From: Massilia soli | Lineage (GTDB): Bacteria > Pseudomonadota > Gammaproteobacteria > Burkholderiales > Burkholderiaceae_D | Assembly (NCBI RefSeq): GCF_016809835.1 | Contig: NZ_JAFBIL020000009.1 | Span: 62,001-126,000 of the forward strand | Direction of reading: 5' to 3' | DNA: 64,000 nucleotides | Shown here: piece by piece, positions 1 through 64,000 of the stretch | Layout: every line of letters starts with the position of its first letter | Position numbering within the stretch: the first letter of the stretch is position 1 | Program-made: the position numbers and the translations under genes | The notes under the pieces: generated by a model | What the model was told of the DNA's origin: nothing | Database searches by the model: none | The model's input: only the letters and a program-made list of their open reading frames with translations

Positions 1-1558
1 CGCCGGCAAAGCTCAGCCGCACTGGCGTGTCGGCGCGGGCTGCCGCCGAGCAGGCAAGCGGTCCGTTCAGGTACTCCCAGCCGCGGTCGACTGCAACAAC
101 CGCGTGCGTGCTGACCTGCCGTCCTGCGGGACACACGCCGCCACTGTCGCTGCTGTTGGTCCAGTGGCGCAGCAGTTTGACCGGCACGCCGTTGGCATAT
201 AACACCTGGGTGGTATCGCGGGTGATGCTGGCCTCGCTGTGCTTGCCGCGCTCGATGAAGATCTCGGGGTCGGGATTGAGGTGGCCGGGAAATGCCGCGA
301 GCGCCCACTCGGCCAGCGGCGCGTGATGGAGGTAGTTGGTGGTGCGCCACATTAAGCCGCTACCGAGCACGGCCATGCATTGCGCTACGATTACGGCGCC
401 TACGACCTGCATGCGCGGCCTGGCTGGCAAGGCAGGCAGGACCGACACGAGATAGGCCGCCAGCGGCATCGCGGCCCAGTACGCATATCGCAACATGACC
501 GACGTGCCGCTGTTCCAGTTCATCGCAGCCAGCGCCGGTGCTGCAACGATGCAGCACGCCAACGTGGCGAACAGGGCGTTGGCTGCAACGACCCGCTTGT
601 TCAGCGCCAACCTGATTGCCGCGATCGCCGCCAGTCCGGCGAACAGCCCCGGCATGCCCGCCAACATGCCCTGGTCAAGGTCGAAGACGAAGGACAAGGC
701 GCGGCGCGCGGTGATCAGGGACGGATCGGTAAAGTGGGGCGCGATCAGGCTGGGTACGCCGAACACGCTGTAATAGAACAGGTAGGGGCCAAGCGCGGCG
801 GCGATGCCCAGGGTGCCAAGGGTGATCTGGGCCGCCGCGCTGCGATGTACGATCGGCAGGGTGACGAGTGCCGGCACGCGCAACGCGGCCAGGCGATGCG
901 CAGCGAACAAGGGAATGATCAATGCCAGCGACGGATTCTGGGTCGCGCCTATGCCAGCCAGGCATATCGCCATCGACGTATCGCGTCGCAGCACGCACAT
1001 GGTGGCGGAGAATGCGCAGCAGGCGGTGAGCACTTCCGGGCCGGTCCATCGGAGATAGTATGCGGTGCCAAGCGACAGGAACACCAGCGCCGCGGTCCGG
1101 CTCGCTTTTGGCAATGACTGATGCAGGTGCACAATGGTCGCGCCCAGCAGCGTCAGGTTAAGCAGCGGAAAACACAAGGCGGGGTTGATTCCCAGCCATA
1201 CCGCGACCGCGTAATATGGCGCCGCCATCAGCGAATACAGCCAGAAGTGAATGGCGTATATCTCGCCCGGTTCGGTACGTGCGAATCCGAAGTGCGGCAG
1301 TCCCGCCGGCGTGCGGCGCAGTTCGTCGACAGCGTTGGCGAGCAGGGTGTGGGCAGCCGGATCGATGTGCCCGTCGAGTAGCCTTGACAGATGCGCGAAG
1401 TCGGCCGGGGTGAGCAATGCGCTGCCGTGGGCGGTGAACGCATGCGCCATCATCAGGTATTCAATGCCATCGCCATCGATGTGGGATCGCAGGATTCCAG
1501 CGATGGTGGCAAGTAGCGCGAACAGCGCCCAATACCCGGTTCGGGCGTCTGTCGGCAT
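1..1558 (-). CDS. Polytopic membrane protein, partial (C-terminus beyond the window)
   Basis: The minus strand is open without a stop from an ATG at 1558 to the window edge, giving about 519 residues of an incomplete protein. The translation starts MPTDARTGYWALFALLATIA and alternates hydrophobic helices with short loops (for example residues 8-20 and a dense set in the middle third). The last ~130 residues visible are soluble-looking. An early acidic DGDGIEY segment after the first helix, followed by many helices, recalls ArnT/GT39-like polyprenol-dependent glycosyltransferases, but I see no motif that proves it. No function is assigned. An AT-rich stretch just upstream (about 1590-1670) probably holds its promoter. 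Confidence 0.8.
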   Translation of the reverse strand, partial: MPTDARTGYWALFALLATIAGILRSHIDGDGIEYLMMAHAFTAHGSALLTPADFAHLSRLLDGHIDPAAHTLLANAVDELRRTPAGLPHFGFARTEPGEIYAIHFWLYSLMAAPYYAVAVWLGINPALCFPLLNLTLLGATIVHLHQSLPKASRTAALVFLSLGTAYYLRWTGPEVLTACCAFSATMCVLRRDTSMAICLAGIGATQNPSLALIIPLFAAHRLAALRVPALVTLPIVHRSAAAQITLGTLGIAAALGPYLFYYSVFGVPSLIAPHFTDPSLITARRALSFVFDLDQGMLAGMPGLFAGLAAIAAIRLALNKRVVAANALFATLACCIVAAPALAAMNWNSGTSVMLRYAYWAAMPLAAYLVSVLPALPARPRMQVVGAVIVAQCMAVLGSGLMWRTTNYLHHAPLAEWALAAFPGHLNPDPEIFIERGKHSEASITRDTTQVLYANGVPVKLLRHWTNSSDSGGVCPAGRQVSTHAVVAVDRGWEYLNGPLACSAAARADTPVRLSFAG

Positions 1559-1776
1559 GAATTCCAGGTGCGATTGGGAAACGTAAAGTGCCGTGTTTAT
1601 AACATGCGTGTTCGTTGTATTTGTTGGTTAATTGTCAGTAGATAAAATAAATAAATAACCGACTTTCTTCCATCCAATCTGGATACGTTCTAGCTGGAAG
1701 GGCGCGGGTTCGGTCATGCGTGCGCGGCGCAAGGTGGCGTAAACTGCCGCCATGTATGAGGCACGCGGAGGTTGTC

Positions 1777-2223
1777 ATGGTGCTGAGCGGGGGATGTTGT
1801 TGTGGCGCGGTTCGCTACGAAACAGCGGAGCATGTTTTTCATGCGACGATTTGTCACTGTCCGACTTGCCGCAAGTCTGCGGGCGCGCCCAGCGTGGCCT
1901 GGTTCAGCGTGCACCTGTCGGACTTCGAAATTATTTCCGGCAGCTTGGCCAGTTACCAGTCGAGCCAGCACGTCACGCGCGGCTTTTGCGCCGAGTGCGG
2001 AACCCAGTTGACCTACCAGCGCGATGACTTTCCCAACGAGATCGATATTACCTTGTGCAGCCTGGACGATCCGGAGGTCACCCGGCCGGACGATCACACC
2101 TTCGTCGAGTACCGCCTGAGCTGGATGGTTCCCGGCGATGACCTGCCCGAATTCCCCCGGACCCGTGCCGAAGGACCGCTTCCAATGACGCACGACCGGC
2201 CCGGGCAACGACCCCGTCACTGA
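1777..2223 (+). CDS. GFA/CENP-V family zinc-binding protein
   Basis: This 148-residue protein has the cysteine pattern of the GFA (glutathione-dependent formaldehyde-activating-like, Mss4-fold) family: CCCG at residues 7-10, CHCPTC at 26-31 and CAECG at 71-75, which together bind structural and substrate-site zinc. Most bacterial members have no proven substrate, and the formaldehyde link belongs to one member, so only the family is called. The start at 1777 is chosen because GGAGG lies five bases upstream and the family begins with a short strand before the first cysteines; an upstream in-frame ATG at 1720 lacks these features. It is a single gene, convergent with the DUF481 gene downstream. 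Confidence 0.85.
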   Translation: MVLSGGCCCGAVRYETAEHVFHATICHCPTCRKSAGAPSVAWFSVHLSDFEIISGSLASYQSSQHVTRGFCAECGTQLTYQRDDFPNEIDITLCSLDDPEVTRPDDHTFVEYRLSWMVPGDDLPEFPRTRAEGPLPMTHDRPGQRPRH

Positions 2224-2271
2224 ACAGTATCGGCGACGCAGGTTGCGCGCTTGCGCCCGCCCGGCATCGGG

Positions 2272-3012
2272 TCAGAATGAATAGACCAGCGTGACGGAGG
2301 TCTGGGTATCGGTGTTTTTCTTATTGGCCGGTACGTTGGTATCGTTGCGGGCGGCAAACGCCGCCTTCATTTGCATGGTGTCGTTGATCTTGGTGGACAG
2401 CGCGGTTTCGGCGATCGAGTGGACGTTCGAGGTGCCGCGTTCGACGCTGACCGAATGCGAAAACACCGCTGACGGACTCAGACGCCAGTTGACGGCGGCC
2501 GCCCCGCGTACCGTGAAGCCCTTTTCGTCCTCGCCATTGGCGCGCGTGCCGGTGAAGTAACCCGGGCCGACTTCAAGGTCGATGCGGCGATCCTTGGAAT
2601 TTTGCCAGCCCCACGCGTGGCCGACCGCCATGGTCGAGTAGGTGGTGTAGGCGCCGAAGCGGTCATCGACATAAGTGCCCAGTACGAACAGCTTCTTGCC
2701 GTCTTCCATCAACTTGTAGGCTGCCTTGGCCGATGCCGACACGCGTTCCGCCGATTTCACGGTGACCGTCTTGCCGCTGCCGACGGTTTTTTTATCTTCC
2801 TTGAAATAACCCGAAACGATGTACTGGTTGCTCCAGTCGTCGAGTTCCTGGCGCGCATCGATGCGGCCGGTCACCGAGGTGCCTGCGGTGTTGCCGGACG
2901 TCGTGATCGCGCCGAGCTCGGCGGAAGTCTTCCAGGAAGGGTCAATGTCGCCGGCGTAAGCGCTGCCGTGCGCCACGGCTGCGGCGAGCGAAAGGTAGGA
3001 GAGGAGTTTCAT
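2272..3012 (-). CDS. DUF481 outer-membrane beta-barrel protein (YdiY-like)
   Basis: The protein has 246 residues and a clear Sec signal peptide (cleavage near residue 21, after AYA). It then has the repeated amphipathic strands of DUF481 proteins and ends in a C-terminal aromatic (YSF), as outer-membrane barrels do. The N-terminal mature part (PSWKTSAELGAITTSGNTAG) matches the usual start of the family, in which a G-x-T-x-G-N motif opens the first strand. Family members such as E. coli YdiY are acid-inducible or uncharacterised, so no substrate is inferred. It is a stand-alone gene. Confidence 0.85.
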   Translation of the reverse strand: MKLLSYLSLAAAVAHGSAYAGDIDPSWKTSAELGAITTSGNTAGTSVTGRIDARQELDDWSNQYIVSGYFKEDKKTVGSGKTVTVKSAERVSASAKAAYKLMEDGKKLFVLGTYVDDRFGAYTTYSTMAVGHAWGWQNSKDRRIDLEVGPGYFTGTRANGEDEKGFTVRGAAAVNWRLSPSAVFSHSVSVERGTSNVHSIAETALSTKINDTMQMKAAFAARNDTNVPANKKNTDTQTSVTLVYSF

Positions 3013-3164
3013 GGGCGTATCGGTGCGGCTGTCGGTGCCAACTATTGTAACCGATCAACACCGGAGTGCGGCCCTGCAAACACGCAACTTACGTCAATTT
3101 ACCGTCAATACGCTCTAACGATGCCTATTCATCCGCAATATAGGCAACGTCAACTGCTGTCCGC

Positions 3165-3599
3165 TTACGGATTGGCAGCCGTCAGGCCGCGCTGGCGGCT
3201 CGCCGACATTGAACTGTCGAGCAACATCAGGGTCCGGCGCGCTTCTTTAAGGGTGGCGACATCGCGGGCCAGCGAGCGCCCCGGTGCCTGTACCTGGGTG
3301 TAGGGAGCGGGGCGCAGCTTGGTCGATGGCGGAAGGTTGGTCAGTTGGTAGCGAACCGTGCCGCCGGTGAGCGCCGGGGCTGCTTGGTCAGCGGCCGCTT
3401 CCGGGGCCACCTCGGCAGCTGCGGGCAGCGGGGCCGATGTCAGTACGACCTGGGTCGCTTCGCTGGCACATGGCTGGTCGGTCAAAGTCACGTGGCCGGC
3501 ACTGTCGGTGCACTTGTTGATGCCGGTTCCTGCGAAGGTGCTCGAAACGATGACCATGCCTGCGGCGAAAAGTGTGTGGCGGATGGCTTTGCATTTCAT
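3165..3599 (-). CDS. DUF4124 domain periplasmic protein
   Basis: The protein has 144 residues, with a signal peptide (residues 1-23, ending TFA) followed by a DUF4124 module: INKCTDSAGHVTLTDQPC at about residues 27-44. This is the typical two-cysteine beta hairpin (Y/I-K-C-x-D-x-x-G-x-x-x-x-x-D-x-P-C) common in betaproteobacterial secreted proteins. The rest is rich in Ala/Pro and predicted disordered, then forms a basic C-terminal helix. A GAGGAG Shine-Dalgarno sequence lies upstream of the ATG. The molecular role of the domain is unknown; it is usually a small envelope protein. Confidence 0.8.
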   Translation of the reverse strand: MKCKAIRHTLFAAGMVIVSSTFAGTGINKCTDSAGHVTLTDQPCASEATQVVLTSAPLPAAAEVAPEAAADQAAPALTGGTVRYQLTNLPPSTKLRPAPYTQVQAPGRSLARDVATLKEARRTLMLLDSSMSASRQRGLTAANP

Positions 3600-3698
3600 G
3601 ATGTTGCTCCTCGTTAGCGTTTAGATAATTATGCGCGCCACGAGGAGCCACTTCTGTTCGGTACCACACGATGTCAAAATAATAATTTATTGCTGAGT

Positions 3699-4997
3699 TC
3701 ACGCTCCGGCGTAGGCGTATTTGAATGTGAACGCGGCAGCGATCACCCAGACGATGGGCTTGACTTCGCGCACTTTGCCAGTGAGCAGCTTGAGCATCGC
3801 ATAGGTGATGAAGCCGAAGGCGATGCCGTGGGCGATCGAGTAAGTAAAGGGAATCGCTACCGCGCAGATGGCGGCGGGAATGCTTTCGGTGGTCTCGTCC
3901 CAGTCGATGTTGCCGAGGTCGCGCAGCATCAGGCAGGCGACGAACAGCAGCGCCGGGGCGGTGGCGTATGGCGGCACCACGCCAGCCAGCGGCGAGATGA
4001 ACAGGCAGGCCAGGAACAGCAGGGCGATCACCACCGCGGTCAGCCCGGTGCGCCCGCCGGCCTGGACCCCGGCCGCGCTCTCGATGTAGGCGGTGGTGCT
4101 CGATGTTCCCAGTGCCGAGCCGGCCACGATGGCGGCGCTGTCGGCCAGCAGCGCGCGGTTCAGGCGTTCCATCTTGCCGTCGACCAGCAGCCCTGCGCGG
4201 CTGGCCACGCCCATCAGGGTGCCGGTCGCGTCGAACAGTTCGACCAGGAAGAAAATCAACACGACGTTCAGGATGCCGACGCCGATCGCGCCGCCGATAT
4301 CGAGTTGCAGCAAGGTCGGCGCGAGCGACGGTGGCGCCGAGAAAATGCCCTTGAAGGTGTTGCCGCCGAAGAAAAAGCTGGCCACCGTGACTGCCACGAT
4401 GCCGATCAGGATCGCGCCGCGCACGCGCAGGCGGTCGAGCGTGACGATCAGCAGGAAGCCGATGACGGCCATGATGGCGGGGGCGGAACGCAGGTCGCCG
4501 GCGCTGACCATGGTGGCTGGGTTGGCGACCACGATGCCGGCGCTTTTCAGTGCGATCAGGCCGAGGAACAGCCCCAGGCCGACCGTGATGGCGGTGCGCA
4601 GCGAATGGGGAATGCCGTTGACAATCATCGCGCGCAGGCCGAACACGCTGACCAGCACGAACAGGATGCCCGAGATGAACACGGCGCCCAGCGCGGTCTG
4701 CCATGGCACGCCCATGCCGAGCACGACAGCGTAGGCAAAGTAGGCATTTAGTCCCATGCCCGGCGCCATGCCGATGGGATAATTCGCATACAGGCCCATC
4801 ATCAGGCTGCCCAGCGCGGCGGCCAGGCAGGTCGCCACGAACACGGCGTCTTTCGGCACCCCGGCGTCGCCCAGGATCGACGGATTGACGAAGATGATGT
4901 AGGCCATGGTCAGGAACGTCGTCACGCCCGCGATGACTTCGGTACGCGCCGTCGTGCCGTTTTCCTGCAGTTTGAAGTAATTGTTTAGCAGTGACAC
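3699..4997 (-). CDS. NCS2-family purine permease (AzgA/GhxP-like)
   Basis: This 432-residue inner-membrane transporter has about 12-14 hydrophobic helices. The N-terminal VTTFLTMAYIIFVNP segment is the hallmark of the AzgA/PbuG branch of the nucleobase-cation symporter-2 family, which takes up adenine, guanine or hypoxanthine with protons. The GTG at 4997 is preferred because AGGAGAGAG lies four bases upstream; an in-frame ATG 30 bases earlier (5027) has no such site and would put the ribosome-binding sequence inside the gene. Which purine is carried cannot be told from sequence. It stands alone, divergent from the next gene. Confidence 0.88.
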   Translation of the reverse strand: MSLLNNYFKLQENGTTARTEVIAGVTTFLTMAYIIFVNPSILGDAGVPKDAVFVATCLAAALGSLMMGLYANYPIGMAPGMGLNAYFAYAVVLGMGVPWQTALGAVFISGILFVLVSVFGLRAMIVNGIPHSLRTAITVGLGLFLGLIALKSAGIVVANPATMVSAGDLRSAPAIMAVIGFLLIVTLDRLRVRGAILIGIVAVTVASFFFGGNTFKGIFSAPPSLAPTLLQLDIGGAIGVGILNVVLIFFLVELFDATGTLMGVASRAGLLVDGKMERLNRALLADSAAIVAGSALGTSSTTAYIESAAGVQAGGRTGLTAVVIALLFLACLFISPLAGVVPPYATAPALLFVACLMLRDLGNIDWDETTESIPAAICAVAIPFTYSIAHGIAFGFITYAMLKLLTGKVREVKPIVWVIAAAFTFKYAYAGA

Positions 4998-5129
4998 TGT
5001 GCTCTCTCCTGATGATGTGTGATTCATAATCCTTGCTGTCTTATCAAGATCATACCGCGTCGCGGCAGTCGCGTGTCTGCTTGCGATTTGCTAACATGGC
5101 GGACAAGTCACCTCACCAGAAAAACAGCC

Positions 5130-6296
5130 ATGCCAAAAAACAAGCGACCCGTCGCACGCAAGTCCGCCGCCACCCCCGCCGCGCAGGACGACGATGATCT
5201 GGTCGCCCAGGCGATGGCCGACCTGGCGCTCGATGTCGCCGTGCCCGAAGATGACGGCCAGGCCTTGGTCAGCCAGAAGCAGGAGGACTTGAACCGCCTG
5301 ATCCTCAACGCGCTGCGCAAAAAGAACGACGACGTGCTGTACGACGCCATCGACCGTGCCCGCTACACCGACATTCCGGCCTATCAATTGCTGCGCGCGA
5401 GTATCGAGGAAGCGAGCGGGGCCATCGTGATGCGGCGGGAAGGCGCGCCGGCGATGGAAATCAACGCATTCGCGATCCCGGTGTTCGTCCACGGCATTGG
5501 CGGACTGAAGCAAGACGAGGCGTTTGCCGACCCGGCCGCATTCGACGCGCTGGTCGACAGCCTGCGCAGCGGTGGCCTGGAAAGCGCCGACGCCAAGGTG
5601 GTCCTGGTGGCGCACGCCTTCGATCCGCGCGAGGCGGCGCGGATCACTTACTGCGAGCTGAACGAGATCGTGCGCGAAGTCCATGCCTCCATGACGTCCA
5701 AAAAACTGACCGCCGCGCCGGCGCTGGACCGCACGATGACGGGCTGGGCGCCGAGTACCGCCGCGGCCGCCGAGCCGACCGTCGAATTGCGTTTCCTGGT
5801 CGGCTTCGCGCTGAAACGGGTCGACGACCCGTTCTACGCGGTTCCCGCCGACGAGGCGCGCGCCGAAGCGTACTTCGAGGCGCGCATGGCGCGCTACCGC
5901 GCCTGGACCGGACAGGCCGCGCCGCTGGTGCGGCGCTGCCTTGCCGCCAATCCGGCGTCGATCGAGATCAATTTCCTGTACCAGGACCTGTTCTTCGGTG
6001 CCTTCGAGCATGGCGTCGAGGAACTGGCGACCTTGCGCATGATGACGCAGCTAAACCAGGCGCTCGATGCCAGCGGCCTGGCGCCGGCGCAGGCCAGCGC
6101 GCTGGTTGCCGCAGCGGCCGCCGACGACGACCTGGTGATGCGGGTGAGCTTGCTGGGTCAGGATGGCGCCGTGTTCGCCACGGTTGAAAAGCCGCTCGAC
6201 GTCGGCGCCGAACTGGAAGCCGAGATCGAGGACGTGCGCGATGCACTGGCGGCGATCGGCATTGGCGCAGTCGAGGTCAGCGCGCCAGCGCTGTAA
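5130..6296 (+). CDS. DUF2863-like betaproteobacterial protein
   Basis: A 388-residue soluble protein with a basic, Ala-rich N-terminus, then an acidic region and a mixed alpha/beta body. Length, the phrase MEINAFAIPVFVH near residue 110 and the overall layout resemble DUF2863 proteins, which are restricted mostly to Burkholderiales and have no known role. I hold that family match as tentative. The ATG at 5130 is chosen because the in-frame region upstream (from 5019) overlaps the purine permease promoter area and is not protein-like. No catalytic motif is visible. It ends two bases before the convergent minus-strand gene. Confidence 0.7.
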   Translation: MPKNKRPVARKSAATPAAQDDDDLVAQAMADLALDVAVPEDDGQALVSQKQEDLNRLILNALRKKNDDVLYDAIDRARYTDIPAYQLLRASIEEASGAIVMRREGAPAMEINAFAIPVFVHGIGGLKQDEAFADPAAFDALVDSLRSGGLESADAKVVLVAHAFDPREAARITYCELNEIVREVHASMTSKKLTAAPALDRTMTGWAPSTAAAAEPTVELRFLVGFALKRVDDPFYAVPADEARAEAYFEARMARYRAWTGQAAPLVRRCLAANPASIEINFLYQDLFFGAFEHGVEELATLRMMTQLNQALDASGLAPAQASALVAAAAADDDLVMRVSLLGQDGAVFATVEKPLDVGAELEAEIEDVRDALAAIGIGAVEVSAPAL

Positions 6297-6297
6297 C

Positions 6298-6567
6298 TCA
6301 GCGCTTCGCTTTGGCGCGCGGCCAGTTCTTTTCGATGATCGCCCACAAGATCAGGCCGTAAGCGACCAGGCGGATCAGGTAGTGCAGGGCGCTTTCCTCG
6401 TTCATCGAACGCGCCATGCTCGAATAGATGCGGTGCGCGCCTTCGATGGCGAACGACAGCGCGAAGTACAGGAAGAAGCGGTCGCCGGTGTTGCGCCAGT
6501 AGCGGATAAACACCGTGCTGATGACCAGCGAGGCCATGGCGATTGCGCCAACCAGGATGTCGTTCAT
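6298..6567 (-). CDS. Small DUF5985-like membrane protein A
   Basis: An 89-residue protein with three predicted helices (about residues 3-21, 31-48 and 64-80) and a basic tail. It is the last gene of a three-gene minus-strand unit (7228 to 6298) and sits 7 bases after its similar neighbour at 6575-6835. The two look like paralogues: both carry short R-rich loops between the first and second helices (RYWRNTGDR versus RRTRHRL). They match the size and layout of DUF5985 pairs. No function is known; a paired membrane complex is an inference. Confidence 0.65.
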   Translation of the reverse strand: MNDILVGAIAMASLVISTVFIRYWRNTGDRFFLYFALSFAIEGAHRIYSSMARSMNEESALHYLIRLVAYGLILWAIIEKNWPRAKAKR

Positions 6568-6574
6568 GCGCTTC

Positions 6575-6835
6575 TCACTCCTTTTCGTAAATCAGGCCGT
6601 ACAGCAGCAGCAGCAGCGCCAGCAGCGCCGAGCCTAGCCGGTAGGGCAACAAATCGACCGAGTTTGGGAAAATGACCCGGTCGACCATCAGCAGCACGTT
6701 GTTCAGTGTGATGACGACAAAACACATGCCGCTCCAAAACAGCAGGCGGTGGCGGGTGCGCCTGTAGCTGCCCAGCAGCAGCCAGGCACAGGCGAGCGAC
6801 GTGAGGATGCATAAAATGTAGATGATCTGGGCCAT
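6575..6835 (-). CDS. Small DUF5985-like membrane protein B
   Basis: An 86-residue protein with three hydrophobic helices (about 3-21, 31-49, 64-82) that ends in YEKE. Its ATG directly abuts the TAA of the upstream regulator-like gene (TAAATG), so the two are probably translationally coupled. It resembles its downstream neighbour in size, topology and the basic loop after helix one, suggesting an old duplication. Nothing in the sequence points to a substrate or enzyme activity. Confidence 0.65.
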   Translation of the reverse strand: MAQIIYILCILTSLACAWLLLGSYRRTRHRLLFWSGMCFVVITLNNVLLMVDRVIFPNSVDLLPYRLGSALLALLLLLYGLIYEKE

Positions 6836-7228
6836 TTAAGAATCCTTTCGCCATTTGAACGCGTCGGCGAACTGCTGCGCCTTGCGGTCGTGCTTGGAGT
6901 GGATAAGGTGGGTGACGTCGACCAGGTGGCGGGCATAGAAATCGGCCAGGCTGTCGATGGTCTCGCGCAGGAATTCACTCACTGGCTGGTAGTGGTAGCG
7001 CGCCTGCGCGCCCTCGGTGGTCGCGGCCACGGCCATGCCGGACTGGCAAAGGTCGTCGAGCAGCCCGGTCGCAGGCTTTTCGCCTAGGTACAGACGTTCG
7101 GCGACCTCTGCCGTGCTCCATGGGCCGGGAGCGGCGCGCAACAGGAGCAGGGCTTCTAAGTGCGGTACCGACGGTATGCTGGTAAGCACGAACCGGCGTA
7201 TGTCTTCGGGAATTGCATGCTGCGCCAT
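6836..7228 (-). CDS. Winged-helix-like small regulator or adaptor
   Basis: A 130-residue soluble protein. Residues 20-75 (LEALLLLRAAPGPWSTAEVAERL and the following helix-strand pattern ending in ARYHYQP) look like a winged-helix DNA-binding fold, with the second helix reading STAEVAERL. The C-terminal helix is charged. It is the first gene of the three-gene unit with two small membrane proteins, so it may be a regulator or cytoplasmic partner of them. Family assignment is by pattern only. Confidence 0.6.
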   Translation of the reverse strand: MAQHAIPEDIRRFVLTSIPSVPHLEALLLLRAAPGPWSTAEVAERLYLGEKPATGLLDDLCQSGMAVAATTEGAQARYHYQPVSEFLRETIDSLADFYARHLVDVTHLIHSKHDRKAQQFADAFKWRKDS

Positions 7229-7346
7229 AGCTTGCTGACCGTCGCAGGTTGACTGTAAAGGAGCATTCTAATACATTCCGTTTGGCAACGCGCGCTCTAT
7301 TGTGCGCAGGATAGAATGGCGCCCTTCAAATTCTCATCGGGCGTTC

Positions 7347-8150
7347 ATGTTTCATCAGATTTTGGCCGGCGTCACGCTGGCCGCGGCGCTGCTGTGCGGC
7401 GCCGACGCGCGTGCCGGCGCCTGCCCGCGCCACTACGTCGATGGCCGCTTGCCCGAGATTCGCAATCCGGCGCTATCGGTCGCCACCCGCGAGTTATGCT
7501 ACGGCGTGTTCGGCGTAATGCATTCGGGCGTCACCCGCACGGCGCTGTGGTCGGCTGAGCATTTGCGCGCAGATAACGTCGCGGCCGCCAGCGACCAGTC
7601 GCGCACCAATTCTTTCCACGCCGAGCCGCGCCTGCCGCGCGCGCAGCGGGCCGAGCTGTCCGATTACGCGCTCAGCGGGTTCGACCGCGGCCATCTGGCG
7701 CCGAACGGCAACATGCCGGACCGGCGCAGCCAGCGCGAGAGTTTTTCGCTGGCCAACATGGTGCCGCAGGACGCGCAGAACAACCGCCATGTATGGTCTG
7801 GCATCGAGCATGTCGTGCGCAAGATGGCCGCCAGGGAAGGCGCGCTGTACGTGCTGACCGGACCGGCATTTCTTGGCGCCAGTTTGCGCAAGGTCGGCAA
7901 TGTGCTGGTGCCCAGCCACCTGTACAAAGTGGTGTGGAGCCCGCGCCAGAAGGCCGGCGGCGCCTGGCTCATCGAAAACGCGCCGACCACGCACTACCGG
8001 ACCATCTCGATCGCGCAGCTGGAAAAGATCGTCGGCATCGACCTGATGCCATCGTTGTCGGCGCGCGAAAAAGCGGCGATGCTGCAGCTGCCGCACGTCC
8101 GCCAACGCAAGCAGAAGCGCCCAAAGCGCTACCAGGAGGAACTGTCATGA
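7347..8150 (+). CDS. Secreted DNA/RNA non-specific endonuclease
   Basis: This 267-residue protein has a signal peptide (about 1-24, cut near ARAGA) and the DRGH active-site motif at residues 113-116 within GFDRGHLAPNGNM. That motif is diagnostic of the beta-beta-alpha-metal nuclease family (Serratia nuclease, NucA, EndoG); H116 is the general base and the later Asn in NNRHVWSGIE coordinates Mg. It should degrade DNA and RNA in the periplasm or outside the cell. The start at 7347 gives the signal peptide; the earlier in-frame ATG would lie upstream of a TAGAAT -10-like box at 7312-7317. Its ATGA stop overlaps the next gene. Confidence 0.9.
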   Translation: MFHQILAGVTLAAALLCGADARAGACPRHYVDGRLPEIRNPALSVATRELCYGVFGVMHSGVTRTALWSAEHLRADNVAAASDQSRTNSFHAEPRLPRAQRAELSDYALSGFDRGHLAPNGNMPDRRSQRESFSLANMVPQDAQNNRHVWSGIEHVVRKMAAREGALYVLTGPAFLGASLRKVGNVLVPSHLYKVVWSPRQKAGGAWLIENAPTTHYRTISIAQLEKIVGIDLMPSLSAREKAAMLQLPHVRQRKQKRPKRYQEELS

Positions 8151-8407
8151 CATCCAGCAGCCGGTTCGACCCGTTTTCCAACGAAGCGCAAGTTGTCACC
8201 ATCGGCAAGCTGATGGTCGAGAACCGGCTCGACCGCGTGACCTTGAGCGGCGATGTCGACTTGACCGCCGACCAGGCCGGCCTCGCGCTGGCGCTGGAGC
8301 TGCATGCCTTGATCGGCAGCGTCGTCCGCAAGCTGCAGGCGCGGCCGTTGCCGGCAGCGCTGCCGCCGGCGCTGGTCAAGACCGTCGGCAACCCTTTCGC
8401 GGATTAG
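8147..8407 (+). CDS. Small conserved protein coupled to the nuclease gene
   Basis: An 86-residue protein whose ATG overlaps the stop of the nuclease gene (ATGA), with CAGGAGGA about eight bases upstream, so translation is coupled. It is predicted cytoplasmic: no signal peptide is present, and the middle (VENRLDRVTLSGDVDLTADQAGLALALELHALI) is a strand followed by a long helix. I do not recognise a family. It is too small and unlike known nuclease inhibitors (such as NuiA) to call an immunity protein, though the coupling makes that worth testing. Its stop overlaps the end of the convergent phaC by four bases. Confidence 0.65.
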   Translation: MTSSSRFDPFSNEAQVVTIGKLMVENRLDRVTLSGDVDLTADQAGLALALELHALIGSVVRKLQARPLPAALPPALVKTVGNPFAD

Positions 8408-10209
8408 CGCTCGAGCACGTAACGCCCCGGCGCCGCGCCCAGCGAGCCGGTCACCGGCCGCGCCGCCACCATGCCCGTGGGCGACACCTGTTCAAGCCAG
8501 GCATGCCATTCCGGCCACCACGAGCCGGGCTTTTCTTCTGCCAGCGCGATCCACTTGTCCGGATCGACGTAGCGCGCGCCACGCTTGTGCGCCGCCGTGT
8601 AGTAACGCCTGCCGGCGCGTCCCGGTTCGCTGATGATGCCGGCGTTGTGGCCGCCGCTGGCAAGGACGAAGTTGACGTCGCAATGCGACATCAGGTGCAC
8701 CTTGTACACGGAACGCCAGGGCGCGACATGGTCGGTCATGGTCGCCACCGCAAACACCGGCACGTGCACGTCCGACAGCGCGATCGGCTTGCCATTGACC
8801 CGGTAGCGCCCCGAGAACAGGTCATTGTTGAGGAACAGCCGGCGCAGGTAGTCGCTGTGCATGCGGAACGGCATGCGCGTGGCGTCCGCGTTCCATGCCA
8901 TCAGGTCGTTCATCGGGGCGCGTTCGCCCAGCAGGTACTGGCTGACCGCGACCGACCATACCAGGTCGTTCGAGCGCAGCAGGCGAAACGCGCCGGCCAT
9001 CTGGCTATTGTCGAGGTAGCCCTGCTGCCACATCAGGTCTTCCAGCCACGCCACCTGGCTTTCATCGATGAACAGCATCAGTTCGCCGGCCTCGGAAAAA
9101 TCGGTCTGGGCCGCCAGCAGGGTGATCGAGTTGAGGTAGGCGCGCTGGTCGTGCTCGTAGGCGGCGGCCGCGATCGACAGCAAGGTGCCGCCAAGGCAAT
9201 AACCAACCGCATTGACCTTCTTGCCCGGCAATCGCTCGCGCAGCGTGTCGAACGCCCGCATCACCCCTTCATGGAGGTAGTCGTCCAGGCCCAGGTCGCG
9301 GTCTTCGACAGTCGGGTTGTGCCACGAGATCATGAACACGGTGTGGCCCTGCGACACCAGGTAGCGCACCAGCGAGTTGTGCGGCGACAAGTCCATGATG
9401 TAGTACTTCATGATCCAGGCCGGCACGATCAGCACCGGCTCGGCGTGGACGCTGGGCGTGGCCGGCGCGTACTGGATCAGCTCGATGAGGTGGTTGCGAA
9501 ACACCACTTCTCCGGGTGTTACCGCCACCTCGATGCCGGGCCGGAATGCTTCGGCGCCTTTGGGCGGAAGGCCGCGCCGTTGCAGGCTGATATCTTCGAG
9601 CAAGTTGATGGCGCCGCGCACCAGGTTGGCGCCGTGCTCGCGCGCCGTGGACCGGCTCACTTCAGGATTGGTGGCGATGAAGTTTACCGGCGAGACCAGG
9701 TCGAGCAACTGGCGCGCGACGAACGAGACCACCTGTTCGTGGTGCGTGGTGACGCCGTCGATGCCGGTCGTGGCGTTGTGCCACCACTGCTGGTTCAGCA
9801 AGAACGCCTGCTGCATCAGGTTATACGGCCAGCGCTGCCATGCGTCGCCGCGGAAGCGCCGGTCTTGCGGCAATGGGTCGATGCACGGCGCCGCGGCCTG
9901 CCCGAACGTGCTGCGCATGGCGTAGCCAAGCCAGCGCATGTCCTTGTTCCAGGCTTTTTCTGCCAGCCGCTGCCATTTTCCGGGCGATTGTGCGAGGTGC
10001 AGCATCCAGTCGCCCCAGGCCAGCGCCAGGCTGGTCGGCGAAATGCCCTGGGTAAATTGCGCCATGGTCGCGTGCAGCATGCGGTCCAGATTGCTGGGCG
10101 GTTCGATGTCGGTCGGCCGCACGCCGGCCAGGTCCGAGCGCGGCGCGCGCTGGTTGGCGACTTCGAGCGTATGCGATGTGTGGGCGTGCGCTGGCTTGCT
10201 CATTTCCAT
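8404..10209 (-). CDS. phaC: Poly(3-hydroxyalkanoate) synthase, class I
   Basis: This 601-residue enzyme polymerises (R)-3-hydroxyacyl-CoA into intracellular PHA granules. The lipase-box-like sequence GYCLGG places the catalytic Cys at residue 338. The Asp of MTDHVAPW and the His of GGHNAG complete the triad expected for PhaC, and WHNP (about 296-299) is a family signature. Length and a long N-terminal domain fit class I (no PhaE or PhaR partner needed). A GGAGAA site precedes the ATG. No phaA, phaB or phasin gene is adjacent, so monomer supply is encoded elsewhere. The Cys in place of Ser excludes a simple lipase. Confidence 0.93.
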   Translation of the reverse strand: MEMSKPAHAHTSHTLEVANQRAPRSDLAGVRPTDIEPPSNLDRMLHATMAQFTQGISPTSLALAWGDWMLHLAQSPGKWQRLAEKAWNKDMRWLGYAMRSTFGQAAAPCIDPLPQDRRFRGDAWQRWPYNLMQQAFLLNQQWWHNATTGIDGVTTHHEQVVSFVARQLLDLVSPVNFIATNPEVSRSTAREHGANLVRGAINLLEDISLQRRGLPPKGAEAFRPGIEVAVTPGEVVFRNHLIELIQYAPATPSVHAEPVLIVPAWIMKYYIMDLSPHNSLVRYLVSQGHTVFMISWHNPTVEDRDLGLDDYLHEGVMRAFDTLRERLPGKKVNAVGYCLGGTLLSIAAAAYEHDQRAYLNSITLLAAQTDFSEAGELMLFIDESQVAWLEDLMWQQGYLDNSQMAGAFRLLRSNDLVWSVAVSQYLLGERAPMNDLMAWNADATRMPFRMHSDYLRRLFLNNDLFSGRYRVNGKPIALSDVHVPVFAVATMTDHVAPWRSVYKVHLMSHCDVNFVLASGGHNAGIISEPGRAGRRYYTAAHKRGARYVDPDKWIALAEEKPGSWWPEWHAWLEQVSPTGMVAARPVTGSLGAAPGRYVLER

Positions 10210-10358
10210 GACGTTCTCCGGGCTGCGGCAGGTTGAACGACCAGCATCCTATCCAGGCGAAATGCAAACTTGAGCAGCGTCAATGGTGCGCAGGTTGGCC
10301 GCCGAATGGAGTACCCTCGATGATCATAATATCTGCGACCGCCGAAGGAAGCCCAGTA

Positions 10359-10799
10359 ATGACAGGCGAATCTAAAAGCGCGGGTGCGAGCACTGCCAGG
10401 CTCACCGTGCCTGTACATCAGGAAGAACTGCATGTCGGCGTTCGCACGGTCGATACCGGGCGCGGCGTACGGGTCCACAAAACCGTCGGCGAGCACGGTC
10501 AACTGATCGAGGAAACGCTGATGCACGACGAGATCGACGTGCGCCACGTGCCCGTCGACAAAATTATCGCCCTGTCCGACGCGCCTGCTTCGCGCTACGA
10601 AGGCGACACGCTGATCGTTCCAGTACTGGAGGAAATCCTGGTAGTCGAAAAACGCCTGCGCATCAAGGAAGAGATCCATATCACCCGCAGCAAGCGCCCG
10701 CAGCGTTTCTCGGAGACCGTTGTCGTCAAGTCGGAAACGGCCGCCGTCGAACGTTTCGATGAAGGCCCCGATGTGCCGGGGAATGACCTGCACGGGTAA
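10359..10799 (+). CDS. DUF2382 (YsnF/AvaK) stress-type protein, single domain
   Basis: A 146-residue protein made almost entirely of one DUF2382 domain: VPVHQEELHVGVRTVDTGRG, then a duplicated strand pattern ending in VVVEKRLRIKEEIHITRSK-like charged repeats. The domain is found in YsnF and AvaK proteins linked to stress and membranes; its biochemical role is unknown. The start at 10359 is supported by AAGGA upstream and by the point where domain-like sequence begins. The next gene, 27 bases downstream on the same strand, carries the same domain at its C-terminus, so the pair is probably one stress operon. Confidence 0.8.
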   Translation: MTGESKSAGASTARLTVPVHQEELHVGVRTVDTGRGVRVHKTVGEHGQLIEETLMHDEIDVRHVPVDKIIALSDAPASRYEGDTLIVPVLEEILVVEKRLRIKEEIHITRSKRPQRFSETVVVKSETAAVERFDEGPDVPGNDLHG

Positions 10800-10826
10800 T
10801 GATCAACAGTTTGGAGGAAATAAATC

Positions 10827-11921
10827 ATGCAACATACACTTATCGCCGTATTTGATAATCGCAGCGACGCCCAGAAGGCCATGGACGATTTGCTTGCCTC
10901 GGGCTTCGCGCGCTCCGACCTGCGCCTGTCGGAAGGCGACGCCCAGGCCGGCGCCGGCGCATCGGGCGCCCTGCACGAAGACGAATCGATGGGCGAGAGC
11001 ATCAAGCACTTCTTCAGCGACTTGTTCGGCAGCGACCGGGGCGACCGCATGGAGACATACAACGAAGCGATCTCGCGCGGGCATTACGTGCTGAGCGTAA
11101 CTGCCCCCAACGAGCCGGAAGTCGAGCGCGCCGCCGACCTGGTCGAGCGCTACGGTCCCGTGGACATCGATGAGAAATCGTCAGCCTGGTCTGCCGGCTC
11201 GACGGCAGGCGGCGGCGCCGTTGCGCGCCAGCAGTCGGCCCACCTGTCGCAGCAATCGGGCGCCGGATCGGCACAGGCCAGTCGCAGCGGCTCGATGCAG
11301 TACGCAAATACCGAGTCGCAGTCTATTCCGGTGGTGCAAGAAGAACTCAAGGTTGGCAAGCGCGAGGTCCAGCGCGGCGGCGTGCGCATCTACTCGCACG
11401 TCGTCGAGACGCCGGTCGACGAAAGCGTCAACCTGCGCGAAGAGCATGTCACCGTGCAGCGCCGCGCCATCGACAAGATGGTCGACCCGGCCGACGTGCC
11501 CGCGTTCCAGGAAAAATCGTTCGAGATGCGCGAGACTGCCGAAGAAGCAGTCGTCGAGAAATCCGCGCGCCTGGTCGAGGAGGTCGTCATCGGCAAGGAA
11601 GTCACCAGCCGCGAAGAGCACATTACCGATACCCTGCGCCGCACCGAGGTGGAAGTCGAGCAGCTGTCGGGGGCGGATGACGATGAAAGTTATCGCAGCC
11701 ACTGGAGCAGCACGTACGCCGGCACCGGTCGAAGCTATGACGAGCTTGCGCCAGCCTACCAGTATGGCAGCGAGATGCGCCGCAGCGAGCTGTATCGCGG
11801 GCGTCCGTTCGAGGATGTGGAAACCGACCTGCGCTCGGACTGGGCAAGGACGCATCCGAGCTCGGCCTGGGAGAATTTCAAGGCCGCCGTCAAGCATGGC
11901 TGGGACCGGATGACGAGCTAA
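10827..11921 (+). CDS. Stress protein with N-terminal 17M-like domain and C-terminal DUF2382 domain
   Basis: This 364-residue protein has two parts. Residues 1-110 (HTLIAVFDNRSDAQKAMDDL onward) resemble the general stress protein 17M/YflT fold. A Ser/Gln-rich linker (about 120-160) leads to a DUF2382 domain (about 165-290) with the same VVQEELKVGKREV opening as the upstream single-domain protein. The C-terminal tail is Arg/Ser/Tyr-rich and ends in an amphipathic helix. A GGAGG site lies upstream of the ATG. Both genes likely respond to general stress, but no promoter for an alternative sigma factor was identified. A strong hairpin terminator follows. Confidence 0.85.
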   Translation: MQHTLIAVFDNRSDAQKAMDDLLASGFARSDLRLSEGDAQAGAGASGALHEDESMGESIKHFFSDLFGSDRGDRMETYNEAISRGHYVLSVTAPNEPEVERAADLVERYGPVDIDEKSSAWSAGSTAGGGAVARQQSAHLSQQSGAGSAQASRSGSMQYANTESQSIPVVQEELKVGKREVQRGGVRIYSHVVETPVDESVNLREEHVTVQRRAIDKMVDPADVPAFQEKSFEMRETAEEAVVEKSARLVEEVVIGKEVTSREEHITDTLRRTEVEVEQLSGADDDESYRSHWSSTYAGTGRSYDELAPAYQYGSEMRRSELYRGRPFEDVETDLRSDWARTHPSSAWENFKAAVKHGWDRMTS

Positions 11922-11927
11922 GGCGCG

Positions 11928-11963
11928 ACACCGCCGCTCGCGCGTGCGCGGGAGCGGCGGTGT
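11928..11963. terminator. Strong bidirectional hairpin terminator
   Basis: A perfect 12-bp inverted repeat (11928-11939 pairing with 11952-11963, arms ACACCGCCGCTC and GAGCGGCGGTGT, 12-base loop) lies between the convergent stress gene and the M16 peptidase gene, 7 and 27 bases from their stops. T-tracts are weak on both sides, so it may work with Rho or simply block 3' decay. Confidence 0.7.
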
Positions 11964-11990
11964 TCGATGGTGCGTCGGTCCGCGTCGTCG

Positions 11991-14828
11991 TTACTTCGCA
12001 AACGCCTGGCTTGCCGGCGTAATCGTCACCGCTTCCGGACGAATATTCAGCCTGGTCGCGCCGATCGCCTTGTCTTCATCGAGCAAGGCCTTCGGCTTCT
12101 CCGCGTCGTACTTGATCGCCGAGAATACATCGCTGACCAGCTTGTCCTTCAGACCGGCCGCATCCTTGGTGATCATCACCACCGACAGGTTCTTGGCCGA
12201 CAAGTGCTTGCGCACCGCCGCATTCACATCCTCCACGGTCAGCTTCGACAAGCCATCGCGCATCATCGTGGTGAATTCCGGCGTGCCGTACCACTTCGAA
12301 TCGAGCGCATAGCCCAGATACTGGTCCTGGGTGGCGGTCATGACGAAGACGTTCTTCATCAGGTAGTCGCGGGTGGTCTCGAACTGCGCGCGCGTCATGC
12401 CTTGCGCGATGAACTTGTCCAGCTCGGTCAACGCGACGCGCAGCGCGAAGTGGGCGTTGTCCGGTGCGACAGGGCGGATCCAGACTTCGAACAACTGCGC
12501 CTTGCGGCCCAGGTTGGGGTTCGGGAAGAACTGGAACATGCCGTTCGGGAAGGCTTCAATGTAGGCGTAGTCACCGTAGTTCATGCCGCGCACTTCGCGG
12601 ATGCGCTGGTACAGGTAGGAACTCGACGCCCGATGCTCGCCGAGGTAAGCCTTGGCCAGCCACAGCGCCGGGAAGTCGGCGTGCGAGCGGGTCACGACAG
12701 TCGGCAGGCCGAACGAAATGGCCGTGGCGCGCGTATTTTTCTCGATGATTTCCACTTCGAGGCCGTTCGGCATGCGGCCCTTTGGCGCCGCGCCATACGA
12801 CATGCCCGCGCCTTGCGGCAGTGCCGCCAGCGACTTCTTCAGCGAGGCGATCTGGGCTTCCGACACATCACCGGAAATGCCCACCTGCAGCGCGCCCTGG
12901 GTATAGGCCTTCTTGTAGAACGCCTTGACGTCGTCCAGCGTGATCGCGTCGATGCCCGCCAGCGTACCGAGCACCGGGTGGCCGTACGGCGTGCCGTCGA
13001 ACACATTGGTCTGCAGCCGCTCCTTGGCGAACTCTTCTTCGTTGTTGTCCTTCAGATCGAGCTGCAGGGCGTTCTTTTGCGCATCCTTGAGGCGGCGGAA
13101 ATCTTCCTCGCGGAAGCCCGGCGACATCAGCAGCGGCAGCGCAACGTCGGCGTACTCGGACCAGTTGTCCTTGTGGATGGAGCCGGTGAAGGTGGTCATT
13201 TCCTTGTCGATTTGCTCCTCGAAGCTGCCGGCGATCGGGAACAGCGCCTTGGTCACTTCGTCGATCTTGCGTTCGCTAGAACCGGCCAACGCCACCATCG
13301 CCGCGGTCAGCGCCGCCAGGCCTTCCTTGCCTTTCGGATCATGCGCCGAGCCTGCGGTGAACAGCAGCTTGAAGCGCAGCTGCGGCAGCGCCGACTTCTG
13401 CACCAGCACGTCAAACTTTGCCTCGCCCGCTGGCGGCGCCAGCTGGTCGAGCTTTGGCAGGCTTGCCATGGCGGCGGGCATCGGCTGGTGCGACAAGGTC
13501 GTGACGATCATGCCGTCATCGGTCAGGTACTTGCGCGCGGCCGCCTGCAGATCGGCCGGCGTGAGCGAATCGACCAGGCGGTAGTAGCGGTTGAGCGTGC
13601 CATACGAACGGTTGAAGTGGACGTACGACGCCAGCGTGCTGGCGATCTGCTCGGTGTTGTCGAGCGAACGCACCAGGCCGTATTTCTTGGCCGACTTGGC
13701 GTCAGCCAGCTCGCGGGCCGATACCGGGGTGCTGCGCAGTTGGGCAACGGTCTGCATGATCGCGTCGCGTACGTACACGGCGTCCTCAGGCTTCTTGACG
13801 CGCGCGGCGATGGTCGCCAGGTTGGCGTCGACGCGGTTCGGGCTGTAGTCGAACAGCTGGTCGACCTTCTGTTCATCCTGCACCAGGCGCTTGTACAGCG
13901 GCGAGGTATTGCCGAACGCCAGGGACAGCAAGGTCGACAGGGCGGCCTGGTCTTTGACGGTGTCGGAGAATGCCGGCGCGCGGAAGGCGACGGTGACGAA
14001 CGGCAGGGTCGGGCTGGTCCACGGCACGTGCTTGTAGATGGCGCCGCGCGGAGCCGGCTCGGCCGGCACTTCGGCCTTGTAGCTGCCGCGCTGCCACTTG
14101 GCCCAGTATTTCTCGACCAGCGCGATGGTTTTCTTTGGATCGACATCGCCGGCGATGATCAGGGCGGTGCGTTCCGGCCGGTACCAGCGGTCGAAGAAGA
14201 CTTTCGAGTATGCATACTGGTTGGGCATGTCCTCGATGTCTTTCAGGAAGCCCATCGTGGTGTGCTTGTAGGTGTGGGTGGTGAACGCGGCGTCGCGCTG
14301 CACTTCGATCAGTTTCGAGATCGGGTTGGCGCTGTTCTTGTTGTATTCGCCCAGTACCGCGCGCGACTCGGTCTTGAATGGGCCTTCTTCGTACTCCAGG
14401 TTCTGGAAGCGGTCGGCCTCGACCTTCAGGATGGTCTCGAGGTCTTCCTTGGCGAAGGTGGTGTAGTAGTTGGTCAGGTCGTCGCTGGTGTAGGCGTTCT
14501 GGCGCGCACCGGAGCGGGTAATGACTTCCTGGTACTTTGCGGGCGGATACGCCTTGGTGCCGCGGAACATCATGTGTTCGAAGAAGTGGGCGAATCCCGA
14601 CTTGCCCGGTTCGATTTCGTTACGCGATCCGGTCTGCACCGGGATATGTACCGACACCAGGTTTGGGAAACCGGTCGGTACGACGATGATCTTCAGACCG
14701 TTTGGCAAGGTTTTCTCGGTTGCCGTGAACGGCAACACGTCGCCTGTGGCCGGCGCGCTCTTCGGCGCTGCGGCCGCGAGCACGGGCAGCCCGAGCGCGA
14801 AGAGGGTAATCGGGATAAGTTTGGACAC
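11991..14828 (-). CDS. M16-family (insulinase/pitrilysin) zinc metallopeptidase, periplasmic
   Basis: This 945-residue protein has a signal peptide (cleaved near LAAAA, residue 22) and two fused M16 halves. The first half carries the inverted zinc motif HFFEH within GFAHFFEHMMFRG (near residue 80), with the later Glu in ESRAVLGEY as third ligand. The second half lacks HxxEH, as usual for the inactive partner domain. It should degrade or process peptides in the periplasm. The GTG at 14828 is chosen because GGAGA lies just upstream; a TTG 24 bases earlier is possible. It is a single gene. Confidence 0.9.
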   Translation of the reverse strand: MSKLIPITLFALGLPVLAAAAPKSAPATGDVLPFTATEKTLPNGLKIIVVPTGFPNLVSVHIPVQTGSRNEIEPGKSGFAHFFEHMMFRGTKAYPPAKYQEVITRSGARQNAYTSDDLTNYYTTFAKEDLETILKVEADRFQNLEYEEGPFKTESRAVLGEYNKNSANPISKLIEVQRDAAFTTHTYKHTTMGFLKDIEDMPNQYAYSKVFFDRWYRPERTALIIAGDVDPKKTIALVEKYWAKWQRGSYKAEVPAEPAPRGAIYKHVPWTSPTLPFVTVAFRAPAFSDTVKDQAALSTLLSLAFGNTSPLYKRLVQDEQKVDQLFDYSPNRVDANLATIAARVKKPEDAVYVRDAIMQTVAQLRSTPVSARELADAKSAKKYGLVRSLDNTEQIASTLASYVHFNRSYGTLNRYYRLVDSLTPADLQAAARKYLTDDGMIVTTLSHQPMPAAMASLPKLDQLAPPAGEAKFDVLVQKSALPQLRFKLLFTAGSAHDPKGKEGLAALTAAMVALAGSSERKIDEVTKALFPIAGSFEEQIDKEMTTFTGSIHKDNWSEYADVALPLLMSPGFREEDFRRLKDAQKNALQLDLKDNNEEEFAKERLQTNVFDGTPYGHPVLGTLAGIDAITLDDVKAFYKKAYTQGALQVGISGDVSEAQIASLKKSLAALPQGAGMSYGAAPKGRMPNGLEVEIIEKNTRATAISFGLPTVVTRSHADFPALWLAKAYLGEHRASSSYLYQRIREVRGMNYGDYAYIEAFPNGMFQFFPNPNLGRKAQLFEVWIRPVAPDNAHFALRVALTELDKFIAQGMTRAQFETTRDYLMKNVFVMTATQDQYLGYALDSKWYGTPEFTTMMRDGLSKLTVEDVNAAVRKHLSAKNLSVVMITKDAAGLKDKLVSDVFSAIKYDAEKPKALLDEDKAIGATRLNIRPEAVTITPASQAFAK

Positions 14829-14989
14829 GCTGTCTCCATGTTGAACTGACAAGCGGGCAAGGATAGTTTAATCGCTCGTCATAGGACAAGGAAAATTCGC
14901 GCAGCGTCGCAAAAACGTCGATATCCGCGCGGGCGCGGGTCGCTGGATTGAGCGGCCCGGCCGCGCCGGGCGGCCGGGCATGGCCGGGG

Positions 14990-15979
14990 TCAGGCCGGTT
15001 CGGTGGCGGGAAGGCTGATACGGTTGCGGCCCATGTGCTTGGCGCGGTACAGCGCCGTGTCGGCAGTCGAGACCAGCTCCGAGGGGTCGGTGCCGTTCGA
15101 TGCGAGCGCGGTGGCGGCGCCGATGCTGACGGTGATCCGGCCATCGCGGGCGAACTTGTTGGGCATGCGCAGCTGCTCGACCCGTGCGCGGATGCGTTCG
15201 GCGACGATGGCCGCGCCCTTGAGCGCCTGGTTCGGCAAGATCACGGCAAATTCTTCGCCGCCATAGCGCGCCACCAGGTCGTTCGCGCGCATTTCGGACG
15301 CCACCGCCTTGGCGATCCGCTTCAGGCATTCGTCGCCGCCGAGGTGGCCGTTGGCATCGTTGTAGGCCTTGAAGTTGTCCACGTCGACCATCAGCAGCGA
15401 CAAGGGCTGCTTCTGGCGCATCGCACGCGCCCATTCGGCCTTCAGCGTGTCGTCGAAGCAGCGCCGGTTGGCCAGCCCGGTGAGGCCGTCGCGCGTGGCC
15501 AGCTGCTCCAGCGCGAGCTGGGCTTGCTTCTCCGCGGTCATGTCGCGCAGCGTCTCGACCACGGCAATGAGCTTGTTGTTGTCGTCGAAGACGGGGCTGG
15601 CGTCGGCGGCGAGGTAGCGGCGTCCGGCGCGCGGCATGTCGCACCAGCTTTCGGCGCACAGCTGGGTGCCGGCGAGCATATCGCCTTTTACTGAACTGTA
15701 CAGCCGCGTGATGTCGCCCGGGCTGTTCTGGATGACCAGGTCGGCCAGGGTAGGGCGCAGCTCCTGGTAAAAGCTGCGCCAGTGGTCGCGCGTACCGAGC
15801 ACTTCTTCGGCAAGCACGCCGGTGAGGCGCTCGCAGGCGCGGTTCCAGATTATCACGCGCCGTTCGGTATCGAGCACGAACGCCGGTACCGCCAGCGTCT
15901 CCATCAGCCGGTTGGCGAAAATCCGCTCAGGATTGCCGCTGCCTTCATCCAGGCACTGAATTGTCGTTGCGCTCATCAT
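14990..15979 (-). CDS. PAS-GGDEF diguanylate cyclase
   Basis: A 329-residue cytoplasmic protein with a PAS sensor domain (about 22-150) and a GGDEF domain (about 160-320). The active-site motif is GGEEF at 240-244, which supports catalytic activity making cyclic di-GMP from GTP. An RxxD inhibitory site (RAND, 231-234) sits exactly five residues before it, so product feedback inhibition is expected. No transmembrane segment is seen. It lies 93 bases downstream of a histidine kinase gene on the same strand, so they may be co-expressed. The ligand or cofactor of the PAS domain is not evident. Confidence 0.92.
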   Translation of the reverse strand: MMSATTIQCLDEGSGNPERIFANRLMETLAVPAFVLDTERRVIIWNRACERLTGVLAEEVLGTRDHWRSFYQELRPTLADLVIQNSPGDITRLYSSVKGDMLAGTQLCAESWCDMPRAGRRYLAADASPVFDDNNKLIAVVETLRDMTAEKQAQLALEQLATRDGLTGLANRRCFDDTLKAEWARAMRQKQPLSLLMVDVDNFKAYNDANGHLGGDECLKRIAKAVASEMRANDLVARYGGEEFAVILPNQALKGAAIVAERIRARVEQLRMPNKFARDGRITVSIGAATALASNGTDPSELVSTADTALYRAKHMGRNRISLPATEPA

Positions 15980-16072
15980 GGGCCGTTCCCTCTTTTTAAT
16001 AGCTGGCTGGCTGCGAGAAATAACTGTCCTGCGGAACTTATTTTCCTACCGGAACTAATTTCGACACTTGAT

Positions 16073-17023
16073 CTAGGCCAATCCATGCGGCGATGCCGCG
16101 CCGCCGAGCGTCAACGCCCGGGTGAGCGGTACGGCGATGCTTAGCTGGCAACCGCCACCCGGCGGACTGTCGATGCTCACCGACCCGCCGACCGCAGCGA
16201 CGCGGTCGCGGATGCCATCCAGGCCGCGGCAATCGGCAGCATGGTGGCGCTTGATGCCGGTCCCATTGTCGCGAATTGCCAAATTGACACTTCCGGGCGC
16301 GCAGCTGAGGTCGACCCGCACTTCTGTTGCCTGCGCGTGGCGCGCGACGTTCGAGAGCGACTCCTGCAAGATGCGGAACAACATCGCATCGAGCTCTTTG
16401 CCGTTGTCAAACGCAGCAGGGTCGGCGCTGAAGCAGTGCTCGATGCCGTTCAGCCGCGAAAACTCGCTCAGTTGCCATTCCATCGCGAAGCGCAGGCCGG
16501 CGTCGAGGGCCGGTGGACGCAGGTCATTGATGATGCCGCGCAGCGACCTGATCGCCAAGTCAAGGTTGCGGACCATGATGCCGAGTTGGGCGTTGAGCTG
16601 GGGATCGGCGCCGCGCGTCGACCGCTGCAGCAAGGTCAGCTCGATTTTCAGCGCCATCAGGTTCTGGCCGAGGTCGTCGTGGATGTCGCGCGCGATGCGC
16701 AGCCGTTCGGTGTCGCGCACGGCTTCCTGCTGCTCGAGCAGACGGCACAGCACCTTGTGGGTTTCGGCCAGGGCCCGCTCGGCCAGCGCCCGGGCATGCC
16801 GCTCCACGCCGAGCTGCACCTGGGCGTCGTTGCGGCGGTCGTCGACACCAACGCGGTAGCGCAGCAGCGTGTGCAAGACCCAGCCGAGCGCCAGCAGCCA
16901 GAGCGCAGCCACCATCAGCGCGGGCGTCTGCGCGCTCCAGGCGGCGGGACTGAATGCGCGGCTGGGCGCGCATGCGCCACCAAACAGGAGGGCGGCGCTG
17001 AGGTAACGGGGAACGCGTTTCAT
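16073..17023 (-). CDS. NarL-type sensor histidine kinase (HisKA_3), orphan
   Basis: A 316-residue membrane kinase. The N-terminus has a hydrophobic stretch (1-25) and a clear helix (about 34-55), with almost no periplasmic domain. The dimerisation/phosphoacceptor box IARDIHDDLGQ places H115 as the phosphorylated residue. The HATPase domain (about 205-305) shows the N and G boxes (DNGTGI, then GGGCQLSI). This architecture pairs with LuxR/NarL-type regulators, but no such regulator gene is in the window; the next gene is a diguanylate cyclase lacking a receiver domain. The signal is unknown. Confidence 0.87.
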   Translation of the reverse strand: MKRVPRYLSAALLFGGACAPSRAFSPAAWSAQTPALMVAALWLLALGWVLHTLLRYRVGVDDRRNDAQVQLGVERHARALAERALAETHKVLCRLLEQQEAVRDTERLRIARDIHDDLGQNLMALKIELTLLQRSTRGADPQLNAQLGIMVRNLDLAIRSLRGIINDLRPPALDAGLRFAMEWQLSEFSRLNGIEHCFSADPAAFDNGKELDAMLFRILQESLSNVARHAQATEVRVDLSCAPGSVNLAIRDNGTGIKRHHAADCRGLDGIRDRVAAVGGSVSIDSPPGGGCQLSIAVPLTRALTLGGAASPHGLA

Positions 17024-17171
17024 GGCATCCTTCCTGCAGGGCAGAATCGACCTGTATCAAGGTACAGCGTGCTGCTGTTGAGCTTCTTGTCCACGATCAA
17101 ATACTTGCGTAGCGGGAAGAAATCATGCCGGTGGCGAAAATACTGCTTACCCGGCTGACGGCTTGTCGCGG

Positions 17172-17177
17172 TATAAT
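17172..17177 (+). promoter_or_regulatory. Putative -10 box for queE-queD-tadA
   Basis: A perfect TATAAT lies 28 bases before the GTG start of queE. No good -35 is visible at 16-18 bases, so it may depend on context or an activator. It also argues against the TTG start at 17163, which would lie upstream of the -10 box. Confidence 0.4.
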
Positions 17178-17204
17178 GGAAGGTTGACGATTGAGGCAAT
17201 CCCC

Positions 17205-17840
17205 GTGACTTACAGTATTAAAGAGATGTTTTACACACTGCAAGGCGAAGGCGCGCACGCCGGGCGCCCTGCGGTGTTTTGCCGATTTTCCGGCTGCAAC
17301 CTGTGGACTGGCCGCGAAATCGACCGTGCGACCGCAGTCTGCCAGTTTTGCGACACCGACTTCGTCGGCACGGATGGCGAACTGGGTGGAAAATTCCCCA
17401 CAGCGGCAGAGCTTGCGGCGCGTATCGACAGCTTGTGGCCAGCTTCTTATCCAGCGAGCAAGTACGTCGTGTTCACGGGCGGCGAGCCGCTGCTCCAGCT
17501 CGACGCCACCCTGATCGACGCCATGCACGCGGCCGGCTTTACCATCGCCATTGAAACCAACGGCACCCTGCCGGTGCCGCCAGGCGTCGACTGGATTTGC
17601 GTCAGCCCGAAGATGGGTTCGAAGCTGGTGGTGGAAAAGGGCAGCGAGATCAAGGTCGTCATTCCGCAGGCCAACCAGGACCTGGGCGCCTACGAACACC
17701 TCGACTTCGAGAATTTCTTCGTCCAGCCGATGGACGGTCCGCTGGCCGAATTCAACACCCGTCTCGCCATCGAGACTTGCAAGCGCAATCCCAAGTGGAA
17801 GCTGAGCCTGCAAACCCACAAACTCCTCCAGATACCCTGA
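17205..17840 (+). CDS. queE: 7-carboxy-7-deazaguanine synthase (radical SAM)
   Basis: This 211-residue enzyme converts 6-carboxy-5,6,7,8-tetrahydropterin to 7-carboxy-7-deazaguanine in the queuosine/preQ0 pathway. The cluster-binding cysteines are C31, C46 and C49, that is CX14CX2C instead of the usual radical-SAM CX3CX2C. This expanded loop is known for Burkholderia-type QueE and supports the call. A GGE segment (FTGGEPLLQ) follows for SAM binding. The GTG at 17205 with GAGG eight bases upstream fits the family N-terminus (TYSIKEMFYTLQGEG). queD follows after 5 bases, and its product is the substrate. Confidence 0.95.
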   Translation: MTYSIKEMFYTLQGEGAHAGRPAVFCRFSGCNLWTGREIDRATAVCQFCDTDFVGTDGELGGKFPTAAELAARIDSLWPASYPASKYVVFTGGEPLLQLDATLIDAMHAAGFTIAIETNGTLPVPPGVDWICVSPKMGSKLVVEKGSEIKVVIPQANQDLGAYEHLDFENFFVQPMDGPLAEFNTRLAIETCKRNPKWKLSLQTHKLLQIP

Positions 17841-17845
17841 ACGCA

Positions 17846-18761
<916 letters not shown>

Positions 18762-18866
18762 TCACTGGGGCCGGCTTGGCGCCGCTCATGCAATTGGCTG
18801 CCGCGCGCATGCCCGCGCCGCGCAAAAATGGTATGCTGAAATCAGTTAATTCAGCGCGCCGATACC

Positions 18867-19793
18867 ATGCCTACATTGAAGTCGAATGGCATCCGCCTCG
18901 CCTACGAAACGGCGGGCGATCCGAAAGACGTTCCTATCCTGCTGATCATGGGCCTGGGCATGCAACTGATCGCCTGGCCCGACGATTTCGTCGAAGGGCT
19001 GGTCGAACAGGGCTTCTACGTCATTCGTTACGACAACCGCGACTGCGGGCTGTCGACCAAGTTCGACCATGCCGGCACGCCCAACCTCTGGCTCACCTAC
19101 CTCAAGACCCTGCTGCGCTGGCCGATCAAGACCGCCTACACCCTCGACGACATGGCCGAGGATGCGCGCGGGGTGCTGCGCGCGCTGGGCGTGGCCAAGG
19201 CGCATGTGGTGGGCACGTCGATGGGCGGCATGATCGGCCAGATCATGGCGGCCAAGTATCCCGACCGCGTCCTCAGCTTGACGGCGATCATGACCAGCAG
19301 CGGGCGCCGCGGCCTGCCCGGGCCAACGCGCGAAGCGCGCGCCGTCATGATGCGGGCTCCCCGCAATGTGCGCGACATGGAAGCGGTTATCGCGCACACC
19401 GTCGACATCTACAAGGTGATCGGCAGCCCGGCCTATCCCACGCCTGAAAAACAGCTGCGCGACAATATCACCCACGCCATTCGCCGCAACCTCAACGGCG
19501 CGGGCGTGGCGCGCCAGACGGTGGCGGTGGCGGCGGCAGGCGATCTGACCCCGCTGCTGAAGACGATCAGCGTGCCCACCCTGGTGATCCACGGCGCCGC
19601 CGACCCGCTGATCCCGGCCGCCTGCGGCATCGATGTCGCCCGCAGCATCCCGGGCGCGCGGCTGGAACTCATCGAAGGCATGGGCCACGACTTGCCCGGC
19701 CAGCTGGTCGAACGGTTGCTCGCCTTGATCGACGCGCACGCTCACGGTAAGATGGAAGCCGACCCAACACCACGGCTTTTTGAAAAACAGTGA
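18867..19793 (+). CDS. Alpha/beta hydrolase
   Basis: A 308-residue cytoplasmic alpha/beta hydrolase with nucleophile elbow GTSMGG (S118), an oxyanion-type segment MGLGMQ (28-33) and a late GMGHDLP that supplies the catalytic His. The pattern (IMGLGMQLIAWPDDFVEGL, then RYDNRDCGLSTK) is that of the common hydrolase type annotated as esterase or acyltransferase-like; the substrate is unknown. It is the first gene of a unit of four whose starts and stops overlap (18867-23161). Its stop TGA overlaps the GTG of the next gene. Confidence 0.85.
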   Translation: MPTLKSNGIRLAYETAGDPKDVPILLIMGLGMQLIAWPDDFVEGLVEQGFYVIRYDNRDCGLSTKFDHAGTPNLWLTYLKTLLRWPIKTAYTLDDMAEDARGVLRALGVAKAHVVGTSMGGMIGQIMAAKYPDRVLSLTAIMTSSGRRGLPGPTREARAVMMRAPRNVRDMEAVIAHTVDIYKVIGSPAYPTPEKQLRDNITHAIRRNLNGAGVARQTVAVAAAGDLTPLLKTISVPTLVIHGAADPLIPAACGIDVARSIPGARLELIEGMGHDLPGQLVERLLALIDAHAHGKMEADPTPRLFEKQ

Positions 19794-20707
19794 TCACATC
19801 AACCCCAGGCATCGGCATCGTCGCGCCGAGCGGATACACGCTGGACGACGCAATCGTCCAGCGCGGCGTTGCGCTGCTTGAAGCGCGCGGCCACGTGGTC
19901 CACAACTACTTCGACACCGCCAAGGTGTTCCAGCGTTTCGGCGCGACCGATGAGGCGCGCCTGGCGCAGCTGAACGCTGCTGCGTGTGACCCGGACATCG
20001 CGGTGGTGATGGCGCTGCGCGGCCAGTACGGCCTCACGCGCCTGCTGCCGCGCATCGACTTCGATACGATGGCGGCGAGCGGAAAGATTTTTGTCGGCTT
20101 TTCCGACTTCACCGCGTTCCAGATGGGGCTGATGGCCAAAACTGGCGCGAAGAGCTATGCGGGCCCGATGCTGCACCCGGACTTCGGCGCGCCGGAAACC
20201 GTCGACTTCACGCTCGATAACTTCTGGAGCTGCCTGGCGGGGCCGACGCACACGATCAGCGCCAAAGCCGCCGGCAATCCGACGGTTGAAACAAGCGGCA
20301 CGATCTGGGGCGGCAACCTGGCGATGGTGATGTCGCTGGTCGGAACCAGCTACTTCCCCCGAATCGATGACGGCATCCTGTTCTTTGAAGACGTCAACGA
20401 GCACCCATACCGCATCGAGCGCATGCTGCTGCAGCTGCTGCAGGCTGGCGCCATCGAGCGCCAGAAGGCGATCGTGCTCGGCGACTTCTCATCGTATGGG
20501 ATCACGGCGGCCGACAACGGCTACGACTTCGACGTGATGGTCGACTACCTGCGCGGCGTGATGCCGGTTCCGGTGCTCACCGGCCTGCCATTCGGGCATG
20601 GCCGCACGCGCGTGACGATTCCCTTCGGCGCCCAGGCACGCCTGGTTTCCAGCCAGGCCGGCTTCACGCTCACCATGAGCGACTACCCGACCATCGCGCA
20701 TGGCTGA
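19790..20707 (+). CDS. ldcA: Muramoyltetrapeptide LD-carboxypeptidase (S66)
   Basis: This 305-residue serine peptidase should remove the terminal D-Ala from murein tetrapeptides during cytoplasmic recycling. The fold begins with GIVAPSGY, and the nucleophile is S105 in FVGFSDFTAFQ. The catalytic Glu (in GGNLAMVMSLVGT or the ILFFEDVNE region) and His (GLPFGHGRT) sit where S66 enzymes have them. It starts at a GTG overlapping the previous gene (GTGA) and its end overlaps the next ATG by 8 bases. Confidence 0.9.
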   Translation: MITSTPGIGIVAPSGYTLDDAIVQRGVALLEARGHVVHNYFDTAKVFQRFGATDEARLAQLNAAACDPDIAVVMALRGQYGLTRLLPRIDFDTMAASGKIFVGFSDFTAFQMGLMAKTGAKSYAGPMLHPDFGAPETVDFTLDNFWSCLAGPTHTISAKAAGNPTVETSGTIWGGNLAMVMSLVGTSYFPRIDDGILFFEDVNEHPYRIERMLLQLLQAGAIERQKAIVLGDFSSYGITAADNGYDFDVMVDYLRGVMPVPVLTGLPFGHGRTRVTIPFGAQARLVSSQAGFTLTMSDYPTIAHG

Positions 20708-21977
20708 CCCACTGCCGGCGCATAGCTTTTACCAGGCTACGTCGGCAGGCGACTCTTATCCATCACTCGCAGGACCGGTCGATACGCCGGTCTGCATCAT
20801 CGGCGGCGGCTTCGCAGGCCTGGCGACGGCTTTGTCGCTGGTCGAGCGCGGCGAGACCGGTGTCGTGCTGCTGGAAGGCGAAACCATCGGCCACGGCGCC
20901 TCTGGCCGCAATGGCGGCTTTGTGTTCGGCGGTTTCTCGCTCGGCGAACGGGCCCTGCTGGAAAGCGCGGGCGACCAGGCAGGGCGCGCGCTCTATCGCC
21001 TCACGCTCGCCGCTGTAGAGCAGATCAGGGACCGCATCGAGCGCTATGCCATCGACTGCGACGCGCGCTACGACGGCGTCATTCTCGCCAACTGGTTCGA
21101 CGACGAGCGCATCCTCGATGACCAGCAGCGCTTCATGGCCGACCGGCTCGGCGTCGAATGGCAGCGCATCAGCCGCGCCGACCTCGGCGAGCGGCTGCGC
21201 ACCAGGCGCTATTTTGGCGGGCTGTTCGAACCGTCAGCATTCCACTTCCATCCATTGAAATACGCGCAGGGGCTGGCGCGCGTGCTGGCCGGGCGGGGCG
21301 TCGCCGTGCATGAACGCAGCAAGGCGACGCGCATCTCGCCCGATGGCCACGGCTGGCTGGTGCAGACCGCTGGCGGCCAGGTGCGCGCCAGGGACGTGGT
21401 CATTTGCTGCGGCGGATACATCGAGCGGCTGTACCCACGCCTTGGGGGAGCGATCCTGCCGATCGCCACCTACGTCGTGGCGACCGAACCGCTTGGCGAG
21501 CGCCTGCAGGAATCGGTGCGGACGGGCGCTGCGGTGTACGACACGCGCTTCGCCTTCGACTACTATCGCCCGCTGGCCGATACCCGCCTGCTGTGGGGCG
21601 GGCGCATCGCGATACGCGACCGCGGGCCGGCCGAGGTGGCGCGATTGCTGCAGCAGGATATGCTGAAGGTCTACCCGCAACTTGCCGGCGCCCGGATCGA
21701 CTATGCATGGAGCGGCATGATGAGCTATGGCCGCCATCGGATGCCGCAGTTGGGCCGCTTGCCTGAAGGCCTCTGGTACGGCATGGGCTTTGGCGGACAT
21801 GGGGTTGGCCCCACAACGCTCGCCGGCGAACTGCTCGCCGCCGCACTGTGTGGCGACGCGACGAAGCTGGACGCCATGAACGCCTACGGACTGCCGCATG
21901 CAGGTGGCCCGGCCGGCCTGTTTGCCGCGCAGCTCACTTACTGGTACTACGAACTGCGCGACTGGATGCGCCAGTAA
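20700..21977 (+). CDS. FAD-dependent amine/amino-acid oxidoreductase (DadA/PuuB-like)
   Basis: This 425-residue flavoprotein has the Rossmann motif IIGGGFAGLATALSLVERG at about residues 31-49 and ends with GFGGHGVGPTTLAG, the FAD-pyrophosphate contact of the DAO family. The SGRNGGFVFGG segment after the first helix is typical of gamma-glutamylputrescine oxidase and related enzymes, so an amine or amino-acid substrate is likely; the exact one is not predictable. Its ATG overlaps ldcA and its stop overlaps the next ATG (TAATG). Confidence 0.87.
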   Translation: MADPLPAHSFYQATSAGDSYPSLAGPVDTPVCIIGGGFAGLATALSLVERGETGVVLLEGETIGHGASGRNGGFVFGGFSLGERALLESAGDQAGRALYRLTLAAVEQIRDRIERYAIDCDARYDGVILANWFDDERILDDQQRFMADRLGVEWQRISRADLGERLRTRRYFGGLFEPSAFHFHPLKYAQGLARVLAGRGVAVHERSKATRISPDGHGWLVQTAGGQVRARDVVICCGGYIERLYPRLGGAILPIATYVVATEPLGERLQESVRTGAAVYDTRFAFDYYRPLADTRLLWGGRIAIRDRGPAEVARLLQQDMLKVYPQLAGARIDYAWSGMMSYGRHRMPQLGRLPEGLWYGMGFGGHGVGPTTLAGELLAAALCGDATKLDAMNAYGLPHAGGPAGLFAAQLTYWYYELRDWMRQ

Positions 21978-23161
21978 TGGGCGCGCCACTGTCGACCAGG
22001 TCGGCACGGATCGACGCGCTGCGCGGGCTTGCGGTGTTCGGCATCCTCCTGATTAATATGTGGGGCTTCGTCTACGGCTACACGGCCCTGCGCTACGGCG
22101 TGGTCGACATGACCGCGACCAGCGGCGACCGGCTCGCCGTGTTCTTCGCCGCCGCTTTCGCGGAACAGAAGTTTTATCCGATTTTTGCCTTCTTGTTTGG
22201 CGCGGGATTCGTTTTGCAGATGCGTTCACTGGAGGAGCGCTCCGGCCTTGACGAGGCGAAGGCCATCTATCGGCGCAGGCTGACGTGGCTGCTGGTGGCC
22301 GGCGTCCTGCACGGCGCCTTGCTCTGGTTCGGCGACATCCTCACTGCCTATGCGTTGACTGGTTTCTGGCTGCTGCGCCGCGCGGGCGACGCGTGGTCCG
22401 GGATAAAGCAGTCGATCAGGCTGACCGTCCTCGTCAACATGGCGCTGCTGCTTCTGACGGCATTCATCCTGGCGAGCGTCGCCGGCATGCCCGACTACGG
22501 CGCCGATACCGCCTCCGAAGCGCTTCTCGCAAACGACATTTATACGCGCGGCGGCTGGATCGATGTGACGCTGGCCAGGATCAAGGACTTCCGCCTGAAT
22601 ATCAGCGGATTCTGGCTGTTCGTGCCGCGCATCGCGCTGCTGTTCCTGCTTGGGGTCGCGGCCGTGCAGCGCGGATGGCTGACGCACCCTGAACAACATC
22701 GCGCCCTGTGGTGGCGGGTGCTGCTCGCTGGTGTTTTCATCGCACTGCCGCTGAATGTCTGGTTCGGCTACGAGGCACTGGGCTGGGCACTCGAGCCCGA
22801 AGGTTCGTCGCGCGCCTTTCATCTGGCCTCGCTGATCCTCGAGGTATCCGGGCCTGCGCTGGCGGCCGCCTACATCGCCGTGTTCATGCTTGCCGGTGAG
22901 CGTGCCATGGCGAAGGTGGCCGCGTTGCTGGCGCCAGTCGGCCGCATGGCGCTGACCAATTACCTGATGCAGTCGCTCGCATGCGGATTCCTGTTGCACG
23001 CATATGGGCTGGGCCTTGGCGCCTCCTTGTCGCGGGCGCAGCTGATGGCCCTGTGGGCGGGAATCGTGCTGACTCAGATTCCGTTCAGCCGCTGGTGGAT
23101 GTCAAGGCACGACCAGGGGCCGATGGAGGCCATCTGGCGGCGATATACTTACCGGCACTGA
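21977..23161 (+). CDS. DUF418 (YeiB-like) membrane protein
   Basis: A 394-residue polytopic inner-membrane protein with the DUF418 signature: [18 protein letters not shown] at the N-terminus, a [14 protein letters not shown] segment near residue 60 and [12 protein letters not shown] near 325 in the C-terminal domain. About ten helices are visible. Family members (YeiB) are distantly related to acyltransferase-3 proteins but have no proven activity. It is the last gene of the overlapping four-gene unit. The ATG at 21977 overlaps the preceding stop codon. Confidence 0.85.
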
Positions 23162-23222
23162 AGCGGCGCTATATACTTGCGTCTTTTCGTGGGGCCCCGC
23201 GCCTCGATCACAGGATACCAAA

Positions 23223-23564
23223 ATGACCGCTTTGCCCCCATGCCCGAAGTGCAGTTCCGAGTTCACCTACGAAGACGGCACCCAGCTGGTCTGTCCGGAA
23301 TGCGGCAACGAGTGGAGCGCGCAGGCAGCAGGCGCGCCGGAAGAGGGCGCCCGGGTCTACAAGGACGCTTCCGGCAATCTGCTGCAGGATGGCGACACCG
23401 TCACCGTGATCAAGGACCTCAAGCTGAAGGGCTCGGGCGGCACTGTCAAGATGGGCACCAAGGTCAAGAACATCCGCCTGGTCGACAGCGATCACGACAT
23501 CGACTGCAAGATCGACGGCTTCGGGGCGATGAGTTTGAAGACCGAGTTCGTCAAGAAGGTGTAA
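23223..23564 (+). CDS. yjdM: Zinc-ribbon protein YjdM (PhnA-type)
   Basis: A 113-residue protein with an N-terminal zinc ribbon (CPKC at residues 7-10, CPEC at 24-27) followed by the YjdM SH3-like domain ([18 protein letters not shown] and a repeat of short strands). It was formerly called PhnA; in E. coli it is not the phosphonoacetate hydrolase and its function is unclear. Two similar segments containing TATACTT lie upstream (23142-23179), one of which may be its -10. Its end overlaps the convergent MBL-fold gene by 14 bases. Confidence 0.9.
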
Positions 23565-24897
23565 TGCCCAGGCGGCGTAACTGCGCTGCCTGATATGCGC
23601 CGAAGGCATCGTTGAACAGGCACCGGATCAGCGGGTCGTCGACGATTTCGGCGAGTTCGTGGTCGGCCTCGACGTCGGCATCGAACAACGCATCGTTGAT
23701 CCGCATGTACATCGATGTCAGCGCCTCGCCCTGCGTCAGTGCGGCGAACAACTTTGCGGCTGGGACTTCAGTCGTCCACGCCGGCGCGGCGGTGCCGTCA
23801 ACGAGCGCGATCGCGTCGCCTTCGACCCGGTAATGGAATGCGGTTTGCGCGCCGTCCTGGCCGTAGATCGACAGGCGCCATATGCGCGCCTGGTCGAAGA
23901 AGCTATCCTCCGGCAGCTCCATTTCCTCGTACTTCTGCAGCAAGCCCGATCGGCAATAATCCAGCACGACGCTCATTTCATCTTCCATCAGCGCCGGAAA
24001 ATGGCGCGCCAGCTCGGCGGTGTGCGGTGGCGCGACTTTACTGTCGTAGCGGTAATCGACATCCTGCTCGCCGACCGGGATCACCCATGGCAGCGCGTCT
24101 GCCGCCTGAAGCGAATCCCGATCCAGCACGATTGAAACCGATGGATTCAGCCGAATGACTTTTGCATCGGGAAGCGCGGCCTCTACTTCGCGCTGGAACT
24201 GTGCGTAGGTAATCGGGAAAAATCTGGATTGGTACCAGGACCATGATTCCTGGATGAATTGGCATGAGCTCGGGACAACGAAGCGCGGGTTGAGCACCTT
24301 GAGCTGGCCGAGCCATTCCGCCGGAATCTCCGGGGGGCTGGCATCGGCGCGTGATGGCGCGAGCACCTCGATCTCGCGCATCGTCTGGAATGGCCATAAA
24401 ACCATGTCCCATGGAGATTCCTTCGCCAGGTCGGCAAGCGCCACTGGCGAAATCCATGAATCGACCACGTTCAGGACGTTCATCCCGCCGGCCCGAATCT
24501 GGTACATCGAGTCAACGTCCGAATCAATCGCCTCGCGCGGGGTCACCGAAAACGGGCCGATGCTGACCGGGACGTTCGTTTCCAGCTTGTACAAATTCGG
24601 AAAGCCGAGCGCCCTGATCATGTCGAACAGCTCGTCGAAGATGCAGTAGATGTGAATCGGTGTGGACCGGTCGAGCAAGTTCAGGCTGTCGAGCGAACAA
24701 TGGTCATCGTGGAAATGGGAAATAAAAACCGCGTCGAACCGCTCCCGCCGTATCTGCTCAAGGTCGAAACGCACATCCGGGAAGGCATGGCAGTTGGTAC
24801 TGAACGGATTCTCGAAAATGGGGTCGAAGGCGATCCGCGCGCCGTCGCACTCGAAGACGTAGCCGGCGTGGAGAATCCTGGATATTCTCAGAGACAT
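23551..24897 (-). CDS. MBL-fold metallohydrolase with C-terminal extension
   Basis: A 448-residue protein. Residues 1-250 form an UlaG-like metallo-beta-lactamase domain with the metal motif HFHDDH at 61-66. The early [18 protein letters not shown] fits the UlaG/RomA branch, in which amide, lactone or phosphate bonds are hydrolysed. The remaining ~200 residues (after [15 protein letters not shown]) are not typical of that family; they include a strand-rich section and an acidic end, and resemble SCP2-like lipid-binding domains only loosely. The substrate is unknown. Confidence 0.82.
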
Positions 24898-24946
24898 GGT
24901 TCAGTAGAGATGGTTGACGCGAGGGAGCGCGATTATCGCATGCGGC

Positions 24947-25429
24947 TTACGCGGCGATCTCGATGATGCGGGCTGTAACGTCACCATTGCAGATCAGAAT
25001 TTCTGCCACGCTGATCGGCAGCTTGAAGCGGCGTGGCCCGGCACTGCCGGGATTGAGGAACAGTTTTCCATCGCGCTCTGCAATGGCCGGCTTGTGTGAA
25101 TGCCCGGAAATGACCACTTTGGCGCCATCCGAGTGGCCTTGGTCGTCCGCGATGTCGTGTACGGCGAACAAATCCACGCCGCCCACGCTAAGCCGAGCCG
25201 ATTCGGGAATATTGCGTGCCCAGTCTTGCCGGTCATTGTTCCCGCGCACCACCGTCAGCGGCGCCATCGCGCCCAAGACCTCAAGTATGTCCAGCTTGCC
25301 AATATCTCCGCCATGGATGATGTAGTCGCTACCCGCGAGCAGGGCCAACGCTTCCGGGCGCAGCAACCCATGGGTATCCGAGATGACGCCTATCCTCCAT
25401 TGACCGGCCGGTTTCGTGTCTTTTTTCAT
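24947..25429 (-). CDS. Metallophosphoesterase, YfcE/MJ0936 family
   Basis: A 160-residue calcineurin-like phosphodiesterase. Metal motifs are all present: DTH (18-20), GGDIG (40-44, D42), GNND near 71, and GHSH near 109, plus a final NPGS. The small size and motif spacing match YfcE, a Mn-dependent phosphodiesterase with activity on artificial substrates and unknown natural role. It is a single gene, divergent from ybiT. Confidence 0.88.
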   Translation of the reverse strand: MKKDTKPAGQWRIGVISDTHGLLRPEALALLAGSDYIIHGGDIGKLDILEVLGAMAPLTVVRGNNDRQDWARNIPESARLSVGGVDLFAVHDIADDQGHSDGAKVVISGHSHKPAIAERDGKLFLNPGSAGPRRFKLPISVAEILICNGDVTARIIEIAA

Positions 25430-25526
25430 AAGTTATGCATCTGAATCAGAAGGGTGGCGGCAGCGGCAGCCCGCACGATGGTAAAATACACGGTTAATCA
25501 AATCATCGCATGCAAGGGCTTTACCA

Positions 25527-27125
25527 GTGCTATCTACAGCTAATATCACAATGCAATTCGGCGCCAAGCCGTTGTTCGAAAACATTTCCGTCAAGTTCGG
25601 CGATGGCAACCGCTATGGCCTGATCGGCGCGAACGGGTGCGGCAAGTCGACTTTCATGAAGATCCTCGGCGGCGACCTCGACCCATCGGGCGGCAATGTC
25701 ATGCTCGACACCAATGAGCGCCTCGGCAAGCTTCGCCAGGATCAGTTCGCCTACGAAGATACCCGCGTTCTCGACGTGGTCATGATGGGCCATACCGAAC
25801 TGTGGAACGCGATCACCGAACGCGACGCGATCTACGCGAACCTCGAGGCGACCGACGACGACTACATGCACGCGGCCGAACTGGAAGCGAAAGTGGCCGA
25901 ATACGACGGCTACTCGGCCGAGGCGCGCGCCGGCGAGCTGCTGCTCGGCGCCGGCGTATCGATCGACCAGCACCAGGGCCCGATGAGCGCCGTGGCGCCA
26001 GGCTGGAAGCTGCGCGTGCTGCTGGCGCAGGCGCTGTTCTCGAACCCGGACATCCTGCTGCTCGACGAACCGACCAACAACCTGGACATCGATACGATTC
26101 GCTGGCTCGAAGACGTGCTTAACCAGCGCAACTCGACCATGATCATCATTTCGCACGATCGCCACTTCCTGAACCAGGTTTGCACCCACGTGGCCGACAT
26201 GGACTATGGCACGCTGAAGATCTACCCGGGCAACTACGACGAGTACATGCTCGCGTCGACCCAGGCACGCAACCAGCAACTGTCGAACAATGCCAAGGCC
26301 AAGGAAAAGGTCGCGGAACTGCAGGACTTCGTGCGCCGCTTCTCGGCCAACAAGTCGAAGGCCCGCCAGGCGACCTCGCGCGCCAAGCAGATCGACAAGA
26401 TCAAGGTCGAAGACCTCAAGCCGTCCTCGCGCGCCTACCCGTTTGTCCGCTTCGAAGGCGAGAAGAAGCTGCACCGCCTGGCGGTGGAAGTGGAAGGCAT
26501 CTCGAAGAAGTACGACGAGCAGCTGTTCAAGAACTTCAGCATCATGGTCGAAGCGGGCGAGCGCATCGCCATCATCGGCCCTAACGGCGCCGGTAAAACC
26601 ACCTTGCTGCGTTCGATCTGCGGCGAATTGTGCGGCATGACCACCGATACCGGCCGCGTGAAGTGGGCCGAGAACGCCAACGTCGGCTACATGCCGCAGG
26701 ATCCGACCGAAGAATTCATGGCCGACCTCAACCTGACCGACTGGATGGGGCGCTGGACCAAGGAAGGCGACGACGACCAGGCCGTGCGCTCGATCCTGGG
26801 CCGCCTGCTGTTTGGCGGCGACGAGGTGAAGAAGTCGGTCAAGGTGCTGTCGGGTGGCGAGAAGGGCCGCATGATGTACGGAAAGCTGATGCTGGGCCGT
26901 CATAACGTCATGATGCTCGATGAACCGACCAACCACATGGACATGGAATCGATCGAGTCGCTGAACATCGCACTGGATAAATACGCGGGCACCCTCATAT
27001 TCGTGTCGCACGACCGCGAGTTCGTGTCGTCGCTGGCCAACCGCGTGCTCGAAATCAAGGACGGCAAGATCATCGACTTCCGCGGCAACTACGAAGACTA
27101 CCTGCAAAGCCAGGGTATTAACTAA
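25527..27125 (+). CDS. ybiT: ABC-F ribosome-associated ATPase YbiT
   Basis: This 532-residue cytoplasmic protein has two ABC ATPase domains and no membrane part. Walker A motifs are GANGCGKST (about 34-42) and GPNGAGKTT, Walker B with [13 protein letters not shown] and [12 protein letters not shown], and two signature/switch regions (SHDRHF, SHDREF). The linker (P-site tRNA interaction motif) and the strong match to E. coli YbiT ([17 protein letters not shown] at the start) support this subfamily. It is expected to act on the ribosome during stalled translation. The GTG start at 25527 gives the YbiT N-terminus. A TAAAAT box at 25482-25487 may be its -10. Confidence 0.93.
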
Positions 27126-27161
27126 GCCGGTTCTGGCAATAACAACGATGGGGGTATCACC

Positions 27162-28295
27162 ATGAGAGTCCTTCCGATCAAGACCGTCGAGTACGACCAC
27201 CCGCAGGGTGGCCTGAGCTGCACAGCGCAGGCGTGGGCACGCGCGCCTGCGACGCCTTCGGCAGAAGAAAAGATCGCGCTCAAGGAGCGCATCCGCAAGC
27301 TGCTGAAGGAGCGCGAGGCCGTGCTGGTCGCGCATTACTATGTCGACGCCGACTTGCAGGACCTGGCGGAAGAAACCGGCGGCTGCGTGTCCGATTCGCT
27401 GGAGATGGCGCGCTTCGGCCGCGATCACCCGGCCAAGACCCTGGTCGTGGCGGGGGTGCGCTTCATGGGCGAGACGGCGAAAATCCTCAGCCCTGAGAAG
27501 ACCATCCTGATGCCGGACCTGGACGCGACCTGTTCGCTCGACCTGGGCTGCCCGGCGGACGAATTCGCCGCCTTCTGCGACCAGCATCCCGACCGCACCG
27601 TGGTCGTGTACGCGAACACCAGTGCAGCCGTGAAGGCGCGCGCCGACTGGATGGTGACGTCCTCGATCGGCCTCGATATCGTGGCGCACCTGCACGCGCA
27701 GGGCAAAAAAATCCTGTGGGCGCCGGACAAGCACCTCGGCGGCTACATCCAGCAGAAGACCGGCGCGGACATGCTGCTGTGGCAGGGTTCGTGCATCGTT
27801 CACGATGAATTCAAGGGCGTCGAACTTGAGCTGATGAAGGCCGAACATCCGCACGCCAAGGTGCTGGTGCACCCCGAGTCGCCAGCCAGCGTTGTGGCGA
27901 TGGCCGACGTCGTCGGCTCGACCACGCAGCTGATCAACGCGGCGCAGAACCTGGACGCGACCGAATTCATCGTCGCCACCGACAATGGCATCCTGCACAA
28001 AATGCGCATGGCGGCGCCGGGCAAGCATTTTATTGAAGCACCGACCGCCGGCAACAGCGCAACCTGCAAGAGCTGCGCGCACTGCCCATGGATGGCGATG
28101 AACGGCTTGCAGAACCTGGCCGACGTGCTCGAAAGCGGCAAGAACGAGATCTTCGTCGACCCTGCCATCGGCAAGGAGGCGGTTCGCGCCATCGACCGCA
28201 TGCTCGACTTCGCGGCGGCGAAAAAGGCCAAGGCGCTGCCGACCGGCGACCTGGCGACCGAAACCTCACTGTTCTCCGGAGTTGGCCCTGCATGA
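27162..28295 (+). CDS. nadA: Quinolinate synthase A
   Basis: This 377-residue 4Fe-4S enzyme condenses iminoaspartate (from NadB) with dihydroxyacetone phosphate to quinolinate. Family signatures include [18 protein letters not shown] (about 54-71), [16 protein letters not shown] and the Cys-rich [13 protein letters not shown] near residue 305. The N-terminal extension of about 35 residues is typical of betaproteobacterial NadA. It lies 36 bases after ybiT, and nadC overlaps its stop codon (ATGA), so nadA-nadC are translationally coupled. Confidence 0.95.
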
Positions 28296-29155
28296 CGACC
28301 TTGCGTAACCCGTTTAATGATTTTGACGAGAAGCTGCAGGCGTCGTTCGAGCAGAACCTGCTGGCGGCGCTGCTCGAAGACGTTGGCACCGGCGACCTGA
28401 CCGGCAAGCTGGTGCCCGATGATGTCCGGGCGCGTGCGCGCGTCATCGTGCGTGAAGACGCTGTGCTGTGCGGTGCGCCGTGGTTCGAAGGGGTGATGCT
28501 GGCGCTGGACCAGTCCATCGAGATCGACTGGCAGTATGCCGAAGGCGACATGATGACGGCGAACAGCGTCGTTTGCACCATCGAAGGCCCACCGCGCGCC
28601 TTGCTGACGGCTGAACGCAGCGCGCTCAACTTCATGCAGCTGATGTCGGGCGTCGCCAGCGCAACGCGCAAGTACGTCGACCTGATCGCCGGGACCAAAG
28701 CTGCCATTCTCGACACCCGCAAGACGCTGCCCGGCCTGCGCCAGGCGCAGAAGTACGCTGTGCGGGTTGGCGGCGGCAAGAACCAGCGCATGGCGCTGTA
28801 TGACGGCATCCTGATCAAGGAAAACCACATCGCGGCCGCCGGCGGCGTGCGTCCGGCAATGGCTGCGGCGCAGGCGCTCGATGCCGGCGTGTCGATTCAG
28901 ATCGAGGTGGAAAACCTGGCGCAGCTGGAAGAGGCGCTGTCGGCTGGCGCAGTGTCGGTTTTGCTGGATAACTTTGATTTGCAGATGATGCGCGATGCGG
29001 TTGCGCTCAATGCTGGCCGTGCGCTTCTCGAGGCTTCAGGTGGCGTCAACATGGACAGCGTGCGCGCGATCGCTGAAACCGGCGTCGACCGGATCTCGAT
29101 CGGCAGCCTGACCAAGGATGTGCGCGCGACGGATTACTCGCTGCGTATCCTCTGA
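28292..29155 (+). CDS. nadC: Nicotinate-nucleotide pyrophosphorylase (carboxylating)
   Basis: This 287-residue enzyme converts quinolinate and PRPP to nicotinate mononucleotide and CO2. Motifs include [12 protein letters not shown] near the N-terminus, [17 protein letters not shown] (about 107-123), [10 protein letters not shown] (about 137-146) and the closing [12 protein letters not shown]. The ATG at 28292 overlaps the nadA stop; earlier in-frame codons lie inside nadA and are not used. A hairpin terminator follows 11 bases after its stop. Confidence 0.95.
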
Positions 29156-29166
29156 CCGTCGGAGGC

Positions 29167-29198
29167 GGCGGATAAGCGCGACGACGCGCGCATCCGCC
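29167..29198 (+). terminator. Terminator hairpin after nadC
   Basis: A hairpin with outer arms GGCGGAT/ATCCGCC and an inner GCGCG/CGCGC pairing around a short ACGA loop lies 11 bases after the nadC stop and 10 bases before the convergent lipocalin stop. It probably serves both genes. A weak T-tract makes the call moderate. Confidence 0.55.
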
Positions 29199-29208
29199 GA
29201 ATTGACCG

Positions 29209-29727
29209 CTAACGCGCCTCGTGCGGCACGTGGATCAGCTTCGACGTATCGAACCCAAGCGCCTGCGCCTTGTCGAGCAGGCGCTTTTTCGTTGCCGGGT
29301 CCATCGCCGGCGTGCGCGACAGCAGCCACATATAATCCTTGTCCGGCCCGCTGACCATCGAATAGCTGTAGTCCTGCTGGTCCAGCTCATACACCACGTA
29401 CGACCCGTAAAACGGCCCGAAGAACGACACCTTCAGGTAGCCGACGTTGGGCCCCTCGACGAACTTCGCCGTGCCTTCCGCGTCCTTCCATTCTTTCTTT
29501 TCCGGGTTGTAGCCGCGGTTGAGCACCTTGATCGTGCCGTCCGGGTTCATGCTGTACTCCGCCGTGACATTCGTCAGGCCGCGCTCGAACGAGTGATCCA
29601 TCCGAGCAATCTCGTACCACTTGCCGAGATACCTTGCACTGTCAAAGTTCTGCACCGGGGTGATATTGTCCGGCTTGCCTGCACAGCCGGCCAGCAGCAC
29701 TGCACACAACACTAGAAACGCACGCAT
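29209..29727 (-). CDS. blc: Bacterial lipocalin (outer-membrane lipoprotein)
   Basis: A 172-residue lipoprotein with lipobox LAGC (Cys15) after a short signal peptide, then the lipocalin barrel beginning GKWYEIARMDHSFERG. The conserved GxW motif sits at about residues 35-37, and YMWLLSRTP near the end is typical of Blc. It should be anchored in the outer membrane and bind lysophospholipids or fatty acids. A GAGGAG site precedes the ATG. It is the last gene of a minus-strand run starting at nadB. Confidence 0.9.
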   Translation of the reverse strand: MRAFLVLCAVLLAGCAGKPDNITPVQNFDSARYLGKWYEIARMDHSFERGLTNVTAEYSMNPDGTIKVLNRGYNPEKKEWKDAEGTAKFVEGPNVGYLKVSFFGPFYGSYVVYELDQQDYSYSMVSGPDKDYMWLLSRTPAMDPATKKRLLDKAQALGFDTSKLIHVPHEAR

Positions 29728-29777
29728 AATTTTTCTCCTCGAAACCCGAGGAGATTGTAGCGCGTTTGATAATACTG

Positions 29778-30797
29778 CTACGCCCGGCTGGCCTCGCCAT
29801 GCGCCAGGCGCACAGGTTCCGCCATGGTTATCGCATCGACCGCCCGGGCGATGTCCTCCGGATGCGTATAGTGGACCATGTGGCCCACGCCTGGCTCGAT
29901 CTTTAGGGTGCTGCGCAGCACCACGTTGTGCAGGCGTCCGGAGTTGTCGGACGGGTCGATGACCCGGTCCGCGCTGCCTGCGATAATCGACACCGGCATC
30001 GTCAGCTCAGGATAGTGCTTACGGAGCGCCATCGCGGACGGGATCATCAGTGCGCTTTCGGCGGCGCCCGCGCGCAGTTGCGAGGGCCGCAGCATCATCC
30101 ACACGGGCAGCTGGCGGAAGCTGTCGGGCACCGGTGCAGGGCTGAACACGCGCCTGGCGATCGCCGGCCACATCAGTCGCCCGAGCAGCGGCGATAGCGT
30201 GTAGCGCAGCACGTCGCCGATGACCGGTATCGCCGGCGGCGACATCAGCGGCGCATCGAGCCGCACGCTGGGATAGTAGTATCCCGACAGGAGCACCAGG
30301 CCGCGCACGTACCCGGGATGCGCCAGGCCCATTGCCACCGCGACCAGCGTGCCCCACGAGTGTCCCAGCACCACCGGGCGCTCGACCTGCAGCTTGGCGA
30401 GCGCCCGGTACAGCAGTTCGGCCTGCGCCTTTGGCGTCCATACGGTGGTGCGGGGGCGCTCGCTGTAGCCATAGCCGGGCCGGTCGAACAGGTAGAGTTT
30501 GTGCTGCCTTGCCAGGCGCCCGGCCAGGCCGCTGTTGTCGAAATCGCTGTGGGTAACGCCATTTCCGTGCAGCATTACCAGCGGCGGTCCTTCACCTTGC
30601 ACCGTGTAGTGCAGCCGCACCCCGTCGACGTCGACAAATTGCCCGGTTGGCGGGTTGCTTGCCTCCGCCTGCCGGGTCTTGGCGCGCACGTAGAGAAAGG
30701 ATGCCAGCAAGGCGGCGCCGGCCAACAGGCCCGGGCCGCGCCAATTGTTCAACGCTGGGGTATGAGTGGGGTAATAGCTTGTGATGTTATTTGTCAC
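29778..30797 (-). CDS. Membrane-anchored alpha/beta hydrolase
   Basis: A 339-residue protein with one N-terminal transmembrane helix (about 22-40, GPGLLAGAALLASFLYVRA) and an alpha/beta hydrolase domain with MLHGNG (HG oxyanion motif), RPGYGYSERP and nucleophile GHSWGT. The active His is in PGVGHMVHYTH near the end. It may hydrolyse lipid-like or ester substrates at the inner membrane; no more can be said. It starts with a GTG having GGAGAG just upstream. It lies between the sirtuin and lipocalin genes on the same strand. Confidence 0.82.
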   Translation of the reverse strand: MTNNITSYYPTHTPALNNWRGPGLLAGAALLASFLYVRAKTRQAEASNPPTGQFVDVDGVRLHYTVQGEGPPLVMLHGNGVTHSDFDNSGLAGRLARQHKLYLFDRPGYGYSERPRTTVWTPKAQAELLYRALAKLQVERPVVLGHSWGTLVAVAMGLAHPGYVRGLVLLSGYYYPSVRLDAPLMSPPAIPVIGDVLRYTLSPLLGRLMWPAIARRVFSPAPVPDSFRQLPVWMMLRPSQLRAGAAESALMIPSAMALRKHYPELTMPVSIIAGSADRVIDPSDNSGRLHNVVLRSTLKIEPGVGHMVHYTHPEDIARAVDAITMAEPVRLAHGEASRA

Positions 30798-30848
30798 GAC
30801 GCTCTCCGTTATTAACCGCCCAGTCAGTGTGACTGGGGAGAGGGCGTC

Positions 30849-31691
30849 TTAGTTCAGGAAATCTCGCAGCAGGGGCAGTACCCGTTCCGCCGAGGACGCG
30901 AGCTTGAGCGTCAACAATTCGTCCGCCCGGGTCTTGCCGAGGTTGATCGCGGCGACTGGCTTGCCCGCTGCTGCGGCCATCCTGCAGAAACGGTAGCCTG
31001 AAAATACCACCAGCGACGAGCCGACCACCAGCAGCGCGTCGGCGTCCTCCATGCGCGCCAGCGCGCGGCGGGTGCAAGCGGCTGGCACGCCATCGCCGAA
31101 GAACACAACGTCGGGCTTTAATGTTCCGCCGCAATGGACGCAGAACGGTGTGTGGAAGTCGGCCAGCGCTTCCGGTTCGATCTGGGCGTCGCCATCCGGC
31201 AGCGGGCGCGCGTTCTGTCCGAGCATGCCGGGATTGGCCTCTTCCAGCAGCTGCTGCACGAACGCCCTGCTGAAGTGCGCGTGGCAATCGAGGCAGATGA
31301 CGGCGTGGATATTCCCATGCAGTTCGAGTACGCCGGTGCTGCCCGCACGCTGGTGAAGCCCGTCGACATTCTGCGTCATCAGCGCGCCGATCGCTCCTTT
31401 CGCTTCCAGGTCGGCCAGTGCCCGATGGCCGGCGTTCGGCTCGGCGCGCGCCAGTGTCGGATAGCCGACCATGCTGCGCGCCCAGTAGCGGCGGCGGGTC
31501 GCCTCGAACTTGCGGAAGTCGGGGCCTTGCACCGGTGTCGGTCCGCGCCGCGCGCCGTCCTTGTCGCGGTAGTCCGGTATGCCCGAGCCGGTGCTGATCC
31601 CTGCGCCCGTCAGCACCAGCACGCGTGCGTGGCGGGTTAAAAAGTGCGCCATCTGTTCCAGCGCGGCGGTATCCGGGGAGTCGTCGGCCAT
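30849..31691 (-). CDS. Sirtuin-type NAD-dependent protein deacylase (class II-like)
   Basis: This 280-residue Sir2-family enzyme uses NAD to remove acyl groups from lysines. It has GAGISTGSGIPDYRD (about 29-43) for NAD binding, NVDGLH (108-113) and catalytic H125 in LELHGN. Zinc ligands are C133, C136, C184 and C187 (CLDC, CVHC). The GIPDYRD form and the long insertion between the zinc-binding pairs fit class II (SIRT4-like) sirtuins instead of CobB class III. It sits 11 bases after an EamA transporter gene in a run with nadB. Confidence 0.93.
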   Translation of the reverse strand: MADDSPDTAALEQMAHFLTRHARVLVLTGAGISTGSGIPDYRDKDGARRGPTPVQGPDFRKFEATRRRYWARSMVGYPTLARAEPNAGHRALADLEAKGAIGALMTQNVDGLHQRAGSTGVLELHGNIHAVICLDCHAHFSRAFVQQLLEEANPGMLGQNARPLPDGDAQIEPEALADFHTPFCVHCGGTLKPDVVFFGDGVPAACTRRALARMEDADALLVVGSSLVVFSGYRFCRMAAAAGKPVAAINLGKTRADELLTLKLASSAERVLPLLRDFLN

Positions 31692-31702
31692 GGCTCTTGG
31701 TG

Positions 31703-32602
31703 CTAGCGGCGCGCCGATACCGCGATGCCGCCGACGATCAGTGCGAATGCGGCGGCGTGGTACAGGTGCGGGGTCTCGCCGAGAAACGCCGACGAGAGCA
31801 CGGTGGCGAACAGCGGCGTGAGGTTGACAAAGAATGCGGCGACACTCGGGCCTGCGCGCTGGACACCGGCGCCCCAGCAGCGCAAGGCGATGATGCCCGG
31901 GCCGACCGCCACAAACAGCAGGCCGCCGGCAACCGGCCAGCTCCAGGCAACCGGCGGACTGCCGGCGGCGACTTCCGCGGCCGTGAACGCCCCCGACCAC
32001 AGCACCCCGTAGATCACTTGCGCAAGCATGAAGGCGGCCCAGTCGGCGCGGATCTGCTCCGGGTCCTTCGGCTGCATCAGCAGCCAGCTGTAGAACGACC
32101 AGGCGATGGTGGCCAGGATCATGTACACGTCGCCGGGGACCAGGCGCAGCGCCAGCAGCTGGCCCAACTCGCCGCGCGACAGGACCAGCAGCACGCCGGC
32201 GATCGACAGCAGCGCGCCGGCCAGCTGGCGCGCGCGCGCCTTCACGCCGAAGAACAGCGACCCGACCAGCAGCATCCACACCGGCAGGCCCGATGCCACC
32301 AGCGTCACGTTGATCGGCGTGGAGGTTTGCAGCGCAAGGTATTGAAAGGAGTTGTACAGCCCGATGCCGAGCAGGCCAAGCATCGAAAAGCGGCGCCAGT
32401 TGGACACCAGGCCGGAGCCGCGCTTGAGCGCGGCGCGGCCGAGCGGGATCAGGATCACCAGGGCGATGGTCCAGCGCAGCAGGTTGAGCGTCATCGGCGG
32501 CACCGCGTCGCGCAGCAGGCGACCGGCGATCGCGTTGCCCGCCCAGAGCAGCGGCGGAATCGTCAGCAGGGCCGCGGTGGACGGTGTCAGTTTGTGGTTC
32601 AT
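31703..32602 (-). CDS. EamA/DMT-superfamily transporter
   Basis: A 299-residue inner-membrane protein with ten hydrophobic helices in two EamA repeats (about 8-140 and 155-295). The first repeat begins PPLLWAGNAIAGRLLRDAVPP and the second ends LGETPHLYHAAAFALIVGG, both typical. Substrates of such exporters are metabolites (for example amino acids or nucleotide precursors) and cannot be read from the sequence. It lies 31 bases downstream of nadB and 11 bases before the sirtuin gene. Confidence 0.88.
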   Translation of the reverse strand: MNHKLTPSTAALLTIPPLLWAGNAIAGRLLRDAVPPMTLNLLRWTIALVILIPLGRAALKRGSGLVSNWRRFSMLGLLGIGLYNSFQYLALQTSTPINVTLVASGLPVWMLLVGSLFFGVKARARQLAGALLSIAGVLLVLSRGELGQLLALRLVPGDVYMILATIAWSFYSWLLMQPKDPEQIRADWAAFMLAQVIYGVLWSGAFTAAEVAAGSPPVAWSWPVAGGLLFVAVGPGIIALRCWGAGVQRAGPSVAAFFVNLTPLFATVLSSAFLGETPHLYHAAAFALIVGGIAVSARR

Positions 32603-32633
32603 GGTCGCAGGCCGGTGGCGGCCTTGTCAGGCC

Positions 32634-34247
32634 CTATCGTCGCGGCGGCGTCAGCACGCTTGGCAGTGCCTTCGGCAGCGTGTCCGGATAGTCGCGGCTG
32701 AAGTGCAGGCCGCGGCTTTCGCGCCGGGTCAGCGCGCTGTTGACGATCAGTTCGGCCACGTCGACCAGGTTGCGTAGTTCGAGCAGGTCGGGGGTGATGC
32801 GGAAGTTGCGGTAATACTCGTCGATTTCTTCCTTCAGCAGCGAAATGCGGTGCTGCGCTCGCTGCAGGCGCTTGGTGGTGCGGACGATGCCGACGTAGTT
32901 CCACATGAACCGGCGCAGCTCGTCCCAGTTGTGGGCGATGACCACTTCCTCGTCGGCGTTGGTGACGCGGCTTTCATCCCATGCCGGCAGCGAAGGCGTG
33001 GCCAAAGGCGCCATCGCGGCGATCTCCATTGCGCACGAGCGGCCGATGACCAGGCACTCGAGCAGCGAATTGCTGGCCAGGCGGTTGGCGCCATGCAGGC
33101 CGGTGCAGGCGGTTTCGCCGACGGCGTACAGGCCCGGGATGTCGGTGCGGCCAGCCAGGTCGGTGACGATGCCTCCGCAAGTGAAGTGCACGGCCGGCAC
33201 GACCGGAATCGGTTCCTTGGTGATGTCGATGCCCAGTTCGAGGCAGCGCGCATAAATGGTCGGGAAGTGCTCGACCAGGAATTCGGCCGGAAGGTGGCTG
33301 ATGTCCAGGTTGACATAATCGAGGCCGCGCTTCTTCATTTCGAAGTCGATGGCGCGCGCGACGACGTCGCGCGGGGCCAGTTCGCCGCGCTGGTCGTGCA
33401 TCGGCATGAAGCGGGTGCCGGCAGCGGCGCCGGCTTCCGGCGGCAGCAGCAGGCGTCCGCCTTCGCCGCGGATCGCTTCGGTAATCAGGAAGGACTTGGC
33501 GAACGGGTGGTACAGGCAGGTCGGGTGGAACTGGATGAACTCCATGTTCGAGACGCGGCAGCCGGCGCGCCAGGCCATCGCGATGCCGTCGCCGGTGGCG
33601 GTGTCCGGGTTGGTGGTGTACAGGTAGACCTTGCCGGCGCCGCCGGTGGCCAGCACGGTGTGCTCGGCTTCGACAGTCAGCACACGGCCGGTCTTCTCGT
33701 CCTGCACATACAGGCCGTGGCAGCGCGGCTGGCTCGATGGCGGCAGCCCCTGGGCGGCCAGCTTGTCCGACGTGATGACGTCGATCGCGAAGTGCTGCTC
33801 GAACAGGCTGATGTTCGGATGCGCGCGCACCTTCTGTTCCAGCGTGACTTGCACCGCGTGGCCGGTCGCGTCGGCGGCGTGGATGATGCGCCGCTCGCTG
33901 TGGCCGCCTTCGCGGGTCAGGTGGAATCCCATTTCGGCGCTCGGGTCGCGCGTGAACGGCACGCCCTGGGCGATCAGCCACTCGATCGCGACGCGGCCGT
34001 GTTCGACGATGTAGCGCGTGGCCGCCTCGTCGCACAGGCCGGCGCCCGCGACCAGGGTGTCTTCGATGTGCTTCTGGTGGCTGTCGCCAGAATCGAGCAC
34101 CGCGGCGATCCCGCCCTGGGCCCAGTTGCTGGCGCCGTCGAGCAAGCTGCGCTTGGAGATGATGGCAACTTTGCGGGTTTCGGCGAGGTGCAGGGCGACC
34201 GACAAGCCGGCCAGGCCACTGCCAACGATAGCGACATCAAATTTCAT
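32634..34247 (-). CDS. nadB: L-aspartate oxidase
   Basis: This 537-residue FAD enzyme oxidises L-aspartate to iminoaspartate, the substrate of NadA. The N-terminal Rossmann motif GSGLAGLS (about 9-16), GGIAAV near 48, HHTAAD-equivalent region ([14 protein letters not shown]) and the substrate-side sequence FTCGGI near 365 are present. The ATG at 34247 is chosen because it begins directly with the beta strand MKFDVAIVG as in relatives; a longer start at 34289 would add 14 residues. It heads a closely spaced minus-strand run of five genes and completes the de novo NAD pathway with nadA and nadC. Confidence 0.93.
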
Positions 34248-34422
34248 GACATTGTTTAGGTTTTGTACAGAAGCATCACTATAGTCCATTTGTCCGCCGC
34301 CTGCCTCGCGCCCGCATGGTCAGGTTGCGCTTGTCCCTAGTCAATGCACGAAATGCAAGATTCGGCAATGATACAAATGCCTGCGGTCACTGCGCGGGCG
34401 CCTTCCATTGCCGGGAGAAGCT

Positions 34423-35814
34423 GTGATACGGATCTTCAATCACTACGTTTCCAAGATGGCATTCATCCTGCTGTTCCTGGAGCTATTGATGTTGCTGGCG
34501 TCGGCCAGCGTGGCGTCAGCGTTATGGTTTTCCGATGGCCGCGGCCACTTCCGCGCCGACAACCTGTATTTGTCGTCGCTGACCTTTGCCCTGGTCATCA
34601 TCTTCAGCATGAGCGCGCTGGGCATGTACCAGCACAGTTCGCGCGAAGGGCTGCGCACCACCCTGATCCGCATCATGCCGTCGTTCGGGCTTGGCTTTGC
34701 GCTGCTGTCGGCACTGATCGCCGTGCGGCCCGACCTGTACTTCGGGCGCGGCATCAGCATCCTGATTTTCGCGATCGGCGCCACCGGCGTGGTGATCACG
34801 CGGCTGGTGGTGTTCAAATCGGCCGCCTCGGCGCTGCTGGAGGCACGCCTGCTGTTCGTCGGCGGCGGCCCGCTGGCGCATGAATGCATTGAGCTGGCCA
34901 CCAACAAATTCGGCTTCCACCAGTTTCACGTGATTGGCTGCGTGCCGGTCCACGGCGAAGAACACTGCGTGCCGGACTCGCTGCTGCTGCCGGCCGGCGA
35001 ATCGTTGCTGGCGATGGCGCGCAAATACGAAGCCAGCGAGATCGTCGTCACCGTCGCCAACCGGCGCAGCAGCGCCTTCCCGGTGCGCCAGCTGCTCGCA
35101 TGCGCGCTGGGCGGCGTGCGCGTGATCGACGCCGCCACCTTCTTCGAGCGCGAAGCGTGCCAGATCAGGCTCGATTCCCTCCAGCCGAGCTACTTGATTT
35201 TCGGCGGCGGGTTCGACCAGAGCTTCGTGCGCGCCGCCACCAAGCGCGCGTTCGACCTTGCCGCCAGCGGCCTGATCACCGCGCTGTCGCTGCCGGTGAT
35301 GCTCGCGACCGCCGCCGCGATCATGCTCGAAGACGGCGCTCCGGTGTTCTACCGCCAGGAGCGGGTAGGGCTCGACGGCCGGATATTCAGCGTGCTGAAA
35401 TTCCGCAGCATGCGCAAGGATGCGGAGCCGGACGGGAATCCGATCTGGGCGGCGCACGACGATCCGCGCATCACGAAAGTCGGGCGCATCATCCGCAAGC
35501 TGCGCATCGACGAGCTGCCGCAGATGTTCAACGTCTTCCGCGGCGAGATGAGCTTCGTCGGGCCGCGCCCGGAGCGCGACTTCTTCGTGCGCCAGCTGGA
35601 ACGCGACATTGCCTACTACGGCGTCAGGCACAGCATCAAGCCGGGCATCACCGGGCTGGCGCAGGTGCGCTACCAGTACGGCGCTTCGGTGGAAGACGCC
35701 ATCGCAAAGCTTCAGTACGACCTGTACTACGTGAAGAACAACAGCCTGTTCCTCGACCTGCTGATCCTGATCGATACCGTACAGGTGGTCCTGTTCGGCA
35801 AAGGCAGCCGCTAG
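34423..35814 (+). CDS. EPS-initiating sugar (polyprenyl-phosphate glycosyl) transferase, PEP-CTERM type
   Basis: A 463-residue membrane enzyme of the WcaJ/EpsB type that attaches the first sugar phosphate to undecaprenyl phosphate. The N-terminal half has four to five helices and a CoA-binding-like Rossmann domain (RLLFVGGGPLAHECIEL). The C-terminal catalytic domain has KRAFDLAASGL, FYRQERVG, FKFRSM-like VLKFRSMRKDA, DELPQMFNVFRGEMS and GPRPE (all conserved). The GTG at 34423 has GGGAGAAG upstream and is preferred over an earlier TTG. prsR follows after 33 bases on the same strand. Confidence 0.93.
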   Translation: MIRIFNHYVSKMAFILLFLELLMLLASASVASALWFSDGRGHFRADNLYLSSLTFALVIIFSMSALGMYQHSSREGLRTTLIRIMPSFGLGFALLSALIAVRPDLYFGRGISILIFAIGATGVVITRLVVFKSAASALLEARLLFVGGGPLAHECIELATNKFGFHQFHVIGCVPVHGEEHCVPDSLLLPAGESLLAMARKYEASEIVVTVANRRSSAFPVRQLLACALGGVRVIDAATFFEREACQIRLDSLQPSYLIFGGGFDQSFVRAATKRAFDLAASGLITALSLPVMLATAAAIMLEDGAPVFYRQERVGLDGRIFSVLKFRSMRKDAEPDGNPIWAAHDDPRITKVGRIIRKLRIDELPQMFNVFRGEMSFVGPRPERDFFVRQLERDIAYYGVRHSIKPGITGLAQVRYQYGASVEDAIAKLQYDLYYVKNNSLFLDLLILIDTVQVVLFGKGSR

Positions 35815-35847
35815 GAACGCGACACTTGATGTTGACGGAGGACGCTG

Positions 35848-37202
<1,355 letters not shown>

Positions 37203-37206
<4 letters not shown>

Positions 37207-37799
37207 TCGCCAGCCTTCCAGTAGCCCGCTTCCAGCAGCTTGTTCTTTAATGCCGGCAGCGGGAAGCCGCGTTCGTAAGCCTTGCGCGCGTGCAGCTCGG
37301 CTTCGTGGAACTGGCCGCGCATCACCAGCAGGATTCCCAGGTTGTAGTGCGATGCCGGGTCGGCCGCGTCGATGCGTACCGCTTCGCGCATCTGCGCCAG
37401 CGCCGCGTCGGCGCGTCCGGTTTCCAGCAGGTGGTTCGAGAACACGACGCGCACCTTGGCGTCATCCGGGCGGTAGCGCACCGCGCGCTCAAAGTAGCAG
37501 TCGACCGGCCATGGCGCGCCGATTACCCTGGCGGTGCGTTCACGCTGTCCCAGCCTTGCCATCGCGGCCAGCGCGCGGTGATGGTTCGGATAGTGTTCGA
37601 GCGTGGTGGCGATGTTCTCGCCGGGCCGGACCGCCGAGCGTTTGAGCGCTTCGATGTCGGGCGTGAAGTGAAACGCTTCGACCAGCGCCAGGTTGCGGCG
37701 GTCGCTGGCATTGGTGTAGTCGCCGCCGACGGCGTACTGCTTGATTTCGCCGCAGCCAGGCGCGGCCAGCGCGGCGAGCAGCAGGATGGCGCCGATCAT
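37203..37799 (-). CDS. TPR-containing envelope protein
   Basis: A 198-residue protein with a signal-like N-terminus (IGAILLLAALAAPGCG); the Cys at about residue 17 could be a lipobox but Ala-Pro-Gly-Cys is not ideal. The body holds TPR-like helix pairs: CYFERAVRYRPDDAKVRVVFSNHLLETGR followed by AALAQMREAVRIDAADPASHYNLGILL. It likely helps assembly of the EPS machinery, by location only. The ATG at 37799 is preferred over a longer in-frame start. It overlaps the end of convergent prsR by four bases. Confidence 0.7.
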
Positions 37800-37815
37800 G
37801 CTGTGCCTCGCGCCG

Positions 37816-38616
37816 CTACCATCTGACGATCCAGTGCGCGGCGACCTGGGCCACCGCATCGCGCCATTCGCGGCTGGCGAACGTATGGTTGGCGAGCGGG
37901 ATCTCGACCCGCCTGCATTTGAGCTCGTGCTTGCCGATCAGCTGGTCGAACCGGCGCGCGCTATCGTCGGCCCCGCCGAGGATGACCAGCATCTGGCCGT
38001 CGAAGCAGGATAAGCCGGCCAGCACGCGCTGCGGCAGTGCTACCGTGTTGTCGGTGGCGGCCTCGCGCAGGTGCTGGCGCAGCGCCGCGGCGCTGGCGGC
38101 GAAGTCGACATTGCCGGTCGCGACTTTCTTCCAGAAACCGAGCTCGCCGAGCCGGCCAAGGTAGTACTGGCGTGGCGCCGGCCTGGCTTCGGGCTCGGGT
38201 TCATCGATGCGCGGGTTGAGCAAGATGACGCCGCGCACGCGCGCGTCGAGGTGCGCGTACAGCGCGGCGGCGCTGGCCGCCTCGCCCAGGCCCCAGAGGA
38301 CGACTTCCTTCATCTCGGGCATCTGCATGAAGAACTCGCTCATGGCGGCGCCGATGTCGTCGTCGAGGGTGTCGCAGCGGCGCGGCGCGCCTTCGCTGTC
38401 GCCGCAGCCGCGGTGGTCGAAGCGCATGACCGGGATGCCGCGCCCGGCCAGGGTACGCGACAGCAGCGCGAACTGGCGGTGGCCGCCGACCCGGTATTGG
38501 GCGGCGTCGGTGATGACCAGCAGGCCGCGGGCGATCGGGCGCTCGGGCACATCGATGATGCCGACCAGGCAGCTGCCGCCACAACAAAAGCGCAGGGCGC
38601 GCTGGTCGAATTTCAT
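37816..38616 (-). CDS. Exosortase A-associated hydrolase 1, nucleophile apparently lost
   Basis: A 266-residue alpha/beta hydrolase of the type called exosortase A system-associated hydrolase 1. It has FDHRGCGDSEG (about 87-97), the elbow region VVLWGLGEAASAA and the His segment ANHTFASREWRD near the end. From memory, relatives read GLCDGASAA or GLCDAASAA at the elbow, with Cys as probable nucleophile; here that position is Gly (GLGEAAS), so catalysis is doubtful. The frame is intact. The ATG at 38616 overlaps the upstream hydrolase 2 gene by four bases, so they are co-translated. Confidence 0.85.
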   Translation of the reverse strand: MKFDQRALRFCCGGSCLVGIIDVPERPIARGLLVITDAAQYRVGGHRQFALLSRTLAGRGIPVMRFDHRGCGDSEGAPRRCDTLDDDIGAAMSEFFMQMPEMKEVVLWGLGEAASAAALYAHLDARVRGVILLNPRIDEPEPEARPAPRQYYLGRLGELGFWKKVATGNVDFAASAAALRQHLREAATDNTVALPQRVLAGLSCFDGQMLVILGGADDSARRFDQLIGKHELKCRRVEIPLANHTFASREWRDAVAQVAAHWIVRW

Positions 38617-39458
38617 GGCTCGGCCCCGAATACGGCACTGGTGGCGTCGAGCAGCGCGGGACACTCGGCGTCGTCGATGGGGTTCCAGAACGGCACCCCG
38701 TCGACCGGATGGAAGTGGACGCTGGCGCCGCGCTCGCCCCAGCGCCGGGTCAGGCGCGCGGCGCTGGCGGCCAGGCGGGTCGGCGCCGGCGCGCCGGTGG
38801 CAAACCAGTGGATCGGGCAGGCCGGCACCGCCATCGCGGCGGCGTCGCAGGCGTCGATTGCCTGCGCCAGCTCGCGCGCCAGCGCATAGCCGCCGACCTC
38901 GATGCTGCCGTGCGCGGCCAGGTAGGCGCGCAGCGCGGCGGTGCTGCGCGGCGCTCCGGGCGGCGGATTGTCGCCCTGGGCGATCAGCTGCTCGCGCAGG
39001 AAATGGTTGACGCAGCTGCGGCCCTGCATGAAAGGCTGCCACAGGATGATGCCGTCGACCGGCGTGGTGCAGGCGAAGTCGAGGGCCAGCAGGCCGCCCA
39101 GGCGCAGGCCCCACAGCTGCACCGGGCCGGCGCTGCGCTGGCGCAGCCAGGACAGCGCCACGTCGAGGTCGCGTTTCCAGATGTCCCAGCGCGCCGCCGA
39201 GAAGTCGCCGCAGCTGTCGCCGCAGCCGAACAGGTCGATCTGGAACACCGCGTAACCCAGCGCGGCAAAGCGGCGCGCCTGCAGCAGCGCCATGCGGCGC
39301 GTGCGGTTGAGCTCTTCGGCGAACGGATGCACATACAGGATGGCGCCGCGTTCGCGGCGATTGGGATCGGGCGCGTGATACAGGCTGAATCGGGTGCCGG
39401 GCTCGGCATCGAAGAAGAACGCTTCCACGCGCGGGGTGGATACCAGCGGGGCGTTCAT
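38613..39458 (-). CDS. Exosortase A-associated hydrolase 2
   Basis: A 281-residue alpha/beta hydrolase-like protein: HPFAEELNRTRRMALLQARRFA near residue 42, LFGCGDSCGDF and the elbow LWGLRLGGLLALDFA, in which Arg sits where a Ser nucleophile would be, as in other hydrolase 2 proteins of these loci. Its reaction is unknown. The ATG at 39458 has GAGG upstream; an extended start reaches 39581 but the added residues are not protein-like. It is the first of two coupled minus-strand genes, divergent from the acyl-CoA ligase. Confidence 0.83.
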   Translation of the reverse strand: MNAPLVSTPRVEAFFFDAEPGTRFSLYHAPDPNRRERGAILYVHPFAEELNRTRRMALLQARRFAALGYAVFQIDLFGCGDSCGDFSAARWDIWKRDLDVALSWLRQRSAGPVQLWGLRLGGLLALDFACTTPVDGIILWQPFMQGRSCVNHFLREQLIAQGDNPPPGAPRSTAALRAYLAAHGSIEVGGYALARELAQAIDACDAAAMAVPACPIHWFATGAPAPTRLAASAARLTRRWGERGASVHFHPVDGVPFWNPIDDAECPALLDATSAVFGAEP

Positions 39459-39674
39459 GGCTCTGGCCTCTCGGTGGGCATGGTGTCTCCTTGTTAATTG
39501 CATGAGGGAAAGCGTTGTCATGCCTTCTACCCCTGATCCATTAGACACCCCCGAAAACGTGCTCATCTTGAGTGCGCACAAGCTCGCGCAGACAGCCTAA
39601 AAGTTGACCTCTATCAATAACCCGGTGACGGATTTTCACAATGATGGGTTGGTGGCGCCCAGACAGGAGACGAC

Positions 39675-41252
39675 ATGGCTGAACTGATACATGAACTGAT
39701 CGGCGAGAGCGCGGACAAGCGGCCGCTCGCCGAAGCATTGATTGACGGCGCGGTGCGCCTGACCTACCGCCAGCTGGCCGAGCGCGTCGAGGCGGCGGCG
39801 CATGGCTTTGCTGCCCTTGGGCTGGAACGCTTCGACCGCGTCGCGATCTTCATCGAGAAGCGCCACGAGGCGGTGGTGGCGATGTTCGGGGCGGCCGCGG
39901 CAGGGCTGGTGCTGGTGCCGGTCAACCCGCTGCTCAAGCCGGCGCAGGTGGCGCACCTGCTGCGCGACAGTAACGCGCGCCTGCTGGTGACCAGCCAGGC
40001 GCGGCTCGACGGGCTGGCCGGCGCAGGCGGCGCGCTGCCGGACCTGCGCCACGTCGTCGTCGTCGATGGCGACGCTGCGCCGATCGACGGGCTGACCGTC
40101 ACCGCCTGGCGCGACTGCCTGATCCACGGCCATCGCGGCGCGCTGCACCGGACCATCGAGACCGACATGGCCGCCCTGATGTACACCTCGGGCAGCAGCG
40201 GTCCGCCCAAGGGCGTGGTGCTGTCGCACCGTAACCTGGTGGCCGGCGCGTACAGTGTGGCGCGCTACCTCGGCAACAGTCCGGCCGACCGCATCCTGGC
40301 GGTGCTCCCGCTCAGCTTCGACTACGGCATGAGCCAGCTGACCACGGCATTCGCCAGCGGTGCGGCGGTGGTGTTGATGAACCATGTGCTCACGCGCGAC
40401 ATCCCGGAGATGATCGACCGCGAGCGCATCACCGGGCTGGCGGCGGTGCCGACCTTGTGGATCCAGCTGGCCAATCTCGACTGGCGCGGGCGCCACCCGC
40501 TGCGCTACATCACCAGTTCGGGCGGCTGCATGCCGCGGCCCACGCTGGCGACGCTGCGTGAAGCCTTGCCGCGCACCCGCATCTACCTGATGTACGGCCT
40601 CACCGAAGCGTTCCGCTCCACCTACCTGGCCCCGGAACAGGTCGACAGCCGGCCCGACTCGATCGGCAAGGCGATACCGAACGCCGAAGTGCTGGTGCTC
40701 GATCCTGAAGGCCGGGCCTGCAAGCCGGGCGAACCGGGTGAACTGGTGCATCGCGGGCCGCTGGTGTCGCTCGGCTACTGGAACGACCCGGTGCAGACCG
40801 CGGCGCGCTTTCGTCCGCTGCCGCCTTGCCCGGGCCAGCCGCGCGCCGACGCCGTGGTGTGGTCCGGCGACACGGTGCGCATGGACGACGAGGGCTACCT
40901 CTACTTCATCTGCCGCACCGACGACATGATCAAGACGTCCGGCTACCGCGTCAGCCCGACCGAGATCGAGGACGTGCTGTATGCGACCGGCATGGTCGGC
41001 GAAGCGGTCGCGCTGGGCGTGGCCCATCCGGTGCTGGGGCAGGCGATCGCGGTGGTGGCCACCCCGAATGCCGAAGGCGTGCCCGATTCGGCCGCGCTGC
41101 TGGCGGCCTGCAAGCTGCGGCTGCCGCCGTACATGCAGCCGGCGCTGGTCGAGCTGCGCCCCGGTCCGTTGCCGCGCAACCTCAACGGCAAGGTCGACCG
41201 GCGCATGCTGGCGAACGAACTGGCGCACCTGTTTGCCGAGGTTGTTCCGTGA
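39675..41252 (+). CDS. AMP-forming acyl-CoA ligase, exosortase A-associated
   Basis: A 525-residue adenylating enzyme with YTSGSSGPPKGVVLSH (P-loop, about 170-185), YGLTEAFRS (A5 motif), YFICRTDDMIKTSGYRVSP (hinge and A8) and the closing PLPRNLNGKVDRR with the catalytic Lys. It is the acyl-CoA ligase usually found next to exosortase A genes together with an acyl carrier protein and a decarboxylase; neither partner is in the window. An AGGAG site lies upstream of the ATG. The methyltransferase gene overlaps its stop (GTGA). Confidence 0.9.
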   Translation: MAELIHELIGESADKRPLAEALIDGAVRLTYRQLAERVEAAAHGFAALGLERFDRVAIFIEKRHEAVVAMFGAAAAGLVLVPVNPLLKPAQVAHLLRDSNARLLVTSQARLDGLAGAGGALPDLRHVVVVDGDAAPIDGLTVTAWRDCLIHGHRGALHRTIETDMAALMYTSGSSGPPKGVVLSHRNLVAGAYSVARYLGNSPADRILAVLPLSFDYGMSQLTTAFASGAAVVLMNHVLTRDIPEMIDRERITGLAAVPTLWIQLANLDWRGRHPLRYITSSGGCMPRPTLATLREALPRTRIYLMYGLTEAFRSTYLAPEQVDSRPDSIGKAIPNAEVLVLDPEGRACKPGEPGELVHRGPLVSLGYWNDPVQTAARFRPLPPCPGQPRADAVVWSGDTVRMDDEGYLYFICRTDDMIKTSGYRVSPTEIEDVLYATGMVGEAVALGVAHPVLGQAIAVVATPNAEGVPDSAALLAACKLRLPPYMQPALVELRPGPLPRNLNGKVDRRMLANELAHLFAEVVP

Positions 41253-42049
41253 GCGCGGAGCCGGGCTGGCGCAGCCGCCGCGACGACGGCGCGCCGTATC
41301 TGTTCGAGGAGCGCGGCGCGCGCGAGGCTGCGCAGCAGCGCCTGGCCGTGATCGCCGCGACGCTGGCGCGCAAGACCGGGCGCCACGGCGCGCCGATGCA
41401 GGTGGCCGACGTCGGCTGCGGCGCCGGCGTCCAATGCCGGCTGTGGGCCGCGCGCGGCCACCAGGTCTATGGCGCCGATATCAACAAGGCGCTGATCGCG
41501 CTGGCGCGCAAGCGGGCGCGCGAGGCCGGGCTCGAGATCAGCTACGAAGTCGCCTCGGCCACCGCGTTGCCCTGGCCGGACCGCTCGATGGATCTGTGCA
41601 TCGTCCCCGAATTGATCGAGCACGTGGCCGACTGGCGCGGCTGCCTGGCCGAATTTGTGCGCATCCTGAAACCGGGCGGCGCGCTCTACCTGAGCACCAG
41701 CAACATGCTGTGCCCGGTGCAGGACGAGTTCGACCTGCCGCTGTACTCGTGGTATCCGGGGTTTGTGAAGCGCCATTACGAAGACCTGGCCTGCACCAGC
41801 CGTCCGGACCTCGCCTGCTACGCGCTGCAGCCGGCCATCAACTGGTTCACCTGGTACGGGCTGCGCAACCACCTGGCGCGCCACGGCTTGCGCAGCATCG
41901 ACCGCTTCGACATGCTCGAAGCGAGCGCCCAGGGCAGCCCTGCGGCGAGGGCAGCGCTGCGGCTGGTGCTGGCGTTGCCGCCGCTGCGCTTCTGCGCGCA
42001 TGTGGCCACTCCCAGCACCACGCTGATGGCGATCAAGCCGGCGCCCTGA
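41249..42049 (+). CDS. Class I SAM-dependent methyltransferase
   Basis: A 266-residue protein with the Rossmann SAM motif VADVGCGAGVQC (about 51-62), an acidic ribose-binding residue in VYGADINKALI and DLCIVPELIEHV as motif post-II. The length and the extended C-terminal half (YSWYPGFVKRHYEDL) suggest a methyltransferase of small molecules or sugar. Start at GTG 41249 overlaps the ligase stop, so it is coupled to acyl-CoA ligase translation. It ends in a 17-base overlap with the convergent deacetylase gene. Confidence 0.82.
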   Translation: MSAEPGWRSRRDDGAPYLFEERGAREAAQQRLAVIAATLARKTGRHGAPMQVADVGCGAGVQCRLWAARGHQVYGADINKALIALARKRAREAGLEISYEVASATALPWPDRSMDLCIVPELIEHVADWRGCLAEFVRILKPGGALYLSTSNMLCPVQDEFDLPLYSWYPGFVKRHYEDLACTSRPDLACYALQPAINWFTWYGLRNHLARHGLRSIDRFDMLEASAQGSPAARAALRLVLALPPLRFCAHVATPSTTLMAIKPAP

Positions 42050-42929
42050 CCAGGTTGCACGCCATGCGCAGCAGCAAGCCACGGGCGCCACGGTCGGGCG
42101 GCGTCAGGCGCGGCAGCAGCATCGGGTCGGTATCGTGGCGCGCCGCGCCGCCCGCGCTGGTGACGGCCGCGTCGAAGCCCTGGCTGCGCAGCATGTCGAC
42201 GTGGCGCAGCTCGAAGTCCTGTCCGGGCTTGCCGCTCGGGTAGGCAAACAGGCGCACCGGCGCCTGGATAATCTCCTGCAGCCTGGCGCGTCCGTTGGCG
42301 ATCTCGGCGCGCGCATCGGCGTTGGAAATCGAGGTGAGCACCGGGTGGCTGACGGTCTGGGCGCCGATTTCCATGCCGGAGCGGTGCAGGGCCAGCACCT
42401 CGTCGGAGGTCATCATGGTCGGCACGAAGCTGCGCGCCATGCTGCGGATGCGTTCAAGGCGTTCACCGTGCGGCAGCCGGCCCAGCGTGTCGACCAGCAT
42501 GTCGATCACCGCGCGCCGCCGCACCGGACAGCCCAGGTCATAAGTTGCGAAGCCGCTCGACGTCAGGTTCAGGCGGTCGCCGGTGGCGCTGCGCACCACA
42601 TCGATCACCGCGTCCTTCCACATGCAGCCGCCGTCGAGAAAGCCGCTGGCGACGAAAAACGTGGCCGGCACCCGGTGACGCTGCAGGATCGGCAGCGCCA
42701 CCGAAGCATTGTCGGCGTAGCCGTTCTCGAACGCGATGCAGGCGGCGCGCGGCGGCAGCGAGCGATCGCGCAGGCGGCGCACCGCGTCACCGAGCGGCAT
42801 CAGGCGGAACCAGCGCGCGAGCACCTTGAGCTGCTGTTCGAAATGCCGGGCGTCGAGCTGCTCCGGGAACAGCGGGTCGGGCCTGGCGAGGACGCGGCGG
42901 TAAATCAGGATCGAAAGCGGTACTTGCAT
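42033..42929 (-). CDS. Polysaccharide deacetylase-fold protein with degenerate active site
   Basis: A 298-residue NodB-homology (CE4) protein. The fold is clear: AFENGYADN near 66-74, LPILQRHRVPATFFVASGFLDGG and a VRLFAYPSG motif 3. But the catalytic/metal motif TFDDGY is AFENGY (E68 for the catalytic Asp, N69 for the metal Asp), and motif 2 is GAQTVSHP, so Q191 replaces the first of the two metal His residues; H195 remains. Metal-dependent deacetylation is therefore unlikely in its normal form. The frame is intact and no frameshift is seen. It stands alone, divergent from a glycosyltransferase. Confidence 0.85.
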   Translation of the reverse strand: MQVPLSILIYRRVLARPDPLFPEQLDARHFEQQLKVLARWFRLMPLGDAVRRLRDRSLPPRAACIAFENGYADNASVALPILQRHRVPATFFVASGFLDGGCMWKDAVIDVVRSATGDRLNLTSSGFATYDLGCPVRRRAVIDMLVDTLGRLPHGERLERIRSMARSFVPTMMTSDEVLALHRSGMEIGAQTVSHPVLTSISNADARAEIANGRARLQEIIQAPVRLFAYPSGKPGQDFELRHVDMLRSQGFDAAVTSAGGAARHDTDPMLLPRLTPPDRGARGLLLRMACNLVRAPA

Positions 42930-43109
42930 GGAGCGAGTCCGGACTGGTGAAGGGAAGGCGGGCGGCGCCCGGTCCGTTGATGTCTGTCAACGTTTCAGCG
43001 AAGCCGGCCACTACACTGAATTGAAACAGGTGCATCGAATATAGACCGGGCGCGCAGCACATCTGTTGAGCCTGCTCATGCCGCAAACCCTTTCCACGTG
43101 GAGATATCT

Positions 43110-44234
43110 ATGCGTATCGGCATTTTGTCGTACCCGATGCTGTTCCAGCGCGAGGGCAGCTTGCAGATCCAGATCCGCGAGACCATCCGTTCGCTGAACC
43201 GGCTGCACGGCATCGACGGCGAGGCGCTCTCGGTGGAGCTGGTCGATCCGTGCCGCGGCAGGTTCGATGCGTATGACCTGATCCACGTCTTTGCCGCCGT
43301 CCACGGCAACCACCGGATCGTCGAAGTGGCGACCGAGCTTGGCGTGCCAGTGGTGCTGTCGCCGCTCATTTCGCCGGGCTGGAACCGCTCCAGCGGCACC
43401 CGCGCCCGCGTCGCCGACCGCCTGCTCGGCAACCTCACCGCGTGGAATGTCGAAACCAGCTACGCGCAAACGCGCCGCGCGCTGCAGGTCGCCACCCTGA
43501 TCGTCGCGCTGGGCGAAGCGGAAAAGCGCGCCATTGGCGAGGCCTTCCTGGTGCCGGCGGCGCGCGTGCGGGTGTTCCCGAACGGGATATCGCCCCAGTT
43601 CTTCAATGCCGACGGCGCATACTTCCGCGCCCGCACCGGCATCGAGGGGCCGTTCGTGCTGATGGTCGGCGCGATCGCGCCGCACAAGGACCAGCTGGGC
43701 ATGGCGCACGCGCTGTCGGAGATGGCGCTGCCGTTCGTTCTGGTAGGCGAAGCCCAGGAACGCGACCAGGATTACCTGGCGCAGGTTCGCCAGGTGCGCG
43801 GCGTGACCTGCCTGGGCAAGCTGCGCCATGACGATCAGCTGCTGGCCAGCGCGTTCGCGGCGGCGGCGGTGTTTGCGCTGCCGGGCCAGACCGAGGTCCA
43901 GCCGATGCCCGCGCTGGAAGCTCTGGCCGCCGGCACGCCGGTGGTGAACAGTTCGGGCAGCGACCTGACCATCGCCAACGCCGGCTTCGCGATCCGCACC
44001 GTCGCGCCCGGGGACACGAGCGGCATCAAGCGCGCGGTGCTCGGCCTGATCGAGGAACCGCCGAAGCGCGCGGCGGTGCGCTCGCTGGTCAGCGAGCTGA
44101 CCTGGGACCGGATCGCCGAACGCATCGCGCGCTGCTATGTCGAGGTGGTCAGGGCCAGGCCGCGCGGTGCGCCAGGCGCCGGCCTGGTTCAGCGCGAGAC
44201 GCCCTCGAGCAGCCGCCTGTACACCGGCCCGTAA
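43110..44234 (+). CDS. Glycosyltransferase (GT4-like)
   Basis: A 374-residue GT-B glycosyltransferase. The donor-site motif EVQPMPALE (E-x7-E) near residues 265-273 and the PNGISPQFF and VGAIAPHKDQLG segments are typical of GT4. The N-terminal acceptor domain starts RIGILSYPMLFQREGSLQIQ. It probably adds a sugar to the EPS repeat unit on the lipid carrier. The ATG at 43110 has GGAG six bases upstream. Its 3' end overlaps that of the convergent glycosyltransferase by 46 bases. Confidence 0.85.
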   Translation: MRIGILSYPMLFQREGSLQIQIRETIRSLNRLHGIDGEALSVELVDPCRGRFDAYDLIHVFAAVHGNHRIVEVATELGVPVVLSPLISPGWNRSSGTRARVADRLLGNLTAWNVETSYAQTRRALQVATLIVALGEAEKRAIGEAFLVPAARVRVFPNGISPQFFNADGAYFRARTGIEGPFVLMVGAIAPHKDQLGMAHALSEMALPFVLVGEAQERDQDYLAQVRQVRGVTCLGKLRHDDQLLASAFAAAAVFALPGQTEVQPMPALEALAAGTPVVNSSGSDLTIANAGFAIRTVAPGDTSGIKRAVLGLIEEPPKRAAVRSLVSELTWDRIAERIARCYVEVVRARPRGAPGAGLVQRETPSSSRLYTGP

Positions 44235-45289
44235 CTGCGCGCGGCCGCTTCCCAGCTACGCTCGACTGCCGCGAACTGGCGCGCGCGTTCGCGCAGCGGC
44301 TGCATGCAAGCGGGCTCGGACAGCAGCGCATCGACAGCGTCCACCAGGCCATCGACGCTTCCTGCTTCGAACAGCACGCCGTTGCGTCCGTGGTCGATCA
44401 GTTCGCGATGCGGCGCGATGTCCGAGGCCAGCACCAGCGTCCCATGCGCCATCGCTTCGAGCGGCTTGCGCGCCGCCGCCATCGAGCGGGTCGGCGGCGC
44501 GGCGAACAGCACCAGGTCCGCCGCCGCGTAGATGGCGGCCAGGTCGTCCGGTTCGAGCTGGCCCGGGAATAGTACCGCTGCGCCGTGGCCGGCGGCGAAG
44601 TTCAGCAGGTGTCCCTGGGCCGGTCCAGCGCCCGCCACCACCAGCCGCAACGCCGGGTGCGCGCGCAGCAGCGGCGCCATCGCCGCGGTCACCAATTGCT
44701 CGTCGAGCGGCCCGACGCAGGCGATCAGCGGTCCGCCGCGGCCGGGCAGGTAGTCCGGCCAGGCGCTCCCTGGCGGGCGCGGCAGGTCGGTCGCAGGGGC
44801 GATGGTGTCGACGCGCTGCGGCGCGACCCCGCGCGCCAGCAGGGCGGCGCGCAGCGCCAGGCTGTCGGTGACCACCGCCGCGGCGAGGCGGGCGACGTAG
44901 CCGTCCAGGATGGTCCTGCTGGCGCCGTGGATCTCAGCCAGCACCGGCACATCGCTGCGCCAGCCGGCCCACAGGGCCGCGAGCGCATTGATCGCCGGCG
45001 GGTGCGCATGCAGGATGTCGGGGCGCGACAGCCGGATCGCGTGGCGCAGGCGGCGGACGATGCGCCGCACCAGCAGTATCGGCGGCAGCCAGTCCGGCCC
45101 CGGCGCGGTACGGATGAAGTGCCAGCCGTCGCGGTTGCGGTCCTCGGTCTCGACCTTGCCCTGGGCCGGGCCGGTCAGCTGGATCGTGTGCCATCCGAGC
45201 GCACGCTGCTGCCGCAGCAGCGACAGCGTGCGATGCGAATAGGCGCTGTGGACCGGGACCGAATGATCGAGCACGTGCAGGATGCGCAT
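44189..45289 (-). CDS. Exosortase A-associated glycosyltransferase, Daro_2409 type
   Basis: A 366-residue GT4 protein opening with MRILHVLDHSVPVHSAYSHR, which matches the PEP-CTERM/exosortase A-associated Daro_2409 family (MRILHVLDHSxPxHSGYTxR). The C-terminal nucleotide-sugar site reads RSMAAARKPLEAMAHG, so the first Glu of E-x7-E is Met, while the second Glu (KPLEAM) is kept. It is the last gene of a minus-strand unit with another glycosyltransferase, a deacetylase-fold protein, a tyrosine kinase and a chain-length regulator. Confidence 0.88.
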   Translation of the reverse strand: MRILHVLDHSVPVHSAYSHRTLSLLRQQRALGWHTIQLTGPAQGKVETEDRNRDGWHFIRTAPGPDWLPPILLVRRIVRRLRHAIRLSRPDILHAHPPAINALAALWAGWRSDVPVLAEIHGASRTILDGYVARLAAAVVTDSLALRAALLARGVAPQRVDTIAPATDLPRPPGSAWPDYLPGRGGPLIACVGPLDEQLVTAAMAPLLRAHPALRLVVAGAGPAQGHLLNFAAGHGAAVLFPGQLEPDDLAAIYAAADLVLFAAPPTRSMAAARKPLEAMAHGTLVLASDIAPHRELIDHGRNGVLFEAGSVDGLVDAVDALLSEPACMQPLRERARQFAAVERSWEAAARSYGPVYRRLLEGVSR

Positions 45290-45302
45290 GTGCCGGTCCG
45301 GT

Positions 45303-46487
45303 TCAGGCGCGGTTGGCGAGGGCGTGCGGGCAGGGCGGCGGCTGGGTCAGCGAATCGTAGACCGCCATATAGCCTTGCGCCATCGCGGGCAGGCTGTGCT
45401 GGGCGATGACCTGGCTGCGCGCGCGCATGCCGTGGCGCGCGCCCATCTCGGGAATCCGGCAGTAATCGGCGATCGCGGCGGCCATCAGGTCGGGCGACTG
45501 GGGCGGCACCAGTATGCCGGTAAAGCCGGGGCGTACCAGTTCGGTGTTGCCGCCGACCGCGGTGGCGACGACCGGCAGGCCGGTGGCCATGGCCTCGAGG
45601 ATCGTGTTGGAGCTGCCTTCGGCCAGCGACGGCAGCACGAACAGGTCCATCGCCCGCATCAGCTGCGCGATATCGCCGCGCTCGCCGGGCAGCCAGGCCC
45701 GGTGCGAGGCGCCGGCGCGGGTCAGCATGTCCATGCATTCGGCGCGCGCGGGACCATCGCCGACGATCAGCAGGCGCAGGCGCTGGTGGGCCGGGTGCGG
45801 CGAGGCGATCAGGCGCAGGAACGCGTCGACCAGCGTCACGTGGTTCTTGACGTCGACCATGCGCCCGACACTGCCGATGACGAAAGCGTTCTCCTGCATG
45901 AAGCCGGCCGGGCCGATGGCCGCGGGCGGTCCCAGGCGCGGATGGAACTGGATGCTGTCGACGCCATTGGCGATCTGCGAGACGCGCTCCGGTTCGGCGC
46001 CGACGCTGTCGATCAGCCAGTGTTCGAGATCGGCGCTGACGGCGATGAAATGGCCGATCAGCGGCCGCAGAACCCGGCGCAGCAGCTGGTACTTGAGTCG
46101 CTTGCCGTACAGGTCGAACATGTCGCGTCCATGCTCGCCGTGCACGCGCAGCTTGACGCCTGCCAGCGCGGCGACCAGCTGGCCCTCGAGGCCGCACAGG
46201 TTGCGGGTGTGGATCAGGTCCGGCTGCAGCGCGCGCAGCGCCTTGAACATGCGCAGGTAGTGGCCGAAGTCCTTGCCTTCGCGCTTGTTCAGGCTGATGA
46301 TCTCGACGCCGCGCGTGTGCAGCTGCGACTCGAAGTCCGAATAGTCCTTCAGGCAGACGATCGCATGGCGGTAGCGGTCCGCCGGCATGTGCTTGATCAG
46401 GTTGATGAGGCCATTTTCGAATCCGCCAGCATCGAGCTGGTGAATCAGGTGAACTACCAGCCTTGGCTGTTCAAAAGACACTGTCAT
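45303..46487 (-). CDS. XrtA-associated glycosyltransferase, TIGR03088 type (GT4)
   Basis: A 394-residue glycosyltransferase with the opening VVHLIHQLDAGGFENGLINLI, typical of the PEP-CTERM/XrtA glycosyltransferase group (also called stp2). The acceptor segment HTRNLCGLEGQ and the donor motif EGSSNTILEAMATG (complete E-x7-E) are present. It is expected to transfer a sugar in EPS repeat synthesis. It overlaps the upstream deacetylase-fold gene by four bases and is followed by another glycosyltransferase after 13 bases. Confidence 0.9.
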   Translation of the reverse strand: MTVSFEQPRLVVHLIHQLDAGGFENGLINLIKHMPADRYRHAIVCLKDYSDFESQLHTRGVEIISLNKREGKDFGHYLRMFKALRALQPDLIHTRNLCGLEGQLVAALAGVKLRVHGEHGRDMFDLYGKRLKYQLLRRVLRPLIGHFIAVSADLEHWLIDSVGAEPERVSQIANGVDSIQFHPRLGPPAAIGPAGFMQENAFVIGSVGRMVDVKNHVTLVDAFLRLIASPHPAHQRLRLLIVGDGPARAECMDMLTRAGASHRAWLPGERGDIAQLMRAMDLFVLPSLAEGSSNTILEAMATGLPVVATAVGGNTELVRPGFTGILVPPQSPDLMAAAIADYCRIPEMGARHGMRARSQVIAQHSLPAMAQGYMAVYDSLTQPPPCPHALANRA

Positions 46488-47428
46488 GATCGGCTCCGCA
46501 CGGTTTGGACGGCCGCTTCACTACGCGTGAAGCCGTGCCAGCGCGGCCGCGGCTGGCTTCGGAAAACAGGTGGGGCAGCGCCAGGCAGCAACGGGAACAC
46601 GTCGTCGATGCTGCCCCAGCGAAATTGGCCGGCCAGCGCGAGCAGGCGCGCTTCGGTGCGGCCGAGGTTGGCGTAATGGCCGAGCCGCGCCGCCAGTGGC
46701 ATGCCGGGAATGCGCGGCTGGCCGGGATCGAGTTCCCATGCGCTGAAGCCGAACACGGCGGGCTGGCCCTCGGTGCGGTTCACGTGGCGCAGCAGTGCGC
46801 GCGAGAGCGCATAAGGCAGCAGGCGGAATCCGCTGCCGCCGCCGGCGGGAAGGTTGCAACCGAATACGCGCGCGGTCGACAGCGGCAGCTCGAGGATGCC
46901 GGATGGGCCGGCCGGGAAACAGGCGAATCGCGGCGCGTCGGCGGGCCGCCGGCGCAGCAGCGGATAGCTGCTGGAACTGTAGCGGTAGCCGCTGTGGTAG
47001 AGCGTGTCGAGCGCCCAGCGATGTTGCGGGCCGATCGAGCAGGCTGGCGCGCGGTAGCCAAGGACTGCGGCGCCGCACAGGTCTTCCAGCACGCCTTTGC
47101 TGCGCAGGATGTCGCGGCGGAACTGCACGCGCGTCTGGCTCGACGCCTTGTCGTTCGCATAGCCGCGGCTGGCGATTTCGTGGCCGGCCGCGCCGATCGC
47201 CCGCACCATCGCCGGATGGCGGCGCGCGATCCAGCCGAGGATGAAAAAGGTGGCGCGCACCTGGTGCTGGTCGAGCAGGGCCAGCACGGTGTCGATGTTG
47301 CGTTCGATCCGGCTCGGCATGCCAGGCCAGGCGCCGTGCGGCGCGAGCCCAGCGACGGCGCCGGCGTGGAAGTAGTCCTCGACGTCGACCGTCATCGCAT
47401 TGCGGATGCTGTCAGTCGTAGTAACCAT
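46484..47428 (-). CDS. XrtA-type polysaccharide deacetylase-fold protein (DUF3473), metal His residues lost
   Basis: A 314-residue NodB-fold protein of the XrtA/PEP-CTERM deacetylase type with C-terminal DUF3473. NAMTVDVEDYF, ATFFILGWIARRHP, VLGYRAPACSIG and LPAGGGSGFRLLPYALSR are conserved. Relatives have ASHGYxH and FHPWE; here these are ASRGYAN and FSAWE, so both metal His positions (bases 47165-47167 and 47153-47155) are Arg and Asn and the later His is Ser (46742-46744). Asp residues of VDVED remain. Catalytic loss is likely. The ATG at 47428 lies inside the preceding kinase gene, with GGGGG upstream. Confidence 0.87.
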   Translation of the reverse strand: MVTTTDSIRNAMTVDVEDYFHAGAVAGLAPHGAWPGMPSRIERNIDTVLALLDQHQVRATFFILGWIARRHPAMVRAIGAAGHEIASRGYANDKASSQTRVQFRRDILRSKGVLEDLCGAAVLGYRAPACSIGPQHRWALDTLYHSGYRYSSSSYPLLRRRPADAPRFACFPAGPSGILELPLSTARVFGCNLPAGGGSGFRLLPYALSRALLRHVNRTEGQPAVFGFSAWELDPGQPRIPGMPLAARLGHYANLGRTEARLLALAGQFRWGSIDDVFPLLPGAAPPVFRSQPRPRWHGFTRSEAAVQTVRSRS

Positions 47429-48206
47429 AGTAGTCACCCCCGGGGAAGGACCGCGCCTTGTTGCAGATAAGGCTGATGTGCGGGCAGTGGTCGAGCCGGC
47501 GCAGGGCCTCCTTGACGGTGCCCTGGGTGGTCGCTTCGGCCTCGATGACCATCACCACCTGCCCCATCTGCGCTGCCAGCACGCTGGCCTCGGTGGTAAG
47601 GAGCAGCGGCGGCGAGTCGAAGATGACGATCCGGTCGGGGTAGCGGTTGCTGATTTCGACCAGCAGCGCGCTCATGGTCTGGCTGGCCAGCAGCTCGGTC
47701 GCATGCTTGTTGTTGCGGCCTGCCGGCAGCAGGCTGAGGGTGTCGATATTGGTCTTCAGGATGACGTCGGCCACGCCCAGTTTCTCGCTCAGCAGGATAT
47801 CCATCAAGCCCGGCGCCGCCCCCAGTCCCAGCACCTTGAGCACCGAGGGGCGGGCCACGTCGGCGTCCACCAGCAGCACGGTGTGGTCCTTTTCCATGGC
47901 GATGCTCATGGCCAGGTTGATCGCGCAATAAGTCTTGCCTTCGCCCGGCAGCGCGCTGGTGACGACGATCAGGTTGCGGTTGGCGGTTCCGCTGGCGGCG
48001 TGCAGCGCATTGCGCAGCAGCGGGCGCTTGATGATGCGGAAGTCCTCGGCGGCGCTGGTGCGGCCGCCATCATGCGTCACCATGCCCATCTGGTGCAGGC
48101 GCGCCAGGTTGATGTCGACGTAGCGGCGCGGATCGTGGCCGTGCTCCGGCTCGGCCAACAGCGCGCCGCGTTCGTGTTCATGCTCGTGCGTGTCTGGAGT
48201 GTGCAT
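47412..48206 (-). CDS. XrtA-associated tyrosine autokinase (BY-kinase)
   Basis: A 264-residue cytoplasmic BY-kinase-like ATPase that regulates EPS polymerisation with the chain-length protein. Walker A is ALPGEGKTY, Walker A' is LLVDADVARP and Walker B is VIFDSPPLL, all complete. The C-terminus ends in a small Tyr cluster (YYGYYD), the likely autophosphorylation site, and the N-terminus is His/Glu-rich (HTPDTHEHEHERG). It lies 24 bases after the chain-length gene and overlaps the deacetylase-fold gene by 17 bases. It lacks the transmembrane activator domain, which is supplied by the separate Wzz-like protein. Confidence 0.9.
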   Translation of the reverse strand: MHTPDTHEHEHERGALLAEPEHGHDPRRYVDINLARLHQMGMVTHDGGRTSAAEDFRIIKRPLLRNALHAASGTANRNLIVVTSALPGEGKTYCAINLAMSIAMEKDHTVLLVDADVARPSVLKVLGLGAAPGLMDILLSEKLGVADVILKTNIDTLSLLPAGRNNKHATELLASQTMSALLVEISNRYPDRIVIFDSPPLLLTTEASVLAAQMGQVVMVIEAEATTQGTVKEALRRLDHCPHISLICNKARSFPGGDYYGYYD

Positions 48207-48230
48207 GTCAGTCCCTCGTTGGCGCGTCAG

Positions 48231-49757
48231 CTATTTCAGGAGAGCGGAGGCGATCATGGCTCCGTACATCGCCGCCAGCCCGGCAATCGCGGTGGCGAAC
48301 AGGTACTGGCCGCGGCGCCGCTTGATCGTTTCGGCCTCGGTCCAGTTCATCGACACCGTACCCAGCACCGGCAGCCCGGTGATCTCGCGCATGACGCCAG
48401 GGCCGAGGAAGGCCGGGCGGCTCTGGCTGATCAGGAGCGCCACGCCGGGGCCGGCGACCAGCGCCGCCAGGAAGGCGATGCTGTAGAACAGCAGGCGGTT
48501 CGGGCCGATGGGGGCGATCGGCATGGTGGGCGGGTCGATGATCTTGAAGGACATCATCTCGGTCGTCGATGACAAATCGCCCGACAGCTTGGCCGCTTCG
48601 CGCCGCCCGATCAGCTTTTCATAATTGTCCTTGTTGATCTCGTAGTCGCGGTTCAGCTGCGCCAGCTGCGATTCGACTTCCGGCACCGCATTGCTCTGCG
48701 CGAGCAGGCGGGCGTGGCGCACCGTGTATTCGTTGACGCGCGCAGTCATCGCCGCCACCCGCGCGTCGGCTTCGGTCAGCGCGACCTTCAGTTGCTGCAG
48801 CATGGGGCTGTAGTTCCTGCCCGCGTCGCCATCGCTCATCTTGAGCTTGTTGTCTTCGACCTTGCGCGCTTCGAGCTGGGCCAGCAAGCGGCGCGCCGAC
48901 AGGATGTCCGGATGCTGCTCGGTGTACTGCAGGCGCAGCGCATCGAGGCTCTTGTTGATGGCCGCGATGCGGGTGTCGATTTCAGGATTGGGCAGCGCGG
49001 CCGGACGCTGCTCGATGCTCAGCAACAGCGCGTCGCCCGTGACCTGGGCCTTGATGGCGGCGCGGGCCTGTTCGGCTTCGAGCAGTTCCAGCCTGGCCGC
49101 GCTCAGGTGATCGGCGGCGATCGCCAGCTGGGCGCCGTAGTCGACGCCCTGGCGCGGCAGCAGGGTGCTGTTGCGCAGCTTGAATTCCTTGACCATGTTC
49201 TCGGCGGCGATCAGGCGGTCTTCATAGTTCTTGATTTGCTCGTCGATGAACTGGACCGCCTTTTGCGAGTCGCCGCGCTTGCCCTTGAAGCTGCCTTCGA
49301 CGAAAATCGTCAGCAGCGACTGCACCACGTCGCGCACCAGCTTCGGATTGTTGTCCTGATAGCTGATCGCATAGATGTCGTAGGCCGCCGTCCCGGTGAT
49401 CTTAATCTTCGACATCAGCTGCTCGACCTGCTTCTCGTGCTCGCGCGCGGTAGTGGCGCGCACGTCCAGGTCGACCATGCGCATGACCCGTTCGACATTT
49501 GGGCGGCTCAGCAGCGTGCGGCTCATGATGGCCACCTGCTGCTCGACGTTCGGCACGCTGGTCATGTTCGACAGCAGCGGCTTGAGGATGGTCTGGGTAT
49601 CGACAAACACGCGCGCGGTAGTCTGGTATTCGTCGGGCATCGAGTAGGCCTTGATCCAGCCGCCCATGGCGACCAGCCAGGCGACCGCGACGGCATGCCA
49701 GCGATATTTCCAGATGCCCCGAATGCTCGACAGCAGCTGGCTGATGAAGTCCTCCAT
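48231..49757 (-). CDS. XrtA-type chain-length determinant (Wzz/PCP) protein
   Basis: A 508-residue polysaccharide co-polymerase. Residues 1-90 hold a Wzz domain with an N-terminal helix (AVAVAWLVAMGGWIKAYS), a long coiled-coil periplasmic region (about 120-390, rich in QKAVQFIDEQIKNYEDRL-type heptads) and a C-terminal helix pair near 410-430 and at the very end. It sets EPS chain length and activates the tyrosine kinase. The ATG at 49757 is chosen: GGAGG lies eight bases upstream and it starts with the family-typical short helix; a longer start at 49841 overlaps a TATAAT box. It heads the five-gene minus-strand unit. Confidence 0.9.
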   Translation of the reverse strand: MEDFISQLLSSIRGIWKYRWHAVAVAWLVAMGGWIKAYSMPDEYQTTARVFVDTQTILKPLLSNMTSVPNVEQQVAIMSRTLLSRPNVERVMRMVDLDVRATTAREHEKQVEQLMSKIKITGTAAYDIYAISYQDNNPKLVRDVVQSLLTIFVEGSFKGKRGDSQKAVQFIDEQIKNYEDRLIAAENMVKEFKLRNSTLLPRQGVDYGAQLAIAADHLSAARLELLEAEQARAAIKAQVTGDALLLSIEQRPAALPNPEIDTRIAAINKSLDALRLQYTEQHPDILSARRLLAQLEARKVEDNKLKMSDGDAGRNYSPMLQQLKVALTEADARVAAMTARVNEYTVRHARLLAQSNAVPEVESQLAQLNRDYEINKDNYEKLIGRREAAKLSGDLSSTTEMMSFKIIDPPTMPIAPIGPNRLLFYSIAFLAALVAGPGVALLISQSRPAFLGPGVMREITGLPVLGTVSMNWTEAETIKRRRGQYLFATAIAGLAAMYGAMIASALLK

Positions 49758-49817
49758 TCTGTCGACCTCCGTAGTCGTGCGACCAGAAGCGCATGCCTCG
49801 CTCCGCACATGTGTCCG

Positions 49818-49823
49818 ATTATA
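49818..49823 (-). promoter_or_regulatory. Putative -10 box for the chain-length gene unit
   Basis: A perfect TATAAT (minus strand) lies 61 bases upstream of the chosen start of the chain-length gene. No convincing -35 is seen at the usual distance, so this is a weak promoter call. Confidence 0.35.
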
Positions 49824-49891
49824 TGGCGTGTGGGCAACCAAAATCGGCTACCTCTGCCGCCGTTGATTCGCATCAAAAATGTCGAGACGGG

Positions 49892-49927
49892 AAAAAATGG
49901 GGCCGGTCAGCTGCGCGGCCGACCGGC
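49892..49927 (-). terminator. Intrinsic terminator after the PEP-CTERM gene
   Basis: On the minus strand, GCCGGTC (49921-49927) pairs with GACCGGC (49902-49908) across a 12-base loop that is itself G/C-rich, followed by CCCA and six T residues (49892-49897). It lies about 130 bases after the PEP-CTERM stop codon and just before the chain-length promoter region. Confidence 0.7.
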
Positions 49928-50056
49928 AAATGCGCGTTCCAGCAACGCGGCATCAGAGCCCCTGCGGCGGCTTGGCGCCTACATCCCCAGCAGGCCCAAA
50001 CCGCTTGGCAAGCAGGTCTGAAGGCCCTGGCGTGACCATGACTGCCCGGCCACGAA

Positions 50057-51007
50057 TTATTCCACTGCCTGCTTGCGGCGGCGGCCGAACGCCGTCATTC
50101 CCAGCAAGCCGATACCGAAGATCGCCAGGGTGGCCGGCTCCGGTACGGCCTGCGTGTCCTGCAGGGCGTTGGCCAGCGTGTTGTGCTGGATCGTGATCTG
50201 GTAGGTGCTGGCGATGCTCAGCATGCCGGTGGTCGCGCTGAACGAACCGGTACCAGGGTTGTAGGTCGTGGTGCCGGGGAAGCCGTCGGTACGGCTGACA
50301 TTGCTAAACGCGTTGAGCTCGTTTGGAGCGTAGGCGAACACCGTCATGCCGGTGGTCATGTCAACAATGTTGATGCTCCACGATAGCCGCGCATTGGCGT
50401 TGGTGGTGGGGGAACCATCGGCCGACACGTACGCCTGGGTGAAGGGGGTGGCGTTGAATGCGATCGTCATCGAGTCGGCGGCGCCGAGGGTGAAGCTGAA
50501 GGTGGTAGAAGTTCCGACATCGGAGTTGCCCGATGCGACACCGTTGACCGCCAGCGACGCATCGGCGCGGGTTGCTGCCGTTGCGCCGGCAGGCATGGCG
50601 CCGATGGTAATCGAACTGCCGCTCAGGTTCTGGTCGGCGTAGCCGAAGGTGCCGGGCACCGGGGGCGCGCTGCTGAACGGGGTGAAATTGTTTTCCGGCA
50701 GGGCTGGATTCGGATTGCCCACCGTCTGGTGCGCGACGTCCGGGTTGACGCCGCTCAAAATGCCGAACGACTGTGCGCCGTTGGCAAACACGCCATTGAG
50801 CGAAGCGGTTGCGTGTGCATCGTTGGTTCCGGTCAGCATGCCAAAGTCGGTCACGCTGTAAGGCGTACCGGACGAATGCAGCAAGCGGAAGTTATCGATG
50901 ACGAGGATGGACTGGGCAAACGCATCGGCTCGCGCGCTGCCCATCCCACCGATGGCGATGCTGGCGGCCATGGCCGTCAGCAGCATGGTTTTGCGTACGA
51001 TCTTCAT
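50057..51007 (-). CDS. PEP-CTERM sorting-domain protein (exosortase substrate)
   Basis: A 316-residue secreted protein. The signal peptide (1-27, ending GSARA) is followed by a strand-rich, Thr/Ser/Asn-rich body without Cys. The C-terminus has the sorting signal VPEPATLAIFGIGLLGMTAF followed by GRRRKQAVE: PEP motif, hydrophobic helix and basic tail. An exosortase would cut near the PEP motif and the protein would be exported with EPS. An AGGAG site is seven bases before the ATG. A sigma-54 promoter lies upstream, and a terminator is downstream. No exosortase gene is in the window. Confidence 0.95.
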   Translation of the reverse strand: MKIVRKTMLLTAMAASIAIGGMGSARADAFAQSILVIDNFRLLHSSGTPYSVTDFGMLTGTNDAHATASLNGVFANGAQSFGILSGVNPDVAHQTVGNPNPALPENNFTPFSSAPPVPGTFGYADQNLSGSSITIGAMPAGATAATRADASLAVNGVASGNSDVGTSTTFSFTLGAADSMTIAFNATPFTQAYVSADGSPTTNANARLSWSINIVDMTTGMTVFAYAPNELNAFSNVSRTDGFPGTTTYNPGTGSFSATTGMLSIASTYQITIQHNTLANALQDTQAVPEPATLAIFGIGLLGMTAFGRRRKQAVE

Positions 51008-51314
51008 GTCACTCTCCTGTTGGGGATGAAACTGGATTTCTGGGACGACACCTTGCCGCCTTGCCTTAGCTAATGCAGCTTCCGTGCCAAGCCAATTTCC
51101 CCAACAAAATCAACCACTTGACATCACCGTCCTGGACTTGGCAACTGAGCCATACCGGTGCTGGAAAAAATCCCGACGCTGCTTTGAGGATTGAATTTGC
51201 GCTAGTACTGTTCAGTTCGCGGGAACTATCTTATTGATGAGCATGTCAGACAGGCACAACTTTTCGTTCGCCCCGGCAATCGGTGGCGACGGTTCCTGTG
51301 GAGGATGATCAACT
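51008..51314. other. Intergenic region between the divergent PEP-CTERM and acyltransferase genes
   Basis: This 307-base gap has no ORF of note. It carries the sigma-54 promoter of the PEP-CTERM gene (51074-51090). A TTGACA hexamer at 51118-51123 has no matched -10, and a TATCTT is seen near 51226. PrsR binding sites would be expected here but no clear inverted repeat was found by eye. Confidence 0.6.
51074..51090 (-). promoter_or_regulatory. Sigma-54 (RpoN) promoter of the PEP-CTERM gene
   Basis: The minus strand reads TTGGCACGGAAGCTGCA. Compared with YTGGCACGRNNNTTGCW it has a full -24 TGGCACG box and a -12 TGC; the one mismatch is the first T of the -12 box, which is C here. It sits 67 bases before the ATG. 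The GG/GC spacing is exact. It fits activation by PrsR, whose GAFTGA loop is intact. Confidence 0.88.
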
Positions 51315-52058
51315 ATGCTTAAAGATGAGCTGCCGATTGCGACTTTCGCCTGTCCAACCGGGCTGCGCGACCTGTGTATCGGCGAACAAGGAACGGACGA
51401 ACGCCTCGACCATCCGCTCGATGTCCAGGTATTTCATATACGTCTTGCCAACTCGGCAGGCCGGCGCGAAGCGGCCAGCCTGTTGATCCGCAAAATGTAC
51501 GGCTGGCGCGGCTACGCGGTCGAGCCGGAACACGATGCCGAGCCGAACAAGATCACGCTGTACGCGGAGACCGGCGGCATGGTGGTCGGCACCATGAGCC
51601 TGTGCCTCGACCGCGATATCAGCTTGCCGGCCGATGAAAACTTCCGCGACAAGCTCGACGAATTGCGCACCCAGGGGCGGCGCCTGTGCGAACCGTCGCG
51701 GCTGGCCATCGACAAGGGCGTGACCAAGCGCGTGTTCGCCTCGCTGATCCACATCTCGTACATTTACTCGCACAATATCCACGGCTTCACCGACTACGTC
51801 ATCGAAGTCAATCCGCGCCACGTCATGTTCTACAAGCGTATGCTGGGCTTCCGCGATTTCGGCGGCGAGCGCCCGTGCACGCGGGTCGGCGCGCCGGCCG
51901 TGCTGCTGCGCCTTGACCTGGCCCATATGGGCGAACAGATCCGGCGCTGGGGCGGCCTGATGGAAGCGCATGGCGAGGAGCGCTCGTTCTATCCCTATTT
52001 CTTCCCGCAATGGGACGAGCCCGGCATTACCGCGCGCCTGATGAACGGACGAAATTAA
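51315..52058 (+). CDS. PEP-CTERM/exosortase-associated N-acyl amino acid synthase (FeeM-like)
   Basis: A 247-residue protein of the GNAT-like FeeM/N-acyl amino acid synthase family (exosortase system-associated acyltransferase). Matching segments are FHIRLANSAGRREAASLLIRKMY near residue 40, GTMSLCLDRD (about 94-103), LDELRTQGRRLCEPSRLAID and HVMFYKRMLGFRDFGGERPC, the last typical of the family. Such enzymes make N-acyl amino acids (for example N-acyl tyrosine) from an acyl-ACP. The next gene, a flavoprotein, overlaps or directly follows it. An upstream GGAGG sits about 11 bases from the ATG. Confidence 0.9.
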   Translation: MLKDELPIATFACPTGLRDLCIGEQGTDERLDHPLDVQVFHIRLANSAGRREAASLLIRKMYGWRGYAVEPEHDAEPNKITLYAETGGMVVGTMSLCLDRDISLPADENFRDKLDELRTQGRRLCEPSRLAIDKGVTKRVFASLIHISYIYSHNIHGFTDYVIEVNPRHVMFYKRMLGFRDFGGERPCTRVGAPAVLLRLDLAHMGEQIRRWGGLMEAHGEERSFYPYFFPQWDEPGITARLMNGRN

Positions 52059-52069
52059 TGGAGACCGCC

Positions 52070-53740
52070 ATGACAGTCACGGAACAACCAGCACAGGAGA
52101 CAAGGGAGACAGGCGCCGCGGCCGAGCGCCGTTCGCTGCTGCTGCGCGCGCTGCGCGACGTGGTCGGCTTCGAGCAGGTGCGCGACGACGATATCACCCT
52201 CGAACGCTACGCGCGCAGCACCGCCTCGCGCAGCACCCGCGCGCTGGCGGTCGTCACGCCTTCCAGCGCCGGCCAGGTCGCCGAACTGGTGAAAGTCGCG
52301 CGGCGCCATAAAACGCCGCTGTACCCGCTTAGCACCGGCAAGAACTGGGGCTACGGCGACGCTTGCCCGGTCAGCGGCGGGCAGGTGATCGTCGAGCTGT
52401 CGCGCATGAACCGCATCATCAGCGTCGATCCCACCCTGGCCTACGCCGTCATCGAACCGGGCGTGACGCAAAAGCAATTGTCCGACTACCTGATCGAGCA
52501 CAAACTTGATTTCTGGATCGACTGCACGGGGGCGGGGCCGGATACCAGCTTCATGGGAAATATCCTGGAGCGGGGGTTTGGCCACTCGCCGTACGGCAAC
52601 CGGCTGCAGCATGTGGCGGGCATGCAGGTGGTGCTGGCGTCGGGCGAAGTGCTTGAAACCGGCTTCGGCCATTATCCGAACGCCAAGGCGACGCACCTGT
52701 TCCCGTACGGCGTCGGGCCGTTCCTCGACGGCCTGTTTACCCAGTCCAACTTCGGCATCGTGACGCGCATCGGCATCTGGCTGATGCCCAAGTCCGACTG
52801 CATCAACCACTTCTTTTGCACTGTCGACCGGCATGAGGATATCGCGCCGGTGGTGGATGCGCTACGGCCACTGCGCATGAACGGCACGCTTCGCAGCATC
52901 ATCCATATTGGCAACGACCTGCGCGTCATCTCGGGCGGCGCCGTCTATCCGCGCGAACGGGCAGCCGATGCCTTGCCGCTGCCGGAACCATTGCGCGCGG
53001 CGATGCGCGAAGGCGCCGGCGTGGGCGCCTGGACAGTCTCGGGCGCCATGTACGGCACCGAACGCCAGGTGGCCGCGGCGCGGCATGCGCTCAAGCGCGC
53101 GTTGGCGCCGACCGCTGCCACGACCACGATCCTGACCGAGCGCAAATTGCGGCTCGGCGCGATGCTGGCGCGGGTGCTCGGCGCCAGCGCCGCCGGCAAG
53201 CGCCTGCAGGCCAAGGTCGACCTGGGCGTGTCGCTGTTCGCCATGAACCGCGGCGTGCCGAACGGGCGGTTCCTGGCTGGCGCCTACTGGCGGCGGCGCG
53301 GCGGTCTGCCCTCGGGGTTTCCCAGCCAGGCCAATCCGGCGGCCGATCATTGCGGCCTGCTGTGGGTGTCGCCGGTCTTGCCGATGCGCGGCGCCGACCT
53401 GCTGGAACTGCACGGCATGGTCGAACCGATCTTCAAAGAATCTCGCTTCGACCTGTTCGTGACCTTCAGCATGATCAATGAGCGCGCGCTGGGCGGCGTG
53501 ATCACGATTGCCTACGACAAGGAGGACGAGCAAGAGGTGGCGCGCGCCAAGGCCTGCTACAAGGCGGTGTTCGACCTGTGCATGGCCGCCGGGTATGTCC
53601 CTTACCGCGTCGGCAACCAGTCGATGGCCGAGCTCGACCCGAACTCGGACGTGTTCTGGGCCACGGTCCGGCAGATCAAGGCGGCGCTCGATCCCGATGG
53701 CCTGATTTCGCCGGGGCGCTACGAGCCTTCACGGCTGTAA
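52070..53740 (+). CDS. VAO/PCMH-type FAD-binding oxidoreductase
   Basis: A 556-residue flavoprotein with the FAD-binding type 2 (vanillyl-alcohol oxidase) layout: PLYPLSTGKNWGYGDACPVSGG (about 85-106), then an N-terminal FAD domain and a substrate domain ending in DPDGLISPGRY. STGKNxGYG is the pattern of p-cresol methylhydroxylase and VAO-like enzymes, which oxidise 4-alkylphenols. It lies directly after the N-acyl amino acid synthase, so an N-acyl tyrosine-type product could be its substrate. The ATG at 52070 has GGAG upstream; an ATG at 52058 overlapping the previous stop is also possible. Confidence 0.85.
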   Translation: MTVTEQPAQETRETGAAAERRSLLLRALRDVVGFEQVRDDDITLERYARSTASRSTRALAVVTPSSAGQVAELVKVARRHKTPLYPLSTGKNWGYGDACPVSGGQVIVELSRMNRIISVDPTLAYAVIEPGVTQKQLSDYLIEHKLDFWIDCTGAGPDTSFMGNILERGFGHSPYGNRLQHVAGMQVVLASGEVLETGFGHYPNAKATHLFPYGVGPFLDGLFTQSNFGIVTRIGIWLMPKSDCINHFFCTVDRHEDIAPVVDALRPLRMNGTLRSIIHIGNDLRVISGGAVYPRERAADALPLPEPLRAAMREGAGVGAWTVSGAMYGTERQVAAARHALKRALAPTAATTTILTERKLRLGAMLARVLGASAAGKRLQAKVDLGVSLFAMNRGVPNGRFLAGAYWRRRGGLPSGFPSQANPAADHCGLLWVSPVLPMRGADLLELHGMVEPIFKESRFDLFVTFSMINERALGGVITIAYDKEDEQEVARAKACYKAVFDLCMAAGYVPYRVGNQSMAELDPNSDVFWATVRQIKAALDPDGLISPGRYEPSRL

Positions 53741-53775
53741 AAAATGCCGACGCGAGGCGCCCCTGGCCTGCGCTT

Positions 53776-56553
53776 TCAGAGCGTGGCCAGCAGCGCGCGG
53801 GCTTCGTCGCGGCGGGTGAAGTCCTTGGCGGCGAGGGCGCGTTCCAGTTCGCGGCGGGCGGCGGCCTTGTCGCCCGATTTGGCCAGCACCATGCCGTAGT
53901 GGTAGCGGATTTCGGCCGCGCCGGGCGCCAGCGCGCTGGCTTTCTGCAGCAGCGGCAGCGCGCGGCCAATGTTGCCCGTTTCAAGATAGATCCAGCCCAG
54001 CGTATCCATGATGGCCGGGCTGTTCGGCGCAAGCTTGTGGGCGCGTTCGGCGTGATGCAGCGCTTCCTTGCGGTTCATGCGCTGGTACGCCCAGGCCAGG
54101 TCGTTGAGTGCGATGACATTGTCCGGGTCGCGCTTGAGGACCGCATGCAGGTGGCCGACGGCGGCCTCGTAATTCTTCGCGACCACCATGCTGCTGGCGT
54201 AATACAGCCGGGTAGGGATGTCGTCGGGGCGCTTGCGGAACCATTCCGCCATCCGCGCGTGCGCTTCGGCGCTGCGGTTGTTCTTGATCAAGGCACCATG
54301 CAGCTGGATCAGCAGCGCACCGTTTTGCTGGAGGTCAAACGCGCGTTCGTAGGACTTGATGGCTTCGGCATACTTGTGCTGCGCGCTATACACGTCGCCC
54401 TCGAGCTTGTGGCCGCGTGCCGACTCCGGGCGCCGCTGGTGCACCGAGCGGGCCAGGGCCAGCGCCTCGGTGAATTTCTTTTGGCCGATCAGCAGGTTCA
54501 GCAGGTTGACCTGGGCGTCGGCGAGGTCCGGGTCGAGGGCCAGCGCCTTGTTCAGCGACGCCAGCGCCCCTGCCTGGTCGTTCAGCTTCACCTGAACGCT
54601 GGCGTGGCGCGCGTGCAAGGCCGCGTTGCGCGGCGCCAGCGCGATCAGCCGGGCGTAGTATTCGGCAGCCGCGGCGAAGTCGCTGTTCAGGTACGACACC
54701 TGGGCCCGCATCACCAGCACATCGGCATTGGCGGGGTGGCTGGCCTCCAGTTTCTGGACAAGCATGAGCGCCTTTTGCTGTGCGCCGGCGCGCGCGTAGA
54801 GGTCCACCAGGCGCAGTGCAACCCGCAGGTTGTCCGGGCTCGCTGCGTTGGCCCGCTCGAGCCATGTCATCACCTCGGCCTGCTTGCCTTCGGCGGCCGC
54901 CAGCCGGCCCAGCGACTCCATCACGGCGGCATCGCCCGGCGTGCGCGCCAGCGCCTTCAGATAGCGCTCGCGGGCGTCCGCGCGCCTTCCTTCGAGGGTA
55001 TCGAGTTGCGCCAGGTTGTCCAGTGCGGGCAGGTACGACGGGTCAAGCTTGAGGGCGGCGTCGAAGCTGGCGCGGGCCGACGCCAGGTCGTGCTTGGCGA
55101 GGTAGATGCCACCCTTGAGGTTTTGCACCAGTGGGTTGCTGGCCTGGCTCTCCATGCGCTGAACGGTCGCCATCGCCTTGTCGGGGGCGTTGGCGCGCAG
55201 GTAGCTCATCGCCAGCAGCAGGCCGGCGCGGTCGTTGCCGCTGTCGAGCGCGGTAGCACGCTCGAGTTCGGCAACCGCGCGGCCATTGTCGCCGTTGCCG
55301 AGGCGGCTCAGCGCCACGCCGGTATGCAGGCCTGGCGCCGCGGGACGCAGGGCGGCGGCCTTCTCGAAGAATTCGGCGGCCTGGGTGAAGCGGCGCCCGC
55401 GCAGGCTCGCTTCGCCGGCCAGCGAGAGCAATTCGACATCCTGCGGCTGGGCGAGCATCAGGGGACGCAGCAGGGCCATGGCATCATCGGGCGCATTGTT
55501 GCGCAGGTGGACTGCCGCCAGCAGCTTGGAGGCGTAGGCATGGCGCGGATACGACTCGAGGAACTTGTGCAGGTGCGCCTCGGCTTGCTGCGTGTTGCCC
55601 AGGGCCGACTGGATCGCACCGGACAGGAGCACGCTCGGCATGTGGTCCGGGATCTCGCGCAGGATCTTCTGTACCGATTCGAGTGCCGCCTTGTGCTTGC
55701 CTTCACGATAATCGAGCATCGCCAGCGAGTGAAACACCGCCACTGCGCCCGGCGCTGCCTTGCGCGCGCTGGCGATGGTGGCGCGCGCCTCCTTCAATTC
55801 GCCCTTGTCGATCTGCAGGTTGCTGATATCGACCAGCGCCTGCAGGTTGGCGGGACGCAGGGCAAGGATGGCGCGGTAGGCCGCCATCGCCTCGTTCGGC
55901 CGGCCGGCCGCGCGCTGCATGTCGCCGCGCAGGCGCAGGGCGTCGAGATTGGCCGGGCTGGCCTTGAGCGCCTGGTCGAGGTAGGCGCTTGCCTGCGCCG
56001 CATCTTTCTCGCCAAGGGACAGGCGCGCCATGCCGAGCAGCGCGTCGGGCGACTTCGGGTCGTCCTTGAGCGCCTCGGCGAAGGCCTCGCGCGCGGCGCC
56101 GGGCTTGCCGAGGCCGAGCAGGGCGTTGCCGCGCAAGGCAAGGACCAGGGGGCGCCGCGCCGCGCTTGCCGCCGGCTGGATCTCGCCCAGCAGCGCCTCA
56201 TACTGGCCCTGCATCAGCATCGCCTTGCCGAGCAGCGGCGCGATTTGTCCGGCGTCGCCGCCCAGCGTCAGCGCGCGGCGCAACTCTTTCTCGGCCGATA
56301 CCGCGTCGCCATCCTCGATATAGACCTCGCCCAGCAAAATGCGCGCCGCGCTGTTGCTGCCGTCCTGCTGGAGCACGTTCTTGAGCTGAATGACGGCGGC
56401 GCGGGTCTCGCCCTGGTCGCGGAACTTGCGCGCTTCCGCTATCAGCGGGCCGGCGTCCTTTTCGCTGCCGCATCCCGCGGCAGCTATGCCAAGGGAAACG
56501 GCAAGCGCGGCGGCAACGGATCGGGACCACAAGGGTTGCTTCTGCTGGGACAT
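53776..56553 (-). CDS. prsT: PEP-CTERM system TPR-repeat lipoprotein PrsT
   Basis: A 925-residue lipoprotein with lipobox AAGC (Cys28) after the signal peptide, then about twenty-five TPR-like helix pairs (repeats such as LLGKAMLMQGQYEALLGEI and NDLAWAYQRMNRKEALHHAERA) to the C-terminus. This is the giant TPR protein PrsT of exosortase systems, thought to be periplasmic and to aid export or sorting. A small inverted repeat (GTCAGG/CCTGAC) lies near the start codon, with GGAG as probable Shine-Dalgarno. It stands apart from the other EPS genes, next to the spoVR gene. Confidence 0.93.
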   Translation of the reverse strand: MSQQKQPLWSRSVAAALAVSLGIAAAGCGSEKDAGPLIAEARKFRDQGETRAAVIQLKNVLQQDGSNSAARILLGEVYIEDGDAVSAEKELRRALTLGGDAGQIAPLLGKAMLMQGQYEALLGEIQPAASAARRPLVLALRGNALLGLGKPGAAREAFAEALKDDPKSPDALLGMARLSLGEKDAAQASAYLDQALKASPANLDALRLRGDMQRAAGRPNEAMAAYRAILALRPANLQALVDISNLQIDKGELKEARATIASARKAAPGAVAVFHSLAMLDYREGKHKAALESVQKILREIPDHMPSVLLSGAIQSALGNTQQAEAHLHKFLESYPRHAYASKLLAAVHLRNNAPDDAMALLRPLMLAQPQDVELLSLAGEASLRGRRFTQAAEFFEKAAALRPAAPGLHTGVALSRLGNGDNGRAVAELERATALDSGNDRAGLLLAMSYLRANAPDKAMATVQRMESQASNPLVQNLKGGIYLAKHDLASARASFDAALKLDPSYLPALDNLAQLDTLEGRRADARERYLKALARTPGDAAVMESLGRLAAAEGKQAEVMTWLERANAASPDNLRVALRLVDLYARAGAQQKALMLVQKLEASHPANADVLVMRAQVSYLNSDFAAAAEYYARLIALAPRNAALHARHASVQVKLNDQAGALASLNKALALDPDLADAQVNLLNLLIGQKKFTEALALARSVHQRRPESARGHKLEGDVYSAQHKYAEAIKSYERAFDLQQNGALLIQLHGALIKNNRSAEAHARMAEWFRKRPDDIPTRLYYASSMVVAKNYEAAVGHLHAVLKRDPDNVIALNDLAWAYQRMNRKEALHHAERAHKLAPNSPAIMDTLGWIYLETGNIGRALPLLQKASALAPGAAEIRYHYGMVLAKSGDKAAARRELERALAAKDFTRRDEARALLATL

Positions 56554-56649
56554 GGCGTACTCCGGTCAGGTTCTCCTGACTAGGGTAGTGAGTCCACATA
56601 GCAACTTCTTGCGCGCAATCAATGACATGCCATCGAAGCGGCGTGCGGC

Positions 56650-58035
56650 TCAGCCGATCGGCTTTTTGCCGGGCAAGACACGCACCACACCGCGAAAGTC
56701 GACCGTGTGCAGCGAAACCGGCTTGCGCCAGACGCGCGCGACGTATTCCATGACGCGCTCCGCCTGCGCCAGCTCAAGGCCGCGGCCGTCGTGAAGATAG
56801 TCATGGCGCAGGTCGAGGCTGCCATCGGGCCCGACCTTGGACACGGTGACAGAAGGTGAGCCGTAATTGTATTTCGGCGCCAGGATTGCCTCGCGAATGG
56901 CATGAATGTCGCGGCTGGTCACGCGCGTGTCGCCATCGCGGCGGGCTTCGTAGACGAACAAGTCAAGTTTGTCGGCAATTTCCTCGTCAAGATAGTTGCG
57001 GATGAAGCCAAAATCGTCTTCCTCGCGGCAGATCTGGCGCGCCTTCTCGAGGCCATGCTTGCCGATGATGTGTTCCCACAGCGAGAAGCCCAGGTGGTAG
57101 GGGTTGAGCGACAGGGCCAGCTGCTGGTCGCTGGCGAACGGGCGCACGACGTCCGAATGCGACTTGATCGCGGCAAGGTAGAGGTCATGCGGCAGGAACG
57201 TGGCTTCCCGCAGCAGCCGGGCATGCCAGTAAGACGCCCAGCCTTCGTTCATGATCTGGCAGGCGAAGATCGGGTGGAAGTAATAGGCCTCTTCGCGTAC
57301 AGCCAGGAAGATGTCGCGCTCCCAGTTGTCCATGTCCGGCGCATAGTTGGCGATGAACCACAGCAGGTCGGTCTCGGGCCGTGGGGGCAGCGGCGCCCGC
57401 TGCAGCGGCCCGCTGGCCGCCACGGCGGCCGCCTCGCCCGGCAAGCGCGCGAAGCGGTCGCGGAACCGGTCGGCCACGGGTTCCTCGCGCGGGGCGATAA
57501 ACTCCGGATAACGCGGGCGGTGCAGCGGCTGGTCGACGTCGATATGGGTTTCCAGGGCCAGCGCCGCGTCGAGCACCGCTTCGACCCGCTCCTGCCCGTG
57601 GGCCTGCAGCGCCAGTTCGAGGCGATGGGCACGGGCGGCGCTTTGCTCCAGGATGTGACCGCCGGCCATCGACATGAACCGCGCGAACAGCTGGTTGTTC
57701 TTGGCGAAGTCGGCGTGGCCGAGCACATGCGCCGTCACCAGCGTGTTCTCGGCCAGCGAGTTCTGCTCCTGCATGAAAGCGTGGCATGGGTCGCCGGGGA
57801 ACATCACCTCGAAAATGCGCGAGTGCCCCATGTGCTGGCGCACCAGCTGGTGGATGTAACGCACCCCGAACGACCAGTGGCGCATCCGTACCGGCAAGCC
57901 ATAGACGGCGATCTCGACCATGAAGCTGGCCGGGACCAGGTCGAAATTGACTGGGTAGAAATCGAGGCCAAGTTCGACTGCCAGCGCCTCGATCCGGGCG
58001 CCGTAGTCGGCCAGCTGCTGCTGGGTGCTCGTCAT
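56650..58035 (-). CDS. SpoVR family protein (YcgB-like)
   Basis: A 461-residue soluble protein with the SpoVR pattern: LAVELGLDFYPVNFDLVP near the start, SFGVRYIHQL, HVLGHADFAKNN (about 118-129), MNEGWASYWHARLL (about 250) and YNYGSPSVTVSKV near the end. In E. coli the homologue YcgB is sigma-S controlled. The ATG at 58035 overlaps the yeaH gene by four bases. It is third in the prkA-yeaH-spoVR unit; the role of the trio is stress adaptation in stationary phase. Confidence 0.92.
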   Translation of the reverse strand: MTSTQQQLADYGARIEALAVELGLDFYPVNFDLVPASFMVEIAVYGLPVRMRHWSFGVRYIHQLVRQHMGHSRIFEVMFPGDPCHAFMQEQNSLAENTLVTAHVLGHADFAKNNQLFARFMSMAGGHILEQSAARAHRLELALQAHGQERVEAVLDAALALETHIDVDQPLHRPRYPEFIAPREEPVADRFRDRFARLPGEAAAVAASGPLQRAPLPPRPETDLLWFIANYAPDMDNWERDIFLAVREEAYYFHPIFACQIMNEGWASYWHARLLREATFLPHDLYLAAIKSHSDVVRPFASDQQLALSLNPYHLGFSLWEHIIGKHGLEKARQICREEDDFGFIRNYLDEEIADKLDLFVYEARRDGDTRVTSRDIHAIREAILAPKYNYGSPSVTVSKVGPDGSLDLRHDYLHDGRGLELAQAERVMEYVARVWRKPVSLHTVDFRGVVRVLPGKKPIG

Positions 58036-59192
58036 GCGAATGCCTCCTTGCCTTCGCCGGTTTCCTGGGTGAAGAACTTGCGCAGCGCGCGCCAGACATC
58101 GTCCGGGCTGGACAAGGCGCTGCTGCTGATCGGCACGCCGCGCCGTTCGAGCTCGTTGCACAGGCGGCGCATTTCGGTGTCCAGCGAGCGTGGTATGCCC
58201 GGCAGCGTCTCGACATAGCCGATGTAGTTGAGCACCTTGCCAAGTTCGGTGAGCGCCTCGGTGGCGGCGGCGCGGTCTTCGGTGAAGTTCTCGCCATCGG
58301 ACGCATAGAACAGATAGACGTTGTGCTGCGCCGCCGAATAGTCGTTGCGCGCAAGCTCCAGCGCCAGCTTGAAGGCACTCGACGCGATGGTGCCGCCGGT
58401 GCCGCTGACCTGGAAGAAGTCGCTTTCGGAAAACTCCCACGCGTGGGTGGTGTGGGCGATGAAGCGCGTTTCCACCTTGGCGTACTTGCGCCGGATGCCC
58501 TGCAGCGCGAAAAAGAAAAATGATTTGGCCAGCTTGCGCTCGAGCTGGGTCATGCTCGCCGACACGTCGATGACAAACAGGATCACGGCGCTGGTGCTCG
58601 GCTTCGCACGCGTGACGATCTGGCGGAAGCGCAGGTCGTCATTGGTGAACGGCACCGGGTCTGCCTGCACCGCGCGCCGTTTGATCGCTTCCTTGATGGT
58701 GCGGCGGCGGTCGAGGCGCGAGCGCGCGCCGCGCTTGTCCCAACCTTCGCGCACCAGCTCAAGCTCATCGATTTTGGCCGATGGCTTGGGCTTGAGCTCG
58801 GGCAGCTTGAGTTCTTCCCACACCCAGTCCATGACGTCGTCGATCGAGAACTCGAGCAGCAGCTTGAGCTCGCCGTCATCCTGGCCGCCACCGCCGTCAT
58901 CGCCGCTGCCCGGCCCGGGCTGGCTGTGCTGCAGGACGTCGCCCGGCTGGCCTTCGCCCTGGCCGGCGCCGCTCTGGCTGCGTCCGTCGGCCAGCTTGAA
59001 GCGCGCATGCTCCAGCAAGCGCACCGGCACCTGCACGGTACGCTCCTGCGGCCCGGTGATCAGGTCGGGGCCCGCGATCAGGTCCGGCAGGTGCTGCTGG
59101 ACGGCGTCGCGCACCTTGTCGTTGTGGCGCAGCCAGTCGCGCGCGCCGCGCGAGAACAGGTCGTACCACGCCGTGTTGATCATTGCCGCCAC
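58032..59192 (-). CDS. yeaH: YeaH-type DUF444 protein with vWA domain
   Basis: A 386-residue protein of the YeaH/DUF444 family. An N-terminal region is followed by an acidic/Gly-rich linker (GQGEGQPGD and QPGPGSGDDGGGG) and a von Willebrand A domain near residues 195-340, with the MIDAS motif DVSASM and later GTIAS (for Thr) and YASDGEN (for Asp). It acts with PrkA and SpoVR homologues. The GTG at 59192 has GGGAGG six bases upstream. It overlaps spoVR by four bases and lies 22 bases after prkA. Confidence 0.92.
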   Translation of the reverse strand: MAAMINTAWYDLFSRGARDWLRHNDKVRDAVQQHLPDLIAGPDLITGPQERTVQVPVRLLEHARFKLADGRSQSGAGQGEGQPGDVLQHSQPGPGSGDDGGGGQDDGELKLLLEFSIDDVMDWVWEELKLPELKPKPSAKIDELELVREGWDKRGARSRLDRRRTIKEAIKRRAVQADPVPFTNDDLRFRQIVTRAKPSTSAVILFVIDVSASMTQLERKLAKSFFFFALQGIRRKYAKVETRFIAHTTHAWEFSESDFFQVSGTGGTIASSAFKLALELARNDYSAAQHNVYLFYASDGENFTEDRAAATEALTELGKVLNYIGYVETLPGIPRSLDTEMRRLCNELERRGVPISSSALSSPDDVWRALRKFFTQETGEGKEAFA

Positions 59193-59214
59193 CGTCCACC
59201 TCCCGAGAAGGGTG

Positions 59215-61176
59215 CTACTCCTGTGCCAGCAGGGTGGTTACGTAGTTCAGCGCTTCGCGCGCGCTGTGGCTGTCGTAACCGTACTCATCGACCAGGCGTT
59301 TTTCAACCGCCGATATCTTGGTGCGGATTTCCTCGTCCGGCCGCTTGGCCGAGCTGACCAGCCTGAGCACATCGCGGCGCTGTTCGAACAGGTATTGCTG
59401 CACGGCGTCGTTGAGCTGCAGGTGGCTTTCCAGGCCAAACTTGACGCCGCGCTTGTATGCGCCCATTGCCTTGCGCACCACCTCCTGGCGGAACGACTGC
59501 TTGCCCGATTCGGAGATATGGATCTTTTCTTCGACCGCGCGCAGGAAACGCTCGTCAGGGCGCCGCTCCTCGCTGGTGATCGGGTCCTTGATCTGGCGGT
59601 TGTCGAGCATGGCTTCGACCTCGTCGAGGTACTTGTTGAGCAGGTCCTGGGCCTCTTGTTCGAACGACACGAACAGCGCCTTGTGCACGTCTTCCTTGAC
59701 CCAGCGGTTGTAAAAGTCCTTGCGGGTCAGTACCAGGTAGTCGACCCAGCGGCGCTTCTTCTTGGCGTCGATGCGGGCATCGCTCTCGATGCCGTCCTTG
59801 AGCGCCAGCAGCACGTCCATGGTCGACAGGCTTTTCTGGTTCGACTGGATGATCGCGTTCGACAGTGCATTGATCACGAAGCGCGGCGACACGCCAGCGA
59901 GGCCTTCTTCGGGCGCCTTTTCCTTTTCTTTGACCCGCCGGGCGTCGGCGCGGTTCACGCCCTCGACTTCCTCGTCGGCATGGAGCCGCACTTTCCTGAC
60001 CAGTTCGACCTCCTTGTCGTCGCCTTCCTGGATGCGCGACAGGATGGCGAACACGGCAGCCGCATGCAGCACATGGGGGTCGAGATGGACGTCGCGGAAT
60101 GCCGGCGCCGCCGATGAAATGAGCTTTTTGTAGATCCGTGCTTCTTCCTTGTAATTGAGGGTGTACGGCACCTGGATGATCACCATGCGGTCGAGCAGCG
60201 CCTCGTTTTCGCTTTCTTGCAGAAACTTGCGGAACTCGGCCAGGTTGGTGTGCGCCAGAATGGTTTCGTCGAGATAAATCAGCGGGAACCGCGACACCTT
60301 GACGTTCTTTTCCTGCGTCAGGGTCAGCAGCAGGTAGAGGAACTCGCGCTTGACCTTGAGGATTTCGATCATTTCGAGCACGCCGCGGCTGGCCGCGTAG
60401 ACCGCGCCCGACCAGGACCAGGCGCGCGGGTCGCCTTCGTCGCCGTACTGGGCCACTTTGGACAGGTCAACCGAGCCGACCAGGTCGGCCAGGTCGGCCG
60501 TGGTGGGGTCGTGCGGCGCGTAGGTGCCAATGCCGCAGCGGCCCGATTCGGAGATAAACAGGCGCTCGACCGGCATCTGCATGAAGTCGCCGCCGAACTG
60601 GTCTTCCAGACGGGCGCGGCAATGCGGGCAGACCTCGCCGGCGATGTCGATGCCGTAGGTGTTGCGGCAGGCCGCGCGCATGGTGTGCGGCACCAGGTGC
60701 AGCGGCGATTCATGCACCGGGCAGCCGGCGATGGCGTACAAGGTGCCCTCGTCGGTGTGGCTGTATTCTTCCAGCCCGCGCTTGAGCAGGATGACCAGGC
60801 TGGACTTGCCGCCCGATGGCGGGCCGAGCAGCAACAGCAGACGCCGGCCGACCTCCGAGCCGGCCGCAGCCGCCTTGAAGTAGTCGATCACGCGCTCGAT
60901 CGCCGGATCGATGCCGAACAGGTCGTCCTCGAACAGGCTGCAGCGCACCTTGCCGTCGCCGCCCTCGACGAAGCTGCCGCGGATCATGTCCCACACATAC
61001 TGGTGCGAACTGCGCGCTACCTGGTGCGGCGCTGCCGGCAGCACCGTGTCGATGAATTCGGCAAACGTGCCGGACCAGTGCCCGGCCCGATGCTGCCTGG
61101 TGAACTGGTTGAGGCTATCGAGAAAGTTGCCATGCTGGCCAGCTTGCTGGTCCAGCGCTTCGCCAGGTGATGTCAC
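59215..61176 (-). CDS. PrkA-type serine protein kinase (AAA+)
   Basis: A 653-residue protein (YeaG homologue) with Walker A GPPSGGKSS (about 137-145) in the AAA domain, Walker B-like LYAIAG...IYLDE, and the C-terminal PrkA domain (FVSFEQEAQDLLNKYLDEVEAML onward). It phosphorylates or remodels target proteins in nutrient stress. The GTG at 61176 is chosen: GGAGG lies four bases upstream. It is the first gene of the prkA-yeaH-spoVR unit on the minus strand. Confidence 0.92.
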   Translation of the reverse strand: MTSPGEALDQQAGQHGNFLDSLNQFTRQHRAGHWSGTFAEFIDTVLPAAPHQVARSSHQYVWDMIRGSFVEGGDGKVRCSLFEDDLFGIDPAIERVIDYFKAAAAGSEVGRRLLLLLGPPSGGKSSLVILLKRGLEEYSHTDEGTLYAIAGCPVHESPLHLVPHTMRAACRNTYGIDIAGEVCPHCRARLEDQFGGDFMQMPVERLFISESGRCGIGTYAPHDPTTADLADLVGSVDLSKVAQYGDEGDPRAWSWSGAVYAASRGVLEMIEILKVKREFLYLLLTLTQEKNVKVSRFPLIYLDETILAHTNLAEFRKFLQESENEALLDRMVIIQVPYTLNYKEEARIYKKLISSAAPAFRDVHLDPHVLHAAAVFAILSRIQEGDDKEVELVRKVRLHADEEVEGVNRADARRVKEKEKAPEEGLAGVSPRFVINALSNAIIQSNQKSLSTMDVLLALKDGIESDARIDAKKKRRWVDYLVLTRKDFYNRWVKEDVHKALFVSFEQEAQDLLNKYLDEVEAMLDNRQIKDPITSEERRPDERFLRAVEEKIHISESGKQSFRQEVVRKAMGAYKRGVKFGLESHLQLNDAVQQYLFEQRRDVLRLVSSAKRPDEEIRTKISAVEKRLVDEYGYDSHSAREALNYVTTLLAQE

Positions 61177-61342
61177 ATGTCCTCCGTCGGGAAATAGGCG
61201 CGGCAAGCGCGTGGCGCAGGCCGCCCGGAGTTCAAGTATCGGCGCGGGGGCGATGTCGCCGATGACCCTTCTCAATGTGAACGCGCGAACCTATCGGCGG
61301 CATTTCCGGCCTCAGCCGTGAAAACCGGGCGGTTAACGGCCA

Positions 61343-61362
61343 GCGGCGCCCGCAGGCGCCGC
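61343..61362 (-). terminator. Hairpin after the TonB receptor gene
   Basis: GCGGCGCC (61343-61350) and GGCGCCGC (61355-61362) form a perfect 8-bp stem with a four-base CGCA loop, 22 bases after the receptor stop codon. There is no T-tract, so it may act as a weak terminator or mRNA 3' block. Confidence 0.5.
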
Positions 61363-61383
61363 ATGGTTTGCCGAACTAAACGG

Positions 61384-63474
61384 TTAGAACCTGGCGTTCA
61401 GGGCAACGCGCACCGCGCGCGGCGACCCTGGCGAAATGTTGGTATCGCTGTGCGCCGACGCGTAGTAGCGCTTGTCGAACAGGTTTTCCACATTGACCTG
61501 GACCCGGTAGTTCTGGTTCAGCGTGTAGAACAGGGCGCCATCGACGCGGGTGAACGACGGCAGGCTGACCGCGTTCGAGGTGCTCGTGAAGATCTCGTCG
61601 CGGTAGATCACGCCCAGGCCGGCGGCCCACGCAGGGGTGATTTCGTAACGGTTCCACAGCGAGGCGCTGTGCTTCGGCACCTGCGAAAGGCGTGCGCCAT
61701 CGCGCGCGGTGGCCGACTGGGTCGCGGTCAGTTCGGCGTCCTGGTAGGCGTAGCCGCCCATCACGCTCCATGCGCGCGTGAGCTTGCCCGACAGGCCGAG
61801 CTCGACACCCTTGGTGGTCTGGCCGTCGGCCAGCTGGCTCGGGTCGGCGCTGGTGAGGCCGGGAATCACGACGTTGGTGCGGTCAAGCTTGTAGACCGCG
61901 GCGCTGGCCGACAGGTTCGGGCGGATATCCCACTTGGCGCCCAGTTCGATGTTCTTGAACTCTTCCGGATCGAACGCCTGGTTGGTGGCGCTAAGCGAGC
62001 TCAGCTGGTCACCAGCGCGCGGCACGTAGGCGATGCTGTAGCTGCCGTAGAGCGACAGCGCTTCCACCGGCTTGTAGATCAGGCCGACGCGCGGCGATAC
62101 CGGGGAATCCTTCTGCTCCAGCTTGGCGCCAGTGCGGTTGTTGAGGAAGTCGACATCGAAGCGGTCGTAGCGCAGGCCGAGCACGGCGTGCCACTGCGGC
62201 GTGAATTCGAGCTGGTCCTGGATGTAGGCCGACGCCACCTTGGCCACGCCATGGTTGTTGGCATCGGTTGCCGACGGGCGGAAGGCGATCGGTGCGCGGT
62301 AGACCGGATCGGCAGCCGTCACGCTCAGGGCGGTGGTGCCGGCACTGTTGTAGCCGGTCAGGCGCAGGTTGTCGGTTTCCTGGCGGCCGAACTCGGCGCC
62401 AACCAGCAGCTTGTGCTTGATGCCGCCGGCGTCCAGGGTGTAGGTAAGGTCGGTCTGGTTGAACAGGTTCTCGCGCTGGGTGGCGGTGCTGTATGCACCG
62501 ATTGCTACGGTGCCCGCGGGCAGGACCGGACCGGACGCGAACACGTTCTGGTAGAACTTGTCGTAGTCAGCCGCACGGGTGCGGTTGCGCAGTGCTACGC
62601 CGTTGCCGAAGTCATGATCGATCACGGCGGTAAACGCGTTGACCCTCGACCAGGTCGGGCTCAGTTCGGCATTGCCGAAGAAAGTCGACGCGTCGGTATC
62701 GAACGGGCGGCCGTTTTGCGAAGGAATGCCGCGGTCCGCAACGCGCTCGTCCTGGAAATGCTCGTAGCCCAGCACCACGCTGGTGTTCTTGCCGGCGCGG
62801 ATGGCCACGGTCGGGTTGATGCCCTTGCGTTCGACCTTGACGCCGTCACGGAAGCTGCCCGAATCCTCGACCATGGCATTGACCCGGAACGCCATGCTGT
62901 CATTGATGGCCTGGCCGGTATCGATGGTGGCGCGGCGGTTATCCCACGAACCCAGCGTGAGCGAACCTTCGCGGATCGTGGTCCATTGCGGCTGCTTGGA
63001 GACGCGGTTGATGACGCCGCCCGAACCGCCGCGGCCGAAGATCATCGCGTTCGAACCGCGCAGCGCTTCGATGCTGTCGATGTTGTAGAAATCACGGAAG
63101 TACTGGACGTCGTCGCGGATGCCGTCGATGTAGAAATCGCTGGTCGAATTGTTGCCGCGGAAGATCACCGCATCGCGGTTGCCTTCGCCCTGCGACGGGA
63201 CCATGCCCGGCACGTAGCGCACCACATCGGTCATGCTCTGGATGGCCTGGTCGCGGATCAGGTCTTTGCTGATCACGGTGATTGCCTGTGGCGTATCGCG
63301 CAGCAGGGTATCGGTCTTCATCGCCGTCGCGGTCTCCACGACGTTATAGCCAGCTTCGCTGGTGCCGACGATCTTTACTTCTTGCAAGGTCTGTTCGGTC
63401 GACTGGGCAAAGGCGCTACTGCAAAAAACCGCCGCGATGGCGAGGGCGAGACGGGTAGGGCGGATGTGGGACAT
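61384..63474 (-). CDS. TonB-dependent catecholate siderophore receptor
   Basis: A 696-residue outer-membrane receptor. It has a signal peptide (1-23, ending AFA), a TonB-box-like TLQEVKIVG, a plug domain (DTPQAITVISKDLI at about 60-73, then RFRG-type VIFRGNNSTSDFYIDG and GSGGVINRVSK) and a 22-strand barrel ending in ARF. The plug pattern and ISPGSPRAVRVALNARF end match the Fiu/FecA-like siderophore group. The exact ligand (catecholate or other ferric chelate) is uncertain. A Fur box lies 17 bases upstream. Confidence 0.9.
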   Translation of the reverse strand: MSHIRPTRLALAIAAVFCSSAFAQSTEQTLQEVKIVGTSEAGYNVVETATAMKTDTLLRDTPQAITVISKDLIRDQAIQSMTDVVRYVPGMVPSQGEGNRDAVIFRGNNSTSDFYIDGIRDDVQYFRDFYNIDSIEALRGSNAMIFGRGGSGGVINRVSKQPQWTTIREGSLTLGSWDNRRATIDTGQAINDSMAFRVNAMVEDSGSFRDGVKVERKGINPTVAIRAGKNTSVVLGYEHFQDERVADRGIPSQNGRPFDTDASTFFGNAELSPTWSRVNAFTAVIDHDFGNGVALRNRTRAADYDKFYQNVFASGPVLPAGTVAIGAYSTATQRENLFNQTDLTYTLDAGGIKHKLLVGAEFGRQETDNLRLTGYNSAGTTALSVTAADPVYRAPIAFRPSATDANNHGVAKVASAYIQDQLEFTPQWHAVLGLRYDRFDVDFLNNRTGAKLEQKDSPVSPRVGLIYKPVEALSLYGSYSIAYVPRAGDQLSSLSATNQAFDPEEFKNIELGAKWDIRPNLSASAAVYKLDRTNVVIPGLTSADPSQLADGQTTKGVELGLSGKLTRAWSVMGGYAYQDAELTATQSATARDGARLSQVPKHSASLWNRYEITPAWAAGLGVIYRDEIFTSTSNAVSLPSFTRVDGALFYTLNQNYRVQVNVENLFDKRYYASAHSDTNISPGSPRAVRVALNARF

Positions 63475-63490
63475 GTTTTGCTTGAATATG

Positions 63491-63509
63491 AATGAGAATA
63501 GTTCGCATT
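63491..63509 (-). promoter_or_regulatory. Fur box upstream of the siderophore receptor
   Basis: The plus strand reads AATGAGAATAGTTCGCATT, a 19-base near-palindrome. The left arm AATGAGAAT is the standard Fur half-site and the right arm matches its complement (ATTCTCATT) at 7 of 9 positions. It starts 17 bases before the receptor ATG, so iron-bound Fur should block its promoter. Confidence 0.75.
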
Positions 63510-63636
63510 ATGATTTAACTTTGCGGAAATGGCAAATCGGCATGGCAAGCAAGGCTTACGTTCGCACGCGCACAGATGAATCGCGCCATCGGGTACAAGA
63601 TAGCGGCTTGTCCATGCCAACTTCGAAGGAGTGTTT

Positions 63637-64000
63637 ATGTACCCAACCAATTCCGCCCATAACGTCAAGGAGTTATCCGACAAAATCAGTTCGGTACGCT
63701 TCGCGATGTTTACGACAACCGACCAGCATGGCCATCTGGTCGCAGCGCCGATGACGAATCAGGAAATGGACAAGGCCGGCAACCTGTGGTTTTTCACGTC
63801 GATTAATACCGGCTTGTGGGAAGACATTGCCGTCACCCCGGAAGTCAACGTCAGCTTCGCCGAACCAAAGGACGGACTATATGTGTCGGTCAGCGGGCGC
63901 GCCGAGCGCGTGGTCGACCGTGCCAAGGTGCACGAATTGTGGAATCCGTTCGTCGCCGCATGGTTCCCCAACGGCCCTGACGACATTCATGTCGCGCTGG
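63637..64000 (+). CDS. PNPOx-like general stress protein, partial (3' end beyond the window)
   Basis: The first 121 residues are in view. They match the pyridoxamine 5'-phosphate oxidase-like general stress protein 26 family: SDKISSVRFAMFTTTDQHG near the start, VAAPMTNQE, LWFFTSINTG and VNVSFAEPKDGLYVSVSG. Members bind flavin (FMN/FAD) or heme and are linked to oxidative stress. AAGGAG lies five bases before the ATG. It is divergent from the Fur-controlled receptor gene. Confidence 0.85.
   Translation, partial: MYPTNSAHNVKELSDKISSVRFAMFTTTDQHGHLVAAPMTNQEMDKAGNLWFFTSINTGLWEDIAVTPEVNVSFAEPKDGLYVSVSGRAERVVDRAKVHELWNPFVAAWFPNGPDDIHVAL

Follow-up and report, generated by a model that had tools for sequence, protein, structure and literature searches.

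Why would one EPS locus keep two deacetylase-fold genes that have both lost catalytic residues, and are these genes relics or proteins with another role? The question is raised by Massilia soli (G000), in a window of 64,000 nucleotides (C39:62001-126000). The genome comprises 39 contigs and 5.0 Mb and was scored as 100% complete and 0.01% contaminated. We refer to the XrtA-type gene as B2, to its neighbour with the second deacetylase fold as B1, and to the surrounding genes as locus B.

Locus B and its paralog in the same genome

XrtA-type genes of locus B match TIGR03088, 03018, 03007, 03098, 03100, 03101 and 03013, together with PrsR (02915), PrsT (02917) and a PEP-CTERM protein. The genes most relevant to the argument are the following:

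34408-35814, plus strand: priming sugar transferase (TIGR03013), motifs present (profile, motifs)
37816-38619, minus strand: hydrolase 1 (TIGR03100), presumed nucleophile Cys112 replaced by Gly at codon 38284-38286 (profile, alignment)
39675-41252, plus strand: AMP-forming acyl-CoA ligase (TIGR03098), motifs present in Massilia soli (profile, motifs)
42033-42929, minus strand: B1, the other deacetylase-fold gene (PF01522), in which the motif-5 His position is close to the N terminus (profile, alignment)
45303-46487, minus strand: GT4 glycosyltransferase (TIGR03088), its start overlapping the B2 stop by 4 nt (profile, junction)
46484-47437, minus strand: B2, homolog of XrtA-type deacetylases (TIGR03006) that lacks the metal and acid histidines (open reading frame, profile, fold model)
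47412-48206, minus strand: XrtA-associated tyrosine autokinase (TIGR03018), Walker motifs present, overlapping the B2 start (profile, motifs)
48231-49841, minus strand: XrtA-type chain length determinant (TIGR03007) (profile)

No exosortase match was found within the 64-kb window, and two are located elsewhere in the genome, on C11 and C22. The C11 exosortase is surrounded by a paralogous locus A with homologs of 12 of the 25 window genes tested (35-70% identity), and this locus holds intact copies of both deacetylases. Its TIGR03006 paralog (G000:C11:530188-531000, 463.6 bits) belongs to the same family as B2 by curated score and is ~53% identical to it. Locus B is a second, duplicated, exosortase-less XrtA-type EPS locus. 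It also encodes an EDSAP-1 family PEP-CTERM protein (50057-51007, minus strand), whose processing would need to come from elsewhere in the genome.

The active site of B2 and the order of its losses

The frame of B2 is open from an ATG at 47428 (or a possible GTG at 47437) to 46484 and encodes 314 aa from the ATG, with motifs that translate as VDVEDYF, ASRGYAND, GYRAPACSI and FGFSAWELD. Translation and codons agree base for base with the residues named in the original prediction (Arg, Asn and Ser at the catalytic histidines, the Asp pair of VDVED kept). The decisive positions, all on the minus strand, are:

47375-47386, minus strand: motif 1 (MT1), DVED with both Asp retained, likewise in 126 of 126 other rows (codons, alignment)
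47165-47167, minus strand: motif 2 (MT2), first metal His replaced by Arg, R88 of the 314-aa form (codons, alignment)
47153-47155, minus strand: MT2, second metal His replaced by Asn, N92 (codons, alignment)
46940-46954, minus strand: RRRPA (residues 159-163) where the canonical HDHYG loop sits (low model confidence)
46733-46747, minus strand: motif 5 (MT5), FHPWE changed to FSAWE, acid His replaced by Ser (S229, codon 46742-46744), common to M. agrisoli (codons, alignment)

Of the features of active CE4 enzymes, B2 thus has the MT1 Asp pair and lacks both the MT2 His pair and the MT5 acid His; the MT3 Arg is retained in the alignment. Its family membership is clear from the whole-protein profile score (320.3 bits against TIGR03006, curated cut-off 276.2), and both the NodB domain PF01522 (64.6 bits) and DUF3473 (PF11959, 112.8 bits) were found. 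With this score and all three catalytic histidines gone, the view of B2 as an XrtA-type protein with a dismantled active site stands. The AlphaFold2 model has a mean pLDDT of 84.7 and a pTM of 0.85, with low confidence at residues 158-163 and in the tail. Foldseek returned NodB-type deacetylases as top matches of this model, the best being 3rxz (E 1.8e-12, with modest TM values of 0.52-0.60 for its chains), and a sequence search against solved structures placed the Arg and Asn of B2 opposite the two histidines of HxxxH in 3rxz and 5o6y. Rank 5 among the Foldseek matches was the CE4 pseudoenzyme BA3943 (PDB 7bkf, 6hm9, 6hpa), a natural protein with the fold of B2 that is titled a pseudoenzyme in the PDB but shares only 11-12% identity with B2 in the aligned part.

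In CE4 deacetylases, zinc is held by a His-His-Asp site, with an Asp serving as base and a His as acid, and natural members without the MT2 His are described as inactive (passages of PMC5855634). An experimental parallel is PelADA of Bacillus cereus, an EPS deacetylase like the family of B2, whose MT2 metal-His and MT5 acid-His mutants remained stable but had no detectable activity, whereas four Asp mutants aggregated and were degraded (passages of PMC13254593). This matches the pattern of B2, where Asp is retained and His lost, although the PelADA variants were made in the laboratory, from an enzyme on which the biofilm of its host depends. Since all three catalytic histidines are gone and the PelADA mutants are inactive, B2 is very probably inactive as a deacetylase, being predicted by this analogy to be unable to bind the metal (Arg and Asn) and to lack the general acid (Ser). 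Natural CE4-fold proteins described as inactive and without metal also include BA0150 (4M1B) and ECU11_0510 (2VYO), which differ in belonging to other subfamilies and in being described as single cases (passages of PMC5855634 and PMC10967932).

Comparison with other TIGR03006 members sets B2 apart. Both MT2 histidines are present in 126 of 126 other TIGR03006-type rows (123 distinct; the loci L031, L035 and L036, without alignment, lie outside these rows), B2 alone being without HxxxH, and ordinary family variation of this motif is thereby ruled out. The motif-5 His is present in 121 of the 126; two fragments are gapped there, two rows represent one M. agrisoli gene (Ser) and one is from M. 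eurypsychrophila (Glu). The canonical members examined thus have HxxxH, plus FHPWE where the row is complete, whereas B2 is without both of these motifs and without the HDHYG loop.

The nearest named relative, M. agrisoli MAHUQ-52 (L073, G001), has a syntenic locus and a B2 that is 79% identical and reads ASHGYTH and FSAWE, with both metal histidines present and the motif-5 His gone. A look for the same changes in close relatives, suggested along with the original prediction, was therefore successful for FSAWE, while the loss of the metal histidines occurs only in Massilia soli among the sampled genomes. We extended the comparison to 74 columns conserved to at least 95% in 120 distinct canonical relatives, a set from which L015, L016, L073 and L075, the two fragments L030 and L034, and any identical rows had been removed. 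These relatives depart from the consensus at a median of 0 and a maximum of 3 columns, compared with 12 in B2, 11 in M. agrisoli and 20 in M. eurypsychrophila. Ten departures are common to B2 and M. agrisoli, the HDHYG loop and FHPWE among them; between these two, only H88R and H92N are specific to B2 and only I132V to M. agrisoli. In the window lineage, 62 of the 64 otherwise retained columns are unchanged and the changed two are H88 and H92, an outcome with a chance of 1 in 2016 (calculated post hoc and by hand). As FSAWE and the loop change are common to M. agrisoli and H88R/H92N are not, motif 5 and the loop went first and the metal site last. From the alignment, the inactivation of B2 is stepwise, with the metal ligands lost later and, among the sampled genomes, only in Massilia soli. 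In a tree calculated without the catalytic columns, by a quick method that warns of long branches meeting, the B2 copies of Massilia soli, M. agrisoli and M. eurypsychrophila group together in a single clade (SH-aLRT 98).

Retention and loss of B2 among relatives

Locus B was found in 18 genomes (16 of 17 sampled members of the genus and two of another genus code), and B2 is present in three of them (TIGR03006, E 1e-30): Massilia soli, M. agrisoli and M. eurypsychrophila JCM 30074 (G060, L075). In the other 15 no copy was found by the same search, three of the 18 assemblies being 81-91% complete (G014 81%, G120 82%, G011 91%). Ten of the 15 genomes without B2 have 58-326 nt between the glycosyltransferase gene and a full kinase gene. 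In G009 (L183-L184), this gap measures 125 nt: one frame still carries the first 18 codons of B2 together with residues 292-303, a second frame carries its last 16 codons, and searching the gap by itself gave matches at E of roughly 1e-5 to 1e-6. A trace of the B2 start also remains in G005, in part overlapping the kinase end. Among the matches listed for 392 family genomes, there was no further B2 copy above 58% identity; a second TIGR03006-type match, in G102, stands outside the present comparisons.

Where it is kept, B2 has been under constraint. Between Massilia soli and M. agrisoli its dN/dS (NG86) is 0.255, indicating purifying selection on the fold, a value that spans the whole time since the split and not only the time after the last lesions. 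For the same pair, other tested locus genes range from 0.05 to 0.20 (the methyltransferase row of the comparison is void), except for the glycosyltransferase gene at 44189-45289, and nadB has 0.033; the locus-A copies show 0.155 (B2 paralog) and 0.104 (B1 paralog). That glycosyltransferase gene (minus strand; TIGR04063, 250 bits, under the cut-off) has a dN/dS of 0.33, more than any other locus gene with a valid estimate. The dN of B2 is ~4x that of the locus-A copy (0.128 vs 0.034; dS 0.50 vs 0.22), and relative-rate counts for the window lineage with five outgroups gave no significant acceleration (13 v 10, 12 v 10, 15 v 15, 12 v 11, 11 v 8). As judged from substitutions, B2 is relaxed, yet not neutral.

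We favour the reading, at a probability of about two in three, that locus B shed its own tailoring chemistry, with B2 a dead and dispensable relic and B1 by its looks a retained pseudoenzyme. B2 would then be a former XrtA-type polysaccharide deacetylase that retains the fold and no longer deacetylates, probably at a late stage of its loss. What speaks against a relic is the constraint itself, as the dN/dS, the lack of acceleration and the 62 unchanged columns would also fit a non-catalytic role. Accordingly, a lesser but real possibility is that B2 is a true pseudoenzyme that holds the locus-B assembly complex together or binds glycan without cutting it, selection maintaining the fold alone. 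A dN/dS well below 1, the restriction of change among the 64 still-retained columns to the metal histidines, the non-significant rate tests, the TIGR03006 cut-off still being reached and the confident fold model all agree with such a role, but it has to contend with the absence of matches in 15 of 18 locus-B genomes, the deletion scar in the near relative G009 and the fourfold dN relative to the locus-A copy in the same genome pair.

Alternatively, the frame of B2 might stay open only because it is part of an overlapping, translationally coupled operon (ATGA with the glycosyltransferase), the protein itself doing nothing. The stop-start overlap of 4 nt with the glycosyltransferase and the 17-nt overlap with the kinase, with junction letters identical in M. 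agrisoli, are what coupling would predict. We nevertheless consider it unlikely, given that M. eurypsychrophila has a spacer before the glycosyltransferase, that B2 is deleted in G009, where the remnant frame from its ATG no longer ends at ATGA, and that coupling leaves the nonsynonymous constraint on B2 unexplained. That B2 continues to deacetylate by means of another metal site or mechanism is very improbable: the MT1 Asp pair and MT3 Arg are present, but three catalytic histidines are gone, and both the PelADA single mutants in MT2 or MT5 (passages of PMC13254593) and the natural CE4 proteins without the MT2 His (passages of PMC5855634) argue against activity. A sequencing or assembly error at the B2 codons can practically be dismissed, as three separate codons are changed in an open frame, FSAWE recurs in the M. 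agrisoli assembly and the genome is complete and practically uncontaminated.

B1, the other tailoring enzymes and locus A

The second deacetylase gene shows a broader pattern. The motif-5 His position of B1 lies near the N terminus (H11), as described for the NodB2 topology (passages of PMC10967932). Massilia soli carries H11R, D68E, D69N and H191Q, and of the five catalytic residues only H195 remains. At these five positions, HDDHH is found in all 33 A-type copies (A-type sets consisting of copies from locus-A genomes plus lone copies from other genera) vs 2 of 18 locus-B copies (G007 and G011; one duplicate locus, L180, was left out). The 16 altered copies read RENQH, RDNQH, QDNHH, QDHHH, QDHHD, HDGHQ, RDGQQ, REDCE, HVDHH or HDDQQ, with no single lesion common to all of them. 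In the 17 genomes with both copies, the locus-A copy (A1) is intact in all 17 and B1 in one, G011, which has locus A and yet keeps the complete set of B1 catalytic residues, next to the changes T192P and P196A. B1 copies form one clade (support 100/100) whose base is poorly resolved. Without regain, the best tree requires three losses (binary minimum of changes, two), and 300 of 1000 bootstrap trees gave two (10 trees), three (169), four (100) or five (21). On these trees, the catalytic losses of B1 appear recurrent, having occurred some three times or more. Permutation, with relatedness ignored, yielded no more than p = 0.037 for a concentration of B1 losses in the five catalytic columns, so that the contrast between A and B copies is the stronger evidence.

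The B1 gene is present in all 18 locus-B genomes, with no internal stop in any of the 18 copies. Its dN/dS is 0.105 between Massilia soli and M. agrisoli (NG86) and 0.10-0.30 in six genome pairs, the range for A1 being 0.10-0.23 in those of the pairs that offered both genes, and it reaches 0.41 against the more distant G060. Since B1 has ~2x the dN/dS of A1 in three of the six pairs, part of its persistence may be slow decay. By these measures B1 looks mainly like a retained pseudoenzyme with some relaxation. The proposal that the deacetylases may have become structural suits B1 (frame open in 18 of 18, dN/dS about 0.1-0.3) better than B2, which was not found in 15 of the 18. The parallel losses that had been seen in the two genes are real in that both active sites are altered, for B1 across the 18 genomes with the A-type control intact, but they were not simultaneous: the metal-His loss of B2 is confined to Massilia soli and its motif-5 loss is earlier, while the B1 losses are older and recurrent. 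One joint event that killed both genes is ruled out by these differences in age and place.

Other locus-B enzymes were altered as well. In hydrolase 1, the A-type motif WGLCD[GA]A is found in 26 of 26 copies. The locus-B copies (counted without the fragment L263 and the duplicate L264) have Gly or Asp in place of this Cys, which we take to be the nucleophile from its position, in 15 of 18 and retain it in G007, G060 and G120; a conserved His is gone in 8 of 18. The C-terminal Lys of the ligase, presumably catalytic, is gone in locus B of G003, G008 and G010, and PKG is changed to PTG in G002 and G006. No ligase match was obtained in locus B of G005, G012, G014, G015, G060 and G120, both flanking genes lying within the stretches searched. 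Whole-locus decay does not apply to most genomes and applies partly to some. Of 15 locus-B regions with an autokinase match, 14 have the Walker motifs (G008, one of these, differs at one position of the third motif compared) and the 15th, in G014, holds a remnant, and the motifs of the priming transferase look intact in 16 of 16 regions with a match (no match in locus B of G011 and G120). Tailoring enzymes of locus B would thus have lost catalysis in most sampled relatives, with the priming transferase, glycosyltransferase and autokinase retained in most. Against a general retention of assembly functions, no match to a full autokinase and chain-length gene was found in locus B of G007, G012 and G120, in addition to the kinase remnant of G014.

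Redundancy with locus A might explain this selective loss. Tailoring may be supplied in trans by locus A, or the locus-B product may no longer need it, and in either case selection on catalysis in locus B would be lost; B1 and hydrolase 1 might then persist for a non-catalytic role. G007 (L186, L234, L235) had no TIGR03006 or TIGR03007 match at E 1e-30, and its one exosortase resembles that of C22 by profile range; it thus has no recognisable locus A. It is the sole sampled genome of this kind, and its B1, hydrolase 1 and ligase residues are intact. In the best tree its B1 is the earliest of all B1 copies to split off, with weak support. This pattern fits a locus A that permits the loss of tailoring in B, as seen in one fragmented genome of 350 contigs and with G011 as a counterexample. 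Also against redundancy, G060 and G120 have locus A and nonetheless keep the hydrolase 1 Cys. The suggestion that the EPS may remain acetylated does not follow from the dead deacetylases, because locus A of the same genome encodes intact ones able to act in trans, and acetylation of the locus-B product is hence not deducible from B1 and B2. No signal peptide was apparent by eye in either deacetylase type.

A bolder and rather doubtful extension would see locus B as a genus-wide cassette of pseudoenzymes. Here the deacetylases, hydrolase 1 and, in some lineages, the ligase would have been silenced repeatedly after duplication and retained because they bind substrate or partners and scaffold or regulate the intact locus-A enzymes, the two distant loci forming one split EPS system. 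In the open-licence PMC literature, our searches led to single inactive CE4 proteins and to no account of deacetylases that were inactivated within an exosortase-type locus. Single inactive deacetylases of this fold are thus known, and, as far as this literature goes, the locus-wide, recurrent case is new. Annotation by family assignment alone (TIGR03006 above the cut-off, PF01522) would credit with deacetylation a locus whose own deacetylases look dead. Moreover, with the same few enzymes repeatedly dead and intact paralogs in the same genomes, these relatives offer a natural replicated experiment on why bacteria retain dead enzymes.
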